From assembly GCF_011578285.1 (NCBI RefSeq), contig NZ_CP049916.1:248001-312000 (forward strand): 64,000 nt of DNA, read 5' to 3'. The translations under genes and the position numbers were made by a program. Shown in pieces: positions 1 through 64,000 of this stretch; the stretch's first letter is position 1, and each line of letters begins with the position of its first letter. The notes under the pieces are model-generated. The model saw only the letters and a program-made list of their open reading frames with translations, made no database searches and was not told where the DNA came from. The DNA comes from Acinetobacter lanii (GTDB lineage Bacteria > Pseudomonadota > Gammaproteobacteria > Pseudomonadales > Moraxellaceae).

Positions 1-174
1 CCGCTTGCCAATATCACGGCATTTTTAAATGATCATGAAGAAAGTATTACAGTTGAATTTCCGCTTTTTGTTAAAATTGGCAAACTCAAGAAAACCAATG
101 TGAAGCAACATCACAACCGTGACATGGGGCAGGTGTTTGGCTTATTTAAAATGCGTCGTCTGATCATGGGTTAG
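1..174 (+). CDS. C-terminal end of an unidentified protein (partial)
   Basis: An open frame runs from the first base of the window to a TAG at 172-174 and encodes the last 57 residues of a protein whose start lies upstream. The tail is basic (KLKK, KMRRL) and ends in LIMG. I do not recognise the family from this fragment. Nothing in it looks like a signal peptide or a membrane helix. It converges on the broken acetyltransferase gene on the opposite strand. Confidence 0.6.
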   Translation, partial: PLANITAFLNDHEESITVEFPLFVKIGKLKKTNVKQHHNRDMGQVFGLFKMRRLIMG

Positions 175-231
175 TCGATGGCTGTATCACCCTAAAAAAG
201 AGAGCCTTTTAAGAGCAATGAAAGGCCATGC

Positions 232-654
232 TTAATCTTGAATGAGCCGTTTGCCTAAACAGACCATATCCATTTCTTCATAGCCCAATTGTTCATAGAA
301 GCTGTAAACATCGATATTCTCTTTAGGTAGCAACAGTTGTAGCTTCGGGCAACCGAGTGCAATCAAACGCTTTTCAAGTTGCTGGATCAATGCGGTCGCC
401 ACGCCATTGCGCTGAGCATGTGGATGTACCGCCAAATAATTCACCCAACCTCGATGCCCGTCATAGCCACCCATTAAGGTGGCAATCAACTGATCATCTT
501 TCACCGCCACTAAAAACAGCCCATCCTTGTGTGCCACTTTTCTAAAAATGTCGATTTCAGGGTTATTCCATGGTTAGGTTAAATCACACAATTCCCATAG
601 CACAATAATGTCGTCTAAATCACTTTCAAGATAAGGTCGGATAATGAACATCAT
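232..654 (-). pseudogene. GNAT acetyltransferase (YpeA-like), interrupted by one in-frame stop
   Basis: Read on the minus strand from the ATG at 652-654, the frame gives a 140-residue GNAT N-acetyltransferase very like E. coli YpeA: the N-terminal half has IIRPYLESDLDDI and VLWELCDLT, and the C-terminal half has the acetyl-CoA loop (AVHPHAQRNGVATAL), MGGYDGHRG and GYEEMDMVCLGKRLI. Frame and spacing are intact throughout, but a TAA at complement(574-576) falls between CDLT and PWNNPEIDI. One change from CAA (Gln) would explain it. A GTG at complement(535-537) could restart a 101-residue fragment lacking the first strand and helix of the fold, which is unlikely to be an active enzyme. Alternatives are a sequencing error or a very recent nonsense mutation, since no other damage is visible. 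Confidence 0.8.
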
Positions 655-814
655 ATTAATGATTATTTATTGATCTACTTAAACTAGCGCAATTTTGATT
701 TTTTAGTAAGTGAAATGAGTGTGATTTCTTTAGCTGATTACACAATCTAATGCCAAGGCGATCATTAAAAAAACTTTGTTTATGATATGTTTTACATATA
801 TTTTATTGATTGAT

Positions 815-896
815 AATTGATCAATTGTATTTAATAAATTGTTGTTTTAATAGGTTAATTTAACCTATTGTTGAATATTATTAATTCAACTAAAAT
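815..896 (+). promoter_or_regulatory. Promoter region with three DNA dyads upstream of the small secreted protein
   Basis: Three perfect symmetric elements precede the gene at 927. They are a 12-bp palindrome at 815-826 (AATTGATCAATT), a 21-bp dyad at 849-869 with 10-bp arms AATAGGTTAA / TTAACCTATT around one base, and directly abutting it a second 21-bp dyad at 870-890 with 7-bp arms GTTGAAT / ATTCAAC. A plausible sigma-70 promoter overlaps them: TTGTTG at 868-873, a 17-bp spacer, and TAAAAT at 891-896. The second dyad would fill the spacer, so a bound protein would control the promoter. The symmetry is seen directly; the regulator and promoter use are inferred. Confidence 0.5.
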
Positions 897-926
897 CTAA
901 GTTGTTTGATCTTGGGGCTTGAAGAA

Positions 927-1382
927 ATGAATGTTCTAAAAAGTGCAACTCAGATTTTTTTGTCGCTCTTTTGCGCGATGACGGTTTCAGCTTATGCTAA
1001 TCATACACTGATCGGTTTTAACCCAATCTCAGATGACGATTTAAGACAGGTGAGTGCAGCCTCTCGTTGGCTTGATGTGGCAAACCTCAATCATGTTCAA
1101 CATCAATCGAAACGAATTAAGCAAGCTCAGTGGTCTTTACAAAATGAAGCATTGACGGCTGATACCAATGCGTTTGGGCAGGATCGGATCATTTCACTGT
1201 TCAATCACATGCAATCCAATCCTGCCACTCAATTTTCAATGCAGGACAATCAGATTGTGATTCAACTGAATAACGTACATTTTGAGCGCATAGAAGTGGA
1301 TATGAATATCAATGGCTTAAAGAAGTTGATGGATCCTTTAAATATGACGCAATCATTGATGACTGGTGCAGTGGTCAGATAA
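927..1382 (+). CDS. Small exported protein of unknown function
   Basis: Predicted 151-residue protein. The ATG at 927 is preferred over the TTG at 906 because the protein then starts with a typical signal peptide (basic MNVLKS, hydrophobic core IFLSLFCAMTV, cleavage after SAYA) and a GGGG stretch sits upstream as a ribosome-binding site. The mature part opens with an acidic segment ISDDDLRQVSA, resembling the short D-L-x-x-V segments near the start of several Acinetobacter surface and pilus-associated proteins. The rest is soluble, rich in Asn and Gln, with no cysteines and no recognised domain. It is a single-gene unit with its own complex promoter and a terminator behind it. Function unknown; periplasmic or secreted location is likely. 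Confidence 0.65.
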   Translation: MNVLKSATQIFLSLFCAMTVSAYANHTLIGFNPISDDDLRQVSAASRWLDVANLNHVQHQSKRIKQAQWSLQNEALTADTNAFGQDRIISLFNHMQSNPATQFSMQDNQIVIQLNNVHFERIEVDMNINGLKKLMDPLNMTQSLMTGAVVR

Positions 1383-1430
1383 CAACGCGATCAGTACTCA
1401 TAAGCGCTACAGATACTTTTGTTTAGCGTT

Positions 1431-1457
1431 AAAAAAACGCCCCATAGGGCGTTTTTT
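1431..1457. terminator. Bidirectional rho-independent terminator
   Basis: AAAAAACGCCC, a CATA loop and GGGCGTTTTTT form a strong GC stem flanked by A and T runs. It serves both the plus-strand small secreted protein gene and the converging CoA-transferase gene. Confidence 0.9.
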
Positions 1458-1473
1458 ATGACTTAATTTTCGC

Positions 1474-2991
1474 TTAAGCTGTTTTTGCTTCGACTTGAGC
1501 AGCAAGCATATGACCTTGCTCTTCGAAGTTAGAGTGCCAAGACAACGCTTCACGAAGAAGATGAGGGGTTTGACCGCCTTTGGCACATGCACGATCAAAG
1601 TAGTCATTCAATGCATCGCGGTACATAGGATGCGCACAGTTGTCGATAATCGCACGTGCACGTTCACGCGGCGCTAAACCACGCAAGTCAGCCAGACCTT
1701 GTTCTGTCACCAATACGTCTACGTCATGACCAGTGTGGTCAACGTGAGAAGCAAATGGAACAACAGACGAGATATCGCCACCTTTGGCAATGGATTTGGT
1801 TACAAAGATCGCGATGTGCGCATTACGTGCAAAGTCACCTGAACCGCCAATACCATTCATCATTTTGGTGCCACATACATGCGTTGAGTTGACGTTACCG
1901 TAAATATCGAACTCAAGTGCCGTGTTGATCCCGATGATGCCTAAACGACGCACCAATTCAGGATGGTTCGAAATTTCCTGTGGACGAAGGACCAGTTTAT
2001 CTTTGTAGTGTTCAAGGTTGTTAAATACTTTCTCACCATATTTAGCTGACAAAGTAATTGAAGAACCTGACGCAAATTTCATTTTGCCTGCATCGATTAA
2101 TTCAAACGTACAGTCTTGCAGGACTTCTGAGTACATGATCAAGTCTTCAAAATTAGACTCTTTCAGACCTGTGAGTACTGCGTTGGCAATTGAACCGATC
2201 CCTGCTTGTAAAGGACCTAAGTTTTTCGGTAAACGACCAGTCTCAACTTCTTTTTCAAAGAAAGCGATCAAATGGTTAGCAATGCCTTGAGTCTCATCAT
2301 CTGGTGCAGTGACAGTCGATGGAGAGTCATGCATTTCGTTATTAAATACGATACCGACGATTTTAGAAGGGTCAATTTGAATCGCAGCCGTACCGATACG
2401 CTCATCCACTTGTGTCAATGGAATCGCTTGACGGGTTGGACGGTAAGACGGGATATAGATATCGTGCAAGCCTTCAAACGCAGGGCTTAAGCTGGTGTTG
2501 ATTTCAACAATCACTTTTTCAGCAAAAATTGCAAAGCTTGCAGAGTTACCAACAGACGTGGTTGGAATGATGCCACCATCTTCAGTAATCGCAACTGCTT
2601 CAATCACGGCAACATCTGGCTTTTTCAACTGTTGATTACGCATTTGTTCAACGGTTTCAGACAAATGCTGATCGATGAACATCACTTCGCCTTTGTTGAT
2701 GGCTTTACGTAAAGTGCTGTCGACTTGGAAAGGGAGGCGACGTGCTAAAACACCGGCTTCAGTCAATTGCTTGTCGAGGTCATTCCCTAGAGATGCACCG
2801 GTAATCAACGTGATTTTGAGCGGGTTTGCATGCGCTTGTTTAACCAATGCTAGAGGTACAGCTTTTGCTTCGCCGGCACGAGTAAATCCACTCATACCTA
2901 CCGTCATACCATCTTGGATAAAAGTAGCAGCTTGTTCAGCGCTCATGACTTTGTCATGAAGGGAAGCTAATCGAATACGATCTAAAGACAT
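1474..2991 (-). CDS. Acetyl-CoA hydrolase / succinyl-CoA:acetate CoA-transferase family enzyme
   Basis: 505 residues, the normal length for the family that includes yeast Ach1, Acetobacter AarC and E. coli ScpC. These cytoplasmic enzymes move CoA between acetate (or propionate) and succinate, or hydrolyse acetyl-CoA. The glycine-rich N-terminal FIQDGMTVGMSGFT, the central YSEVLQD with the likely CoA-thioester-forming glutamate (E289) and the C-terminal NGIGGSGDFARN plus VTEQGLADLRGL are all present. Which reaction it catalyses cannot be decided by eye; the glutamate in YSEVLQD favours transferase over simple hydrolase. It is a single transcription unit that ends in the terminator at 1431-1457. 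A likely role is scavenging acetate or propionate during growth on organic acids. Confidence 0.9.
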   Translation of the reverse strand: MSLDRIRLASLHDKVMSAEQAATFIQDGMTVGMSGFTRAGEAKAVPLALVKQAHANPLKITLITGASLGNDLDKQLTEAGVLARRLPFQVDSTLRKAINKGEVMFIDQHLSETVEQMRNQQLKKPDVAVIEAVAITEDGGIIPTTSVGNSASFAIFAEKVIVEINTSLSPAFEGLHDIYIPSYRPTRQAIPLTQVDERIGTAAIQIDPSKIVGIVFNNEMHDSPSTVTAPDDETQGIANHLIAFFEKEVETGRLPKNLGPLQAGIGSIANAVLTGLKESNFEDLIMYSEVLQDCTFELIDAGKMKFASGSSITLSAKYGEKVFNNLEHYKDKLVLRPQEISNHPELVRRLGIIGINTALEFDIYGNVNSTHVCGTKMMNGIGGSGDFARNAHIAIFVTKSIAKGGDISSVVPFASHVDHTGHDVDVLVTEQGLADLRGLAPRERARAIIDNCAHPMYRDALNDYFDRACAKGGQTPHLLREALSWHSNFEEQGHMLAAQVEAKTA

Positions 2992-3196
2992 GGTTTAAGC
3001 TCAATTCTTGTTCAAAACTAGACGGATTGTACCGCCCTACAGCGTGATTGTGCATCTCTGTTAGGCTAAGGTCTAATTCTTTCAAAAAATAGAGGTATAA
3101 ATTTTGGTGATGATTTTTAAGATATTGTTTTAAAAAATTATTTTAAAAAGCATATATCAATTAAACTGATTCAACTGTTGTAAAAATAATCAAAAC

Positions 3197-4657
3197 TCAA
3201 AATCGTTCCGATATCGATTGCTTAATCTTTTGGATTGGCGAGCTTGAGCTGATCTGTTCTTCGCCAACTGCGACAAGCGGTAACGAAATAATGGCTTCTA
3301 AACCGCCACCATCGCGATTTTGAATAATCAATTCACCCTGATGAATGTCCACAATTCGCTTTACAATCGCCAAGCCTAAACCGCTGCCTTGAATGGTCCG
3401 TGCCGAGTTTCCACGGACAAACGGCTGCATCAGTTCAGCAATTTGATCTTCAGGAATCCCTTCACCATGGTCGGCGACCCGTATTTGCAAATGCTCATTG
3501 TCCACAAAAGCCGATAGCTCGATTGGCTCTGCACCATAGCGTTTGGCATTGTTAATCAAATTACCGACCAAGCGTTTGAGCGACAGCGAACGTGCAGGAA
3601 TCATGGGAGTGTCTTGCGGGGTAAAACGAATGTCGAGCGGTTTAAATTGGATGGCCAATTCTTGTAAAAGGGTATTGATATTGGTGTCTTGAAGTTCTTC
3701 GTCTGAACCATCACGCATATAAGAAATGAACTGATTTAAAATCGCATCCATATCTTCAACATCATAAATCAGACCTTCTTTTAAGAAGTCTTCATCCGGT
3801 ATCATTTCTGCACTGAGTCGAATACGAGTCAATGGCGTGCGTAAGTCATGGGAAATCCCCGCCAACATAATCTGACGGTCACGTTCAGTTTGCTCAAGCG
3901 TATAAATCATATGGTTAAAGGCTTGATTCACCTGACGAATTTCAAGCGGACCATGATTGGTCTCTAAGTAGGGCGCTTTACCAGATTTACTATATAGGTT
4001 GGCGGCATTTTGCAGGCGGCGTAAAGGCCGATTGAGCTGACGTACCAAGGTTAAAATAATCACAGCAGAGATTAACGGTACACCCAATAGCCAGGCGAAG
4101 ATCAGCTCAGGACTATAGTTGGCATAGGTTTTCAGTGGTTCTTCGACCCAGTTACCATTCATTTCCGGGGTTTGAATCCAAATACGGGGACTCGGTTTAA
4201 ATTGGAAATACACCGTGACATTGGGCACATCGAGTTCTTTGGCTAAGGCTTTTTCAACCCGATTGGTAAAGAATTCTGCGATCAGTTTTTCACGCGGGTT
4301 TGGATATTCTCTCGGATCCGTCACATATTCAATGCCAGCGCGTTTTTTTAGCCATTCATCGACATCGAGTTCATTTTTGTCATGGAAAATTTGCAGTTTG
4401 GGGTTGTTAATAATTTCTAATTCAACCGCCAAATAACGGGCATGTTGTTGAATCTCAGGTAAATACAAGGTTTTCCAAAAAAACCATAACGACATAAACA
4501 AGCTAAAAAATACAACGAATAACACCAAGATGGTGGTACGCATAGCAGCGGAACGAGGTTTGATTTTATCTAGGAAGCGTTCCCACCGCGTACGTTTTTT
4601 TTCTGAGTACGTTTCGAATTCAGTAAAGCTTTGTGGGTCAACCGGGTCTAGTTTCAC
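3197..4657 (-). CDS. envZ: Sensor histidine kinase EnvZ
   Basis: 486-residue inner-membrane histidine kinase. An N-terminal cytoplasmic tail of about 40 residues is followed by a first membrane helix (about 41-62), a periplasmic sensing region (about 63-184), a second helix (about 185-205), a HAMP linker, and the dimerisation/phosphoacceptor motif ISHDLRTPL with phosphorylated H270. The ATP-binding domain has the N box NLINNAKRYG, the G1 box DHGEGIPE and the G2 box GSGLGLAIV. It should phosphorylate OmpR, encoded just upstream, in response to osmotic or envelope signals. The gap between the two genes is about 230 bp and holds a hairpin element, so the pair is less tightly coupled than usual. 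In Acinetobacter, EnvZ/OmpR homologues affect colony opacity, osmotolerance and virulence. Confidence 0.92.
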   Translation of the reverse strand: MKLDPVDPQSFTEFETYSEKKRTRWERFLDKIKPRSAAMRTTILVLFVVFFSLFMSLWFFWKTLYLPEIQQHARYLAVELEIINNPKLQIFHDKNELDVDEWLKKRAGIEYVTDPREYPNPREKLIAEFFTNRVEKALAKELDVPNVTVYFQFKPSPRIWIQTPEMNGNWVEEPLKTYANYSPELIFAWLLGVPLISAVIILTLVRQLNRPLRRLQNAANLYSKSGKAPYLETNHGPLEIRQVNQAFNHMIYTLEQTERDRQIMLAGISHDLRTPLTRIRLSAEMIPDEDFLKEGLIYDVEDMDAILNQFISYMRDGSDEELQDTNINTLLQELAIQFKPLDIRFTPQDTPMIPARSLSLKRLVGNLINNAKRYGAEPIELSAFVDNEHLQIRVADHGEGIPEDQIAELMQPFVRGNSARTIQGSGLGLAIVKRIVDIHQGELIIQNRDGGGLEAIISLPLVAVGEEQISSSSPIQKIKQSISERF

Positions 4658-4740
4658 ACCTTGTTCCTGTGAGATTTTAGAGAAGAATGTGCACGATGGA
4701 ATCTTAAATCTATCGGTTTAATTGCAGGAGCTCGTTGTAT

Positions 4741-4840
4741 TACTTTTTAGAAAAAGTAACCAAAAACTTTGCCATTCGCTGAACTCGCCCAACATTGACG
4801 AGACTTATAATTAAGCTCAGCTCAAACAGCAGCGAATGGC
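4741..4840. repeat. Possible dispersed repeat element with two hairpins between ompR and envZ
   Basis: The ompR-envZ gap contains TACTTTTT AG AAAAAGTA (4741-4758, 8-bp arms) followed by an 11-bp inverted repeat GCCATTCGCTG (4771-4781) / CAGCGAATGGC (4830-4840) with a 48-nt centre. There is no coding frame. The form (a hairpin with the AAAGTAACCAAA motif, then a long stem) resembles small non-coding intergenic repeats seen in many proteobacterial genomes. No second copy is visible in this window, so the repeat call is inference. Confidence 0.4.
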
Positions 4841-4887
4841 ATTTGCGCGAATCAAATAGGGGATTTGATGCACGCTAAAATTTAAAG

Positions 4888-5652
4888 TTACTCAGCACCA
4901 TCTGGAACAAACACATAACCTACACCCCAAACCGTTTGTATGTAGCGTGCACGTGCTGGGTTTTCTTCAATTAAACGGCGTAAACGAGACACTTGAACGT
5001 CAATCGAGCGCTCCATTGCGCCCCACTCACGACCACGCGCTAAATTCATCAGTTTGTCACGGGTTAAAGGCTCGCGTGGATGTTGAACCAGCGCTTTCAG
5101 TACCGCAAATTCACCTGTAGTCAACGTCACGACTTGACCTTCACGGGTCAGGGTGCGGGTCGATAAATCTAAAGACCATGGACCAAAAGACACCACTTCC
5201 ACATTTTGACTCGGTGCACCCGGCACTTCACGCACTTGACGACGTAACACCGCACGAATACGGGCTAACAATTCATTCGGATTAAACGGTTTAGGTAAGT
5301 AATCGTCTGCACCTGCTTCAAGACCTGCAATACGGTCAGAGTCACTGCCACGTGCGGTCAGCATGATGATCGGGGTGTCAATATTAGACTGGCGTAAACG
5401 ACGACAAATGCTTAAGCCATCTTCAACAGGTAGCATGAAATCCAGCACGATGAGTGAAAACAATTCACGTTGCAGTAAACGATCCATTTGCGTTGCATCA
5501 TGGGCAGTTTTTACCACAAAGCCTTTGTCTTCTAAAAAACGCTGTAAAAGGGTACGTAAACGCACATCATCATCGACAACTAAAATGCGTTCGACGCGGT
5601 CTGTTTCATTGTGTACAACATCTGTGTTTTCAGCAGGTACAACCAAACTCAT
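4888..5652 (-). CDS. ompR: Response regulator OmpR
   Basis: 254-residue OmpR/PhoB-type regulator. The receiver domain has the acidic pocket (VVDDD, D27-D28), the phosphoacceptor D71 in VLDFMLP and the LPKPF lysine. The C-terminal winged-helix domain carries LTTGEFAVLKAL and DVQVSRLRRLIEENP and ends in VWGVGYVFV. The ATG at 5650-5652 is chosen because it is preceded by AGGGAG at good spacing; the frame stays open 30 codons further upstream but without family-like sequence. It lies upstream of and in the same direction as envZ, as expected for the two-component pair. Targets are likely outer-membrane porin and envelope genes. Confidence 0.93.
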   Translation of the reverse strand: MSLVVPAENTDVVHNETDRVERILVVDDDVRLRTLLQRFLEDKGFVVKTAHDATQMDRLLQRELFSLIVLDFMLPVEDGLSICRRLRQSNIDTPIIMLTARGSDSDRIAGLEAGADDYLPKPFNPNELLARIRAVLRRQVREVPGAPSQNVEVVSFGPWSLDLSTRTLTREGQVVTLTTGEFAVLKALVQHPREPLTRDKLMNLARGREWGAMERSIDVQVSRLRRLIEENPARARYIQTVWGVGYVFVPDGAE

Positions 5653-6186
5653 GATGCACTCCCTTAAGTTGTATTTATAAATATTCGTTAGTCTCAGTAT
5701 ACAGGCTAAGTTCTTGTTAAGACTATGTATCAATTTGCTCAAAAATACAATTTTAAGCGTACTTTGAAACCAAATAACAACATGTAACAGTATTGAGCGC
5801 CTATGCTTTGTTTATAGAGAAAAATCAGGGACTTTGAAATCAAAAATCGCATGACTTAATTGTCCAAAGGTGGATTTGTTGAAAGTTTCAGCTTTTCGAT
5901 TAGCAAAACTTCATAATACGCTTCAAACTTAAACACCTGAAAGAGCTGTTATTGGTTGATCTTATGTAATGGGAAAAGTTGAAATAAAATGCTTTAGGTA
6001 ATTGAAGTTATTATTTTTTAAGCAAAGGATTGTAGGCTCAGATTTAAAATTAATCGTTTAAAAAAAGCAAGTTTTTGCACTTTTATTAAAATTTCCACTG
6101 CAAATATTCAAAACAACTGTGGATTTTATGGTCTCGGTCTTTATAATCACTAACTTTTAGTCCTTATCCTTGTGGAATTAAACACG
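5653..6186 (+). promoter_or_regulatory. Divergent intergenic region between ompR and tex
   Basis: A 534-bp A+T-rich gap with no supported gene. It must carry the ompR promoter (leftward) and the tex promoter (rightward). A consensus -10 box TATAAT lies at 6142-6147, placing a start site about 33 bases before the tex ATG; the -35 region is weak (TGTGGA near 6118). I see no small RNA or riboswitch. Confidence 0.45.
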
Positions 6187-8562
6187 ATGACTGACTTAGT
6201 TCAGCAGTTGGCAAAAGAAATTGCCGTACGTCCAAACCAAATAGAAGCTGCCATTAAGCTGATTGATGAAGGTTCTAGTGTTCCATTTATCGCACGTTAC
6301 CGTAAAGAAGTAACGCAAGGTTTAGACGATGCACAATTACGCCAACTCGATACGCGCTTAACGTATTTACGTGATTTATTTGAACGTCGTGAAAAAGTCA
6401 TTGAATCACTCAAAGAACAAAACAAACTCACCGATGATTTGCTTGCGCGCGTCAATGCGGTTGAAACTAAAAATGCATTAGAAGAAATTTACGCACCGTA
6501 TCGTCCAAAACGTACCAGTAAATCATTTAAAGCCAAAGAAGCCGGCTTAGGTCCGATTGCTGAGAAAATCCTGACTGAAAATGTTGAGCCTAACGACGCG
6601 CTGGCAGGTTTTAGCCATGAAGATTATGCAGATCTTGAAGCGCAGTTAGATGCCATCCAACACATTATTATTGATGATTGGGCACAGAACATTGCTTTAA
6701 CCACAGAATTAAAAGCAACTTTCGCAAAAACAGCGGTACTGAAAAGTTTAGTTGCAAGTGAAGAGAAAAAAGAAGTCGGCAAGAAATTCCGTGATTACTT
6801 CGATTTCTCTGAAAACCTCAATAAAGTGCCTTCACATCGTTTATTGGCGATGCTGCGTGGCCGTCAAGAAAATGTATTGGGCTTAAAAGTTGATGGTCAA
6901 GATGACGCACCATTGGCACGTATTGAAACTGAATACAACTTAGATCAAATTCAACCCCAAGCACGTCAAGACTTTTTAAAGCAAACGGCAAAATTATTTT
7001 GGTTAGGTAAAGTTCGTCCAGCCATTGAACATTCGCTGTTAACTGAAAAGCGTTTGGCTGCTGAAGCAGAAGCGATGGACGTATTTGCTGAAAACTTACG
7101 TCACTTGTTGTTGTCTGCGCCTGCAGGCGCGCGTACGACTTTGGGTGTGGATCCTGGTATTCGTACAGGCGTGAAATTGGCGGTGGTGAATGCATCAGGT
7201 GATGTTCTTGCACATAGCACAATTTATCCGTTTGCACCGAAAGAAGATAAAGCAGGTTCAATTGCTGAACTTGAACGTCTATGCCGTGAATTCAATGTCG
7301 ATTTAATCGCGATTGGTAATGGTACTGCAAGCCGTGAAACTGAAGCGGTTGTGGCTGAAATGATGGCTGCACATGCTGATCTTAAATTGACGCGTGTTTC
7401 TGTTTCAGAAGCGGGTGCATCTGTTTATTCAGCATCTGAATTGGCTTCACAAGAATTGCCAGATCTAGATGTTTCAATTCGTGGTGCAGTATCGATTGCA
7501 CGTCGTTTACAAGATCCTTTAGCAGAACTGGTGAAGATTGATCCGAAATCGATTGGTGTAGGTCAGTATCAACATGACGTCAACCAAACCGGTTTAGCAA
7601 AAACCCTTGAAGCGGTGGTTGAAGACTGTGTGAACTCAGTGGGCGTGGATGTGAATACAGCATCTTCTGCAATCTTGGGTTATATCGCAGGTTTAAATAA
7701 ATCAATCGCTCAGCAGATTGTAGACTTCCGTAAAGAAAATGGTCGTTTCGATAACCGTCAAGCGTTGAAAAACGTGCCACGTTTAGGCGAGCGTACCTTT
7801 GAACAAGCAGCAGGTTTCTTACGTATTCAAGACGGTACAGAACCTCTAGATGCCTCTGCAGTTCACCCTGAGTCATATGCTTTGGTGTCTAAAATTGTTG
7901 AAGCGAAAGCAACCACAGTAAAAGATATTATTGGCAATACTGAAATTATCCGTCAAATTGATGCTGAAGCATTCGTTGATGAAAAATTCGGTCTGCCAAC
8001 CATTAAAGATGTTTTGGCTGAACTGGAAAAACCAGGTCGTGACCCACGTCCAGAATTCCGTACTGCGAAGTTCCGTGAAGACATCACTGATGTAAAACAA
8101 CTCACTGAAGGTCTACAGCTTGAAGGTGTGATCACCAATGTAACCAACTTCGGTGCCTTCGTGGATATCGGTGTACATCAAGACGGTTTGGTGCATATTT
8201 CTGAACTTGCCAATGAGTTTGTGGCGGATCCGCATAAAGTGGTGAAACCAGGTCAAATCGTACAAGTGCGTGTTTTGCAAATTGATGCTGAACGTAACCG
8301 TGTCAATTTATCGATGCGTCCTGAAGGCTCTGAAGCGCCGGTGAAAGCGCCGCGTCAGCCACGTCGTGAGCCTGCAAATGGCGAACAACGTACAGAACGT
8401 AAACCACAGGGCAAGCGTCCGCAAAATGCACGTCCTCAAGGCGATCGTCCACAGGGTGAACGTCCGCAACGTCAAAAGCCACAAAATGCGAAACCACAAG
8501 AAGCGAAAATTGGTGGTTTAGGGGCATTGTTACTTCAAGCAGGGATTAAAGGTTCGAAGTAA
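6187..8562 (+). CDS. tex: RNA-binding transcription accessory protein Tex
   Basis: 791 residues with the full Tex/YhgF order: N-terminal helical region with VPFIARYRKE, a YqgF/RNase H-like domain (GVDPGIRTGVK, AIGNGTASRE), helix-hairpin-helix segments (IGVGQYQHDV, NVPRLGERTFEQAAGFLRI) and a C-terminal S1 RNA-binding domain (VITNVTNFGAFVDIGVHQDGL). Tex binds RNA and associates with transcription complexes. The ATG at 6187 is preferred over the GTG at 6172 because GGA lies about 10 bases before it and the protein then starts MTDL like other Tex proteins. After the S1 domain there is a low-complexity tail of about 70 residues rich in Arg, Pro and Gln, with repeated RPQ/KPQ units, probably an extra nucleic-acid-binding segment. 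Single gene with its own terminator. Confidence 0.95.
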   Translation: MTDLVQQLAKEIAVRPNQIEAAIKLIDEGSSVPFIARYRKEVTQGLDDAQLRQLDTRLTYLRDLFERREKVIESLKEQNKLTDDLLARVNAVETKNALEEIYAPYRPKRTSKSFKAKEAGLGPIAEKILTENVEPNDALAGFSHEDYADLEAQLDAIQHIIIDDWAQNIALTTELKATFAKTAVLKSLVASEEKKEVGKKFRDYFDFSENLNKVPSHRLLAMLRGRQENVLGLKVDGQDDAPLARIETEYNLDQIQPQARQDFLKQTAKLFWLGKVRPAIEHSLLTEKRLAAEAEAMDVFAENLRHLLLSAPAGARTTLGVDPGIRTGVKLAVVNASGDVLAHSTIYPFAPKEDKAGSIAELERLCREFNVDLIAIGNGTASRETEAVVAEMMAAHADLKLTRVSVSEAGASVYSASELASQELPDLDVSIRGAVSIARRLQDPLAELVKIDPKSIGVGQYQHDVNQTGLAKTLEAVVEDCVNSVGVDVNTASSAILGYIAGLNKSIAQQIVDFRKENGRFDNRQALKNVPRLGERTFEQAAGFLRIQDGTEPLDASAVHPESYALVSKIVEAKATTVKDIIGNTEIIRQIDAEAFVDEKFGLPTIKDVLAELEKPGRDPRPEFRTAKFREDITDVKQLTEGLQLEGVITNVTNFGAFVDIGVHQDGLVHISELANEFVADPHKVVKPGQIVQVRVLQIDAERNRVNLSMRPEGSEAPVKAPRQPRREPANGEQRTERKPQGKRPQNARPQGDRPQGERPQRQKPQNAKPQEAKIGGLGALLLQAGIKGSK

Positions 8563-8583
8563 TCTTTAAGCTTTAAATAAAAG

Positions 8584-8607
8584 ACCGCCTGATTGGGCGG
8601 TTTTTTT
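8584..8607 (+). terminator. Rho-independent terminator of tex
   Basis: ACCGCC, a TGATTG loop and GGCGGT are followed by seven bases of T, directly downstream of the tex stop codon. Confidence 0.9.
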
Positions 8608-8639
8608 ATGCGTTTAGATTGGTGTTCTAGAGGGCGTAT

Positions 8640-8957
8640 TTATCCATTAATGATGGGTACAATCCAACTACAGATAATCAATAAAATGCCAAAATGTCCG
8701 ATCTTACGGCAGACTTTAACAAAATTCGGTACAGGCTGTTCGAGTTGTTGCGCATATTCTTGCAGATTACGGCTTTTACTTTTTCGGGTGTACCAAAGAA
8801 ATACCATCAAATCGATACAGATTAACAGTGTCCCCACATTTGCCACCAGATCCATGACCTTGAAATCATGCGTATAGGCTGAAATCGCAATCACATAAGT
8901 TAAATAAAAGCTAAACGCAACCGTGACACAAAGCAGAATCGATTTTAAATAAGACAT
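8640..8957 (-). CDS. Small integral membrane protein, function unknown
   Basis: 105 residues with three likely membrane helices: about 6-28 (ILLCVTVAFSFYLTYVIAI), about 36-57 (DLVANVGTLLICIDLMVFLW) and about 84-103 (GHFGILLIICSWIVPII). A basic and polar cytoplasmic loop (YTRKSKSRNLQEYAQQLEQ) joins helices two and three. No enzyme motif is visible and I do not recognise the family. It converges on tex, and a plus-strand frame over the same region looks like a shadow because only the minus-strand frame has coherent membrane periodicity. Confidence 0.65.
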   Translation of the reverse strand: MSYLKSILLCVTVAFSFYLTYVIAISAYTHDFKVMDLVANVGTLLICIDLMVFLWYTRKSKSRNLQEYAQQLEQPVPNFVKVCRKIGHFGILLIICSWIVPIING

Positions 8958-9503
8958 AAAACATCGAACATTAAAATGGAACTTAATTTATAACATAAAC
9001 AATCAATTTATAAGGAAATTCATGTGAAAAATATGTGGGGTAAATGATCACTATTGGCTCTGTTTTATTGAAATATTTTGGGCAAAGCGTATTGAAAATG
9101 CTCAACTTTATCAGACCAAAATGAACTGAATCTGAAATCAGTACATTGACTAAGAAAAGCACACACAAGTCTATAAAAACAGCACTATTCGCTGTGGTTA
9201 TTGTCAGACAATATCTTAAACACCTGATGATAATGCGTTGAATCATCAGATGAATATTGTTTTACATGTCTGTTTTTGAGTGGGTGAGTGACTGATGTTA
9301 ATTTCTAATTTTTGCTTTGCAAAGCGTTGTATTTGTTCCTGTGTTGATGTGTTGAATCACATGTCCTATTTCGAATCCTGAATGAATTGGACTGAACTGA
9401 GTGAAAGATTAAATTCAACTCATTCAATGCTTTTTTTCATTTTCTTTTTCCCGAAAAATAAAGCCATTTTGAAATGATTATTTCTTGATAAATCAATGGA
9501 CTT
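8958..9503. other. Long A+T-rich intergenic region with inverted repeats
   Basis: About 550 bp without a supported gene, between the small membrane protein and the SulP gene. It contains a perfect inverted repeat CTGATGAT / ATCATCAG at 9224-9249 (10-nt loop, no T-run). It also contains a longer imperfect hairpin at 9379-9426 (arms TGAATGAATT / AACTCATTCA, one mismatch) followed by seven T bases at 9431-9437, which could be the terminator of an untranslated RNA. No promoter for such an RNA is clear. Confidence 0.35.
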
Positions 9504-9552
9504 CGCATAAAGTATGCGCATTATAAAAGTGTGATGTGTATCACACTATAAT
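9504..9552 (+). promoter_or_regulatory. Promoter of the SulP-carbonic anhydrase gene with CRP-like dyad
   Basis: The dyad GTGTGAT-N4-ATCACAC at 9529-9546 contains TGTGA-N6-TCACA, the exact symmetric core bound by CRP/Vfr-type regulators. It abuts a consensus -10 box TATAAT at 9547-9552. A second dyad, CGCATA-AAG-TATGCG, lies at 9504-9518. With a start site near 9559 the CRP-like dyad would be centred about 21 bases upstream, inside the promoter, which suggests repression or steric control rather than classical activation. The sites are seen; the regulator is inferred. Confidence 0.6.
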
Positions 9553-9611
9553 GAAGCACTTGAACATCAATAAATCATAATTTCAGTGTTGGCTTTTAGA
9601 GAATAATAAAT

Positions 9612-11795
9612 ATGTCGAATACAATCCACAAAAGAGGGTTTTACGCCAGTGACCTGCTATCTGGTCTGGTGGTTTTTTTAGTCGCATTACCGCTGTGTTT
9701 AGGCATTGCAAGTGCATCAGGCGCACCGCTGATTTCCGGTGTGATTGCGGGCGTGATCGGTGGCATCGTTGTCGGGTTTCTCAGTGGTTCCCACATTAGT
9801 GTGTCAGGTCCGGCAGCAGGTTTGGCTGCGATCGTATTGTCCTTATTGACTCAGTTAGAGGGAAATTACCAAGCCTTTTTACTGTGTTTGGTTTTGGCGG
9901 GTGTGGTTCAAATCGCCTTTGGTCTTTTTAAACTCGGTTCATTTTCAAACTTTATTCCCACCAATGTCATTTTAGGTCTATTGGCTGCCATTGGTTTGAT
10001 CCTGATTATCAATCAATTACCGCATTTGCTTGGCATTAAGATGGACTTGCTCAAAGCACACTGGCAAGACGGTTGGGGGATATTGTCTCAACATTTTGAT
10101 TATGGTGCAGCGCTGATTGGACTCATTTCGGTCGCATTGATTTTAGTGTGGGATAAAACCCCACTGAAAAAAACTCAACTGCCTTCGGCCTTGGTGGCAG
10201 TGGTTTTGGCAGGAGTACTGAACTATATCTTTACCCATACCGGTTCGAGTTTGGCGGTGCGTGATGAGCATTTAATTCATTTACCCAATGTATTGTCTGG
10301 CACTGAATCAATTTTTAGTTTCCCAGATTTTAGCTATTGGAATAATTCGATCATCTATACTGGTGCGATTACTCTTGCGGTGGTGGCTTCAATCGAAACC
10401 TTATTGAACCTTGAAGCGGCAGATAAGATGGACCCGAAAAAGCGGGCATCACCACCAAACCGTGAACTGTTTGCACAAGGGGTTGGGAATACCTTTTCTG
10501 GTTTGATTGGCGGTATGCCGATTACCTCTGTGATTGTGCGCAGTTCTGTCAATGCCACCAGTGGTTCTAAAACCAAATTCTCTGCGATTTTCCATGGGGT
10601 GTTATTGGCAGTCGCACTCATTTTACTGACACCATTAATTAATGTTGTTCCGCTTTCTGCACTGGCAGCCATTTTGATTTTGACCGGTTTTAAACTGGCA
10701 AGCCCAGCACTATTTAAGCGTTTGTATGGCGAAGGCTGGAAGCAATTTTTACCGTTTATCGTGACCGTGGTTGCGATCATTTTTACCGATCTTTTGATGG
10801 GCATCACTATTGGGTTGGTGCTGAGTCTGATGATTATTTTAAAAAATAATTTAAAGCGAGGCGTGCGTGTGATTCATGAAACGCATTTACATGGCAAGAT
10901 GACGCGCATTGAGTTGGCGCCGAATATTTCATTTTTAAATCGGGCAGCTTTGGTGTCGGCTTTAGAAAAATTGAAAAAAGGTGAAACTGCGATTATCGAT
11001 GCATCGAATACCTATTACATCGACCCTGATGTATATACGGTAATTAAAGAGTTTAAGGATGAAACCGCACAGAAAAATCATATCGATTTAAAACTGATTG
11101 GCTTTAAAGCGCATTACCCTGAGTTGGTGGAAGAAGAGCTTGATATCAACATCAGTACCCAAGAAGTGCAACGCCAATTGACCCCGGCACAGGTACTTCA
11201 ATTATTGAAAGAGGGCAATCATCGTTTCGTCAATCATGAGCGACTACATCACAATATTGCACGTCAAATTCAAGTGACTTCTGAGGCAGGGCAACATCCC
11301 TTTGCGGCGGTCTTGGGGTGTATGGACTCGCGAGCACCGACAGAACGTATTTTTGATGTCGGGATTGGGGATCTGTTCAGCTTACGTATTGCAGGTAATA
11401 TTGCAGGTCAAAAAGTATTGGGTTCTTTGGAATTTGCCTGTAAAAGTAAAGGTTCCAAATTGGTGGTGGTGTTGGGGCATACCGACTGTGGTGCTGTGAC
11501 CTCAGCATGTCAGTTGTATGAACAAAATCAGGACATCACCAAAGTCACAGAAACCCCGAATGTGCAGTACTTCTTAAAGCCGATTATGGAAGCAGCACAT
11601 ACCGTGAAAACTGAGCAATCGAGTTATCAGTTGACCAGTAATTTTATTCACGCAGTGACGGTGCTGAATGTGCAAAACAACATTCGCTATATTTTGCAAA
11701 ATAGCCCAGTGCTCAAACAGATGGTAGATGAGGGTGAGATTTGTATTGTCGGTGCGATTTATGATGTGCATACCGGTAAAGTCGATTTCATCTAA
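9612..11795 (+). CDS. SulP-family anion (bicarbonate) transporter fused to a beta-carbonic anhydrase
   Basis: 727 residues. Residues about 1-420 form a SulP transporter with 10 or more membrane helices (LPLCLGIASASGAP and SGPAAGLAAIVLSLL are characteristic). A short STAS-like domain follows (about 430-510, ETAIIDASNTYYIDP). The C-terminal third (about 520-727) is a complete beta-carbonic anhydrase: zinc ligands C570 and D572 in GCMDSRAP, H623 and C626 in GHTDCGA. Such fusions are thought to couple bicarbonate transport to its interconversion with CO2 at the inner membrane; the substrate is inferred from the fusion. It is a monocistronic gene behind a CRP-like dyad and ahead of a strong terminator. 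Confidence 0.92.
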   Translation: MSNTIHKRGFYASDLLSGLVVFLVALPLCLGIASASGAPLISGVIAGVIGGIVVGFLSGSHISVSGPAAGLAAIVLSLLTQLEGNYQAFLLCLVLAGVVQIAFGLFKLGSFSNFIPTNVILGLLAAIGLILIINQLPHLLGIKMDLLKAHWQDGWGILSQHFDYGAALIGLISVALILVWDKTPLKKTQLPSALVAVVLAGVLNYIFTHTGSSLAVRDEHLIHLPNVLSGTESIFSFPDFSYWNNSIIYTGAITLAVVASIETLLNLEAADKMDPKKRASPPNRELFAQGVGNTFSGLIGGMPITSVIVRSSVNATSGSKTKFSAIFHGVLLAVALILLTPLINVVPLSALAAILILTGFKLASPALFKRLYGEGWKQFLPFIVTVVAIIFTDLLMGITIGLVLSLMIILKNNLKRGVRVIHETHLHGKMTRIELAPNISFLNRAALVSALEKLKKGETAIIDASNTYYIDPDVYTVIKEFKDETAQKNHIDLKLIGFKAHYPELVEEELDINISTQEVQRQLTPAQVLQLLKEGNHRFVNHERLHHNIARQIQVTSEAGQHPFAAVLGCMDSRAPTERIFDVGIGDLFSLRIAGNIAGQKVLGSLEFACKSKGSKLVVVLGHTDCGAVTSACQLYEQNQDITKVTETPNVQYFLKPIMEAAHTVKTEQSSYQLTSNFIHAVTVLNVQNNIRYILQNSPVLKQMVDEGEICIVGAIYDVHTGKVDFI

Positions 11796-11815
11796 TTGTT
11801 AACATAGCTAAAATA

Positions 11816-11842
11816 AAAAAGCCTTCGTAATGAAGGCTTTTT
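11816..11842. terminator. Bidirectional terminator after the SulP gene
   Basis: AAAAAGCCTTC, GTAAT, GAAGGCTTTTT: a perfect stem flanked by A and T runs between the SulP gene and the converging small membrane protein gene. Confidence 0.9.
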
Positions 11843-11892
11843 ATGTCGAGCTGAATTAAACGGAAATCAAACTGAAATCAAAATAAACCCGC

Positions 11893-12225
11893 TTAAATCA
11901 TCAAGCTTTCACATAAAAAACCTGAGGCTAAGGTTGCCAAACCGATTTTAGACCAAACATAATCTTTAGTTTGGCTATTGGAAGATGAATTCTGTGCCAA
12001 TAGCTGTTGATCTATATTATGGATCGGTTGCTGATGTGGTGAAAAAGCGAAGCCTTTGGGTGCCAATGTTAACTTCAGTGCCAGCTCAATACACAGCATC
12101 ATCAATCCGATCCGCATGATTGAATTGAAACTCAACAGTTGTGCGCGATCCATCTGCATAAAATCAAGCAAAAGCCATGTGGCACATACGATAAAAAATA
12201 AGCGGAATACAGGTTCTATTGTCAT
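11893..12225 (-). CDS. Small membrane protein of unknown function
   Basis: 110 residues with two adjacent N-terminal hydrophobic segments (about 4-22, FRLFFIVCATWLLLDFM; about 36-55, IMRIGLMMLCIELALKLTL), a polar Gln/Ser/Asn-rich stretch (about 62-87) and a C-terminal hydrophobic segment (SKIGLATLASGFLCESLMI). No known domain is recognised. It lies alone between the SulP terminator and acr1, on the same strand as acr1. The frame has no overlapping competitor with better features, but functional evidence is absent. Confidence 0.55.
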   Translation of the reverse strand: MTIEPVFRLFFIVCATWLLLDFMQMDRAQLLSFNSIMRIGLMMLCIELALKLTLAPKGFAFSPHQQPIHNIDQQLLAQNSSSNSQTKDYVWSKIGLATLASGFLCESLMI

Positions 12226-12324
12226 TATTAGATCACTCAGGTTGAGTTTCTTTTGAATGATAAGGATGAATTCTTAAAATTTGATTAATTTTTTATACGG
12301 TTTTGTTGTTTAAAAGCTGAAACC

Positions 12325-12356
12325 TGCATCGAACTCAAGACTGAACTATCGATGCA
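12325..12356. repeat. Perfect inverted repeat downstream of acr1
   Basis: Arms TGCATCGA (12325-12332) and TCGATGCA (12349-12356) with a 16-nt centre, just past the acr1 stop codon. On the acr1 strand there is no clear T-run after the stem, so it is at best an imperfect terminator; it could instead be an operator for the upstream-facing gene at 11893-12225. Confidence 0.45.
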
Positions 12357-12381
12357 TTTTGATCGTTGCTCACCAAAGAGA

Positions 12382-13269
12382 TTACCAATGCTCACCGGGG
12401 AAAATGCGCGCATAAGCACGTTGCACAAAATTGAGTTTTTCTTGCTCTCCTACAGAAGCAGTCGAACTTGGGAACAGGTTATAACCAATCGACATCAGTT
12501 TATTGTTAATATCCGGCGCAATGGAATAGGTAATCGATGCCAAGCGTCCCAAATGCGTCGCGACTTTTTTCGGACGTTTTACGATGGCTTCCGCAATTAA
12601 ATCTGCTGCTTGTTCAGGGCTGAGTGCAGGGACATATTTATAGATTTTGGTCGGCGCAATCATCGGGGTACGTACCAAAGGCATATAGACCGAGGTAATT
12701 GCAATTTTATGTGAATGTACTTCTGCAGATAGACAACGACTAAAGGCATCCAGTGCGGCCTTTGATGCAACATAGGCAGAGAAGCGTGTGGCATTGGCCA
12801 GTACGCCAATCGAGCTGATGTTAATAATATGACCCGCTTTACGCTCCATCATTTGTGGTAAAACATTTAGGATTAAACGCACTGAACCAAAGTAGTTCAG
12901 TTGCATCGTACGTTCAAAGTCATGAAAACGTTGAGTCGACTCATGTACTGCACGACGGATTGAACGACCTGCATTATTAATCAGAATATCGATATGATCG
13001 ACGGAAGCTAAAATCTGTTGGGAAACTTCATCAATCTGGCGTAGATCATTAAGATCACATGGGAAAATGCTGGCTTGACCGCCCTTGGCTTCGATCTCTC
13101 GTTTGGCTTCAATCAGCGCGTCTTCTGTACGTGCCACCAAGATCACATGTGCACCTGCATCGGCAAGTTTATACGCTACAGTTAAGCCAATCCCGCTCGA
13201 AGCCCCTGTAATCAGCACGACTTTGCCATGCACTCTGTGTTGGAAACGTTGTTCTAATTTCTTATTCAT
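12382..13269 (-). CDS. acr1: Long-chain fatty acyl-CoA reductase Acr1 (wax ester pathway)
   Basis: 295 residues, the same length as Acr1 of Acinetobacter baylyi and closely matching the sequence I recall for it along the whole protein. It is a short-chain dehydrogenase: NADP-binding TGASSGIG near the N-terminus, NNAG, catalytic serine in INISSIG, and the YxxxK pair in SAYVASKAALDAF. Distinctive Acr1 blocks include GRSIRRAVHES, FERTMQLNYFG, TRFSAYVASKA, TKIYKYVPALSPE and the C-terminal RAYARIFPGEHW. Acr1 reduces fatty acyl-CoA to the aldehyde, the first step towards fatty alcohol and storage wax esters. AGGGA precedes the ATG. The gene stands alone, as in other Acinetobacter. The match to Acr1 is the best single marker for the genus. 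Confidence 0.93.
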   Translation of the reverse strand: MNKKLEQRFQHRVHGKVVLITGASSGIGLTVAYKLADAGAHVILVARTEDALIEAKREIEAKGGQASIFPCDLNDLRQIDEVSQQILASVDHIDILINNAGRSIRRAVHESTQRFHDFERTMQLNYFGSVRLILNVLPQMMERKAGHIINISSIGVLANATRFSAYVASKAALDAFSRCLSAEVHSHKIAITSVYMPLVRTPMIAPTKIYKYVPALSPEQAADLIAEAIVKRPKKVATHLGRLASITYSIAPDINNKLMSIGYNLFPSSTASVGEQEKLNFVQRAYARIFPGEHW

Positions 13270-13545
13270 TCGAATTTTCCCTATCAGATACCCATATTCA
13301 TTTTTGAAATATACGGTGTGATCTCATTACATCGGAGAGGGATGTAAGGATTAATGAGTAATATAAGGGAATCATAGCTAAAATAGGAAAAATTACTATA
13401 TATAACTATATGAAATTACAAAATATTTTAGAGTAATTGCTCTATTTTGATTCTTGTTTTAATTATTCTTTATAACCCATTTTATGACTCAATCCAAGAG
13501 AAATAACAAACTTTAAGCGAGTCAAAATTAACCTTAAATATGTAT
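13270..13545 (-). promoter_or_regulatory. A+T-rich upstream region of acr1
   Basis: About 275 bp without a gene. It holds the presumed acr1 promoter in a very A+T-rich stretch (around 13390-13440) that includes a near-palindrome AGAGTAATTGCTCT ending at 13443. I cannot assign -35/-10 boxes with confidence. Confidence 0.3.
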
Positions 13546-13569
13546 AAAAAAGCCACCGTATCGATGGCT
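13546..13569 (-). terminator. Rho-independent terminator of metY
   Basis: On the minus strand AGCCA, an 8-nt loop and TGGCT are followed by TTTTT, 20 bases after the metY stop codon. Confidence 0.8.
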
Positions 13570-13589
13570 CAGTAGATTGTTTTTAAAGC

Positions 13590-14867
13590 TTAAACTTGGG
13601 CTAAGGCTTGCTCTAAGTCTGCAATGAGATCATCTGCATGTTCAATTCCAATCGATAAGCGCACCATGTCAATGCTCACGCCTGCAGCTTTCAACTCTTC
13701 TTCATTGAGCTGACGGTGGGTGGTGGTCGCAGGGTGACACGCCAAACTTTTGGCATCACCGATATTCACTAGGCGGGTAAACAATTGCAGTGCGTCGATA
13801 AAACGAGTTCCGCCTTCTAGACCATCCTGTACCCCAAAAGAAAGGATCGCCGAAGGTTTGCCTTTGACGTATTTCTGGGCTAGTGCATGTTGAGGGTGAT
13901 CTTTTAAGCCGGCGTAATTCACCCATTTCACTTTTGGATGGGCTTTGAGATATTCAGCGACTTTGAGTGCGTTCTCAGTATGACGTTCCATACGTAAGCT
14001 GAGGGTTTCTAAGCCTTGTAAGATTAAAAACACATTGTGCGGGCTAATGGCAGCCCCTGTGTTACGCAGCGGCACCACACGTGCACGTGCGATATAGGCA
14101 GCTTCACCTAAAGCTTCTACATAGTTGACGCCGTGATAACTTGGGTCAGGCGTGTTGAGTGCCTTAAAGCGTTCAGGGTATTTGCCCCAAGGGAATTTAC
14201 CGCTATCCACAATCATCCCGCCAATTGAATTACCGTGACCACCAATATATTTGGTCAATGAATGCACCACAATGTCTGCCCCGAATTCAAAGGACTTTTG
14301 CAGAACTGGGGTTGCCACCGTATTGTCCACCACCACAGGCACACCATATTCATGCGCAATTTTAGCAATGGCTTCCAAATCAATAATATTGCCGAGCGGG
14401 TTGCCAATTGACTCAACAAAAACGAGTTTGGTTTTATCGTCAATTAAATTGCGGAGTGCTTCAGGGTCTTGGTAGTCAAAAAAGCGCACTTCAATCCCTT
14501 GCTTCGGCAGGGTATGCGCAAAAAGGTTATAGGTACCGCCATACAGCGTCGACACTGATGCAATATTGTCACCCGCTTCGGCAATGGTTTGAATGGCATA
14601 AGTGATTGCAGCCATACCCGATGCCAATGCCAGTGCCCCAATGCCACCTTCAAGTGCGGCAACACGCTGCTCAAGCACCGCCGTGGTTGGATTCATAATG
14701 CGGGTATAGATATTGCCTTGAACTTTTAAATCAAATAGGTCAGCGCCATGTTGGGTGTTATCAAAGGCATAAGAGGTGGTTTGATAAATCGGGACAGCCA
14801 CAGCTTTGGTGGTTGCTTCAGGTGTATAACCGGCATGAATGGCTAAGGTTTCGTCTTTATAAGGCAT
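13590..14867 (-). CDS. metY: O-acetylhomoserine (O-acetylserine) sulfhydrylase
   Basis: 425-residue PLP enzyme of the Cys/Met-metabolism family, with the length typical of MetY (about 425-435) rather than of MetB or MetZ (about 380-400). PLP lysine K206 lies in [19 protein letters not shown], the PLP-stacking region and [11 protein letters not shown] are also present. It makes homocysteine directly from O-acetylhomoserine and sulfide, the direct-sulfuration route to methionine. Monocistronic, with a terminator. It fits with the two sulfate-binding proteins 7 kb away, though they are not in one operon. Some homologues also accept O-acetylserine or methanethiol. Confidence 0.92.
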
Positions 14868-15088
14868 TGAAATAGCTTCTTGTTGATTGATTATTATTCA
14901 AATATAGCACTCTTCCTTATACAGAGAAGCGCCAAATTGATGAAATGTTTATCTAAAAATTGCATAAGATTTCTCCAGCATGGCTTGGATATTTGCAATC
15001 TGATCAAGGCTAAATTTGTTTCATCGTTTAACTTGTAACAATGCATGCAAGATCAGATTCATGCCTTATTTTTTTAATGTATTCATCG

Positions 15089-15101
15089 TATAATGCCTGC
15101 G
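15089..15101 (+). promoter_or_regulatory. ettA promoter -10 region
   Basis: A consensus TATAAT at 15089-15094 implies a transcript starting near 15101, about 60 bases before the ettA start. The first in-frame ATG of the open frame (15093) lies inside this box and so cannot be the start codon. The -35 (TTATTT at 15066-15071) is poor. Confidence 0.55.
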
Positions 15102-15161
15102 GATATTGTTCGCGTATTTTTTATTCTTGCGAATGTTGATTTTTTTATAGAGGAGTCCTAC

Positions 15162-16823
15162 GTGGCCCAATATATTTACACGATGAACCGTGTGTCGAAA
15201 ATGGTTCCGCCGAAACGCGAAATCTTGAAAGACATCTCTTTATCATTTTTCCCAGGCGCTAAAATTGGTGTTCTTGGTTTAAACGGTGCAGGTAAATCTA
15301 CCTTGCTTCGTATTATGGCTGGCGTAGATAAAGATTTCTCAGGGGAAGCACGTGCTCAACCGGGCATCAAAATCGGTTACCTTGAGCAAGAGCCACCACT
15401 TGACGAAACTAAAGACGTTCGTGGTAACGTTGAAGATGGTTTACGTGAACCATTGGACGCATTGGCGCGTTTGGACGAAGTTTTTGCTGAATATGCGGCT
15501 GAAGATGCTGACTTCGATGCCCTTGCAAAAGAGCAAGAGAAGCTAGAAGCGATCATCCATGCTTGGGATGCCCATAACCTTGGCAATCAAATGGATCAAG
15601 CGGCAGCTGCATTAAACCTTCCAGCTTGGGATGCAGACGTATCTAAGTTGTCTGGTGGTGAGCGTCGTCGTGTTGCATTGTGTCGTTTGCTTTTGTCTAA
15701 ACCTGACATGTTGCTTCTTGACGAACCGACGAACCATTTAGATGCATCTTCTGTCTCTTGGTTAGAACGTTTCTTGAAAGACTTCGCAGGTACGATCGTT
15801 GCGATTACGCATGACCGTTATTTCTTGGACAACGTGGCTGAGTGGATTCTTGAGCTTGACCGTGGCATGGGGATTCCATACCAAGGGAACTACTCTTCTT
15901 GGTTAGAGCAAAAAAATGCTCGCTTAGAACAAGAGAACAAGCAAGAAGAATCTTTTGCCAAAGCATTGAAAAAAGAACTTGAGTGGGTTCGTTCAAATGC
16001 GAAAGGTCAGCAAAAGAAAAACAAAGCGCGTATGGAGCGTTTTGAAGAGCTTAACTCGCGTGAATTCCAACAGCGTAACGAAACGTCTGAAATCTACATT
16101 CCACCGGGTCCACGTTTAGGGAACAAGGTTGTAGAAGTTGAAGGCATCAGCAAATCGTTTGGTGATCGTACGCTTTATAAAGATTTATCATTCGTTGTTC
16201 CACCTGCTGCGATCGTCGGTATCGTGGGTGAGAATGGTGCAGGTAAAACGACACTATTCCGTATGATGACGGGCGAACAACAACCGGATACCGGTTCTGT
16301 GGTTCTCGGTGAGTCTGTGAAAGTGGCTTATGTAGGTCAGATTCGTGACACCTTAGATAACAACAAAACGGTTTGGGAAGAAGTTTCTGGCGGTTTGGAT
16401 ATCTTGAAGATTGGCGAATACGAAATTGCATCTCGTGCATATATCGGTCGCTTTAACTTTAAAGGTCAGGATCAGCAAAAACGTGTAGGTCAATTGTCAG
16501 GTGGTGAGCGTAACCGTCTACAACTTGCGAAAATCCTGCAAATGGGTGCAAACGTCATCTTACTCGATGAACCATCGAATGACTTGGATATCGAAACATT
16601 ACGTGCACTTGAAGATGCAATCCTAGTATTCCCAGGTACTGTAATGGTGATCTCGCATGACCGTTGGTTCCTTGACCGTATTGCAACGCACATCTTGTCA
16701 TTCGAAGGTGAAACACCTGAATTCTTCACAGGTAACTATGCTGAGTTCGAAGAATACCGTCGTAAACGTGATGGTGATGATTTAGTGGCGAAGCGTCAAA
16801 AATATCGCAAAATTGGTAACTAA
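15162..16823 (+). CDS. ettA: Energy-dependent translational throttle protein EttA (ABC-F ATPase)
   Basis: 553 residues, equal to the family length. It has two ABC ATPase cassettes: Walker A GLNGAGKST (39-47) and GENGAGKTT, signatures LSGGERRR and LSGGERNR, and Walker B LLLDEPTNHLD and ILLDEPSNDLD. A charged linker lies between the cassettes, with no membrane domain. ABC-F EttA binds the ribosomal E site and gates the first steps of elongation according to energy status. The GTG at 15162 is chosen because GAGGAG stands before it and the protein then reads VAQYIYTMNRV, as other EttA proteins begin. Monocistronic with a strong terminator. Confidence 0.95.
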   Translation: MAQYIYTMNRVSKMVPPKREILKDISLSFFPGAKIGVLGLNGAGKSTLLRIMAGVDKDFSGEARAQPGIKIGYLEQEPPLDETKDVRGNVEDGLREPLDALARLDEVFAEYAAEDADFDALAKEQEKLEAIIHAWDAHNLGNQMDQAAAALNLPAWDADVSKLSGGERRRVALCRLLLSKPDMLLLDEPTNHLDASSVSWLERFLKDFAGTIVAITHDRYFLDNVAEWILELDRGMGIPYQGNYSSWLEQKNARLEQENKQEESFAKALKKELEWVRSNAKGQQKKNKARMERFEELNSREFQQRNETSEIYIPPGPRLGNKVVEVEGISKSFGDRTLYKDLSFVVPPAAIVGIVGENGAGKTTLFRMMTGEQQPDTGSVVLGESVKVAYVGQIRDTLDNNKTVWEEVSGGLDILKIGEYEIASRAYIGRFNFKGQDQQKRVGQLSGGERNRLQLAKILQMGANVILLDEPSNDLDIETLRALEDAILVFPGTVMVISHDRWFLDRIATHILSFEGETPEFFTGNYAEFEEYRRKRDGDDLVAKRQKYRKIGN

Positions 16824-16840
16824 TTTTTAGTTCTGATTTA

Positions 16841-16868
16841 AAAAAACCAGCCTCAGGGCTGGTTTTTT
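16841..16868. terminator. Bidirectional terminator after ettA
   Basis: AAAAAACCAGCC, TCAG, GGCTGGTTTTTT: a perfect 12-bp arm hairpin between ettA and the converging Sel1-repeat gene. Confidence 0.92.
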
Positions 16869-16911
16869 ATTGCTTATACAAAAATGGCTTGAGCTTAGTT
16901 AAACCGAATCT

Positions 16912-17265
16912 TTAGGAAATCGAGATTTCAGTGAGGGCTTTTTCAAGCTCAATTTTGGCTGCTTCGTGACCTTGATAACTCGCTTGGTTTAGCCAGCGTT
17001 CTGCCAACACATAGCTTCGATCTAAACTCAGTTCACCTTTAAGATAACTCATGCCCATTTGGTACTGTGCATCTTTGTCACCTCTTAAGGCTGCTCTCAA
17101 ATAATACCACATTGCATTACGGACTTCATTTGAAGCTGTTTCAGGTGTTGAATTGGTTGTATAAACCTGCTGTGAATCAGATTTAGCTAACGTTTTTGGG
17201 TTTAACTCATCCTGAGTTTCAGCATAGACAACACGCTGATTTGAATTATTTAAAGACAGAGACAT
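16912..17265 (-). CDS. Small Sel1-repeat protein
   Basis: 117 residues from the ATG at 17263-17265, which is preceded by GGAGGTGG; an upstream GTG (17328) would add 21 residues without a ribosome-binding site. The N-terminal 55 residues are polar and Ser/Thr/Asn-rich. The C-terminal half has two Sel1-like helical repeats (AMWYYLRAALRGDKDAQYQ, then YVLAERWLNQASYQGHEAA). Sel1 repeats form alpha/alpha solenoids used in protein-protein contacts. There is no signal peptide with this start. A specific partner is unknown. Confidence 0.7.
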   Translation of the reverse strand: MSLSLNNSNQRVVYAETQDELNPKTLAKSDSQQVYTTNSTPETASNEVRNAMWYYLRAALRGDKDAQYQMGMSYLKGELSLDRSYVLAERWLNQASYQGHEAAKIELEKALTEISIS

Positions 17266-17457
17266 ATCCACCTCCACAATCATCCATGTGATTAAAATTG
17301 TATTTATATGTTTTTTTAGTACGACCACCTCTTTAGTTTTAAGTTAAGGTGAGCCGATATGCAAATAAAAAACAGGCTGAATTGATTTTATTTGTAACTA
17401 TTCAGTCCGTGCTTAAAAAGCTTTTAAAATCATCCAACAATAAAAAGAGGGTATTCA

Positions 17458-18447
17458 ATGTCAGCGCATCATGGACATGATCATTCCCATGCAGTAGTGA
17501 CCGAAGAAAATGCCAAGAAACTCAGTATCGCCTTACTGTTGACCACCACATTTTTGCTGATTGAAATTGTTGCAGGCTTCATCACCCAAAGTTTGGCCCT
17601 TCTGTCTGATGCGGCGCATATGTTTACCGATGCTGCTGCTTTAGCCATCGCTTTGATTGCTATTAAAATCGGCAAGATGCCAGCAGACAATAAACGCACT
17701 TTTGGTTATCAGCGTTTTGAAATTTTGGCGGCATTGTTTAATGCGCTAATGTTGTTTGTGGTGGCGATATATATCGTGTATGAGGCCTATCAACGTTTTA
17801 GTCAACCACCTGAAATTCAAAGTCTAGGTATGCTGAGTGTTGCTATAGTCGGTTTGGTGATTAACCTGATCTCGATGAAAATTCTATTTTCCAGCAGTGA
17901 AGGGAGTCTGAATGTTAAAGGAGCATATCTTGAAGTACTGAGTGATGCGATTGGCTCGGTTGGAGTGATTCTCGGGGCAATCGTGATTTATTTTACGGGG
18001 TGGATGTGGGTTGATACGGTGATTGCTGTGCTGATTGGTTTTTGGGTGCTACCCAGAACATGGCTGTTGTTAAAGCAAAGTATCAATATTTTACTAGAAG
18101 GTGTGCCTGAAGAAATTGATATTGAGCGACTCAGAAGCGATTTGCTGAATTTAAATGGGATAGAGAGTATTCATCAACTCAAAGTTTGGGCAATCACCTC
18201 CAAAAATATTCATTTAACCGTGCATTTATATGCCCCCGAAACCGATCATCGCCTGTTGTATCGGGAGGCGTTAGAGATGCTGAGTTATGTGCATGGGATT
18301 TCTGAAATGACTTTACAAATTGAAGATGATCTGTGTTTGAACCATTTGCATCAACATAAGACTATAGATCAAAACCAAGAGATGGATGAGCAGCACAATG
18401 CTCATCGTGGTCATAGTTATGGTCATGGTCATGAGCATAAACATTAG
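17458..18447 (+). CDS. czcD: Cation diffusion facilitator, CzcD/ZitB-type zinc exporter
   Basis: 329 residues with six membrane helices and His-rich ends (HHGHDHSH at residues 4-11; HRGHSYGHGHEHKH at the C-terminus). The metal site of helix 2 is LLSDAAHMFTDAAAL. The helix-5 partner motif reads LEVLSDAIGSVG, where ZitB has His in place of the Glu; as I recall, CzcD-type members carry Glu here, so this is a subfamily feature rather than a defect. A cytoplasmic domain follows (GIESIHQLKVWAI). It exports Zn2+ (also Co2+/Cd2+ in relatives) in exchange for protons. The gene is single; no merR or arsR regulator is next to it. Confidence 0.92.
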   Translation: MSAHHGHDHSHAVVTEENAKKLSIALLLTTTFLLIEIVAGFITQSLALLSDAAHMFTDAAALAIALIAIKIGKMPADNKRTFGYQRFEILAALFNALMLFVVAIYIVYEAYQRFSQPPEIQSLGMLSVAIVGLVINLISMKILFSSSEGSLNVKGAYLEVLSDAIGSVGVILGAIVIYFTGWMWVDTVIAVLIGFWVLPRTWLLLKQSINILLEGVPEEIDIERLRSDLLNLNGIESIHQLKVWAITSKNIHLTVHLYAPETDHRLLYREALEMLSYVHGISEMTLQIEDDLCLNHLHQHKTIDQNQEMDEQHNAHRGHSYGHGHEHKH

Positions 18448-18451
18448 CATT

Positions 18452-18495
18452 AAAAAAAGCATTCCCATGCGCACTATGCTGATGGGAATGCTTTT
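18452..18495. terminator. Terminator after the zinc exporter gene
   Basis: AAAAAAGCATTCCCAT and ATGGGAATGCTTTT form a long stem around a 13-nt loop, immediately after the stop codon. Confidence 0.85.
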
Positions 18496-18585
18496 AAATA
18501 TTAGAGCTGATCTCTTAGTCTGAACTCATGCATTACAATTCACACTGAGCTTCAACACAATGAAACATCAATCAAGAATGGAAAA

Positions 18586-18927
18586 TTAGTTTTCCCATTC
18601 GTGGTTACATTCACGACATTTCCACTTTTTCTGTGATTGCATGAAGGCTTGCATTGAAATTTTAAAATCAGGAAGGTCACGCCAGAACATAATGCCTGAT
18701 ACCACTGCCACTGCGGCAGCCGCATACGTTAAAATTTGCAGGGTCTGACCGACACCACTGCCAAAAATAGACATTACGATACAAATGATGATCAGCAACA
18801 ATAAAACCAAGATCGTTGGAATTAAAATCACGAGGCTTTTAGGCACCATTGGGCGTGCGGCGACACCATTGGCTTGAGCAACGGGCATCACTTTACGACT
18901 TTGGCATTTCGGGCATTGGTATTGCAT
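18586..18927 (-). CDS. Small membrane protein with zinc-binding CxxC pairs at both ends
   Basis: 113 residues. CPKC (residues 5-8) lies at the very N-terminus and CREC (about 104-107), followed by NHEW, at the C-terminus, with two hydrophobic segments between them (about 31-55, LVILIPTILVLLLLIIICIV; about 63-82, LQILTYAAAAVAVVSGIMFW). With both ends in the cytoplasm, the two CxxC pairs can meet and form one zinc ribbon. No known family name comes to mind. It lies between converging transcription units and appears monocistronic. Confidence 0.65.
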   Translation of the reverse strand: MQYQCPKCQSRKVMPVAQANGVAARPMVPKSLVILIPTILVLLLLIIICIVMSIFGSGVGQTLQILTYAAAAVAVVSGIMFWRDLPDFKISMQAFMQSQKKWKCRECNHEWEN

Positions 18928-18991
18928 GACAACTCCACAATTCTTTTGGCTAATTCTATAACATTGCAGTGCAAATCGAAAATTTACAGAT

Positions 18992-19025
18992 AAAAAAAAG
19001 CCACTGATTGAATCAGTGGCTTTTT
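18992..19025 (-). terminator. Terminator of the tRNA-Glu transcript
   Basis: On the minus strand, AGCCACTGA, a short loop and TCAGTGGCT are followed by a T-run, a few bases after the 3' CCA of the tRNA. Confidence 0.9.
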
Positions 19026-19031
19026 AGAATT

Positions 19032-19107
19032 TGGCGTCCCTACGGGGATTCGAACCCCGGTTACCGCCGTGAAAGGGCGATGTCCTAGGCCTCTAGACGA
19101 TAGGGAC
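19032..19107 (-). tRNA. tRNA-Glu (anticodon TTC)
   Basis: 76 nt including an encoded CCA. Minus-strand acceptor stem GTCCCTA / TAGGGAC, anticodon stem CGCCC / GGGCG around loop TTTCACG with anticodon TTC, and T arm CCGGG-GTTCGAAT-CCCCG. It lies 111 bp downstream of gltX on the same strand, so the synthetase and its substrate tRNA are adjacent. Confidence 0.97.
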
Positions 19108-19166
19108 AATTGAGGCAACACTGGTTAGCTAACTTAGCTCAACCGACATTGTTATTCACGCTGTCT

Positions 19167-19206
19167 GTGTGGTCGCTATATTAGGGGCATCACGACCACA
19201 CGTCAA
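19167..19206 (-). promoter_or_regulatory. tRNA-Glu promoter with an inverted repeat around the -10 box
   Basis: On the minus strand TTGACG (19201-19206), a 17-bp spacer and TAATAT (19178-19183) form a good sigma-70 promoter between gltX and the tRNA. A perfect 9-bp inverted repeat GTGTGGTCG / CGACCACAC (19167-19175 and 19193-19201) brackets the -10 box, with 17 bp between the arms. It could be an operator, or a hairpin in the gltX readthrough transcript. Confidence 0.65.
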
Positions 19207-19218
19207 CATTAAATTCAA

Positions 19219-20727
19219 TTAAGCTTGATCAACTGCATCATTTTTCGGCAGTTTTAGGCTTTCATTGAGTTTTTCCCATACTTTCGCTTCTTTTTTACTC
19301 GGACCGCCTACAATTTCAAGGGCATGACGTAAACGAGCAAAGGTCAAATCAGGACCAATCGTCACCATAGACTGCATTACTGGCGTTGAAGAGGTTGAAC
19401 CTGCAATCGCAATAAAGAAAGTCGGCATGAAATCACGCAGTTTGATTTCCATTTGGTTGGCCAAGTCCATTAAGGTTTGGCTCACCGTGTCATTGTTCCA
19501 GGTAAACAAGCTCTCTAAACGCCAAATAGCAAATTGAAGACTTTGACGCACTTGTTCTTCAGAGAGTTTCTTGCTTTCAAACTGTTCTTTAGACAAAGTC
19601 GGGAACTGGTTGAAGTAGAAGCCTGCCCAATTCACTGCTTCAGACAATAAATTGATACGTGGTTGAATCGCAGCAGCAATCTCTTCTAAGGTTTGACGGT
19701 CAGATTTCCATGCCAATAGAGTGTCGAGTAACTGACCTGGAGTAAGCGCTTTAATCCACTGACCATTCAGCCAATTGAGTTTTTCAACATCAAAAATTGG
19801 ACCACCTAAAGACACACGTTTAATGTCGAAGTTTTCGATCATCTCAGCTAAAGTGAATTTTTCACTTTCGTCTGGCATCGACCAACCCATACGACCTAAG
19901 TAGTTGAGCAACGCTTCAGGTAAAACACCGATGTCTTTATAGTAGTTAATTGAGGTTGGATTTTTACGTTTAGACAATTTTGATTTGTCAGGGTTACGTA
20001 GCAATGGCATGTGACACAATACAGGCATGTCCCAACCAAAGTATTGGTATAACAACTGATGTTTCGGTGCAGATGGAATCCATTCTTCACCACGGATCAC
20101 GTGCGTGATTTCCATCAAGTGGTCATCAACCACGTTAGCCAAATGGTAGGTCGGTAAGCCATCCGTTTTGAGTAGAATTTGCATATCCACTTGTGCCCAT
20201 GGAATTTCTACTTCACCACGCAGCATGTCGTTAAATTTACAAACGCCTTCAGTGGGCACTTTCATACGAATCACGTGTGGTTCGCCAGCAGCAAGGCGAC
20301 GTTGTACTTCTTCTTCTGACAACAATAAACCACGACCGTCATAACGTGGAGATTCGCCACGGGCTTGCTGTTCCGCACGCATTTGATCAAGCTCTTCAGC
20401 GGTTGCGAAGCAGTAGAATGCATGACCTTTTTCGACCAGTTCCAAAGCGTACTGTTTATAAATGCCCATACGCTCAGATTGACGGTAAGGTGCATGTGGG
20501 CCACCGACATCTGGGCCTTCAGACCAGTTTAAACCCAACCAACGCAGTGAATCTAAAATCATTTTCTCAGATTCAGGAGTTGAGCGAAGTTGGTCAGTGT
20601 CTTCAATACGAAGAATAAATTCACCACCATGTTGTTTAGCAAAGCATAAGTTAAACAACGCAATATAAGCTGTACCTACATGAGGGAAACCTGTAGGAGA
20701 CGGGGCAATACGAGTACGAACAGTCAT
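19219..20727 (-). CDS. gltX: Glutamyl-tRNA synthetase
   Basis: 502-residue class I aminoacyl-tRNA synthetase. The HIGH-type motif is [12 protein letters not shown] near the N-terminus and the KMSKS-type motif is SKLSKRKNP. The Rossmann catalytic domain includes FILRIEDTD, and the C-terminal half is the helical anticodon-binding domain. It charges tRNA-Glu, and the tRNA-Glu gene follows it on the same strand. The length is normal for the discriminating bacterial enzyme (about 470-510). The start ATG at 20725-20727 gives [13 protein letters not shown], the usual N-terminus. Confidence 0.96.
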
Positions 20728-20767
20728 AGTCGAAAATTATTCAAATATAAATTGCATCTATTATAAC

Positions 20768-20819
20768 GAAAAAGCCCAATCGCTTAATGATTAATTCATC
20801 ATTTCAGGATCGGGCTTTC
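20768..20819 (-). terminator. Likely terminator of the small exported protein gene
   Basis: On the minus strand AAAGCCC-G-ATC pairs with GAT-T-GGGCTTTTT around a long A+T-rich loop. It sits between the 110-residue protein gene and gltX, both on the minus strand. Confidence 0.65.
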
Positions 20820-20899
20820 AAAATCTTGCGAGGGCTCAAGATTTGCGTAATTTTTTTATATGTTAGCTAAGCTAATAAACTGTTTTCAGAAACCTTTGA

Positions 20900-21232
20900 T
20901 TAACTATGTTGTGGGAAAATCGATTGAACAAAACGTGAAAAACGTTGATGCTGTTCGGCAAAGAAATTCTGCGTCGGTGCAATTTGAATGGTGGTCATGA
21001 CTTTGATTTGGTCATTATCAATGACCGTATTGGAATCATGACGATCACGTTTTTGTTGTGACAAGGCTTTTTCAATTGGAGACAAAGGTTTGAGTAATTT
21101 GTCCGACTTTTCCATGACCATATTGGTCTGCACAGCGGCAGTGGTCTTTTTCAAAGCTGCAGAATGACCAACTTGCACAGTGGTCGCAATCATTAGGCTT
21201 AAGCCGAGTGTCTTATAAAATGCTGTTTTCAT
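20900..21232 (-). CDS. Small exported protein of unknown function
   Basis: 110 residues. A signal peptide is likely (basic MKTAFYK, then LGLSLMIATTVQVG, cleavage near HSA-A). The mature part is hydrophilic, with KKTTAAVQTNM, a charged centre QQKRDRHDSN and an aromatic C-terminus (FFAEQHQRFSRFVQSIF). No cysteines and no recognised domain. Upstream of gltX with a hairpin between them, so probably a separate unit. Confidence 0.55.
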   Translation of the reverse strand: MKTAFYKTLGLSLMIATTVQVGHSAALKKTTAAVQTNMVMEKSDKLLKPLSPIEKALSQQKRDRHDSNTVIDNDQIKVMTTIQIAPTQNFFAEQHQRFSRFVQSIFPQHS

Positions 21233-21608
21233 GTAATGTCGTTCCCCCGAACTTGATATTGTTATGTACGTTTTACATTATGGATTATATTTTAACCATA
21301 AATTCCATAAAAAGTACAATTACATCACACTTTTTTACAAACTATGCTTAAAAAAAGCAGGACATGTAATGAAGTGCAACCGTTATGGCCATTTTTATAT
21401 TTGTAACAAATAAATATGAACTGAACATGAAGATGTCTATTTGCATCTAAAAATACAGCTTTTTACAAGCCCAGGAGGCGATTCAATAGACAATAGGGGT
21501 ATATCTTAAAAAAAGAATTGCACATTTTTTATTCTTATAACCAAATGATTGTGAAATAAAAAAAATAAAAATATAGTGCTCTCAATCATAAAAAAATAAG
21601 CGAAATCC
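21233..21608. promoter_or_regulatory. Divergent A+T-rich promoter region upstream of the first sbp gene
   Basis: 376 bp with no supported gene, between the exported protein gene (leftward) and sbp (rightward). It should hold both promoters and probably sulfur-limitation control (CysB-type), but no unambiguous CysB site or -35/-10 pair can be read. AGGAGG at 21472-21477 is not followed by a usable start codon. Confidence 0.35.
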
Positions 21609-22622
21609 ATGAAAAAAATCATTTTAAGCACCTTACTCAGTGTGGTCGGTGTGTCTGGACTGCTAAGCAGTGTAAATGCTTTCGCCGCCGATAAAACTTT
21701 ATTAAACGTGTCTTATGATCCGACTCGTGAGTTTTATCAAGAATACAACAGCAGTTTTGGTGAATATTGGAAAAAGCGCACCGGTCAGTCAGTGGATTTT
21801 AAACAATCACATGGCGGCTCAGGTAAACAAGCGCGTTCCGTGGTCGATGGTTTACAAGCCGATGTGGTGACATTGGCATTGGCCAATGACATTGAAGAAA
21901 TCGTTAAGGCGGGGCTGATTCAACCGGGTTGGCAAAAAGAATTTCCCAATAATTCGGCCCCTTATACCTCGACCATCGTATTCTTGGTGCGTAAGGGCAA
22001 TCCTAAAGGGATTAAAGACTGGAACGATTTGATCAAACCCGGTGTTGAAATCATTACCCCAAATCCAAAAACAGGCGGTGCACCACGTTGGATCTACTTA
22101 TCGGCTTGGGGTTATGCCCTCAAACAACCCGGTGGAAATGATGCCAAAGCACGAGAGTTAGTGAAAAAAATCTATAAAAATGTCAAAGTTTTGGACTCTG
22201 GTGCGCGTGGTTCATTGACTACGTTTGCTGAGCGTGGCATTGGTGATGTGTTGCTGTCTTGGGAGAATGAAGCGTTGCTTGCGACACAAGGTCCTGAAAA
22301 AGATAAATATCAAATCATTTATCCATCGATTTCTATTTTGGCTGAACCATCGGTGGCGATCGTGGACAAAGTGGTCGATAAAAATGGCAATCGTAATTTG
22401 GCCAAAGGTTATTTGAATTACTTGTATTCGCCGTTAGGGCAAGATTTAGCAGCCAAATATAATTTCCGTCCTCGTGATGCTAAAGCTGCAGCCAAATATG
22501 GCAATAAATTCCCGAAAATCCAATTGTTCACCATTGATAAGGTCTTCGGTGGTTGGGCAAAAGCACAGAAAACCCATTTCGTGAATGGCGCGATTTACGA
22601 TCAAATCGTGGCTGAAAAATAG
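21609..22622 (+). CDS. sbp: Periplasmic sulfate-binding protein (copy 1)
   Basis: 337 residues. Signal peptide [17 protein letters not shown]... ending SVNAFAA, then the sulfate-binding-protein core: [31 protein letters not shown] (ligand loop), [26 protein letters not shown] and LSWENEALL. It captures sulfate (or thiosulfate) in the periplasm for the CysTWA ABC transporter, whose genes are not in this window. A second, highly similar gene follows in tandem after its own terminator, so the two are separately transcribed. Confidence 0.93.
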
Positions 22623-22645
22623 TTTAAATTTCGAGTCATTATAGA

Positions 22646-22679
22646 AAAAAAGAGTGCATCAATTTGTGCTCTTTTTTTA
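22646..22679 (+). terminator. Terminator between the two sbp genes
   Basis: AAAAAAGAG and CTCTTTTTT flank a partly paired TGCA...TGTG segment 23 bases after the first sbp stop codon, ending in a T-run. Confidence 0.7.
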
Positions 22680-22819
22680 TTTGAATATACGGCTTTTAAT
22701 ACGATTTAATTTTAACAAGATAGTGTGAAGCAAAGATTGATAGTGATTTAAGGTGAATGATTTGCGGTTTATATCTGAATTTCATATATTGAGCGCAATA
22801 TGATTAAAATTGAGCCGTG

Positions 22820-23839
22820 ATGAAATTAAAATTTAAAACTGTGTTGACCCATGTACTGTTGGTCGCAGGTCTTACGGGGACTGCAGTTACTACACAAGCC
22901 GCTGAGCGTGAATTTTTAAATGTGTCTTATGATGCAACACGCGAATTTTATACCGAATTTAACCAATCTTTTGGTGACTATTGGCATAAGCGTACCGGTC
23001 AAAAGATTCATTTTAAACAATCGCATGGCGGTTCAGGCAAACAAGCACGTTCGGTGGTCGATGGTTTAAAAGCCGATGTGGTGACTTTAGCTTTAGCCAA
23101 CGACATTGAAGAAATCGTGAAATCAGGTCAGATTAAATCAGGTTGGCAGAAAGAGTTCCCGCATAATTCTGCACCTTATACTTCAACCATCGTATTTATG
23201 GTACGTAAGGGCAATCCAAAACACATTAAAGATTGGACCGATTTGACCAAGCCGGGCGTACAGATCATTACCCCAAATCCAAAGACCGGTGGATTACCAC
23301 GTTGGGTGTACTTGTCGGCATGGGGTTATGCACTGAAACAACCCGGTGGTAATGAAGCCAAAGCCAAAGAGATGGTGTCGAAGCTGTATCACAACGTGAA
23401 AGTGATGGATTCGGCTGCACGTGCTTCAATGACCACCTTTGCGGAACGTAATATTGGGGATGTGTTACTGACGTGGGAAAATGAAGCATTGGTGACGCAA
23501 AAAACTTTGGGTAAAAACAAGTTTGATATCGTCTATCCATCGATGTCGATTTTGACCGAACCTTCAGTTGCGATCGTGGATAAAACTGCTGAGAAAAATG
23601 GCAACAAATGGTTAGCACAAGGTTATATCAACTATTTGTATTCACCACTCGGTCAAGATATGGCAGCGAAGCATTATTACCGTCCGCGTAATCCACAGGT
23701 GCTGGCAAAATACAAAGCACAATTCCCAACTTTAAAAACCTTTACCATTGATGAAGTGTTTGGTGGCTGGGCAAAAGCGCAACAGACCCATTTTGCCAAT
23801 GGGGGTATGTTCGACCAAATCTATAACAACAAACGTTAA
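22820..23839 (+). CDS. Periplasmic sulfate-binding protein (copy 2)
   Basis: 339 residues from the ATG at 22820; a GTG one codon earlier is also possible. The signal peptide is distinct from copy 1 (MKLKFKTVLTHVLLVAGLTG, cleavage after TTQA), but the mature protein is collinear with copy 1 with long identical blocks ([76 protein letters not shown]). This points to a tandem duplication followed by divergence. The two may differ in ligand preference (sulfate versus thiosulfate) or in regulation; the sequence alone does not decide this. Confidence 0.92.
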   Translation: MKLKFKTVLTHVLLVAGLTGTAVTTQAAEREFLNVSYDATREFYTEFNQSFGDYWHKRTGQKIHFKQSHGGSGKQARSVVDGLKADVVTLALANDIEEIVKSGQIKSGWQKEFPHNSAPYTSTIVFMVRKGNPKHIKDWTDLTKPGVQIITPNPKTGGLPRWVYLSAWGYALKQPGGNEAKAKEMVSKLYHNVKVMDSAARASMTTFAERNIGDVLLTWENEALVTQKTLGKNKFDIVYPSMSILTEPSVAIVDKTAEKNGNKWLAQGYINYLYSPLGQDMAAKHYYRPRNPQVLAKYKAQFPTLKTFTIDEVFGGWAKAQQTHFANGGMFDQIYNNKR

Positions 23840-23862
23840 TGGGTTAATGACTCATTCAATGC

Positions 23863-23893
23863 AAAAAAGCCAATCTTTCGAGATTGGCTTTTT
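23863..23893. terminator. Bidirectional terminator after the second sbp gene
   Basis: AAAAAAGCCAATCT, TTCG-type loop, AGATTGGCTTTTT, between the converging sbp copy 2 and the 114-residue protein gene. Confidence 0.92.
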
Positions 23894-23911
23894 GTCGAGG
23901 TCGTCTAAAAA

Positions 23912-24256
23912 TTATTGATCAGCAAGCGCTTTAAAACAATGCGCATAATCTTGTCGAACATTGGCTTGATCTGCTGGGCTCATTGCCAGATATTGATCAA
24001 TTTTTTTTGCGACAAATCCTGCATAGTATTTGGGCTGACTCAAGGCATAACTTGGCGTACTTTTCTTAAAGAAACGTTCGGCCTCTTCAACTAAGGTGCT
24101 TTGATCTGCATCTACAGCCAATTTTTGAATGGTATTACATACTGTTGCAGTATGAATCGCTTTTTGTTCTGCATTTGGACCACGATTAATGAGCCACACA
24201 ACAGCAATAAGTATTACGACACAAATGCCAAGGATGGGGAGCATTTTTTTGGACAT
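23912..24256 (-). CDS. Membrane-anchored small protein of unknown function
   Basis: 114 residues. An N-terminal membrane anchor (about 4-23, KMLPILGICVVILIAVVWLI) is followed by a soluble, probably periplasmic helical domain of about 90 residues. The domain has two cysteines (VCNTIQ and HCFKAL) that could form a disulfide. The family is not recognised. It faces away from rsmH and ends in the shared terminator. Confidence 0.6.
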   Translation of the reverse strand: MSKKMLPILGICVVILIAVVWLINRGPNAEQKAIHTATVCNTIQKLAVDADQSTLVEEAERFFKKSTPSYALSQPKYYAGFVAKKIDQYLAMSPADQANVRQDYAHCFKALADQ

Positions 24257-24597
24257 AGCGTTGTCATCATTTTGAATGAAGCTCTATCATGAATCATAAA
24301 AAAATGACCATGACAGCCGAATCAACAGGGGGAGGGGATTGGTTCACTAAGCCAATATATTAACAAAAATCCAAGATCATCGAGCAAAGTTTTTTGTTTT
24401 CTCTGATGATTGGAGCGCTGCATTTTAAAGATTATATTCATGTTTTTGTACAAGAGATGCTTTGAATTGGAATATTTAGATCAAAAAAATCAAATTCGTC
24501 TTGAAAAGTAATATTTCCGTACAAAAAGTCGTTTGGAGCTTTGACAAAACAAGGTAATAATGTGCAGTTAAATTTTCATGGTCTTGATTAAACAATT
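24257..24597 (+). promoter_or_regulatory. Upstream region of the cell-wall/division operon; no mraZ present
   Basis: 341 bp without a gene. Most bacterial dcw clusters begin with mraZ before rsmH; here there is no MraZ-like frame. TTGACA at 24541-24546 is a consensus -35, but no good -10 lies at the right distance (GCAGTT at 17 bp), so the promoter is uncertain. Confidence 0.4.
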
Positions 24598-25512
24598 ATG
24601 TCGCATATTTCTGTATTACTTCACGAAACTGTTGATGCCTTAGTGGCGGATCGCAATACAGGAATCTTCATTGATGGTACCTTTGGGCGAGGTGGCCATA
24701 CTCGTTTATTACTGTCTAAATTAGATGAAAATGCGCGTGTTTATGCTTTTGATAAAGATCCGCAAGCACTTGCAGTCGCCGCAGAACTCGAGCAAGAAGA
24801 TCCACGTTTTAAAATTATTCATGCCAGCTTTGCTGACCTGAAAGCTGAAATGAATCAACGTGGTATCGAAGAAGTTGATGGGATTATGGCAGACTTAGGG
24901 GTGTCATCACCACAGCTCGATCAGGCTGAACGTGGTTTCAGCTTTATGAAAGATGGCCCACTCGATATGCGTATGGACAACTCTCAAGGCTTAACGGCGG
25001 CAGAATGGTTGGTTGAAGTGGATGAAGAGCATTTGGCCAATATTATTTTCCAATATGGGGAAGAGCGTTATAGTCGCCGTATTGCCAAAGCGATTAAAGC
25101 GGCAGGTTATATTGAAACCACAGCGCAATTGGCTGAAATTGTCAAAGTCGCGCATCCGAAATGGGAAAAGAATAAACACGCCGCAACCCGCACTTTCCAA
25201 GCGATTCGTATTGAAATCAATAAAGAACTCGATGATGTACACGCATTTTTGCCACAGGCTTTAGATTTGTTAAAATCAGGTGGGCGTTTGGCGGTGATCA
25301 GCTTCCATTCTTTGGAAGATCGTATTATTAAACAATTTATTCAAAAAGAATCGACACTACCTGAAGACACCAGTTGGGGTATGCCACAAAAAGTGCAAGA
25401 TAACCGTCGATTGAAAAAAATTGATCGTGTCCGTGCCAGTGAAGCAGAAGTCAAACAAAATCCACGTTCACGTAGTGCGTGGCTACGTGTTGCGGAACGC
25501 TTAGAGAAATAA
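24598..25512 (+). CDS. rsmH: 16S rRNA (cytosine-1402-N4)-methyltransferase RsmH (MraW)
   Basis: 304 residues. SAM-binding FIDGTFGRGGHTR near the N-terminus, FDKDPQAL, DGIMADLGVSSPQLD, and the C-terminal catalytic region with VISFHSLEDRI and NPRSRSAWLRVAER. It methylates C1402 of 16S rRNA in the ribosomal P site. It is the first gene of the operon rsmH-ftsL-ftsI-murE-murF-mraY, with spacers of 0-13 bp throughout. The start has only a weak ribosome-binding site. Confidence 0.96.
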   Translation: MSHISVLLHETVDALVADRNTGIFIDGTFGRGGHTRLLLSKLDENARVYAFDKDPQALAVAAELEQEDPRFKIIHASFADLKAEMNQRGIEEVDGIMADLGVSSPQLDQAERGFSFMKDGPLDMRMDNSQGLTAAEWLVEVDEEHLANIIFQYGEERYSRRIAKAIKAAGYIETTAQLAEIVKVAHPKWEKNKHAATRTFQAIRIEINKELDDVHAFLPQALDLLKSGGRLAVISFHSLEDRIIKQFIQKESTLPEDTSWGMPQKVQDNRRLKKIDRVRASEAEVKQNPRSRSAWLRVAERLEK

Positions 25513-25522
25513 AAGGCGAACA

Positions 25523-25858
25523 ATGAAAGCAGAAAGTGTAGAAGAACAAATCAGCACAACCGATCGCTTGGCACGAAATAAAATCATTGCGTATAGCATC
25601 CTTGCGCTGTTGGTTTTAAGCAGCGCTTTTATGGTGGTGTATCAAGTGTATTTGTATCGTCATGATTTTCGTGAGTTCAATACACATATGCGTGATCGTG
25701 AAGACATTAATGCAGAGTGGGGGCGTTTGCTGATTGAACAGCAAACCTTTGGTGCTACGGCACAAATTGGGACACGTGCGGTAACGCAACTGCGTATGTA
25801 TTCGCCACCAACTGCACAAACCGCAGTGATTTCATTACCAACAACACCAGCAAAATAA
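25523..25858 (+). CDS. ftsL: Cell division protein FtsL
   Basis: 111-residue bitopic membrane protein: short cytoplasmic N-terminus, one membrane helix (about 24-44, IIAYSILALLVLSSAFMVVYQVY) and a periplasmic coiled-coil-like segment (HDFREFNTHMRDREDINAEWGRL). It is recognised by position between rsmH and ftsI and by its topology, since FtsL sequences diverge quickly. It forms the FtsQLB complex that activates septal peptidoglycan synthesis by FtsWI. AGGCG lies 5 bases before the ATG. Confidence 0.9.
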   Translation: MKAESVEEQISTTDRLARNKIIAYSILALLVLSSAFMVVYQVYLYRHDFREFNTHMRDREDINAEWGRLLIEQQTFGATAQIGTRAVTQLRMYSPPTAQTAVISLPTTPAK

Positions 25859-25871
25859 ATAGGCATGCTGA

Positions 25872-27698
25872 ATGGTCGATAAACGGACAACCAAACAACC
25901 CCGTAAAAAGCAGCAATCTATAACAGAAAAACCGACGATTGCAGTCGATATGTGGCGTTTTTATTTAATGTGGGGCGTGGTGCTGTTGTGCTTCGTGGTT
26001 TTGGTTGCACGTGCCTTTTATGTGCAAGTGGTCAATAAAGACTTCTTGCAAAATAAAGCCAATGCCAAAATTTTAAGAACTGAAAAACTCAAAGCCATGC
26101 GCGGTGTGATCAGTGACCGCAATGGTGTGCCGCTTGCGATCAGTACACCGATCATGAAGGTAGTGATTGACCCGCAGAACTATTTTGAAACCAAAGAAAC
26201 CTTTGACAAAATTACGGCTGAACTGAAGAAAAATCCAAACAGCTATAAGCTGAAAAATCAGCTACCTAAAGAAAATCTGAACCTTGATGACTTGGCGGAT
26301 GCGGTCAGCATTGATCGTGCTGAACTGAAAAAACGGGTTGAAGCAAAAAGACGCTCACGTTATGTGGTACTCAAAAAAGAAGTGCCACCACCGCAAGCCG
26401 ATTTATTGGTTCAGCGTAATTTCGCTGGGGTATATGCAGAGAAATCTTATAAGCGTTATTACCCACAGCCACAGCCCAATGCGCAAATTATTGGCTTAAC
26501 CAATACCGAAGGCACCGGGATTGAAGGCCTAGAAATGCAGGTCAACAAACGTTTGGCCGGTGTCGATGGTGAGCAGAAAATTGCCCGTGACAAACAGGGT
26601 AATCGTGTCAAAACCCCTGAAGTGATTAAAGAAGTTCAGCCCGGTGAAAATATTACCTTGAGTATCGACTCGCGTTTACAGTACATCATGTATCGTGAAT
26701 TAACAGCAGTCGGTGTGGCCAATAATGCACGTTCAGCCACAGCCATTGCAGTCGATGTCAAAACCGGTGAAATTTTAGCGATGACCAGTTGGCCGTCGTA
26801 TAACCCAAATGATAAGAATAGTTTAGCCAACAAAGATGCCATGCGTAACCGTGGTGCGGTCGATTCATTTGAACCGGGTTCTACCATGAAGCCGTTGACC
26901 ATTGCTATGGCCTTGGAAAGTGGCAAATTCACCACCAATTCTGTGATTAATACCTCGCCGGGTTCAATGCGTGTGGGCAACCATACCATTCGAGATACGC
27001 ATAACTATGGTGCACTGACTTTGGGTGGGATTATCCAAAAATCATCCAACGTCGGGGTGTCTAAAATAGCCTTGTCATTGCCTTATCCAACCTTGCCGAC
27101 TTTTTATAAACGTTTAGGTTTTGGACAACGTTCTGCCGTTAAATTCCCAGGTGAAAGTCCAGGTTTGATTTTGCCGCCAAGTAAATGGAACGTATCTGAA
27201 GTTGCGACCATGTCCTATGGTTATGGTTTGAATGCGACTGTACTGCAAATGGCAGATGCCTATGCCATGCTGGCCAATAAAGGTTTAAAAATGCCTTTAA
27301 GCTTGTACAAGCTCGACAAGCAACCCAAAGGTGAGCAAATGATTGATCCAAAAATTGCGGATCAAGTTTTGTTGATGATGGAAGGCGCGACTTTACCGGG
27401 CGGTACGGCAACGCGAGCAGCGATTCCGGGATACCGTGTGGCGGGTAAAACCGGTACAGCACATAAGCTTCGTCCAGACCGTAAAGGCTATTCAACCACC
27501 GAATACCGTGCACTGTTTGCTGGTGTTGCACCAGTTAGTGATCCACGACTGGCGATGGTGATGGTGGTTGAGAATCCGAAAGGCGCATATTTCGGTGGTA
27601 CGGTGTCTGCACCGGTGTTTGCCAAAGTGATGCAAGAGTCGTTACGTTTGCTCAATGTACCTTTAGATAAACCTTTAGAAACTCCAAAATTCCAGTAA
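25872..27698 (+). CDS. ftsI: Penicillin-binding protein 3, division transpeptidase FtsI
   Basis: 608-residue class B PBP. An N-terminal membrane anchor (about 29-53) is followed by a pedestal domain (RGVISDRNGVPLAIS) and the transpeptidase domain. Its active-site motifs are S337-T-M-K340, S391-S-N393 and K526-T-G528, numbered by codon. It cross-links septal peptidoglycan and is a major beta-lactam target. The motif spacing agrees with the PBP3 of A. baumannii as I recall it. Fourth-codon basic stretch KRTTKQPRKKQ forms the cytoplasmic tail. Confidence 0.96.
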   Translation: MVDKRTTKQPRKKQQSITEKPTIAVDMWRFYLMWGVVLLCFVVLVARAFYVQVVNKDFLQNKANAKILRTEKLKAMRGVISDRNGVPLAISTPIMKVVIDPQNYFETKETFDKITAELKKNPNSYKLKNQLPKENLNLDDLADAVSIDRAELKKRVEAKRRSRYVVLKKEVPPPQADLLVQRNFAGVYAEKSYKRYYPQPQPNAQIIGLTNTEGTGIEGLEMQVNKRLAGVDGEQKIARDKQGNRVKTPEVIKEVQPGENITLSIDSRLQYIMYRELTAVGVANNARSATAIAVDVKTGEILAMTSWPSYNPNDKNSLANKDAMRNRGAVDSFEPGSTMKPLTIAMALESGKFTTNSVINTSPGSMRVGNHTIRDTHNYGALTLGGIIQKSSNVGVSKIALSLPYPTLPTFYKRLGFGQRSAVKFPGESPGLILPPSKWNVSEVATMSYGYGLNATVLQMADAYAMLANKGLKMPLSLYKLDKQPKGEQMIDPKIADQVLLMMEGATLPGGTATRAAIPGYRVAGKTGTAHKLRPDRKGYSTTEYRALFAGVAPVSDPRLAMVMVVENPKGAYFGGTVSAPVFAKVMQESLRLLNVPLDKPLETPKFQ

Positions 27699-27709
27699 AT
27701 AGGTGAAGA

Positions 27710-29206
27710 ATGTCCATTACATTTTTAGATCTTTACACCGTTGAGCAAGCACCTGAATGGATGAAGCAATCCTTTCAGGGCTTCAATCTGGATAGTCGTA
27801 AGGTCAGCGCAGGGCAAATTTTTATTGCCCTGACGTCATTTTCACAGCCTGAAAAAACCATCGAATTTGCGCAAAAAGCGCTTGAGAATGGTGCAATCGG
27901 GGTGATTTCTGAAACCGATTTAGGCTTAAAGAATGGGTATGTCATTGCTCAAGTTCGCCACTTGATGGGCACATGGCAACAACATTATTTACACGCCACT
28001 CAACCCTTAACGCCTGCACGGATTATTGCGGTCACAGGCACCAATGGTAAAACCACCATTTCACGTTTGATTGCTGAGCTTTTAATGCTGAAAGGCAAAA
28101 AGTGTGCGGTGATGGGAACCACAGGTAACGGTATTTTACCGAATCTTGAGTCGTCATCGCATACCACGCTGGATGCTTTGCGTTTGCAAACAGCCTTGCA
28201 TGAATATGCACAACAAGGTGCTGAATTTTCATCAATTGAAGCCAGTTCACATGGTTTAGAGCAAGGGCGTTTAAATGGCTGTGCGATTGAAATTGCAGCC
28301 TATTCGAATCTGAGTCGTGATCATTTGGATTATCACGGTACGCTTGAAGCCTATGCGGAAGCCAAATCGCGATTATTTCAGTTTGAGTCACTGAAAGTGG
28401 TGATCATCAATATTGATGATGCGCATGCTCAAGTGATGCTGGATGCGGCACGAAACAATCCTGCACAGCCAAAGATTTTAACTTACTCAACCACCCAAGC
28501 GGCCGACTATCAAGTCCAAGGAATTCAATATAGCTTGAATGGGGCACATTTTCAGTTGGTGACGAAAGATGCACGCTATGCCGTGCATAGTCCATTGCTC
28601 GGTCATTTTAACATTGAAAATATCGTGGCGAGTTTGGTGGCAGCAGAGCAGGCAGGCTTTGAGCTAGGTGAACTCATTGCACGGGCACCTCAATTGAAAG
28701 GTGCACCGGGCCGTATGCAAGTCATTCGTGACGGTGAACGTTTATTTGTCGTGGATTATGCGCATACCCCTGATGCTTTAATTCAAGTGTTAACAACATT
28801 AAAACGTCATGTATCGAAAAATTTATGGGCGTTGTTTGGCTGTGGTGGAGATCGTGATCGTGGCAAGCGTCCGCTCATGACCCAAGCTGCACTTAATTAT
28901 GCCGATGTAGCATTAATCACCTCAGATAATCCACGTACTGAGAACCCTGAGCAGATTTTTGCGGATATGAAAGCGGGCATCGATTTTGAAAACAAAATCG
29001 TGCATGAAATTCATGACCGTCGTGAAGCGATTAAATTTGTCGTTCAACAGGCAAACGAGGGTGATATTGTGGTGATTGCCGGTAAAGGGCATGAAAATTA
29101 TCAAGAAATTGATGGTGTTCGACATTGGTTTGATGATGTGGTGGAAGTACAAGCTGCGATTGATGCCCAACATCATGATTTAGATTCCGCATTTCCTGCA
29201 CAATAA
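27710..29206 (+). CDS. murE: UDP-N-acetylmuramoyl-tripeptide synthetase, MurE ligase
   Basis: 498-residue cytoplasmic Mur ligase. N-terminal UDP-binding domain (FNLDSRKV), ATP-binding TGTNGKT at 109-115, carbamylated-lysine region in AKSRLF, and the C-terminal substrate domain with the meso-diaminopimelate motif D-N-P-R (SDNPRTENP). The DNPR motif supports addition of meso-DAP, giving the usual Gram-negative peptidoglycan. It lies 11 bp after ftsI and 10 bp before murF. Confidence 0.96.
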   Translation: MSITFLDLYTVEQAPEWMKQSFQGFNLDSRKVSAGQIFIALTSFSQPEKTIEFAQKALENGAIGVISETDLGLKNGYVIAQVRHLMGTWQQHYLHATQPLTPARIIAVTGTNGKTTISRLIAELLMLKGKKCAVMGTTGNGILPNLESSSHTTLDALRLQTALHEYAQQGAEFSSIEASSHGLEQGRLNGCAIEIAAYSNLSRDHLDYHGTLEAYAEAKSRLFQFESLKVVIINIDDAHAQVMLDAARNNPAQPKILTYSTTQAADYQVQGIQYSLNGAHFQLVTKDARYAVHSPLLGHFNIENIVASLVAAEQAGFELGELIARAPQLKGAPGRMQVIRDGERLFVVDYAHTPDALIQVLTTLKRHVSKNLWALFGCGGDRDRGKRPLMTQAALNYADVALITSDNPRTENPEQIFADMKAGIDFENKIVHEIHDRREAIKFVVQQANEGDIVVIAGKGHENYQEIDGVRHWFDDVVEVQAAIDAQHHDLDSAFPAQ

Positions 29207-29216
29207 GGACATTGAT

Positions 29217-30626
29217 ATGCATACTTCAACCACCAGTACGGTTCCTTTAATGCCTTGGACTGCGGAGGAGTTGGTTCAAGCGACACAAGGGCATTGGCAC
29301 AATAACAAAGCGCCTCAAACCACGATCAAACGTATTTTGACCGATTCACGCCACGCTGAGCAAGGTGATGCTTTCTTGGCGCTCAAAGGTGAACGTTTCG
29401 ACGCGCATGATTTTATTGCTCAAGTTGCAGAAAATGGCTGTGAAGTCGCGATCGTGAGCCATCCTGTCGATGCTGATCTTTGCCAATTGGTGGTTGAAGA
29501 CACGCGCTTGGCTTTAGGTCATTTGGGCGCATTTCGCCGCCAACAATATGCTGAGCTTAAAGTCATTGCTTTGACAGGCAGCAGTGGTAAAACCACAACC
29601 AAAGAAATGCTCGGTAGTATCTTAAGCCGATTAGCACCAACCTTGATCACACGCGGTAATTTAAACAATGATTTAGGTGTACCGATGATGCTGTTAGAGC
29701 TTCGTCCTGAACATCAATACGCCGTGATGGAGCTTGGTGCGAGTCATCAAGGCGAAATTGACTACACTTCCAATTTAGTTCAACCGCATGTGGCAGGGAT
29801 CCTGAATATTGGTACAGCGCATTTGGGTGAGTTTGGTGGTCGTGATGGCATCTGCCGTGCTAAATCTGAAATTTATACCCATATTGCGAAAACAGGGACA
29901 TCGATTGTGCCTGCTGCCGATGATTTCACAGATACCATTCGTCAAGCTGTGCAAACCGAGCAGCAGCTGAGTTTTGGCATGGGTGGGGACATTTTTGCTA
30001 CCAATGTGCAGTTACATCCGCAGTCTTCAAGTTTCACTTTAAATACACCACAGGGTGTACGTGAAGTGAATTTGCCGTTTGCAGGAGAGCATAATGTTCA
30101 AAATGCCACTGCTGCGACTGCTTTTGCCTTAGCCATTGGGGTCGGTTTAGACGACATTGTGGCAGGTCTAGAACAAGCAGTCGGTGCAAAAGGACGTTTG
30201 AACTTTATTCAAAAAGATAAATACCTGTTTATCGATGACACCTATAATGCCAACCCAACCTCGATGCGTGCTGCGGGCGAAGTGCTTGCACAGCAAGAGG
30301 GAGTTCGCGTGATGGTGACTGGTGACATTGGTGAACTCGGTGCGAGTGCAGCACAACAACACTATATGTTAGGGCGTGACCTCGTTTCAATTCAAGGCAT
30401 CAATTTTGTGGTAGCAGTCGGCGAATTTGCGCCTGCTGCACAAGAAGGTGCACGTAGTACACAATATGGTAAAAAAATGCAGGCGTTTTTAACTCAAGCG
30501 CAGGCACTGCCATTTCTTCTAGATCTAATTAAAACACATCAACCTCAGTCCATGAGTTTCCTGTTTAAAGGTTCTCGTTATACCCATATGGAAACGTTGA
30601 TGGCTGACTTGATGGAGAAACTCTAA
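29217..30626 (+). CDS. murF: UDP-N-acetylmuramoyl-tripeptide:D-alanyl-D-alanine ligase MurF
   Basis: 469-residue Mur ligase: N-terminal domain with ILTDSRHAEQGDAF, ATP-binding GSSGKTTTKE (G121-K125), GNLNNDLGVP, ELGASHQGEID, and the C-terminal IDDTYNANPTSM. It adds D-Ala-D-Ala to complete the UDP-MurNAc-pentapeptide. Its stop codon is directly followed by the mraY ATG, so the two are probably translationally coupled. Confidence 0.96.
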   Translation: MHTSTTSTVPLMPWTAEELVQATQGHWHNNKAPQTTIKRILTDSRHAEQGDAFLALKGERFDAHDFIAQVAENGCEVAIVSHPVDADLCQLVVEDTRLALGHLGAFRRQQYAELKVIALTGSSGKTTTKEMLGSILSRLAPTLITRGNLNNDLGVPMMLLELRPEHQYAVMELGASHQGEIDYTSNLVQPHVAGILNIGTAHLGEFGGRDGICRAKSEIYTHIAKTGTSIVPAADDFTDTIRQAVQTEQQLSFGMGGDIFATNVQLHPQSSSFTLNTPQGVREVNLPFAGEHNVQNATAATAFALAIGVGLDDIVAGLEQAVGAKGRLNFIQKDKYLFIDDTYNANPTSMRAAGEVLAQQEGVRVMVTGDIGELGASAAQQHYMLGRDLVSIQGINFVVAVGEFAPAAQEGARSTQYGKKMQAFLTQAQALPFLLDLIKTHQPQSMSFLFKGSRYTHMETLMADLMEKL

Positions 30627-31745
30627 ATGCTGTTATGGTTATTTGAACACTTGGCGGGCTATAACAGCTCGTTTCAGGTGGTTCGCTATTTAACGTTACG
30701 TTCACTGCTGAGTGTATTGACTGCTTTGACGATCGGGCTTGTTTTGGGGCCAGTGATGATTCGCAAGCTGCAAGCATTGAAATATGGTCAAGCTGTCAGC
30801 TCATATGCACCTGAAGGTCATGCGAAAAAAATGGGTACACCGACTATGGGGGGGGTGCTGATTTTACTGTCTATTGGAATCTCCACCTTATTGTGGGCAG
30901 ACTTGTCTAATCCTTATGTTTGGATTGTGATGGGTGTGATGGTGATCTTTGGTGCAGTCGGTTGGGCAGATGACTGGATTAAAATTCGTTATAAAGACAA
31001 TGCCGGTTTACCTGCCAAGAAAAAATTCTTTTGGACTTCAGTGGGTTCATTGGGTGCAGGTATTGCACTTTACGTGATTGCACAGCAACAGCCGAATCCT
31101 GTGACCACAGCGAACATGTTGGATTTGCTGATTCCATTTTTGAAGAATTTTAGTATTCCGTTGTCGATCATTCCCTTGGGTTTAGGCTTTATCATTTTCA
31201 CTTACCTTGTGATTAATGGTGCATCAAATGCGGTGAACTTAACTGATGGTCTAGATGGTCTGGCGATTATGCCGATTGTCTTGGTTGCAACAGGTTTAGG
31301 CGTGTTTGCTTACCTAGCAGGGGACACACGTTTTGCGACTTACTTACATATTCCGTATGTAAAATATTCATCTGAGTTGGTGGTGATCTGTGCAGCAATG
31401 ATTGGTGCCGGTTTAGCATTCCTTTGGTATAACGCGCATCCTGCTCAAGTCTTCATGGGGGATGTCGGTGCATTATCACTTGGTGCAATGCTTGGTACGA
31501 TTGCGGTGATGGTTCGTCAAGAAATCGTGTTTGCGATCATGGGTGGTGTATTCGTTGTGGAAGCAGTCTCTGTATTCCTGCAAATTGGTTCACTGCGTAT
31601 GCGTCAAAAGCGTGTGTTCCTGATGGCACCTTTGCATCATCATTACGAGAAGAAAGGCTGGCGTGAAACCCAAGTCGTGATTCGTTTCTGGATTATTACG
31701 ATTATGCTGGTAGTTTTAGGCTTAATGACCTTAAAATTACGTTAA
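30627..31745 (+). CDS. mraY: Phospho-N-acetylmuramoyl-pentapeptide transferase MraY
   Basis: 372-residue polytopic membrane enzyme with about ten helices. Family motifs: GTPTMGG, the aspartate pair in [18 protein letters not shown] and the histidine cluster [12 protein letters not shown]. It transfers phospho-MurNAc-pentapeptide to undecaprenyl phosphate, making lipid I. The operon ends here with a terminator: murD, ftsW, murG, murC and the rest of the usual cluster are not downstream, so the cluster is split in this genome. Confidence 0.96.
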
Positions 31746-31760
31746 GCAAAAGACATTCAA

Positions 31761-31790
31761 AAAAGAGTCGGCATGTGCCGGCTTTTTTTT
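31761..31790 (+). terminator. Terminator after mraY
   Basis: AGTCGGCA and TGCCGGCT form a tight stem followed by eight T bases. It ends the division operon and shows that the rlmA start must lie after it. Confidence 0.88.
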
Positions 31791-31813
31791 CGCTAAAAAG
31801 ACTGGAGAAAATG

Positions 31814-32620
31814 ATGAATCTGCTGATGTGTCCTGTATGTCGTCAGGCATTAGTGCTCAAAGACAAAACGTGGCGCTGTGCAAGCCATCATAGTTATGAT
31901 GTTGCGAAGCAAGGTTATGTCAATTTACATGTGGTACAGCACAAACACAGTAAAAATCCAGGCGATACCCCTGAATCAGTACAAGCACGCCGCGCTTTTT
32001 TAAGTGCAGGGTTTTATGCACCACTACAACAAGCCGTGGTCAAACTGATCCGTGAATTGTGTATTGAAAATTTACTCGATATCGGCTGTGGTGAAGGCTA
32101 TTACACTGACGCGATGCAAGCTGAAGTGCTGCAATGTGTAGGCGTAGATATTGCCAAAAATGCCGTTCAGGTGGCTGCTAAGCTGAATAAAAACGTGACG
32201 TGGGTGGTGGGTACAGGCGCCGTTCTTCCTGTGGTCGATGCGTCTATCAATTTATGTACCAGCTTATTTAGCCCGATTCCTGAGCAAGAAATTTTACGTG
32301 TACTGAAAGATCAAGGCTATTTAATGGTGGTGACGCCTGCGACTGAGCATCTCTATGCGATGCGGGAAGCCTTATTTGAAGAAGTGAATCCGCATGAGCC
32401 GGCTAAATTTGTTGAGCAGTTAAGTTTGCATTTTGACTTGGTTCAAGAGCATGTGATTGATGCGCCCATGCTATTGCAGCAACAAGATCTTAAACATCTT
32501 ATTGCAATGACGCCTTATGCTTACAAAGCCAAACCTGAGCTACGTCAAGCATTGGAGCAAAAACAGCAATTTGAGTTAAATGCACAATTCCAAATTTATC
32601 TGTTCCAGAAAAAAGCCTGA
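31814..32620 (+). CDS. rlmA: 23S rRNA (guanine-N1)-methyltransferase RlmA
   Basis: 268 residues. The N-terminal zinc site is C-x2-C...C-x2-H (MCPVC, WRCASHH), followed by the SAM-dependent methyltransferase core (LLDIGCGEGYYTDAM, NLCTSLFSPIPEQEI). It methylates G745 of 23S rRNA in the E. coli numbering. The ATG at 31814 is chosen because GGAG lies 6 bases before it; an earlier frame opening at 31775 would start inside the mraY terminator. It forms its own unit with a terminator. Confidence 0.9.
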   Translation: MNLLMCPVCRQALVLKDKTWRCASHHSYDVAKQGYVNLHVVQHKHSKNPGDTPESVQARRAFLSAGFYAPLQQAVVKLIRELCIENLLDIGCGEGYYTDAMQAEVLQCVGVDIAKNAVQVAAKLNKNVTWVVGTGAVLPVVDASINLCTSLFSPIPEQEILRVLKDQGYLMVVTPATEHLYAMREALFEEVNPHEPAKFVEQLSLHFDLVQEHVIDAPMLLQQQDLKHLIAMTPYAYKAKPELRQALEQKQQFELNAQFQIYLFQKKA

Positions 32621-32653
32621 TTAATACAAGGGTTGTGGTATTGCACTTGTATT

Positions 32654-32682
32654 AAAAAAGCCCTCATTGGAGGGCTTTTTTT
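32654..32682. terminator. Bidirectional terminator between rlmA and mrcA
   Basis: AAAAAAGCCCTC, ATTG, GAGGGCTTTTTTT between two converging genes. Confidence 0.92.
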
Positions 32683-32700
32683 ATGTGGTAGGACTCGGTT

Positions 32701-35253
32701 CTATTCCACTTCATTGATTAAATCTTCAAGTGCATCTTGCTTCGGTGTGACTGGTTTAGATGGCGCTTGATTCATTGCCGGTGGCGCTGTTCGTTCAGGT
32801 TTTAGCGTTTGTTCCTGCCCGGGTAAATCATCAAAATCCGAGTTGTTGTTTTGTGGCACAACCGGTTTTGGACGATAGATCGGTCGAGCCAGTGGAGGGG
32901 TACGATCAGTCCGTTCTGCTTCAACGGGCTGAGGTGTATTGCCACGCTGATCTCGACTTAAAGGTGCTTTGGCATTTTTATCTAAGCTGACCCACGCTGC
33001 TGGTGTACCTTCAAGCGCTTTGGCCATAAAGTTACTCCAAATGGGCAGTGCTGCAATGCCACCATATTCACGACGACCAAGTGTAGACGGGGAGTCGAAA
33101 CCGACCCAAGTGATGGTGACCAGTTTGCCATTAAAACCAGCAAACCATGCATCTTTGGCATCGTTGGTGGTGCCTGTTTTACCGCCTAAATCACTGCGAC
33201 CAATTTTCAAAGCTGCACGACCTGTACCGTGCACAATCACATCATGCAGAATATTGGCCATATCAAACGCAGAGCTTGATTTTAAAATCCGCTGTGCTTG
33301 ACGATATTGGCTACTTTCTTCTTTACTCAAAGCTTGTTGCGGTTTCGCTTGTTCTACTTTCTTATTGGTGATTTCTATCACTTCATCATCAGGTGTCGTC
33401 GCTTCGGTGGTTTCAGTTGGCTCAGGCTCATCTTTGGCATTAATACATGGGATGCACGCATAGTCTGGATTGGCTTGATAAATGACTTTTCCATAAGCAT
33501 CTTCAATCCGACTAATAAAATGCGGCTGCACACGGAAGCCACCATTGGCAATGGCTGAATAACCTGTCGCCATTTGCACAGGCAGCACCTGAGGTGTACC
33601 GAGCGCGATGGTGTAGTTACGCGGAATTTGATCTTCTTGCAAACCAAAATCCATAAACAATTGGCGAGTACGCTCAATGCCTACGGTTTGTAACAGTCGA
33701 ACAGACACCGTATTACGCGATAAATACAGCGCACGACGTAAGGGAATCATCCCTAAATAGCGACCATCCGAGTTTTTCGGTGACCATTTTCCAATGGTGA
33801 TCGGATTATCATTGACCATGCTGTAGGGAGTCATGCCACGCTCTAAAGCCAATGCATAGACAAAGGGTTTAATGGTTGAACCCGGTTGACGCCAGCCTTG
33901 TAAGGCACGGTTAAATTTAGATTGATAAAAATTATAACCACCAACGATGGCAATAATAGAACCATCATTTGGATTAACTGCAATCAACTGACCTTGCACT
34001 TTCGGCACTTGCACCAATGACCAAGAAGTTTTACTTTCATTTGGACGCAGGCGAACAATATCTTTGACTTTAACAATTTGTGAAGCTCGGCTAGGCGCGC
34101 CGCCGACACTATTGGCATTACGATAAGGACGTGCCCAAGACATCCCTGACCACGGTACAGTCACAGTTTTTCCATCTTGCATTAACGCTTCAAAAGAATT
34201 GCTATTGACCTTGGTCACTTCCACGGGATAAGTATTGGCATAAGCGACAAAATCTTTAAGCGGTTTGTCATGCGCTTCTGCACCACGCCAGCCATGACGA
34301 CGGTCATACTCTTCTAGACCTTTTTGTACCGATTCTTCTGCAAATGCTTGGCGTTTATAGTCAATGGTGGTGTAAACCTTGTAACCTGAGTCGACCGCTA
34401 ATTCACCAAATTTACTCACTAATTCTGAGCGGACCATTTCGCCGACGTAGGGAAAACGATTGCTGATACCGCGATCAGGCATGTTCAGCACCACAGGCTC
34501 CGCGACAGCGGTTTGATATTGCGCTTGGCTGATATAACCTAATTGCAACATCCGTCCTAAAATCCAGTTACGACGCTCTAAGGCACGTTCTGGATTTGCT
34601 ACAGGGTTGTATTTTGATGGTGCTTTTGGAAGTCCTGCAATCATCGCCATTTGAGCAATGCTGAGTTGATCTAAACTCTTGTCATAATAAATCTTGGCTG
34701 CAGCAGCAATACCATAGGCATTTTTGCCTAAGAAAATCTTATTGACATATAAAGTTAAAATATCTTCTTTGGATAAATTTTGTTCTATTTTGCGTGCCAA
34801 GAAAATTTCAGTCAGTTTGCGCTTTAAGGTTCGATCTGCAGATAAATAATAGTTTTTTGCCACCTGCATGGTGATGGTAGAACCACCTGTTTGTACATCA
34901 GAACCGGTTACCGTTTCACTGACGGCACGCCCTAAACCTTTAAAACTAATCCCACTGTGTTCAAAAAATGAAGAATCTTCAGCGGCTAAAAAAGCATGAA
35001 TAAAAGGCTTTGGAATTTGATTATATTCAACAGGTACTGAAAGTTTGCCCCCATATTCAGCAATCAATTGATTGTCTGCAGTGTATACCTGTAACGGTTT
35101 TAGCAAAGGTGCCTTTTTCAATGAACCCATCTCTGGAAGAGAAGGCGCAATGTAAAGATACATGCCATAAAAGCCCATCGGAATCGTGACTAAAATGATG
35201 ATAATCAGCAAAAAAAAGGGATGAATGTGTCCACAACAAGATAGCTTTTTCAT
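32701..35253 (-). CDS. mrcA: Penicillin-binding protein 1A, bifunctional peptidoglycan synthase
   Basis: 850-residue class A PBP. An N-terminal membrane helix (about 12-35) is followed by a GT51 glycosyltransferase domain (AAEDSSFFEHSG with the catalytic Glu, GGSTITMQVAKN, ARKIEQNLSKEDIL), an OB-like insert and a transpeptidase domain (GSTIKPFVY for SxxK, SRNTVSVRL for SxN, GKTGTTNDAKDAW for KTG). The last 90 residues are a Pro/Gln-rich low-complexity tail. It polymerises and cross-links peptidoglycan. It is divergent from pilM, the arrangement also seen in Pseudomonas (ponA-pilMNOPQ). Confidence 0.95.
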   Translation of the reverse strand: MKKLSCCGHIHPFFLLIIIILVTIPMGFYGMYLYIAPSLPEMGSLKKAPLLKPLQVYTADNQLIAEYGGKLSVPVEYNQIPKPFIHAFLAAEDSSFFEHSGISFKGLGRAVSETVTGSDVQTGGSTITMQVAKNYYLSADRTLKRKLTEIFLARKIEQNLSKEDILTLYVNKIFLGKNAYGIAAAAKIYYDKSLDQLSIAQMAMIAGLPKAPSKYNPVANPERALERRNWILGRMLQLGYISQAQYQTAVAEPVVLNMPDRGISNRFPYVGEMVRSELVSKFGELAVDSGYKVYTTIDYKRQAFAEESVQKGLEEYDRRHGWRGAEAHDKPLKDFVAYANTYPVEVTKVNSNSFEALMQDGKTVTVPWSGMSWARPYRNANSVGGAPSRASQIVKVKDIVRLRPNESKTSWSLVQVPKVQGQLIAVNPNDGSIIAIVGGYNFYQSKFNRALQGWRQPGSTIKPFVYALALERGMTPYSMVNDNPITIGKWSPKNSDGRYLGMIPLRRALYLSRNTVSVRLLQTVGIERTRQLFMDFGLQEDQIPRNYTIALGTPQVLPVQMATGYSAIANGGFRVQPHFISRIEDAYGKVIYQANPDYACIPCINAKDEPEPTETTEATTPDDEVIEITNKKVEQAKPQQALSKEESSQYRQAQRILKSSSAFDMANILHDVIVHGTGRAALKIGRSDLGGKTGTTNDAKDAWFAGFNGKLVTITWVGFDSPSTLGRREYGGIAALPIWSNFMAKALEGTPAAWVSLDKNAKAPLSRDQRGNTPQPVEAERTDRTPPLARPIYRPKPVVPQNNNSDFDDLPGQEQTLKPERTAPPAMNQAPSKPVTPKQDALEDLINEVE

Positions 35254-35417
35254 AACAAGTAAGTTTTAATAGGTGCTAAAGGCAAACTAATTGATGGTCA
35301 GTATAGCTTCTCATTTAACGGAAATGTTAGTTGAGTTTTTATATCCGCAAAAAAATTAGACCAAATGTATTGAGTTTGTGTTGTTGTTGGGGAAAGAAAA
35401 ATAATAGGAATTGCATC

Positions 35418-36476
35418 GTGCTTAGACTTTATCGTAAGCCAAATAAGGGGTTAATGGGAGTGGATATTAGTTCCACTTCTGTAAAGATTTTAGAACTCTC
35501 TGTTAAAAATGGCCGTTACTGGGTAGAAAGCTATGGGCTAAGTCCATTGGTTGACGGCAGTGTCGTCGAAAAAAATATTTTAAATGCTGAAAATGTCGCA
35601 GATGCTTTAGAGCGTGCGATGAATATTGCCAATCCACAATCTTCCAATGCAGCGATTGCTGTACCGACTTCGATGGTGATCAATAAAATCATCGAGATGG
35701 ACGCTGACATGAGCGATGATGAACGTGAAGTTCAGATTCGTATGGATGCAGAGCAATACATTCCATTTCCATTGGATGAAGTGAGTTTGGACTTTGAAGT
35801 TCTCCCTGAAAAACTCGCCAATCCACAACGGGTTAATGTGCTCTTGGTGGCAACACGTACTGAAAATGTCGATTCTCGTGTCGAGGTTTTGGATCTGGTT
35901 GGACTGGAGCCGAAAGTGGCGGATGTCGAAAGTTATGCACTCGAGCGTAGTTTTGAGGTGTTTGCAGATACTTTACCGATTGGCGTGAACTTGGTTGGTA
36001 TTTTAGATATTGGTCACACCATGACCACTTTATCTGTGATGCAAAACGGCAAGATTATTTATACCCGTGAACAGGTCTTCGGCGGCAAACAATTGACTCA
36101 AGACGTGCAAAATCGTTATGGACTGTCTTTTGGGGAAGCAGGGCGTGCCAAGAAAGATCGCACGCTACCTGATGATTATGAATCAGAAGTTTTAATGCCA
36201 TTTTTAGATGCGGTGGTACAGCAAGCTGCGCGTTCATTGCAGTTCTTCTTTTCTTCTTCTCAGTTTAATGAGATTGATCATATTTTATTGGCGGGTGGTA
36301 ATGCCAATATTCCTGGTCTACAAAAACTCATGCAACAAAAATTAGGCTATCGTGTCACTGTTGCCAACCCATTTCTACAAATGGGTTTTTCTCCTCAAAT
36401 CGATCTTAGAAAAATAGAAAATGATGCGCCATCTTTGTTGGTGGCGTGCGGATTAGCATTGAGGAGTTTTGATTAA
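35418..36476 (+). CDS. pilM: Type IV pilus assembly ATPase-fold protein PilM
   Basis: 352 residues from a GTG start with AGGA 8 bases upstream; the product then begins VLRLYRKPNKGLMGVDIS like PilM of Pseudomonas. The frame continues 29 codons upstream, but that sequence is not PilM-like and lacks a ribosome-binding site. Actin/FtsA-like fold: GVDISSTSVK phosphate loop, ILDIGHTMTTL and LAGGNANIPGL. PilM sits on the cytoplasmic face and binds the N-terminus of PilN. First gene of pilMNOPQ. The stop codon overlaps the pilN start by one base. Confidence 0.93.
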   Translation: MLRLYRKPNKGLMGVDISSTSVKILELSVKNGRYWVESYGLSPLVDGSVVEKNILNAENVADALERAMNIANPQSSNAAIAVPTSMVINKIIEMDADMSDDEREVQIRMDAEQYIPFPLDEVSLDFEVLPEKLANPQRVNVLLVATRTENVDSRVEVLDLVGLEPKVADVESYALERSFEVFADTLPIGVNLVGILDIGHTMTTLSVMQNGKIIYTREQVFGGKQLTQDVQNRYGLSFGEAGRAKKDRTLPDDYESEVLMPFLDAVVQQAARSLQFFFSSSQFNEIDHILLAGGNANIPGLQKLMQQKLGYRVTVANPFLQMGFSPQIDLRKIENDAPSLLVACGLALRSFD

Positions 36477-37102
36477 TGGCAAAGATTAATTTACTCCCTT
36501 GGCGTGATGAGCTAAGAGAACAACGAAAAAAACAATTTATCACCATTTGTATCGCTGTTGCGTTATTGGCCATTGCTTCGGTCTTGGGGACTTGGTTTTA
36601 TTTGAATCAAAAGTTGGATGATCAAGAACAAGCCAATCAACTGGTGACCAGTACCAATCAAAATTTGGATACCCAACTCAAAACCCTAGATGGTCTGCAA
36701 GAACGCCGTAATAGTGTGATTGAACGGATGAAACTGATTCAAGGTCTAGAAGGGCAACGCCCAGTGACTGTGCGTTTGGTTGATGAGTTGGTTCGGGTGA
36801 TGCCTAGTACGGTTTATGTGACCAAATTTAGCCGTGTTGGGGATAAATTTACCATTGAAGGCAATGCCGAAAGTCCGAACAGTGTCGCTGAATTACTACG
36901 TGGCTTAGAAGCCTCCGAATGGTATCGCAATGCCTTTATGAACTCGTTCTTGGCAGCGCCAGAAGTCAAAGACAAAGCGCCAAGTTCAGTGGTTCCGCGT
37001 GTTGAAGAATCCTATGGCACCTTTGTCGTGACGGCGGATATTGGGGAAATTGCATTACCGGCGCCAACAGATTCAAATAATAATAAGGGGGCTACGCCAT
37101 GA
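36476..37102 (+). CDS. pilN: Type IV pilus inner-membrane protein PilN
   Basis: 208 residues. The cytoplasmic N-terminal motif INLLPWRDELREQRK binds PilM; one membrane helix (about 22-43, FITICIAVALLAIASVLGTWFY) is followed by a coiled coil and a periplasmic ferredoxin-like domain. It forms a heterodimer with PilO in the alignment subcomplex. Overlaps pilM by 1 bp and pilO by 4 bp (ATGA), so translation is probably coupled. Confidence 0.94.
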   Translation: MAKINLLPWRDELREQRKKQFITICIAVALLAIASVLGTWFYLNQKLDDQEQANQLVTSTNQNLDTQLKTLDGLQERRNSVIERMKLIQGLEGQRPVTVRLVDELVRVMPSTVYVTKFSRVGDKFTIEGNAESPNSVAELLRGLEASEWYRNAFMNSFLAAPEVKDKAPSSVVPRVEESYGTFVVTADIGEIALPAPTDSNNNKGATP

Positions 37103-37857
37103 GCCGTGAAGACTTAGACGATTTTGATGATGCGCTCGATACACCGAAAAAAAATAAAATGACGGTGGATAAGTTTTTTCAACAGTTCAATACCTTAGAT
37201 ACCAATAACTTTGGAAGCTGGCCTTTATCGGTCAAAATTACCGTGTGGTTATTTTTGTTTTTTGTGGTGTGTGCCATTGGTTATTTTCTGGCGATTAAGC
37301 CGAAACTTGAGGCGATTGATCAAGCCCATGCACAAGAGCAAAACTTGCTGAATGAGTTTAAAGACAAAGATTCAAAATTACGTAATCTGCAACAGTATCA
37401 AGCGCAACTCCAACAGATGGAAGCCAATTTTAATCAGCAACTGCAACAGTTGCCGAAAGAAACTGAAATTCCAAGTTTGGTTGAAGACATTAACGTGACC
37501 GGTGTCAATTCAGGACTCAAGTTTAAAAATATTCGTTTGGAAAATGAGGTCACGCAAGAGTTCTTTATTGAACAGCCGATTTCGATTGAAGCGACGGGCG
37601 ACTATCATGCTTTTGGAATGTTTGTCAGTGGAATAGCAACCTTACCACGTATCGTGACCTTGCATGATTTTGTGATTACCGCAACGCAAAATACCGATAA
37701 AAAATCGGATATTCCAACAGTCGATTATTCACTCAAAGCCAAAACATACCGTTATGTAGCTAATGCCAATGATGTTCAGACATCAACACCTGTCAACACT
37801 GCAAATACTGGAGAAGCACCGCCACCTGCACCAACAACTGAGGAGGTGAAACAATGA
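37099..37857 (+). CDS. pilO: Type IV pilus inner-membrane protein PilO
   Basis: 252 residues. An acidic cytoplasmic N-terminus (REDLDDFDDALD), a membrane helix (about 49-70, VWLFLFFVVCAIGYFLAI), a coiled-coil segment rich in Gln (LQQYQAQLQQMEANFNQQLQQL) and a periplasmic domain. Partner of PilN. Ends with a 4-bp ATGA overlap with pilP. Confidence 0.93.
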   Translation: MSREDLDDFDDALDTPKKNKMTVDKFFQQFNTLDTNNFGSWPLSVKITVWLFLFFVVCAIGYFLAIKPKLEAIDQAHAQEQNLLNEFKDKDSKLRNLQQYQAQLQQMEANFNQQLQQLPKETEIPSLVEDINVTGVNSGLKFKNIRLENEVTQEFFIEQPISIEATGDYHAFGMFVSGIATLPRIVTLHDFVITATQNTDKKSDIPTVDYSLKAKTYRYVANANDVQTSTPVNTANTGEAPPPAPTTEEVKQ

Positions 37858-38381
37858 AAAAAATAAGCATACTTTCTACCTTAGCGGTTTTGGCAGTGTT
37901 GAGCGGTTGTGACTCGCGTATTGATGCAGTCAATCAAGAAATGGCGAATATTCGAAATCAGCCACCATTACCGATTGAACCTGCACCGGTGTTTAATCCT
38001 GTACCGGTGTTTCACTATTCTGCTCAGCAACTGCGTAGTCCAATTTTGCCGAATTCGTTGGCCAATGAGCTGAAAATTATGTCGGGCAAACGGGTCTATC
38101 CGAATTTTTCTCGGCCGCAGCAGCCCCTTGAAAGCTATCCATTAGAAACTTTGAATTTGAAAGGCAGTTTGAAAAGTAAAAGTGGTCAAATTTTGGCGCT
38201 AATTCAAACGCCTGATGGGGAAATTGAAAAGGTTCAGCGTGGCAGTTATATGGGTGTCAATCAGGGGCGTATTGTGAATATCACCCCGACACGTATTGAT
38301 TTGCTCGAAATTGTACCTGATGGCCGAGACGGTTATATCGAACGACCAAGAAGTTTGGTGTTAATTGGTCCAGTCGATTGA
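37854..38381 (+). CDS. pilP: Type IV pilus lipoprotein PilP
   Basis: 175 residues with a lipoprotein signal (lipobox VLSGC, modified C19), a proline-rich linker (PPLPIEPAPVFNPVPVF) and a C-terminal beta domain (LNLKGSLKSKSGQILALIQ). PilP links the PilNO inner-membrane platform to the PilQ secretin. Stops 19 bp before pilQ. Confidence 0.93.
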   Translation: MKKISILSTLAVLAVLSGCDSRIDAVNQEMANIRNQPPLPIEPAPVFNPVPVFHYSAQQLRSPILPNSLANELKIMSGKRVYPNFSRPQQPLESYPLETLNLKGSLKSKSGQILALIQTPDGEIEKVQRGSYMGVNQGRIVNITPTRIDLLEIVPDGRDGYIERPRSLVLIGPVD

Positions 38382-38400
38382 GATGCAATAAGGAATAACA

Positions 38401-40590
38401 ATGAAAAATAGTCTGCAAAAAATTTTGGGTGGGGAACGTCACTTTATGAATATTTCAATGCGCCAATTTGCTCTGGCAACGGTCAGTATGGCTGTAATGC
38501 AAGCAGTATCCGCACAAATCACCATGACCAATGTTGTCCCAATGCAACTCCCTGGTCAGGGCACTGAAATTCGTGTGATGTTTAATGGTTTACCTCCACA
38601 ACCTCAAGCGTATCAAGTGGAAAATCCATCGCGTTTAATTTTGGATTTCAATCAAGCCAAACAATCCTTGGTACAGTCTACGATTCCTGTATCGACAGCA
38701 GAAGCCAGCTCGGTTGAAGTGGCCTCCGATGATCAGCGCTCACGTTTGACGGTGAATTTAAATCAACCGGGCAATTACACCACGCGAGTTGAAGGCAATA
38801 CCTTTATTCTAAAGATCAATAATAGCAATACGAATGTCGCAACAAGCTTGCCCAATATTGCACCTGTTGCCACGCGTCCAAGTCAAGGTCTTGCAGATAT
38901 TGGCTTTCAGCGTGGTGGAGCGGGTGAAGGACAGGTCATTTTAAACTTGCAAGGGGCCAATACCCCTGTGGATGTACAGCAGCAAGGCAGTAAAGTGGTG
39001 GTGCGCTTCCTAGGCAATAAAATTCCCGCACACTTGATTCGTCGTCTGAATGTCAATGATTTTGCCACGCCAGTTTCTACAGTCGATGCCTATAATGATG
39101 GTTCTAATGGTGTGATTACCATTCAGTCTACCGGCAGCTATGAATATATGGCTTTTCAGGCAGAAGATAAGCTGACGATCAGTTTAAAACGCCCTGAAGA
39201 GAAAAAAGGCATTAAAAATCCTTTGGCCAATACCCATTATGTCGGTAATAAAATTTCACTCGATTTCCAAGATATTGAAGTGCGCCGTGTATTACAGTTA
39301 TTGGCGGATTTCACCGGCATCAATATGGTGGCATCCGATACGGTGCAAGGCAATATTACCTTACGTCTAAAAGATGTGCCTTGGGATCAAGCCTTAGATA
39401 TTATTTTAAAAACCAAGAATTTAGACAAACGCCGTAATGGCAGTGTGATTTGGATCGCACCGGTGACTGAACTGATTAAAGCGGAAGAAGATGAAGCCAA
39501 AGCCATTGCACAAAGTGTTAAATTGGCACCGCTCCAAACCGAGTATCTGCAACTGAATTATGCCAAAGTGGAAGATATTGAAAAGCTGATTACCCAAGGT
39601 AAAAATAACAACAGTAATGGTAATAGCAATGGCAGTGGGGGTTCATCAGACCCATTGGGCGACAGTGTGGGATCATTGCTGAGTCCACGCGGGACAGTCT
39701 CTGTTGACCCACGAACCAATACCTTAATTATCAATGATACGGCGCAGAAAATTGACCAAATCCGTAAAATGGTGGATTTGCTCGATGTGTCAGTGAAACA
39801 AGTCATGATCGAAGCACGTATTGTCCGTGCGACCACCGACTTTACCCGTGAGATGGGGGTGAAATGGGGACTGGTTTCTCAAGGCATTAATAAAAATAAT
39901 GATTTCTTGGTGGGCGGTTCTCAACAAACACTATGGGATCTCAAAACCCCAGATGATGATGGAAAAATTACCATTACCCGTCCAGATAATCTCAATGTCG
40001 ATTTAGGCACAACAGCAACAGCTGCGGGTAAAATTGCTTTTGGTTTAATCAGTATGTCTGACTTTATGTTGGATCTTGAACTGTCCGCCCTGCAAGCCGA
40101 TGGTCACGGAGAAGTGATTTCTACACCGAAAGTACTGACTGCAGATAAACAACAAGCCAAAGTGGCTTCAGGTCAACAAATTCCTTATCAAACCACTGAA
40201 ACAGCCGGTGGAGCAGCCACAGCCACAACTTCCTTTAAAGATGCATTGTTAAGTTTGGATGTAACCCCAAGTATTACCCCAGACGGCAAAGTGCAAATGA
40301 AATTGAACATTTCAAGTGACTCACCTGCAGGTTATGCACAAAATGGTGAAATCATTTTGAATAAAAATGAAATCAATACCAATGTGTTGGTAGACAATGG
40401 AGAAACCGTGGTTTTAGGCGGGATTTTTGAGCAGGAAACCTCGAATACTCAAACTAAGGTGCCGTTTTTAGGTGATATTCCGTATTTAGGTCATTTATTC
40501 CGTAAGGATGCAAAAACCAACAATAAACGTGAATTATTAATCTTTGTCACCCCAAGAATTGTTAATGACAGTCCATCGAGAAATCATTAA
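38401..40590 (+). CDS. pilQ: Type IV pilus secretin PilQ
   Basis: 729-residue outer-membrane secretin. Signal sequence, then two AMIN domains (about 40-140 and 165-265) that bind peptidoglycan, an STN/N0 domain (DIEVRRVLQLLADFTGIN), an N1 domain interrupted by a low-complexity Asn/Gly/Ser loop (about 400-420), and the secretin domain with the conserved VLGGIFEQET and KVPFLGDIPYLGHLF near the C-terminus. The ATG at 38401 follows AAGGA; a second ATG at 38446 would give a tighter signal peptide and cannot be ruled out. It forms the multimeric channel through which the pilus passes, and in Acinetobacter also supports DNA uptake. Confidence 0.94.
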   Translation: MKNSLQKILGGERHFMNISMRQFALATVSMAVMQAVSAQITMTNVVPMQLPGQGTEIRVMFNGLPPQPQAYQVENPSRLILDFNQAKQSLVQSTIPVSTAEASSVEVASDDQRSRLTVNLNQPGNYTTRVEGNTFILKINNSNTNVATSLPNIAPVATRPSQGLADIGFQRGGAGEGQVILNLQGANTPVDVQQQGSKVVVRFLGNKIPAHLIRRLNVNDFATPVSTVDAYNDGSNGVITIQSTGSYEYMAFQAEDKLTISLKRPEEKKGIKNPLANTHYVGNKISLDFQDIEVRRVLQLLADFTGINMVASDTVQGNITLRLKDVPWDQALDIILKTKNLDKRRNGSVIWIAPVTELIKAEEDEAKAIAQSVKLAPLQTEYLQLNYAKVEDIEKLITQGKNNNSNGNSNGSGGSSDPLGDSVGSLLSPRGTVSVDPRTNTLIINDTAQKIDQIRKMVDLLDVSVKQVMIEARIVRATTDFTREMGVKWGLVSQGINKNNDFLVGGSQQTLWDLKTPDDDGKITITRPDNLNVDLGTTATAAGKIAFGLISMSDFMLDLELSALQADGHGEVISTPKVLTADKQQAKVASGQQIPYQTTETAGGAATATTSFKDALLSLDVTPSITPDGKVQMKLNISSDSPAGYAQNGEIILNKNEINTNVLVDNGETVVLGGIFEQETSNTQTKVPFLGDIPYLGHLFRKDAKTNNKRELLIFVTPRIVNDSPSRNH

Positions 40591-40626
40591 TATACTTTCA
40601 ATGAAAGCAATTCAATAGGTGACTCC

Positions 40627-41175
40627 TTGCCAAGCAAAGAGTTTGAATCCCTACCGAATATTTATTTGGTGGGGCCCATGGGAGCTGGGAAAACCACAGT
40701 TGGTCGACATCTCGCAGATTTACTGCATCGAGAATTTCTTGACAGTGATCACGAAATAGAAAGAAAAACTGGGGCGACCATCCCATGGATTTTTGAAAAA
40801 GAGGGTGAACAAGGATTCCGAGCACGAGAGTCTCTTGTAATTAATGATTTAACGTCAAAGAATAATTTAGTGATTGCGACAGGTGGCGGTGCGGTAACGC
40901 AACCGATCAATCGTGAGTATCTTAAACATCGTGGTATCGTGATTTATCTGTATACTCCGGTCGAAATTCAATTACAACGCACTTATCGCGATAAAAATCG
41001 TCCTTTACTTCAAGTTGAAAATCCTGAACAAAAACTTCGCGATTTATTGTCTATCCGAGATCCTTTATATCGTGATGTAGCGCATCATATTATTGAAACC
41101 AATCAAGGTGCGGCACGCGATTTGGCACAACGGATTTTACATCTGATCTTGACCAAAGAATTGAACTCTCTTTAA
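40627..41175 (+). CDS. aroK: Shikimate kinase
   Basis: 182 residues starting at TTG with AGGTGA upstream. No ATG before the P-loop would give an intact N-terminus, so TTG is the start. P-loop GPMGAGKT (16-23), DSDHEIE and RARES for shikimate binding, GGGAV. It phosphorylates shikimate in the aromatic amino acid pathway. The rare TTG start 36 bp after pilQ implies modest translation. pilQ-aroK-aroB linkage is common in gammaproteobacteria. Confidence 0.94.
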   Translation: MPSKEFESLPNIYLVGPMGAGKTTVGRHLADLLHREFLDSDHEIERKTGATIPWIFEKEGEQGFRARESLVINDLTSKNNLVIATGGGAVTQPINREYLKHRGIVIYLYTPVEIQLQRTYRDKNRPLLQVENPEQKLRDLLSIRDPLYRDVAHHIIETNQGAARDLAQRILHLILTKELNSL

Positions 41176-41193
41176 TGTTATTGGCTTACCATC

Positions 41194-42273
41194 ATGCAAA
41201 CCCTATTTGTTGAACTTGGCGATCGCCGTTATCCGATTTTTATTGGTAGTCATCTTAATCCGCAGCAACTGCTTGAGCCTTATATTCAGGGTCAGCAAGT
41301 GATGATTGTGACCAATACCACGGTACAGCCTTTATATCTTGAGCATTATGTGACAGCGATTGAAGCACTAGGTAAAAAGGTCAACACATGCGTATTGCCA
41401 GATGGTGAGCAGTATAAAAACATTGAACATCTGAATTTGATTTTTGATGCCTTGCTTGAAGCCGGCTTTAATCGAGATTGTACCGTGTTGGCTTTAGGTG
41501 GTGGTGTAATTGGGGATATGGCCGGTTTTGCTTCAGCCTGTTTCCAACGCGGTGTGTACTTTATTCAAGTCCCGACCACGCTGTTGTCTCAAGTCGATTC
41601 AAGTGTTGGCGGGAAAACCGGGATTAATCATCCTTTGGGCAAGAACATGATTGGGGCTTTTCAACAGCCGCAAGTGGTGCTTGCAGACATGGCACAACTC
41701 AGTACTTTACCTGATAGAGAGCTTTCAGCAGGTTTGGCAGAAGTGATTAAGTATGCTTTGTTGGGTGATACTGAGTTTTTAAGCTGGCTTGAAGAGCATA
41801 TGGATGGTCTCGTTGCACGTGATCCTGACTTATTAGCTGAAGCGGTATATCGTTCATGCGCGCATAAAGCACGTATTGTGGCGAATGATGAAAAAGAACA
41901 AGGCGAGCGCGCTTTACTCAATTTAGGTCATACCTTTGGGCATGCGATTGAATCCTATTTAGGTTATGGCGTTTGGCTGCATGGTGAAGCGGTGGCAACC
42001 GGGATGGTCATGGCTGCAGACTTATCTCATTTGATGGGATGGATTTCAGCAGACGATCTAGCACGTACAAAAAAAATCATTCAACGTGCGCATTTACCGA
42101 TAAAATGTCCGCAAATTCCAATGGATGAATTCTTGGCTTATATGTCACATGACAAAAAAGTCTTGAATGGGCAACTCCGTTTGGTGCTGATGAAAGCACT
42201 TGGGCAAGCCGTCATTACCAAAGATTTTGATCTTGAGTTAATGAAACAGGCCATTTTGCAGAATCAACATTGA
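41194..42273 (+). CDS. aroB: 3-dehydroquinate synthase
   Basis: 359 residues. NAD-binding [31 protein letters not shown], and zinc-binding residues in [10 protein letters not shown] (Glu), [12 protein letters not shown] (His) and [11 protein letters not shown] (His). It converts DAHP to 3-dehydroquinate, the second step of the shikimate pathway. It follows aroK by 18 bp. Confidence 0.95.
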
Positions 42274-42287
42274 TCACAGGTACACAT

Positions 42288-43157
42288 ATGACAGCAAAAC
42301 ACGCACAGAGAAACCATATTCAACACTATATTTGGTTGATTGCTGGATTGCTGTTTTTATTGTTTGCTTTTATTTTTTGGATCATGACCGACACTAAAGA
42401 ATTGGTCACCCAGTCGAAACAAATTGAAGAAACCCAAGTCTTAATTCAACCTGAAAAAGTGGCGGCAACCACTAATCTAGGCGGTCTAACCGAAGAAGTG
42501 AGACCTTTGCAAATGACCACACGCATGGTGGCATCTGGCAATCATTTGGCTGAATTTCGCGGTACCAAGTTTATTGAAGAAAATGCCAAGCATTATAGTG
42601 TTGAGTTGTTTCGCGCAACGAATGAAGACGTGGTGAAGAGCTTTTTACAGAAACTGGATAATCGTAAGGATTTGATTTACTTCCGTTTGAGTGGTGAAGA
42701 GCAGGCTGAGCAGTATGTTTTAAGCTTTGGTAATTTTAAAAGTGAACATGATGCAAAAGCTCAACTAGAGCGCTTAACTGTGCCATTGCCTGCTTCAGTT
42801 AAGCCTCAATTGGTGAAATTTGAAGATTTTAAAAACCTAGTTAATGATTTGGGTTCTGACGAATTAGTCGGCGGCAACAAAGTCTATGAAGTTAAACTCA
42901 AGCCTGCTGCTGTTCCAGTGATTGATGAATCGATTTTGGCGCAAATGAAGCAACAAGTCACCCAAGCTTTAGCCGCTAAAACCACAGATCCTAATCAAAC
43001 TACCACCCGCACTACGGTGACCCGCAAAGATCAGCAAGGCAATGTCGTTGATGTACAACGTTCACAATCTGCTGTAGTGCCAAAACCTGCGGAAAATCGA
43101 CCACCAGCTCAAGAGCGTAAACCGGTAGAAACACAGATTAGTGATCCATTTAATTAA
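42288..43157 (+). CDS. Membrane protein with SPOR-like domain (DamX position)
   Basis: 289 residues from the ATG at 42288 (AGG 9 bases before); a frame opening at 42270 overlaps the aroB stop but starts at TTG. It has a short cytoplasmic N-terminus, one membrane helix (about 13-35, YIWLIAGLLFLLFAFIFWIM), a periplasmic stretch, then a compact domain about 90-175 (HYSVELFRATNEDVVKSFL, YVLSFGNFKSEHDAKAQLERL) with the pattern of SPOR peptidoglycan-binding domains. A Gln/Thr/Pro-rich tail ends the protein. E. coli carries the SPOR protein damX after aroKB, which supports a cell-envelope/division role. SPOR identity is by pattern, not search. Confidence 0.75.
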   Translation: MTAKHAQRNHIQHYIWLIAGLLFLLFAFIFWIMTDTKELVTQSKQIEETQVLIQPEKVAATTNLGGLTEEVRPLQMTTRMVASGNHLAEFRGTKFIEENAKHYSVELFRATNEDVVKSFLQKLDNRKDLIYFRLSGEEQAEQYVLSFGNFKSEHDAKAQLERLTVPLPASVKPQLVKFEDFKNLVNDLGSDELVGGNKVYEVKLKPAAVPVIDESILAQMKQQVTQALAAKTTDPNQTTTRTTVTRKDQQGNVVDVQRSQSAVVPKPAENRPPAQERKPVETQISDPFN

Positions 43158-43201
43158 AAATAGTTCTAAAATGGCGCAAATTAGGGTATAAAAATATTAA
43201 A

Positions 43202-43218
43202 TGCACACTAACAGTGCA
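43202..43218 (+). promoter_or_regulatory. Putative NtrC-binding site upstream of gltBD
   Basis: TGCAC-N7-GTGCA, a 17-bp symmetric match to the enterobacterial NtrC consensus core. Its centre is about 119 bp upstream of the predicted sigma-54 start site, within the normal range for an enhancer. A half-site TGGTGCA also occurs at 43323-43329. Confidence 0.65.
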
Positions 43219-43302
43219 ACCATAAAGCCACATAAGCATGCCAAACGCCATTGTTTATGATGTGTTGTAATAACTATTTATTTTTAGAGAATAATAATTT
43301 TC

Positions 43303-43318
43303 TGGCACAAATATTGCT
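43303..43318 (+). promoter_or_regulatory. Sigma-54 promoter of gltBD
   Basis: TGGCAC-N5-TTGCT matches the -24/-12 consensus at every defined position, with GG at 43304-43305 and GC at 43316-43317. The start site would be near 43329, leaving a 5' leader of about 230 nt before gltB. No competing gene lies between, so gltB is the target. Confidence 0.75.
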
Positions 43319-43559
43319 TTATTGGTGCACTGCTTTGATTCTTTGTCCCTATTATGGAGCGAAAATATTGAAACAGTGTGCGATTGAAGCGGCGTGTTCT
43401 GCGTTAAATAAGTGCGATCTGAGCGAATCATTTCAGCCTATTTAAACAGCCGATGGGAATCCAGCCCAAGACTGATAAAACGAACAACCGAAGAATTAAA
43501 TCGTATTGAACAATTGAATAAGTTTTTGCCCCCTAGGGCCTTGTTGAGAAGGGTACGCT
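43319..43559 (+). other. Leader region of gltBD
   Basis: About 240 bp between the sigma-54 promoter and the gltB start. A frame of 64 codons begins upstream of the promoter (43251) and is cysteine-rich, but has no ribosome-binding site and no family; I do not call it a gene. The segment just before gltB has CCCCCTAGGG and AGAAGGG (ribosome-binding site). No riboswitch is recognised. Confidence 0.4.
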
Positions 43560-46500
43560 ATGCACATGCCATCGCCTAATACTGTAGCTCCCGCTAAAGG
43601 TTTATACCAACCGGATGAGTTTAAAGATAACTGTGGTTTCGGATTAATTGCCCATATGCAGGGTGATGCAAGTCATGACTTGGTCAAGACCGCGATTCAT
43701 AGTTTAAGTTGTATGACGCACCGTGGTGGTATTGCTGCAGATGGTAAGACCGGTGATGGCTGTGGCTTACTCTTGGCCATGCCAAAACAATTCTTTCGTG
43801 AAGAAGCCAAAAAACTCAGCGATATTACCTTAAGTGAAATTTTTGCAGTCGGGACGGTGTTCCTGAACTTAGATCCTGCGCTTGCAGCCCATTCAAAACG
43901 TATTTTAGAAAAAGAAATCGAGTCAGAAGGCTTGAGAGTATTGGCTTGGCGTGTGGTGCCGACCAATGTCGATGCATTGGGATCGATTGCACTGCAATCA
44001 ATGCCTGCTTTTGAACAGATCATCGTGAACTGTCCAATGGGTGTAACTGAGGTTGAGTTTAACCGTAAATTGTTCTTGGCACGTCGCCGTGCAGAACAAC
44101 AGCTGACCCAAGATTCGTCATTTTACGTTACAACTTTATGTTCTACCGTGATCACTTATAAAGGTCTGATGATGCCTGCAGCCATTGCAGACTTCTATAC
44201 CGACCTTGCCGATGAGCGTTTAGAATCGCATATTGTGGTGTTCCACCAACGTTTCTCCACCAATACGTTGCCACGTTGGCCTTTAGCGCAACCATTCCGT
44301 TACTTAGCACACAATGGTGAGATCAATACCATTACTGCAAACCGTAACTGGGCTATGGCGCGTGTACCAAAATTTGAAAACCCATTGCTACCCGGCTTAA
44401 CCGAGCTGAATCCAATCGTAAACCGTACGGGTTCGGACTCTTCAAGTTTGGACAATATGCTTGAAATCTTAGTCGGTGGGGGTATGGACTTGTTCCGTGC
44501 ACTACGTATGCTGGTTCCGCCGGCTTGGCAAAACGTGGAAACTTTAGATGCAGACTTACGTGCATTCTATGAGTTTAACTCTAAGCACATGGAAGCTTGG
44601 GATGGTCCTGCAGGTCTAGTCATTCAAGATGGTCGTCATGCGATCTGTATGCTCGATCGTAACGGTTTACGTCCGGCACGTTGGGTGATTACCAAAAATG
44701 GCTACATTACATTGGCATCAGAAATTGGTGTGTGGGGCTATGAGCCTGAAGATGTGATATCCAAAGGTCGTGTTGGTCCAGGTCAAATCCTCGTAATCGA
44801 TACTTTTACCGGTAAGATGCTGGATACCAATGACGTCAGCAATCATTTGAAAAAAATGCGTCCATATCGTCAATGGCTACGTGAAAACTCAGTGCGCCTG
44901 CAAGGCAGCCCTGAGCTTGAAGAATATTTGTGTGACCAAGGCTTAAAAGGCGATGCTTTAAAAGCTGCACAAAAAATGTTTATGGTGACCTTTGAAGAAC
45001 GTGATCAGTTGCTTCGTCCAATTGCTGAAAGTGGTCAAGAAGCGGTCGGCTCAATGGGCGATGATACCCCAATGGCGGTATTGTCTCGTCAAGTGCGCCA
45101 TGTGACCGATTACTTCCGTCAGCAGTTTGCCCAAGTGACCAATCCACCGATCGATCCCTTACGTGAATCGATTGTGATGTCACTGGAAACGTGTCTAGGT
45201 CGTGAGCAAAATGTGTTTGAACAAAGCCCTGAGCATGCAGACCGTCTGATCATTTCAAGCCCAGTGCTATCCAATTCAAAAATGCACCAAATTCGTACCC
45301 TCGGTCGTAAGGGCTATGAAATTGCAGATATCGATTTGAACTACCCTGAAGCTGAAGGTTTAGAAGCTGCGATTGCGCGTATCTGTATTGAAGCGGCTCA
45401 AGCCATTCGTGATGGTAAAACTTTATTGGTGATTTCGGACAAGAAGATTCGTCAAGGTTTCTTACCTGCAAACTCAGCGATGGTCACAGGTGCGATTCAT
45501 CACCACTTGATCAAAGAAGGTTTACGTTCAGATGCCAACATTGTGGTTGAAACGGCATTGGCACGTGACCCACATCAATTTGCCGTGATCTTAGGTTTTG
45601 GTGCAACTGCGATCTATCCATACTTGGCTTATGACGTGATCAATGACTTGATTGCCAAAGGTGAGTTACTGGGTGATCCGATCCATGCACAATCGAACTT
45701 CCGTAAAGGGATTGAAAAAGGCCTATTGAAAGTCCTCTCTAAAATGGGGATTTCAACAGTGGCATCATACCGTGGTGGTCAATTGTTTGAAGCCGTGGGT
45801 CTGTCTGATGAAGTGGTTGCGAAATGCTTCACCGGTGTACCAAGCCGTATCAAAGGGGCAACCTTTGTTGATCTTGAAAATGATTTGAAAAAATTGGCAG
45901 AGACGGCGTGGAAATCACGTAAGCCAATCGATCAAGGCGGTATGCTGAAATTTGTCTTTGACAAGGAATATCACGCATTTAACCCAGATGTCATCAACGC
46001 ACTGCATAAGTCTGTTCGTTCAGGTCAATACGCTGACTTCAAAGAATACGCAGAATTGGTGAATCACCGTCCAATCGCAACGATTCGTGATTTACTTAAA
46101 CTGAAAACAGACAACCCGATTCCGCTTGAGCAAGTGGAGTCTGTAGAAGAGATTCTGCCACGTTTTGACTCTGCGGGTATGTCACTTGGTGCATTGTCAC
46201 CTGAAGCACACGAAGCGATTGCCATTGCTATGAACACCATTGGCGGTCGTTCAAACTCAGGTGAGGGCGGTGAAGATCCTGCACGTTATGGCACGATTCG
46301 TAACTCGAAAATCAAACAGATTGCATCAGGTCGTTTTGGTGTCACCCCAGCCTACTTAACCTCTGCAGAAGTGCTTCAAATTAAAGTCGCGCAAGGGGCG
46401 AAACCGGGTGAAGGCGGTCAGTTACCGGGCGGTAAAGTGAATGGTCTTATTGCACGTTTACGTTACTCTGTACCGGGTGTGACTTTGATCTCTCCACCTC

Positions 46501-48041
46501 CTCACCACGATATTTACTCCATTGAAGATTTATCTCAGTTGATCTTTGACTTGAAACAAGTCAATCCTCAAGCCATGGTCTCAGTGAAACTGGTGTCTGA
46601 ACCGGGTGTGGGTACGATTGCAGCAGGTGTGGCAAAAGCCTATGCCGACTTCATTACCATTTCAGGTTATGACGGGGGTACGGCAGCATCACCATTGTCC
46701 TCTATTCACCATGCAGGTTCGCCATGGGAATTAGGCTTAAGTGAGGCGCATCAAGCACTTCGTGTCAATGACCTTCGTGGCAAAGTCCGTGTACAAACTG
46801 ATGGTGGTTTAAAAACCGGTTTAGACGTAGTGAAAGCAGCAATTTTGGGTGCGGAAAGCTTTGGCTTTGGTTCAACCCCAATGATTGCACTCGGTTGTAA
46901 ATACCTGCGTATTTGTCACTTAAACAACTGTGCAACCGGTGTGGCAACCCAACAAGATCATTTACGTCAGGAACACTACATTGGTGAACCTGAAATGTTG
47001 ATCAACTTCTTCCATTTTATTGCCGAAGAAACCCGTGAATGGTTGGCGGCTCTTGGTGTATCACGCTTAAAAGACTTGATTGGTCGTACAGACTTACTTG
47101 AAATGTTGCCGGGTGAAACGGATAAGCATGCCCATTTGGATTTGAGCGCACTGCTTGAATCACATCCTGCGGCAGACGGTAAAGCACAGTACTGCCAAGT
47201 GGAAGGCAATGCGCCATTCGATAAAGGTGTGTTGGCAGAGAAAATGGTGGCAGAAATGCTGCCTGCAATTGAAGCGGGTACCGGTGGTGAATACTACTTT
47301 ACCGTGGGTAACTGTGACCGTTCGATCGGTGCGCGTATTTCAGGTGAAATTGCAAAACGCTATGGCAACTTGAGCATGGAAGCACATCCGGTCACCATGA
47401 ACCTTAAAGGAACTGCAGGTCAGTCTTTAGGGGTGTGGAATGCGGGTGGTTTACACATCAAATTGGAAGGGGATGCCAACGATTATGTCGGTAAAGGCAT
47501 GGCCGGTGGTCGGATCTCGATTTTCCCACCAAAAGGTTCACCATTCCAAACCCAGAATACCGCAATCATTGGTAACACGTGTTTGTACGGTGCAACCGGC
47601 GGTAAGTTGTATGCTGCAGGTACTGCCGGCGAGCGTTTCGCGGTACGTAACTCAGGTGCCTTTGCGGTGATTGAAGGTGCAGGCGACCACTGCTGTGAAT
47701 ATATGACCGGTGGTATCGTAACGGTGCTCGGTAAAGTGGGACATAACTTTGGTGCGGGTATGACCGGTGGTTTCGCTTATGTGCTTGATTTAGATAACGA
47801 CTTCGTGGACCATTACAACCACGAGTTGATCGAATTGAATCGTATTTCAACCGAAGCAATGGAAGACCATAAAGCCTTCCTGAGCCGTATTTTAGATGAT
47901 CATATTAAAGAAACAGGTAGTGCTTGGGCGTATAAGATCCGCAACGAGTTTGATTTCTACAGCCGTAAATTCTGGTTAGTCAAACCAAAAGCTGCCAATT
48001 TACAAACGCTGTTAAAAACAACCAAAGCCGATCCACAATAA
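43560..48041 (+). CDS. gltB: Glutamate synthase (NADPH) large subunit
   Basis: 1493 residues. A 24-residue propeptide precedes the N-terminal nucleophile C25 (DNCGFG) of the glutamine amidotransferase domain. It is followed by a central domain, the FMN-binding synthase domain ([34 protein letters not shown]) with the [3Fe-4S] cysteines in [19 protein letters not shown], and the C-terminal GXGXG beta-helix domain ([24 protein letters not shown]). It makes two glutamates from glutamine and 2-oxoglutarate. It is preceded by a sigma-54 promoter and forms an operon with gltD 68 bp downstream. Confidence 0.97.
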
Positions 48042-48073
48042 TTCCACTACTGCAGATAGATAGGCAGGTGTAG

Positions 48074-49531
<1,458 letters not shown>

Positions 49532-49553
49532 TCTAAACTGTACAATCCGATAA

Positions 49554-49578
49554 AGAACCCACTTCGGTGGGTTTTTTT
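49554..49578 (+). terminator. Terminator after gltD
   Basis: AACCCAC, TTCG, GTGGGTTTTTTT, 22 bases after the gltD stop codon. Confidence 0.92.
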
Positions 49579-49783
49579 ATATCGGAAAGATGAAAAAATT
49601 ACTGATTTTGTCCAACAAGATCCACTATTATTTTTAATAACTGTTTTGATGCTATTCCACTGAATTTAAAGGTTTAAATGAGTGCATTTACTCGCTTGAA
49701 TGTGATCGAATTGGCAAAAAATCACATCTGTGCAATGGAGTGAATTTTTTTGCAATATACAAAGTCAAGCATGCAGACAATAG

Positions 49784-49818
49784 TGGTTTAAATTCCAACA
49801 AATGTAGGATTTAAACCA
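49784..49818 (+). promoter_or_regulatory. Hairpin over the start region of the next gene
   Basis: TGGTTTAAAT (49784-49793) and ATTTAAACCA (49809-49818) are perfect 10-bp inverted arms with a 15-nt loop. The right arm ends on the A of the start codon at 49818, and the only ribosome-binding-site-like AGGA (49806-49809) lies at the loop/arm edge. In mRNA this would tend to hide the initiation region; as DNA it could be an operator. Confidence 0.6.
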
Positions 49819-50711
49819 TGACGACAACCGCATTGACGACAGAAAAATCATACTTAAATCGTCCAAAAGCACTCGGCATTAAAGTGCGTCGTTTGAGCTA
49901 TAACCCAAAAAAGATTAAACGCCATTTTTTTGCCAATTCTCCGGTGATGTCGCATTTACTCACGGCATTGTCTTCGACTTTTCCCATCGGTGAACAGTTC
50001 TTCGTGCATAGCGTACGCAATGTACGCGACAAAGTGACTGATGAGCGTTTACAAGCACAAATTGCGGCCTTTATTGGGCAAGAAGCCATGCATTCCAAAG
50101 CCCATGCAGAGTTTAATGATGCGTGGCGCCGTGATGATTATCAATTGGATAATTTCCAAGCGTGGTTGGCACGCCGAGATGAATTTATCCGGACCGTACA
50201 TCCTAAATTACAACTGGCCATTACCTGTGCCTTTGAGCATTTCACTGCCTTGTTGGGCGGTTATATCCTGCGTCATCCTGAGATTTTAAGTACCTTGGAT
50301 GAAGATGCGACCAAGCTCTGGGTGTGGCATGCCATTGAAGAAATTGAGCACCGTGCAGTGGCATTTGATGTTTATCAAGCGGTGTATAAAGATGACAAAG
50401 TACGCCGTAGTGTGATGCGCAGTGTGACCACTGGCTTTGCCAGTTTAACTTTTTATTCTGCCAGTCGACTGTTTATGCAAGATTATAAAAAGAGCATTCC
50501 TAAAGTTTCCGGTAATCTGTATGGGTTTTATTTGGTCGGCAAGATGTTGATTGAACTGATTCCTGAATATTTATCCTATTACAAAAAGCATTTTCACCCG
50601 TCTGAAATTGATTACAGCGATATTGTGGCGCATTGGAAAGAAAAATTAGCCAATGAATATCAGATTGAAGGCTTCCAAGAAGATGAGCCGAAAGCAATTT
50701 TATATAGTTAA
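49818..50711 (+). CDS. Ferritin-like putative metal-dependent hydrolase
   Basis: 297 residues. Helical protein with repeated metal-ligand-like motifs: GQEAMHSKAH, CAFEHFTALLGG and HAIEEIEHRAVAFDVY. These E-x-x-H pairs match the predicted metal-dependent hydrolase family (PF10118) found in many proteobacteria, often of unknown function. The C-terminal part has hydrophobic stretches (GFYLVGKMLIELIPEYL) that may touch the membrane. It is a single gene with a hairpin at its start and a strong terminator. The substrate is unknown. Confidence 0.8.
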   Translation: MTTTALTTEKSYLNRPKALGIKVRRLSYNPKKIKRHFFANSPVMSHLLTALSSTFPIGEQFFVHSVRNVRDKVTDERLQAQIAAFIGQEAMHSKAHAEFNDAWRRDDYQLDNFQAWLARRDEFIRTVHPKLQLAITCAFEHFTALLGGYILRHPEILSTLDEDATKLWVWHAIEEIEHRAVAFDVYQAVYKDDKVRRSVMRSVTTGFASLTFYSASRLFMQDYKKSIPKVSGNLYGFYLVGKMLIELIPEYLSYYKKHFHPSEIDYSDIVAHWKEKLANEYQIEGFQEDEPKAILYS

Positions 50712-50724
50712 TTCAAGCGAAGTT

Positions 50725-50755
50725 AAAAAAGCCAATGTTAAACATTGGCTTTTTT
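50725..50755. terminator. Bidirectional terminator
   Basis: AAAAAAGCCAATGTT, AAACATTGGCTTTTTT between the converging putative hydrolase gene and ribE. Confidence 0.93.
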
Positions 50756-50784
50756 GATTGCATAGAACACATTGTATAGAACAT

Positions 50785-51414
50785 TTAGCCGGCATTGAAT
50801 TGACGTTGGAACATATTTTCCATGGTGTCGACCATGGTGCGGGTCATTTGATCCACTTCATAATTTAACTTGCCACCGACGTACACGTGTTTAAAGGTGG
50901 TTAAACGTAAAGTTTCAGGAATTAAATCTACGGAAAGTTGGTTCTTGTCGCGATCTACGCCATTGACAGTTAAGCTACAGCCTTGCAAACCAATAAAGCC
51001 TTTTTTAAAAAAGTACTTGATATTGTCTTCAGGGATTTCGAGCTCAAGATGCAGGGTTTCACCATTACGCTCAACCTTCACAATCGTTGCCATACCTTCG
51101 ATATGCCCATACAGATTATGCCCGCCATTTTCCATGCCGGCTTTGATTGAGCGTTCGAGATTGACTTCATCGTCAATCTTTAAAGCACCCAAAGTGGTGA
51201 CGCTATTGGTCAGTGCAGAGACATCGAAAGAGGCGATATTCTTGATAGCATCAAAATGGGTTGCAGTTAAGCAGGTCCCGTCAATTGCGACACTTGCCCC
51301 GATAAAGACATCATCTAATAAGTGGTTGGTATTGGACACAAACAGGGTGGTGTAGTGATCACCGTGTTGAATGTCGACAATTTTTTCGACGCCTTGAACA
51401 ATGCCTGTATACAT
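50785..51414 (-). CDS. ribE: Riboflavin synthase alpha subunit
   Basis: 209 residues made of two similar lumazine-binding barrels: N-terminal MYTGIVQGVEKI with GTCLTATH, second repeat with GHNLYGHIEGMATI and GCSLTVNGVD. It dismutates two 6,7-dimethyl-8-ribityllumazine molecules into riboflavin. The usual E. coli N-terminus is MFTGIVQG; Tyr for Phe is a minor change. Single gene downstream of the mrp operon on the same strand but separated by 84 bp. Confidence 0.95.
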   Translation of the reverse strand: MYTGIVQGVEKIVDIQHGDHYTTLFVSNTNHLLDDVFIGASVAIDGTCLTATHFDAIKNIASFDVSALTNSVTTLGALKIDDEVNLERSIKAGMENGGHNLYGHIEGMATIVKVERNGETLHLELEIPEDNIKYFFKKGFIGLQGCSLTVNGVDRDKNQLSVDLIPETLRLTTFKHVYVGGKLNYEVDQMTRTMVDTMENMFQRQFNAG

Positions 51415-51498
51415 ATTGATCTCTTAAATATTGATGCTTCATTGCATGCGAATAGGATGGACGAGCGTTAAATGATGTGCCATAACACACCTTATCGT

Positions 51499-51888
51499 TT
51501 AGAGCTTATCATCTTCAAACTGTTGGATCCGCTGTTGACGTTGCCAAGGAAGTGGACGGTCAATGGCTTCAGGCACTTCACCTGAATTGGAGCGCAGGCG
51601 CAAATGGATGGCCGCTTGTGCAATCAAATTCGCCGACACGGGTGCGGTAATAAATGCCAATAACGTAATTAATAGTTCGGCAAAGCCCAAACGGCTGTTA
51701 AATGCCGCATACAGCATTCCGGCAATCAAGAAACTGCCCAAACCCAAAGTACTGGATTTGGTTGGGGCATGTAGGCGCATAAATAAATCCGGTAAACGCA
51801 CCATCCCAATCCCACCGACCAAGGTGAAAAATGCCCCCACCACCAAAAAGAAGGACACCAAGATTTCCATCAATAATTGCATAGACAT
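51499..51888 (-). CDS. mrpG: Na+/H+ antiporter subunit MrpG
   Basis: 129 residues, three membrane helices (about 8-30, 43-60, 69-92) and a basic C-terminal tail. Family marks: GAFFTLVGGIGMVRLPDLFMRLHAPTKSSTLG. Last gene of mrpA(B)CDEFG. Its ribosome-binding site overlaps the mrpF stop codon (TAGGAG). Confidence 0.93.
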   Translation of the reverse strand: MSMQLLMEILVSFFLVVGAFFTLVGGIGMVRLPDLFMRLHAPTKSSTLGLGSFLIAGMLYAAFNSRLGFAELLITLLAFITAPVSANLIAQAAIHLRLRSNSGEVPEAIDRPLPWQRQQRIQQFEDDKL

Positions 51889-51897
51889 AGGTATCTC

Positions 51898-52173
51898 CTA
51901 ATCGATCACATGACCGGTGGTGAAATAACGGGCAAGCGCAGCAGTGGAGACAAAACCAAGCATAGCCACCAATAACGCACCTTCAAACAAAGACGTGCTG
52001 GCCCAATAGATGCCTAAAATCACCACAACACAGGTCGCATTTAAAAACAACGTATCGAGTGCCAGCAGACGGTCGACAATTGAGGGTCCCATCACCAAAC
52101 GAATCAAGCACAATAACATCGACACCGTCAAGGCAAATAAACAGATGCCAAGGGCATAAGGCAAAATGGTCAT
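51898..52173 (-). CDS. mrpF: Na+/H+ antiporter subunit MrpF
   Basis: 91 residues with three membrane helices; MGPSIVDRLLALDTL is the family signature. Overlaps the end of mrpE by 4 bp (ATGA). Confidence 0.93.
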   Translation of the reverse strand: MTILPYALGICLFALTVSMLLCLIRLVMGPSIVDRLLALDTLFLNATCVVVILGIYWASTSLFEGALLVAMLGFVSTAALARYFTTGHVID

Positions 52174-52706
52174 GCTTGATCTCCTGGTTCAACGCTAAGT
52201 TTTACGCTAAAAATAGCCATCAGTGGGGCTTCGTATCGGGTTTTAATCTCGAGAATATCCGCTTCAGGGTCATCGGTATTGAGTGAGTGAACTAAAATAT
52301 CGCCACGTTCTTGATCGATACCCGCGCTGACCGTGCCCGGTGTGGTGGTAATGATCATAGCCAACAAGGTATTGACATGCTCATGGTTGGTGTCTAAAGG
52401 CACGCGATACCATTTTGGATGCAATTGATCGAGTGGCCCCAAGACCTGTTTTGCCACGCGCATATTCGATACGATAATGTCCCACAAAACCACAAACAGC
52501 AATTTAATCGCAAGCGACCAATGAATATTTGGGGTGCGTACAATAAAGGGTTGTACAATTTTGGGAATAAACAGCGCCAATAAAATCGCCACCATCAAGT
52601 CAAATAGCTCAATGCTGTGATTGAGCATCAGCCAACTTAAACCCACAATCACCGAGACAAAGGGATGGGGAAAAATTCGGTCACGAAATGAATTTTTATG
52701 CTCCAT
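52170..52706 (-). CDS. mrpE: Na+/H+ antiporter subunit MrpE
   Basis: 178 residues. N-terminal membrane helices and a soluble C-terminal domain with ITTTPGTVSAGIDQERGDILVHSL, typical of MrpE. It abuts mrpD without spacing. Confidence 0.93.
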   Translation of the reverse strand: MEHKNSFRDRIFPHPFVSVIVGLSWLMLNHSIELFDLMVAILLALFIPKIVQPFIVRTPNIHWSLAIKLLFVVLWDIIVSNMRVAKQVLGPLDQLHPKWYRVPLDTNHEHVNTLLAMIITTTPGTVSAGIDQERGDILVHSLNTDDPEADILEIKTRYEAPLMAIFSVKLSVEPGDQA

Positions 52707-54512
52707 TTATGGCTCCATCGGTTTAAGTTGAGCATCATGCGCGGGTTGAGCGACACGCTGCTCTTGTTGATTGATTTGACGTTGTTTGTAATCCGAAATA
52801 TGTTCGCCTTTTAAGGTGTCATCACTAATGATATGCGGAATCAAATGTGCATTCGGATCTTGCGACTCTCCACCATACTTGGTTTCAGGCAAATAGGCAG
52901 GATCATAAGGTTGCACACTGATGACCTGATCGGATTCATCTTTTTTCAGCACTTGATTGATATACAAAGACTGATTTTGCAGTTGTTGTGCAGTTTGCTC
53001 AAGATAGCGCATCACATTCGGTGCGAACACCACATACAGCATCAAGCCCGCCAATAACAGATAAATAGTCCGGTCATTGCGTGGCGGTGCGATGGCAGGC
53101 AACTGTTGATATTCGGCAAAGGCTTTTTCTTTCGGATTGTCCTCAGGTGCTGTTGCACGCCAAAACAGCACAAAGCCAACACGCGTAAAGGCAATAATAC
53201 TGAGTAAACTCACCATCAATACTGTGATGATAATCAGCAACTGATAAGGCGAGCTTGCCGTGGCTTGCAGAATGAAGACTTTACCCAAGAATCCACTAAA
53301 TGGAGGTAAACCTGCCATCATTAAAGCAATGATGAAGTAAGTAATCGACACCACTGTATTTTGTTTAATTCGCGGTGCTGTTTTAAAATGATCTTTGTAA
53401 GCTCCGCGTTGAGAGGTGACCCAACCACAGAGCAGGTAGAACGCACCTGCAATCAGGGTACTGTGCACCAAATAATACAGCGCTGCACTCCAAGCCTGCT
53501 CGGTCCACAATGAAAATGCAGTCACGATGGTGCCGACAGAGGACAAAATCATAAAGCCGACAAAACGCCTTAAGCGCTCGGCGCCCATAGCCCCAATCAC
53601 GCCATAGACTGAGGTGATCAGTCCAATCGCAAGAAGTAAATGGGCGAGTATTTCACGTCCGATCGCATCATCAAAGACATTGGCATTGATACGTAGAATG
53701 GCATACAGACCGACTTTGGTCATGATGGTGAAGAGTGCAGCCACAGGTGTGGTCGCCACCGCATAGGTTTTCGGTAACCAAAAGCCGACCGGTAGAATTG
53801 CTGCTTTGATGCCAAACACCACAAATAACAGTAGTCCGCCTGCAATCGCCAATTGATGTTGATCGGCTTCAAGGGTAGGCAATAGGCGATGGACGTCCGC
53901 CATATTTAGACTGCCGACACTGCCATAAATCATGCCGAGACCAATCAAGAACAGAGCGGAAGCGACTAAATTGATGGTGACATAATGAATACCGAGTTGG
54001 AAACGTGCTTTGCCTTGACCATGTAACAGCAATACATAGGATGCCATCAGCAGGATTTCAAAGAACACAAACAGGTTAAATAAGTCGCCGGTTAAAAATG
54101 CGCCACACAGACCCATCAATAAAAAATGGCACATGGCATGGAAGTATCGACCACGCTCATCCCATTCTTTACTGGCGAACCACATGATCGGTACTGCCAG
54201 TGCATAGGTCAGTACCAACATGAACGCGGCAAGTCGGTCGAGCACCAACACAATCCCAAAGGGTGCGGTCCATTCACTGAGTTGATAGACCGTAATTTGG
54301 CCTGTATTGGCTAATTGCAAGTAGCTGATCGCCGTCGCAAGCCCCAACAGCATGGACACTAAACTGATGCCACGACGCCACGGTTGACGCCAATCATGCG
54401 CCAAGGACCCCGACCCCGGATTACCCAATAACAGTAAAATAAAGGCGGTAAATGCCGGAATTAAAATACTGAAAATCGGGCTGTGATGCTGCCAAAATTC
54501 TAACATCGTCAT
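52707..54512 (-). CDS. mrpD: Na+/H+ antiporter subunit MrpD
   Basis: 601 residues, about 14 membrane helices, homologous to complex I subunits NuoM/N. Conserved charged residues in the membrane core include the Glu of FFEILLMASYVLL and the Lys of FGIKAAILPVGFWLP. The C-terminus has a long polar tail (about 515-601, Gln/Pro-rich) beyond the usual membrane domain. It takes part in proton translocation. Confidence 0.93.
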   Translation of the reverse strand: MTMLEFWQHHSPIFSILIPAFTAFILLLLGNPGSGSLAHDWRQPWRRGISLVSMLLGLATAISYLQLANTGQITVYQLSEWTAPFGIVLVLDRLAAFMLVLTYALAVPIMWFASKEWDERGRYFHAMCHFLLMGLCGAFLTGDLFNLFVFFEILLMASYVLLLHGQGKARFQLGIHYVTINLVASALFLIGLGMIYGSVGSLNMADVHRLLPTLEADQHQLAIAGGLLLFVVFGIKAAILPVGFWLPKTYAVATTPVAALFTIMTKVGLYAILRINANVFDDAIGREILAHLLLAIGLITSVYGVIGAMGAERLRRFVGFMILSSVGTIVTAFSLWTEQAWSAALYYLVHSTLIAGAFYLLCGWVTSQRGAYKDHFKTAPRIKQNTVVSITYFIIALMMAGLPPFSGFLGKVFILQATASSPYQLLIIITVLMVSLLSIIAFTRVGFVLFWRATAPEDNPKEKAFAEYQQLPAIAPPRNDRTIYLLLAGLMLYVVFAPNVMRYLEQTAQQLQNQSLYINQVLKKDESDQVISVQPYDPAYLPETKYGGESQDPNAHLIPHIISDDTLKGEHISDYKQRQINQQEQRVAQPAHDAQLKPMEP

Positions 54513-54514
54513 GA

Positions 54515-54880
54515 TTAAGGCTCATCCTCACGTGGGTCAATTAAGTTTGGATCCTCTTTGGAATCGATATGATCTGTGCCTGATTCATAGCGACTGCGTA
54601 GCGCCAATTGCACAATAAAAGCTGTGGTGGCAAAGCCAATCACAATCGCAGTCAATACCAAAGCTTGAGGCAAAGGGTCAGTGACTTTGCTTGAGTCGGT
54701 TAAAATGGCCGGTGAACTGATATGCAGTCGTCCCATGGCAAACAAAAACAAGTTGACCGCATAGCCAATCATGGACAGTCCCAGTACCACAGGGAAAGTA
54801 CGGGCACGTAAAATCAGGTAAATACCTGTTGAAACCAAAAGTCCGATTGCGGTTGCGAGTAAAAATTCTAAACTAATCAT
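54515..54880 (-). CDS. mrpC: Na+/H+ antiporter subunit MrpC
   Basis: 121 residues, three membrane helices, NuoK-like; LGLSMIGYAVNLFLFAMG and DPLPQALVLTAIVIGFA are family marks. An acidic C-terminal tail (SKEDPNLIDPREDEP) follows. Spaced 3 bp from mrpA and 2 bp from mrpD. Confidence 0.93.
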   Translation of the reverse strand: MISLEFLLATAIGLLVSTGIYLILRARTFPVVLGLSMIGYAVNLFLFAMGRLHISSPAILTDSSKVTDPLPQALVLTAIVIGFATTAFIVQLALRSRYESGTDHIDSKEDPNLIDPREDEP

Positions 54881-54883
54881 GCA

Positions 54884-57715
54884 TTACCCCTTTGGTACCG
54901 GACCGGTGATACTGGTGTTACGTGAATCTCCCAACACTGAAATCATCAGCATGGTGGCGCCGACCACGGTGATATACACGCCTAAATCAAATGCAGCAGC
55001 AGAGGCCAAATGCATTTTTCCAAGCAGGGCAGGGTGGATATAAATATGGGCACTGGTCAGGAATGGACGTCCCCACAGCCAAGCCGCAATACCGGTGAGA
55101 CCTGCGATCATTAAACCGATCCCGATCCAAATTTCATAAAGACGCCCAGACTTCGCGCGCAATAGCTTTTCCGCTTGATCTTGACCTAAGGCAATGTATT
55201 GAATCACGAGCGCCATTGAGGTGATCAGACCCGCAATAAAACCACCTCCAGGTAAGTTATGACCACGTAAGAAAATATACAGGCTCACCACCAATGCGAT
55301 CGGTAGAACCCATGACGCTGTCATACGGAACATTAGAGGGGATGGATTGAAACGGTAAGTGAGCCCTTGCGTGATGATGGTGCCATGAGCACGCATCCCA
55401 TCCATCAAGCACAAAGCACCAATCGCAGCAATGCCGAGTACGGTAATTTCACCGAAGGTATCAAACCCACGGAAATCCACCAAGATCACATTCACCACAT
55501 TGGAACCGCCACCCAACGGTAAGGACTGTTGCATAAAGAACCATGAAATCGAGTTATGGTCTCGGGTCAGAATCAACCACGCAATCCAACCAATGCCTAG
55601 TCCCCCGACAATCGCAATGACGGCATCACGCCAACGGCGTGTTCGAGAAGATTCATAGGGGGTCAGTTGTGGTAACAGTGCCAAGCTCATCAGGAGCAGC
55701 ACCGTAGTCACCACATCCACCGTGATTTGGGTTAATGCCAAATCCGGTGCAGACAGGCTGACAAACACCATGGTCACCACCAGTCCAACCGCACCACTGA
55801 TCAGTACCGCTTTAATGCGTTCATGGTGGAACCACAGCATCATCCAGCAGGCAGAGAACAATAATAACCACAGCACAATCGCCAACAACGGTGCATGGGT
55901 CAGTTCACGGGTGCCAGTGGTGATGCCTTGCCCAATGAAAGGTAGTGCCACCACTGCGACAGTGAAAATCACAATCCAGAGTAGATAATTTTGTAGTGAG
56001 CCGGTCTCGGTGGCACGTTTGAATTTGCGTGAGTTGAGTAATAATTGTTTTAAAAATTGTTCAAATAATAATTTACCTTGAAAAGCCCCCAACATTGGGT
56101 CAAGGTCGATGTCACGAATTTTGCCGCCTTTGGCCAAGGCAAAGTAAAAGATCAAACCACCAATCAAAGCAATCGCGCTCATCAGAAGCGGTAAATTAAA
56201 GCCATGCCATAAGGCCAAATGAGTGCCTTCAAAAGTTGCCAACTGTGTACTGGCACGTGTGCCAGCATTGACAATTTGCTCAACCAAAAGCGCAGGAAGA
56301 ATACCCACTGCAATGGTTAGGGTCGCCAATAAAATGGCAGGTGCGCGCATACCGATATGGGGTTCATGCGCATCTTTTTTCGGTACATCTCGGCCGATGT
56401 CACCATCAAAAAATACCCCATGAATCAAACGTGCTGAATAGGCAACGGCAAATAGGCCTGCCAAGGTCGCAACAATCGCTGCGGTGACAGCCACACCACC
56501 ACTTAAATTTTCAAGCAGCTCAGTAAAGAACATTTCTTTGGACAAGAAACCATTGGTCAGTGGCACGCCTGCCATCCCTGCGGCGGTAATCATGGCTAAG
56601 GTGGCAGTAAACGGTAGCAGTTGCCAAATCCCACTGAGTTTTCTGAGATCTCGTGTGCCAGTTTCATGGTCAATAATCCCTGCAATCATGAACAATGCCG
56701 CTTTGAAAGTGGCATGGTTAATGATATGGAAAATCGCAGCAGCCACGGCAAGCGGTGAGCCAATCCCCAGCAACGCCACGATTAAACCCAAATGGCTGAT
56801 GGTGGAATAAGCGAGTAAACCTTTTAAATCTTCTTTGAAAATGGCAAAGAATGCCGCCATACACAGCGTTAAAAGACCAATCGTGGTCACTAGGTTGTGA
56901 TACAGCGCTGAGCCGACAAAGATCGGCAGCAGTCGTGCCAACAAGAAAATACCGGCTTTCACCATGGTCGCCGAGTGTAAATAAGCCGACACAGGCGTCG
57001 GCGCTGCCATGGCATTGGGTAACCAAAAATGAAAAGGGAACTGCGCACTTTTGGTAAAGGCACCTAAAAGTACCAACAACAGCGTAGGGATAAACAGCGG
57101 ACTACTTTGAATGGTTTCACGCATCGTCAGAATTTGATCAATCTGATACGTGCCGGTGATTTGCCCCAATAAAATAAAACCACCAAGCATGGCAAGCCCG
57201 CCCAGTCCTGTGATGGTCAATGCCATACGTGAGCCTCTTTGGGCTGCATCGTAATTGTTCCAATACCCGACCAACAGGAACGAGGAAATACTGGTCAGTT
57301 CCCAGAAGGTCAGCAAAATCAGTAAATTATTTGAAAGCGAAATACCCAACATGGCTGCCATAAACAGCATCAGTAGGAAATAAAGTTTAGAAAGCGAATT
57401 TTTAGGATTTAAATAATAATAAGCATAAATGTAAATCAGGGTGCCAATACCGGTAATCAGTAAGGCAAAAATCAGTCCGAGCGCATCGAGCCGAAAACTA
57501 AAATCAATACCGAGCTGCGGTAGCCAAGCCCAAGTTTCAGAAACAGCAGCACCATTAAACACTGCTTTGGCTTGAGTCAGTAATAAGCCGAAACTACTTA
57601 AACTGACCCCGATTGCCCCTAAAGCTGTCACCCCGCGTGAGAATTGCTTCAGCCAGAGGACGAGGAAAGTGCCAAGTATTAACGGTAACAATATAATAAT
57701 CGGTAGCACACTCAT
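54884..57715 (-). CDS. mrpA: Na+/H+ antiporter subunit MrpA fused to MrpB
   Basis: 943 residues. The N-terminal 760 residues are the MrpA membrane domain related to NuoL, with FWELTSISSFLLVGYW, KSAQFPFHFWLPNAM and STISHLGLIVALLG. The last 160 residues are an MrpB domain (LYIFLRGHNLPGGGFIAGLI). The fusion marks the PhaA/MrpA group-2 type operon with six genes in place of seven. The complex exchanges Na+ (or K+) for H+ and helps in pH and salt homeostasis. First gene of the operon on the minus strand. Confidence 0.94.
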   Translation of the reverse strand: MSVLPIIILLPLILGTFLVLWLKQFSRGVTALGAIGVSLSSFGLLLTQAKAVFNGAAVSETWAWLPQLGIDFSFRLDALGLIFALLITGIGTLIYIYAYYYLNPKNSLSKLYFLLMLFMAAMLGISLSNNLLILLTFWELTSISSFLLVGYWNNYDAAQRGSRMALTITGLGGLAMLGGFILLGQITGTYQIDQILTMRETIQSSPLFIPTLLLVLLGAFTKSAQFPFHFWLPNAMAAPTPVSAYLHSATMVKAGIFLLARLLPIFVGSALYHNLVTTIGLLTLCMAAFFAIFKEDLKGLLAYSTISHLGLIVALLGIGSPLAVAAAIFHIINHATFKAALFMIAGIIDHETGTRDLRKLSGIWQLLPFTATLAMITAAGMAGVPLTNGFLSKEMFFTELLENLSGGVAVTAAIVATLAGLFAVAYSARLIHGVFFDGDIGRDVPKKDAHEPHIGMRAPAILLATLTIAVGILPALLVEQIVNAGTRASTQLATFEGTHLALWHGFNLPLLMSAIALIGGLIFYFALAKGGKIRDIDLDPMLGAFQGKLLFEQFLKQLLLNSRKFKRATETGSLQNYLLWIVIFTVAVVALPFIGQGITTGTRELTHAPLLAIVLWLLLFSACWMMLWFHHERIKAVLISGAVGLVVTMVFVSLSAPDLALTQITVDVVTTVLLLMSLALLPQLTPYESSRTRRWRDAVIAIVGGLGIGWIAWLILTRDHNSISWFFMQQSLPLGGGSNVVNVILVDFRGFDTFGEITVLGIAAIGALCLMDGMRAHGTIITQGLTYRFNPSPLMFRMTASWVLPIALVVSLYIFLRGHNLPGGGFIAGLITSMALVIQYIALGQDQAEKLLRAKSGRLYEIWIGIGLMIAGLTGIAAWLWGRPFLTSAHIYIHPALLGKMHLASAAAFDLGVYITVVGATMLMISVLGDSRNTSITGPVPKG

Positions 57716-58067
57716 ATCCGTTGTGTTGAGTAGGTCGAAACCTAATGTGAGTTTTATCTTTCAAAGATTTGAGGATAACAAAGAGAGATCCAATTACTTA
57801 AATTTTGAAAGCAGAACAGTTTTAAAAATAAACAAAAACAAGCTGTGTTGCGCAACTTGATAAAGATTTCAAAAAATCAATGAAAAACCCATACCCTTTC
57901 ATAGATGTATGCGTTTCTCGATCTTATTACATGAACAAAATAACAGCAAACGTTTTTGTCCCCACTTGCAGGATTTTAAAGCTTTTTCATTCCAAGGTCT
58001 GTTAAAAAGCGTATGCATTGCAAGAGGGAGCGTACACATTTCATCGGTCAGTCGATGTCGCTCGTTG
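57716..58067. other. Intergenic region upstream of the mrp operon
   Basis: 352 bp with no supported gene. It should contain the mrp promoter on the minus strand. A 13-bp palindrome ATCTTT-C-AAAGAT at 57756-57768 and a 10-bp palindrome GTTGCGCAAC at 57847-57856 are visible and could be regulator sites. A short IR CATCG / CGATG near 58042-58057 follows the ATPase stop codon without a T-run. No open frame here has a ribosome-binding site and sensible composition. Confidence 0.4.
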
Positions 58068-59507
58068 TTAAAGCTTCACCGACTGATGACTGTCATCCCC
58101 ACGCATCAGTTTTAGCAATGCCTGTTGTTGCTCATCACTCAATTGTTGGACTTGTTCAAAAAGCGTTTCCACCTTGTTGAGCGCGGTTTGCGGTTCAGTC
58201 AATTGCTCAAGCTCCGAGGCAGACACTTCGCTCATTAAGTCTTGATATAAATCATCGAGTGCCATTTGATTGGCTTCAAGGTCAATCTCTTCAAGAGATT
58301 GGTGTTCCAGTCTGAAATATTGATAGTGCGTAGCATGCTCAAGCAAATCTTCACTAGTCCCTGTGGCGATGATCTGCACATTGGGAAAGGCTTGATGCAG
58401 ACGCGGTAAAACATTCTGGGTCATGTCTTGGTCTAGCTGAGCATCAATATTGTCTATCAATAAAATGCCATCGCCTTCCATGCAAGGGAACAGGCTCTTT
58501 GGGTTGAGCAGACACATGCGTCGCACGATATCGCCCACCAACGCCACCCAGTTGCGAATACTATTGGACAGTTGGCTAAAAGGCATGGTTTGCCCCTGAT
58601 AGACCACCATCAACTGTAACTTGGGTTGATATTCCAAATACAGATCAGAAAATTCAGGAAAAACCGTGTTAAGTGCTGTTTTAAGCGCATTCAAACTCGG
58701 GGTATGCAGTTGAGCTTGTGCTTGAAACAAACTCTGGCTCAAGGAGCTGTCCTTAAATGTTGTTTCGGACGTATCATCGGCGCTTGGATCTTGTTGTGCA
58801 TTGTGTGATGTATCTGCGCCATTAGGCGCTGCATCTTGCTGTTTTGATTGTTGTAAAATCTGTTGAAACAGTTGTGCCGTTTGTGCATTTTCAATATCAC
58901 TGACTTCACGAAACCATTCAAAAAAACGCGCAAACGTGGTGTAAGGTAAGGCTGCCAGTTCATAAGCAGAATGTTGTTGAAACACGCCCGGATTATTTTT
59001 ACTGATCAGATTCATCTCATTCACGAAACGATCGGTTGGGTAATAGGCAATCATCGGTAGACCAATAAATGGGTCTTGGGCAAGGGCTTGATTGTATAGC
59101 TTGGCCATCTGTTCGAGTTGTTGGGTGTCGACTTTACTAAAACCCACGCCATTCGAGTTCAGAGTTTTATATAGTTTCCATGCGCAGACGGAAACATCTT
59201 TTTCTTCACTGGTGGTGCTCTCAGCCAAACTGCCAATTTCACTGGGGAAACGCACCTGAACTTCAATTTTCGATTGCACTCGATGTTGCATAATGTCTGA
59301 ATCGAGCATCACCACACCTGCAGTACGGTTGTCTTTAAAACGTGCCGGGAACCACGTCAGTGCTTGATAAATATTTTTCAGAATAACGGTTTTACCCGAA
59401 GACTGCTGACCCAAAATTAGACTAATCGGTTTTTGGGTGGCGTTGAACCTGATGTTTAAATCAGCGAAATGGTGCGCATGGCGCAAATGTATCGATTGTA
59501 ATTTCAT
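58068..59507 (-). CDS. RecF/SMC-like AAA ATPase with altered catalytic residues
   Basis: 479 residues from the second ATG (59505-59507), which has AGGA 6 bases upstream; the first ATG (59513) would add two residues. Fold of the AAA_15/AAA_23 class (RecF/OLD-like): Walker A GQQSSGKT at 33-40, IAYYPTDR at about 153-160, a Gln/Ser/Asp-rich insertion at about 205-265, a signature-like LSNSIRNW at 313-320, and Walker B GILLIDNID at 347-355. Usual relatives read LIDEID then a TTHS switch; here the catalytic Glu is Asn (N353) and the switch His is replaced (ATGTS, about 381-385). It should bind ATP but may hydrolyse it poorly. There is no TOPRIM nuclease domain at the C-terminus. It follows a UvrD-like helicase gene by 89 bp on the same strand. 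Confidence 0.75.
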   Translation of the reverse strand: MKLQSIHLRHAHHFADLNIRFNATQKPISLILGQQSSGKTVILKNIYQALTWFPARFKDNRTAGVVMLDSDIMQHRVQSKIEVQVRFPSEIGSLAESTTSEEKDVSVCAWKLYKTLNSNGVGFSKVDTQQLEQMAKLYNQALAQDPFIGLPMIAYYPTDRFVNEMNLISKNNPGVFQQHSAYELAALPYTTFARFFEWFREVSDIENAQTAQLFQQILQQSKQQDAAPNGADTSHNAQQDPSADDTSETTFKDSSLSQSLFQAQAQLHTPSLNALKTALNTVFPEFSDLYLEYQPKLQLMVVYQGQTMPFSQLSNSIRNWVALVGDIVRRMCLLNPKSLFPCMEGDGILLIDNIDAQLDQDMTQNVLPRLHQAFPNVQIIATGTSEDLLEHATHYQYFRLEHQSLEEIDLEANQMALDDLYQDLMSEVSASELEQLTEPQTALNKVETLFEQVQQLSDEQQQALLKLMRGDDSHQSVKL

Positions 59508-59596
59508 AATCATCCTGCAACGTCTAGTCTGTTATATGCATGATTTGAAATGCACATTGCAGGGTTTAGAGGATGCAGTCTGACAATGTGTTCAAA

Positions 59597-61129
59597 TTAT
59601 GCTGTTGCTTTATTTTCTAAGGGTTTCAAAGGTGCTTTGATTTTAAGTTGCTGCACCAAATCATAAATATGGTGAATATTTAAACTGATTTTAGCACGAG
59701 TACAGGCCACATACAGTAAACGCAGTTCTTCATCGCTGATTTTATGTTCTAAACCGTTAATTTTAAATTGGTAATCATCTTCAATATGCACCCGATTCCA
59801 CTCTAAACCTTTGGCTTTATGTGCCGTTGAAATCACATAATCCGCTTGCTCAATCGGGGTGATTTTGGCCAAGGCTTTTTTGAGTGGGTCGGTACCATGA
59901 TCATCGACCAACTTGACTAAGGGTTTAATGTCACTGCCATCATTGGTTTCACAGTATTCATGCACATCATGCCATGAGTTAAACCATGCCAACTCAGGCA
60001 CATCGACCACACGTTTGCCTTGTTTCAGTAAACTCGCCGCATCGACAAAACGATTCAATTTGGCATGATCCGCTTGTAGACTGACTTTATCCCCTTGCAC
60101 CAAGCCTGAAAGTAGCAATTCCATGGCACGGGCATTGGTGCGACATAAAATCGCATCGCGCATTTTGGTATGCGGTTTGTTGACAACACTGGATTTCACA
60201 TCCGGATTACCAATCAAAGGTACGGTTTCTGATAATGCACCGAGTAAACGATTGGCAACATCGGCAATGGCATCGCCAAAACGAAACGAGGTGGTGAGTC
60301 GGGATTCAGGCAAAGGCATTTGTTGCATGGCATTGACCGCACCACGCCACGCATAAATTTGTTGATGCGCATCCCCGACATAAATGACTTGGGTATTACG
60401 CTGTCTCAGTAAAATCCCAAGCATCAGGGGGTCGGCATCTTGTGCTTCATCGAACAATACATAATCCGCAGGAATATAGGGATCGGATAATGCCCAGAGT
60501 TTTAAATAAATATCATGTCCGATGCCGGCTTGATGATTTGGATCAATCGACTCGAGCCAACGTTTTTCCACCGCAGGGTAGAGGTGCGTTTGTAGCGGTT
60601 CTATATCATCCGGATGTAACCAACTCGGCGCTTGAATATGACGCGGAGCAGGGTATTGCGAACTGGTCGAACAGAAATAACTGACTGCATTGGCGACAAG
60701 GCTCGCTAAACGACTTGGCATCAGGGCATATTTTTCATAACGTCCGCCCATCATGCGGCGTAAGGTAATCGGCTGGAGGCGATATTCTTTGGCGATAAAA
60801 CTGGGGCTTAAACGGGGCAGGCGAAGTTTGTCAGTCACTCCACGTGGAACGCTACGAAAGGCGAGGGAGTGAAAGGTACGACAGTCGACCCGTTGATGAA
60901 ATTTATTCTGCGCTTCAGAAGCAATGGCTTTATTGAAAGCCAAATACATACCCCGACGCTGCTGCATCGCATCACTGACCAATTTTAACGTGGTGGTTTT
61001 CCCTGTGCCTGCATATGCAATGACTTTGAATGAGTCACCTTTTTGCGCTTGCTCAATGGCAAATTGCTGTTCAAGGGTCGGTTTAATCAGTTCAGGCACA
61101 GTGATATCAAGTCTACGAAAGTGGATCAA
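59597..61129 (-). CDS. UvrD/FBH1-type superfamily 1 DNA helicase
   Basis: 510 residues from TTG at 61127-61129; a GTG ten codons later (61097-61099, giving VPELIKPTLEQ) is an equally likely start, and neither has a strong ribosome-binding site. All SF1 motifs are intact: Q motif region TLEQQFAI, I AYAGTGKTTT, Ia FHSLAFR, II FDEAQDAD (D227-E228), III VGDAHQQIYAWRGA, IV LTTSFRFG, V TAHKAKGLEW and VI LLYVACTRAK. The short length (500 versus 720 in UvrD) and FNKAIA...FHSLAF resemble the FBH1-like branch. A likely role is removing or remodelling DNA-bound proteins or recombination intermediates. It lies upstream of the ATPase gene, and the two may act together. Confidence 0.85.
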   Translation of the reverse strand: MIHFRRLDITVPELIKPTLEQQFAIEQAQKGDSFKVIAYAGTGKTTTLKLVSDAMQQRRGMYLAFNKAIASEAQNKFHQRVDCRTFHSLAFRSVPRGVTDKLRLPRLSPSFIAKEYRLQPITLRRMMGGRYEKYALMPSRLASLVANAVSYFCSTSSQYPAPRHIQAPSWLHPDDIEPLQTHLYPAVEKRWLESIDPNHQAGIGHDIYLKLWALSDPYIPADYVLFDEAQDADPLMLGILLRQRNTQVIYVGDAHQQIYAWRGAVNAMQQMPLPESRLTTSFRFGDAIADVANRLLGALSETVPLIGNPDVKSSVVNKPHTKMRDAILCRTNARAMELLLSGLVQGDKVSLQADHAKLNRFVDAASLLKQGKRVVDVPELAWFNSWHDVHEYCETNDGSDIKPLVKLVDDHGTDPLKKALAKITPIEQADYVISTAHKAKGLEWNRVHIEDDYQFKINGLEHKISDEELRLLYVACTRAKISLNIHHIYDLVQQLKIKAPLKPLENKATA

Positions 61130-61137
61130 AATTGATC
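61124..61137. promoter_or_regulatory. Palindrome over the helicase start
   Basis: GATCAA-AA-TTGATC, a perfect 14-bp dyad that contains the TTG start codon of the helicase frame. If the true start is the GTG at 61099 the palindrome lies in the leader, where it could act as an operator. Confidence 0.4.
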
Positions 61138-61250
61138 AGTGAGTATAGCAAGAAATTGAATTGAACAGGCAGAACAATTCAGATGAAACGACATGTTCTG
61201 TCTTATTAAATAGCTCGTTTAGACAGATGTACAAAAAACGCTGTAGCCAT

Positions 61251-61279
61251 AAAAAAAGCCATGTCTAAACATGGCTTTT
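61251..61279 (-). terminator. Terminator of hisIE
   Basis: On the minus strand AAAAGCCATGT, TTAG, ACATGGCTTTTTTT, 29 bases past the hisIE stop codon. Confidence 0.92.
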
Positions 61280-61307
61280 CAACACTAAAGCATTTGAGCG
61301 ATCGGAC

Positions 61308-62090
61308 TTAGTGACTACGATTGGCTTTTTCAACAAGTCCTGACAAACCTTGACGACGTGCGAGCTCATTCAGCACCAACTGAATGTCGAGGTCGAAATA
61401 ACCGAGCATCACGATAGTGTGGAACCACACATCAGCCACTTCATAGATCAGGTCATTTTTATTGTCTTCATTGGCTGTTGTTTGAAATTCTTTCGCCGCA
61501 ATCACGGTTTCAAAACTTTCTTCACCAATTTTTTCTAAAATTTTATTTAAGCCTTTGTGGTAGAGCTTTGCCACATAAGAGGAATCTGGATCAGCCGCTT
61601 TACGCTCTGCCATCATTTGACCCAAGTAGCTTAAAACATCGACTTGTTCAGCTTGAGCAGTTGATGCATTCATGGCCAAAGTATGTGGGTTGACAGATTT
61701 TTCACCATAGATTTGGTTTGGGTCTTTGAGCTGCGCATCAACAATTTCCCAGCCATTTGGGGTCAATTTACGGTAGAAGCATGATTCACGACCGGTATGG
61801 CAGGCAATCCCACCATGCTGTTCAATTTGCAGCACGATGACATCAGCATCACAGTCTAAACGGATTTCATGTACAGTTTGAAAATGACCAGATTCTTCGC
61901 CTTTGTGCCATAATTTTTGACGTGAACGAGAGAAGTACACCGCTTGATTTTTTTCAGCCGTCAGTGCCAATGCTTCACGGTTCATCCATGCCACCATCAA
62001 AATTCGCCCGCTTTGATGATGCTGAGCAATAGCAGGAATCAATCCTTGTTCGTTAAATTTTACTTCATCGAGCCATTGCACATTGTTCAT
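61308..62090 (-). CDS. hisIE: Bifunctional phosphoribosyl-AMP cyclohydrolase / phosphoribosyl-ATP pyrophosphatase
   Basis: 260 residues. The N-terminal HisI domain (about 1-120) has [28 protein letters not shown], metal-binding LDCDADV and the cysteine motif [14 protein letters not shown] linker is followed by the HisE domain (about 155-250) with [11 protein letters not shown] and [13 protein letters not shown]. It carries out steps two and three of histidine synthesis. Single gene, with no other his gene nearby in the window. Confidence 0.95.
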
Positions 62091-62218
62091 GAGAGTTTCA
62101 CCAAAATAGAAAATTTTAAAAGGGCTGGAAAATAAGCCAGCGCCTTAGTTTAAGCGATTTGCATTATTTTGCGAGTAAATTAATACCTTTTGCCTAGAAG
62201 CAACACAATTTCATAAGT

Positions 62219-63517
62219 TTATGTTGAAAGGTCATGGCGATCTGAGCGTGCAATATCCTGATATTGCATCTGGGTGAACATGCCCGACTTTAGACCTGAC
62301 ACCGTTAACGCCATTTCTTTTCTAAAATACGGCACTTTATACATCCAGCCAAAACTCAAATCTCTTAAGCCACCCGCCCACCAAAGATCGGATTGATACA
62401 GTGGGGTAATCAAACGACTTAAAAATTGATAAAAGCGGGTTGAGGAGCCTCGTTGCTGATGATAATGCTGCCACAGTTTGCTCCAATCGATCTGTTCATG
62501 ACGACGTGAGAAATCAATAGATTGACTCAGTGCCCATGCATCCAAAAGCGCCATATTCGCCCCTTGTCCCAATTGCGGACTCATGGCGTGCGCAGCATCA
62601 CCGATCACCGCAACCCGAGCTTGGCCAAACTTGGACATCACCACATCACGATACTGCGCAGAAAGCCATTGCCTTGACTGCATCAGCCCGTGTTCATTGG
62701 GCTGATGAATCACATTTGCCAACCACGTCGCAACTTCCGGCCATTGATCGGCAATATGATTCAGCCACTGTACTCGGTCTTGGCTACGTCTGAGAAAATG
62801 ATCCAATAAAGGGGTTGGCATACTCCAAAAAATACTCGAGAGACGCTGTTCAGGTTGAGACGGAATAGCGCCTGTTGGCAAAATCCCCAACATCAGTTTT
62901 GAGCCCTGATGAAACTGATGCAAAATTTCAGGATCTAAAGCCAAGCATTCAGGCACGATGGTCCATTTTGCTCCCCACGGATATGCCTGATCGACTTTAA
63001 CCCAAGCCTGCGGTCTAAGAGTACTGCGAGCACCATTGGCAATGATTAAGCCATCAAAGCCACCTTCATAAGTTTGCCCTGAAATCAGGCCTTTCACTCG
63101 AATCTCATGTTTCGATTCGCTATAGGATTGAATATCTGCATCCATCTGCCAGTGAATCAAATCCGGATAACTTTGGGCTTTGGAGGCAAGCACATGACAC
63201 AAGCTGGAACGATGCATTCCGAGTCCGTAGTACTCAGCTCCGACTTGATGATAATGGCTGTTGACCAACAGTTGTTGATTGGGCAGGCGTCCTTCTAAAC
63301 CATTGACTCGAGCGCCGAGTTTTAAGGCATCGTCTAAAATGCCCAAATGTTCAAAGACCGCTAAACCCGCAGGCTGTAACAAGAGTCCTGCACCCACAGG
63401 ATCAAGGGTTGGGGCTTTTTCAAATAGTGTGACCTGAATGTTGCGTTTGGCCAGTAAAATAGCCGTGGCGATACCGGCTGTACCTGCACCGACGACTGCA
63501 AAATGAAGAGATGTCAT
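62219..63517 (-). CDS. FAD-dependent monooxygenase (PHBH/UbiH-like)
   Basis: 432 residues. N-terminal Rossmann motif VVGAGTAGIATA, middle motif with DGLIIANGARS, and the C-terminal FAD/ribityl motif VAVIGDAAHAMSPQLGQGANMAL. These define the class A flavin monooxygenases of the PF01494 type that hydroxylate aromatic or related substrates with NAD(P)H. No membrane segment or extra domain. The neighbours give no hint of the substrate. Confidence 0.88.
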   Translation of the reverse strand: MTSLHFAVVGAGTAGIATAILLAKRNIQVTLFEKAPTLDPVGAGLLLQPAGLAVFEHLGILDDALKLGARVNGLEGRLPNQQLLVNSHYHQVGAEYYGLGMHRSSLCHVLASKAQSYPDLIHWQMDADIQSYSESKHEIRVKGLISGQTYEGGFDGLIIANGARSTLRPQAWVKVDQAYPWGAKWTIVPECLALDPEILHQFHQGSKLMLGILPTGAIPSQPEQRLSSIFWSMPTPLLDHFLRRSQDRVQWLNHIADQWPEVATWLANVIHQPNEHGLMQSRQWLSAQYRDVVMSKFGQARVAVIGDAAHAMSPQLGQGANMALLDAWALSQSIDFSRRHEQIDWSKLWQHYHQQRGSSTRFYQFLSRLITPLYQSDLWWAGGLRDLSFGWMYKVPYFRKEMALTVSGLKSGMFTQMQYQDIARSDRHDLST

Positions 63518-63689
63518 TGTTATAAAAATTGTTATGTTTGATTCAATGTAGCAAATAAATCAGTCGCTGCACAATAACGGTGTTGATTGCGTTTGGTTTT
63601 AATGAAAGATGCGTATAGAGACTAGCTGATAGCACATCTCTATAGATAGTGATCTTGTATATCGTAACTTAGGTTTGAGCTACAGTTCA

Positions 63690-63714
63690 CATGCAAGATC
63701 AAAGATCTTGCATG
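63690..63714. repeat. Perfect inverted repeat over a stop codon
   Basis: CATGCAAGATC (63690-63700), AAA, GATCTTGCATG (63704-63714): 11-bp arms, 3-nt loop. The TGA of the gene on the minus strand (complement 63699-63701) falls at the tip. No T-run follows, so it is not a standard terminator, though it could stall or protect the transcript end. Confidence 0.65.
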
Positions 63715-64000
63715 ATGGTTTCAAATTCCTGCTTCTCGACCAATTCCAAAAAGGCGTCTCCTAGACGTTGACTCTCAGCAATGCTTTGCTTCCACAGTGC
63801 AATACGTTGCTGTTGGCTCAATCCTTTGAGTGTGAAATCTTTACGGTCAGGCAAGCGTCCGAGTGGTAAACCCCTTAAATACGATGCTGATGGCGAAATC
63901 AACACGGTACGGGCTTGATTGTCAGGATTGGCTTTTCTCGACTTCAACATTTTGTCAAACCATCCTGGCGTAATGCTGTCGGTAAAATGCGGATACAGCA
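63699..64000 (-). CDS. C-terminal part of an unidentified protein, 5' end outside the window (patatin-like possible)
   Basis: The frame is open from the window edge to the TGA at complement(63699-63701), so the ATG at 63948-63950 is internal and the gene continues beyond 64000. The visible part, about 99 residues, starts HFTDSITPGWFDKML and continues with VLISPSASYLRGLPLGRLPDR and a helical, charged C-terminus (QQQRIALWKQSIAESQRLGDAFLEL). The PGWFDK segment recalls the C-terminal region of patatin-like phospholipases, but I am not sure. No catalytic motif is within the visible part. Confidence 0.6.
   Translation of the reverse strand, partial: LYPHFTDSITPGWFDKMLKSRKANPDNQARTVLISPSASYLRGLPLGRLPDRKDFTLKGLSQQQRIALWKQSIAESQRLGDAFLELVEKQEFETIMQDL

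Follow-up and report, generated by a model that had tools for sequence, protein, structure and literature searches.

A PtuA-family ATPase with a degenerate catalytic site encoded behind an FBH1-like helicase in most sampled Acinetobacter genomes

Towards one end of the 64,000-nucleotide stretch of Acinetobacter lanii DNA analysed here (the window), a helicase gene is followed by an ATPase gene, and the locus raises the question of whether the two form a working unit and, if so, for what task. The initial annotation described them as an intact UvrD/FBH1-type helicase and a degenerate SMC/RecF-like ATPase that might constitute a DNA-processing or defence module. Both open reading frames exist as described, on the same strand with the helicase first (59597-61129 and 58068-59513, both minus), in the following setting:

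54884..57715, minus strand: mrpA, encoding a Na+/H+ antiporter subunit, the usual downstream neighbour in nearer relatives and a boundary marker outside the helicase-ATPase module
58068..59513, minus strand: PtuA-family ATPase; P-loop and Walker B Asp kept, signature Gly, switch His and catalytic Glu (here N355) missing
59514..59596, minus strand: helicase-ATPase gap, 83 nt
59597..61099, minus strand: FBH1-like UvrD-family (SF1A) helicase of about 500 aa, likely start GTG 61099
61250..61279, minus strand: hairpin with T-run that separates hisIE from the helicase in this genome, found by eye and not listed by the terminator scan
61308..62090, minus strand: hisIE, the usual upstream neighbour of the helicase, 208 nt before its likely GTG start

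The helicase is intact in its motifs; its start at TTG 61129 is doubtful and probably makes the reading frame too long. In the alignment of orthologues, the family consensus opens with MSxxxKP at the residue that here is V11, so GTG 61099 is the more likely start. Several matches within the genus that extend upstream of GTG 61099 contain a stop at an unspecified position. No terminator-like site is listed in the 83-nt gap by the scan, which also misses the hairpin at 61250..61279, and the window holds no open reading frame of at least 80 aa between the ATPase and mrpA of the downstream mrp antiporter operon. The nearest ATPase match, 98% identical, is labelled Acinetobacter sp. 187 / A. lanii.

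The helicase matches the Pfam families UvrD-helicase (6.6e-13) and UvrD_C (2.9e-10), and its best sequence match in the PDB is human F-box DNA helicase 1 (FBH1; E 3.5e-42 over residues 15-483), with GajB a far weaker solved relative. The core is accordingly classed as SF1A and most like FBH1, a likeness by sequence only, since the AlphaFold model (pLDDT 35) is unusable. Unlike FBH1, this protein is bacterial, contains no F-box by Pfam scan and adjoins a PtuA-like protein. G41-T45, DEAQ 227-230, HKAKGLE 437-443 and YVACTRAK 473-480, which we take to be functional helicase motifs, are invariant among 32 aligned orthologues. All 149 genus genomes, among them that of the window, have a helicase match, and outside the window its identity is 72-93%. 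The family sample yields some match in 184 of 199 genomes, of which only the strong ones (about E 5e-176 or better) are likely orthologues; besides g1 these fall in genera g7-g12 and g15, while only weak UvrD-type matches, if any, occur in g2, g4, g5, g13 and g14, and no match at all in g3, g6 and g16. Only three genomes outside the family match better than 1e-30 in an order sample of 244. One genome has another helicase copy at a separate place (G084:C1:2768215-2769678; L211), which shares 46% identity with that of the window. More distant FBH1-like helicases are found in 1901 plasmid records (1227 typed conjugative), with 44-45% identity in the eight best non-Acinetobacter plasmid rows, and in Acinetobacter phages at 34-36% among the rows listed; in the one plasmid locus read, on pMOL28 (NC_006525.1, L217:4001-5461), the relative is followed by a DUF1173 gene with no PtuA-like ATPase.

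The ATPase belongs to a named family. PtuA models lead the PADLOC results, and PtuA structures top the Foldseek fold search, which places the protein in the PtuA-type ABC ATPase fold, VIA-align being unable to exclude folds that Foldseek missed. The SMC/RecF-like assignment thus gives way to PtuA, and RecF ancestry is rejected, the RecF model TIGR00611 reaching 19.6 bits against a cut-off of 172 while PtuA structures lead the fold search. The protein is of the PtuA kind and represents no new category, its nearest relatives being Septu and retron effectors. In a tree the helicase-linked ATPases form a clade apart from 12 PtuA relatives of the same bacterial family (support 0.994). The earlier remark that no named system with this combination was known to its author survives only for the pair, for which no name was found in the literature searched.

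Comparison with known systems sharpens the anomaly. The likeness to Septu (PtuAB) lies in the ATPase fold, whereas the PtuB HNH nuclease is absent beside the window's ATPase, helicase and mrpA are its neighbours upstream and downstream, and it falls below the curated NCBIfam PtuA cut-off (NF041760; 177.7 against 500 bits). Retron I-A (Eco7/Ec78, Ec83) differs in that no reverse transcriptase adjoins the window's ATPase, which has lost the signature Gly, Glu, HLHP and switch His; the reverse transcriptase behind the ATPase in one divergent genome, G131, is DRT4 by the best PADLOC models. A retron I-A-like order does occur at three other Acinetobacter loci (L099, L100, L101), with a gene of 312-315 aa, confirmed as containing RVT_1 for L099 only, then a PtuA-type ATPase and a gene of 220-240 aa. 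Gabija (GajA-GajB) shares with the pair an ATPase and a UvrD-family helicase on one strand, but here Pfam finds no TOPRIM, the ATPase is PtuA-like and the best GajB model scores only 57.9 bits; as the initial annotation held, the pair is not Gabija.

How far the catalytic site has changed was counted in 89 helicase-linked ATPases, comprising 80 named loci (the best 80 of 213, biased to nearer relatives), the window and eight divergent loci chosen on purpose. Interrupted copies in G009 and G032 fall outside this set; L160, from the same genome as G022, contributes the 431-aa open part that lies downstream of its stop. The P-loop, GQQSSGKT in the window, is retained as annotated, and G40, K41 and the Walker B residue D354 are kept in 89/89. 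The catalytic Glu, present in Septu, remains in 4/89, otherwise replaced by Q (37), A (31), N (6), H (6), D (4) or G (1); the window's substitution, given earlier as N353 and apparently counted from Met3, is N355 in the full open reading frame. The signature Gly and the His at the aligned switch position, likewise intact in Septu, each occur in 0/89. A His stands one residue past the switch position in seven sequences, among them G131 and G143 with a shifted THS, and two residues past in one; the other 81, the window's among them, have none at 383-389, and no sequence combines the catalytic Glu with a shifted His. Close homologues therefore do not restore both residues, and strain-specific substitution is rejected by motif loss across the genus. 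Beyond what was first noticed, the signature Gly is lost and the PtuA HLHP motif has become xxLD, with D361 in 89/89; because xxLD is presumably similar to the D-loop seen in other ABC and RecF proteins, HLHP is best counted as altered rather than simply lost. D361, R58 and D61 are among the residues invariant in the helicase-linked clade but not in PtuA.

The Gly, Glu, HLH and His are all present in each of the 12 PtuA relatives of the same bacterial family. In a class-level sample, 16 of 369 genomes contain an ATPase match, the window's included, and after duplicate loci were merged by eye, the PtuA-type Gly, Glu and two His persist in 15 of 18 distinct proteins, the other three looking by eye like RecF or other ATPases; no FBH1-type helicase lies in the fetched flanks of these matches. 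Judged from its residues, then, the ATPase of this clade has lost much of the hydrolysis machinery and keeps the nucleotide-binding loop. The site is not equally degenerate in all sequences, so that certain members, notably those with Glu (4/89), with Asp at the Glu position (4/89) or with a His one residue later (7/89), may retain some ATP hydrolysis.

The arrangement itself is real and genus-wide. An ATPase match is present in 131 of 149 Acinetobacter genomes and absent from 18, and in 129 it lies directly behind the helicase (123 by coordinates, the window and five divergent genomes), which bears out the co-conservation that the initial annotation had proposed to check. In the 123, matched helicase and ATPase segments are 29-401 nt apart, less than 70 nt in 114, with the 401-nt gap in G093. 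Among the named loci (best 80 of 213), the ATPase follows the helicase in 79, the 80th being cut by a contig end, at a spacing of -59 to 128 nt (3-50 nt in 66/79). In this same set hisIE is found at 76 loci, at 0-28 nt from the helicase in 55, exactly 9 nt in 28; 12 others overlap by ORF call, one lies at 163 nt and eight at 2.2-2.5 kb. Such short spacing (L103-L182) ties hisIE, a gene of histidine biosynthesis, to one for a DNA helicase. Downstream, mrpA lies 201-665 nt behind the ATPase in 76 of these 80 (75 within 482 nt), an AraC-type regulator takes its place in L107 and L125, and the two other loci are near contig ends or have opposite-strand open reading frames next. The eight divergent loci have hisIE upstream in seven and a LeuA-like gene in G093, and downstream, in the five that were read, cytochrome b561 (G014, G144), a glycosyl hydrolase (G030), DRT4 (G131), or an unknown gene and Dus (G143). 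Because the downstream genes vary in this way, the stable part is the order hisIE-helicase-ATPase, and where the gaps are short the three genes are likely to be co-transcribed. The locus as a whole is mostly vertical and syntenic.

The history of the pair is that of an older gene and a later neighbour. Outgroup helicase loci (L083, L084, L087, L088, L090) contain no trace of the ATPase, and the helicase therefore seems the older of the two. It is followed in L087 and L088 by a dihydrouridine synthase (Dus) gene and in L090 by a gene without a Pfam family. Since Dus directly follows the helicase in two loci that lack the ATPase, and the divergent G143 has helicase, ATPase, a 187-aa gene and Dus in that order, insertion of the ATPase between helicase and Dus fits the arrangement; the 187-aa gene (L066:4582-6164) has no Pfam or PADLOC match. 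In the helicase tree, in which several deep nodes are weakly supported, a divergent ATPase-bearing group branches at the base of the genus and ATPase-less genomes are scattered among carriers. These observations fit an early gain followed by repeated loss without proving it. Seven of the 18 genomes without an ATPase match were read; one of the 18, G045, retains a 27-residue remnant. Mere remnants stand behind the helicase in G028 and G037, and the split or stop-containing copies in G009, G032 and G022 could be sequencing errors. Genomes that lack the ATPase still have an intact helicase, whose conservation thus does not depend on the ATPase. Among the matches compared, PtuA-like ones from the family's other genera sit apart from the helicase, and the stronger ones away from the helicase are canonical PtuAs or distant ATPases.

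Selection on the two genes differs in degree. Over the 95 of 156 close pairs whose dS was usable, which are not independent of one another, the ATPase has a median dN/dS of 0.069 and the helicase one of 0.023, and the median tree distance of the ATPase is 1.36 against 0.27-0.49 for its neighbours; it evolves faster than the helicase, yet by these estimates is clearly constrained by purifying selection. With hisIE as the only control, Mantel r values of 0.82 against 0.63 looked favourable to ATPase-helicase co-evolution. This was rejected once mrpA and mrpC were added as controls, the signal being no greater than general vertical descent: tree distances of the ATPase correlate at 0.69 with the helicase, 0.88 with mrpA and 0.80 with hisIE, and partial correlations are 0.30, 0.51 and 0.46, respectively.

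Nor does the pair appear to be mobile; in the collections searched, no true plasmid or phage was seen to carry it. ATPase matches occur in 27 plasmid records, where clade-level similarity among the 12 listed is confined to four A. baumannii records of 1.0-4.1 Mb (48-50% identity), and in six phage records, including two 220-kb 'phage MD-2021a' contigs (50%); other matches listed are 24-36% identical. A mobile pair is rejected, the clade-level records (CP035931.1, NZ_CP064203.1, NZ_CP104448.1, NZ_CP077849.1, CAKLQH020000005.1 and CAKLQF020000005.1) looking like misfiled chromosome. This was read directly in two: in CP035931.1 the ATPase is flanked by an FAD monooxygenase and mrp genes, and CAKLQH020000005.1 has hisI, helicase, ATPase and mrp genes in order. 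The literature searched gave no published link between helicase and ATPase, no name for the arrangement and no match for ABUW_3532/3533, our guess for the AB5075 copies given that hisIE is ABUW_3531. The available parts of PMC6971185, PMC11555353, PMC12198126, PMC12948488 and PMC4410645 (helicase PA1372) hold nothing bearing on the pair.

What is observed, then, is a PtuA-family ATPase behind an older Moraxellaceae FBH1-type helicase in most sampled Acinetobacter genomes, with several losses. The explanation that we favour, at a probability of about 0.4, is that the ATPase assists the helicase in a housekeeping role, binding nucleotide but hydrolysing it poorly or not at all. Co-transcribed with the helicase, and in many species also with hisIE, it would bind ATP with little or no hydrolysis, assemble through the PtuA dimer surface, and serve, gated by nucleotide, as a scaffold or accessory subunit for activating, loading or restraining the helicase on ssDNA, perhaps during the clearing of RecA filaments or the processing of stalled forks. 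It would do so without an adjacent PtuB, reverse transcriptase or other nuclease, and their absence points to housekeeping rather than a killing device. The accessory role is suggested by the anatomy of the locus together with precedents in the accessible portions of three papers: UvrD-family monomers are autoinhibited and activated by dimerisation or by accessory proteins such as MutL and PriC, with 1B/2B domains less conserved in FBH1 (PMC13238157); yeast Fbh1 disrupts Rad51 filaments (PMC4148199); and Walker A and B mutations in PtuA of Septu EcB88 abolish immunity (PMC13096335). The putative slow-hydrolysing sensor or loader of the initial annotation is plausible. The weakest step is the partnership, the case for which comes down to gene order because the ATPase correlates less with the helicase than with mrpA and hisIE.

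That weakness leaves some room for the two proteins being mere neighbours, the ATPase having its own function, for instance as an ATP-binding scaffold for another partner, and owing its place in the hisIE-helicase unit to history. The lack of specific rate covariation, the unchanged helicase where the ATPase is missing and the wide gap in G093 all agree with this, but same-strand adjacency in 129/149 genomes, the 114/123 short gaps and the nature of the stronger off-helicase matches compared, which are canonical PtuAs or distant ATPases, make it somewhat doubtful. A genus-fixed antiphage or antiplasmid module, with a PtuA-like sensor and a helicase effector as in a Gabija without nuclease, is by analogy conceivable and would suit the Septu and retron kinship, the rapid divergence and the losses of the ATPase. 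The DRT4 gene 30 nt behind it in G131 (L065:4601-6124; PADLOC E 6.4e-208) also belongs here, but it is the only defence gene directly behind the ATPase among the loci read, seven other downstream genes scanned at exceptional loci giving no PADLOC match. The defence reading, including that of the initial annotation, is rendered rather unlikely by the wide, mostly vertical and syntenic distribution with mrpA close behind, the low dN/dS and the absence from true mobile elements; moreover EcB88 PtuA, in the part of PMC13096335 available, needs the Walker motifs, whereas in the present ATPase natural change has removed much of the catalytic site. Lost residues, interrupted copies and remnants might instead mark the ATPase as a decaying relic of an earlier Septu or retron system. 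This is already disfavoured and highly improbable in view of the dN/dS, the long open frames, the invariant P-loop and the clade-invariant residues that PtuA does not share.

The accessory reading suggests a defence protein re-used for another cellular job. Acinetobacter is a genus noted for natural competence, and a bolder form of the idea, which we consider quite unlikely as it stands, is that an immune ATPase was domesticated early in the genus into a nucleotide-locked clamp that times the FBH1-type helicase; no longer cycling ATP or driving a nuclease, it would gate recombinase stripping or DNA unwinding, and so tune recombination, transformation or plasmid establishment. For annotation pipelines the locus is a warning, as a PtuA model matches at E 8.5e-61 though no Septu or retron partner is there. 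It also offers a candidate regulator for a bacterial helicase of the FBH1-like type, and it would be a clear case of a defence ATPase that has lost most of its catalytic site and is kept genus-wide for another use.
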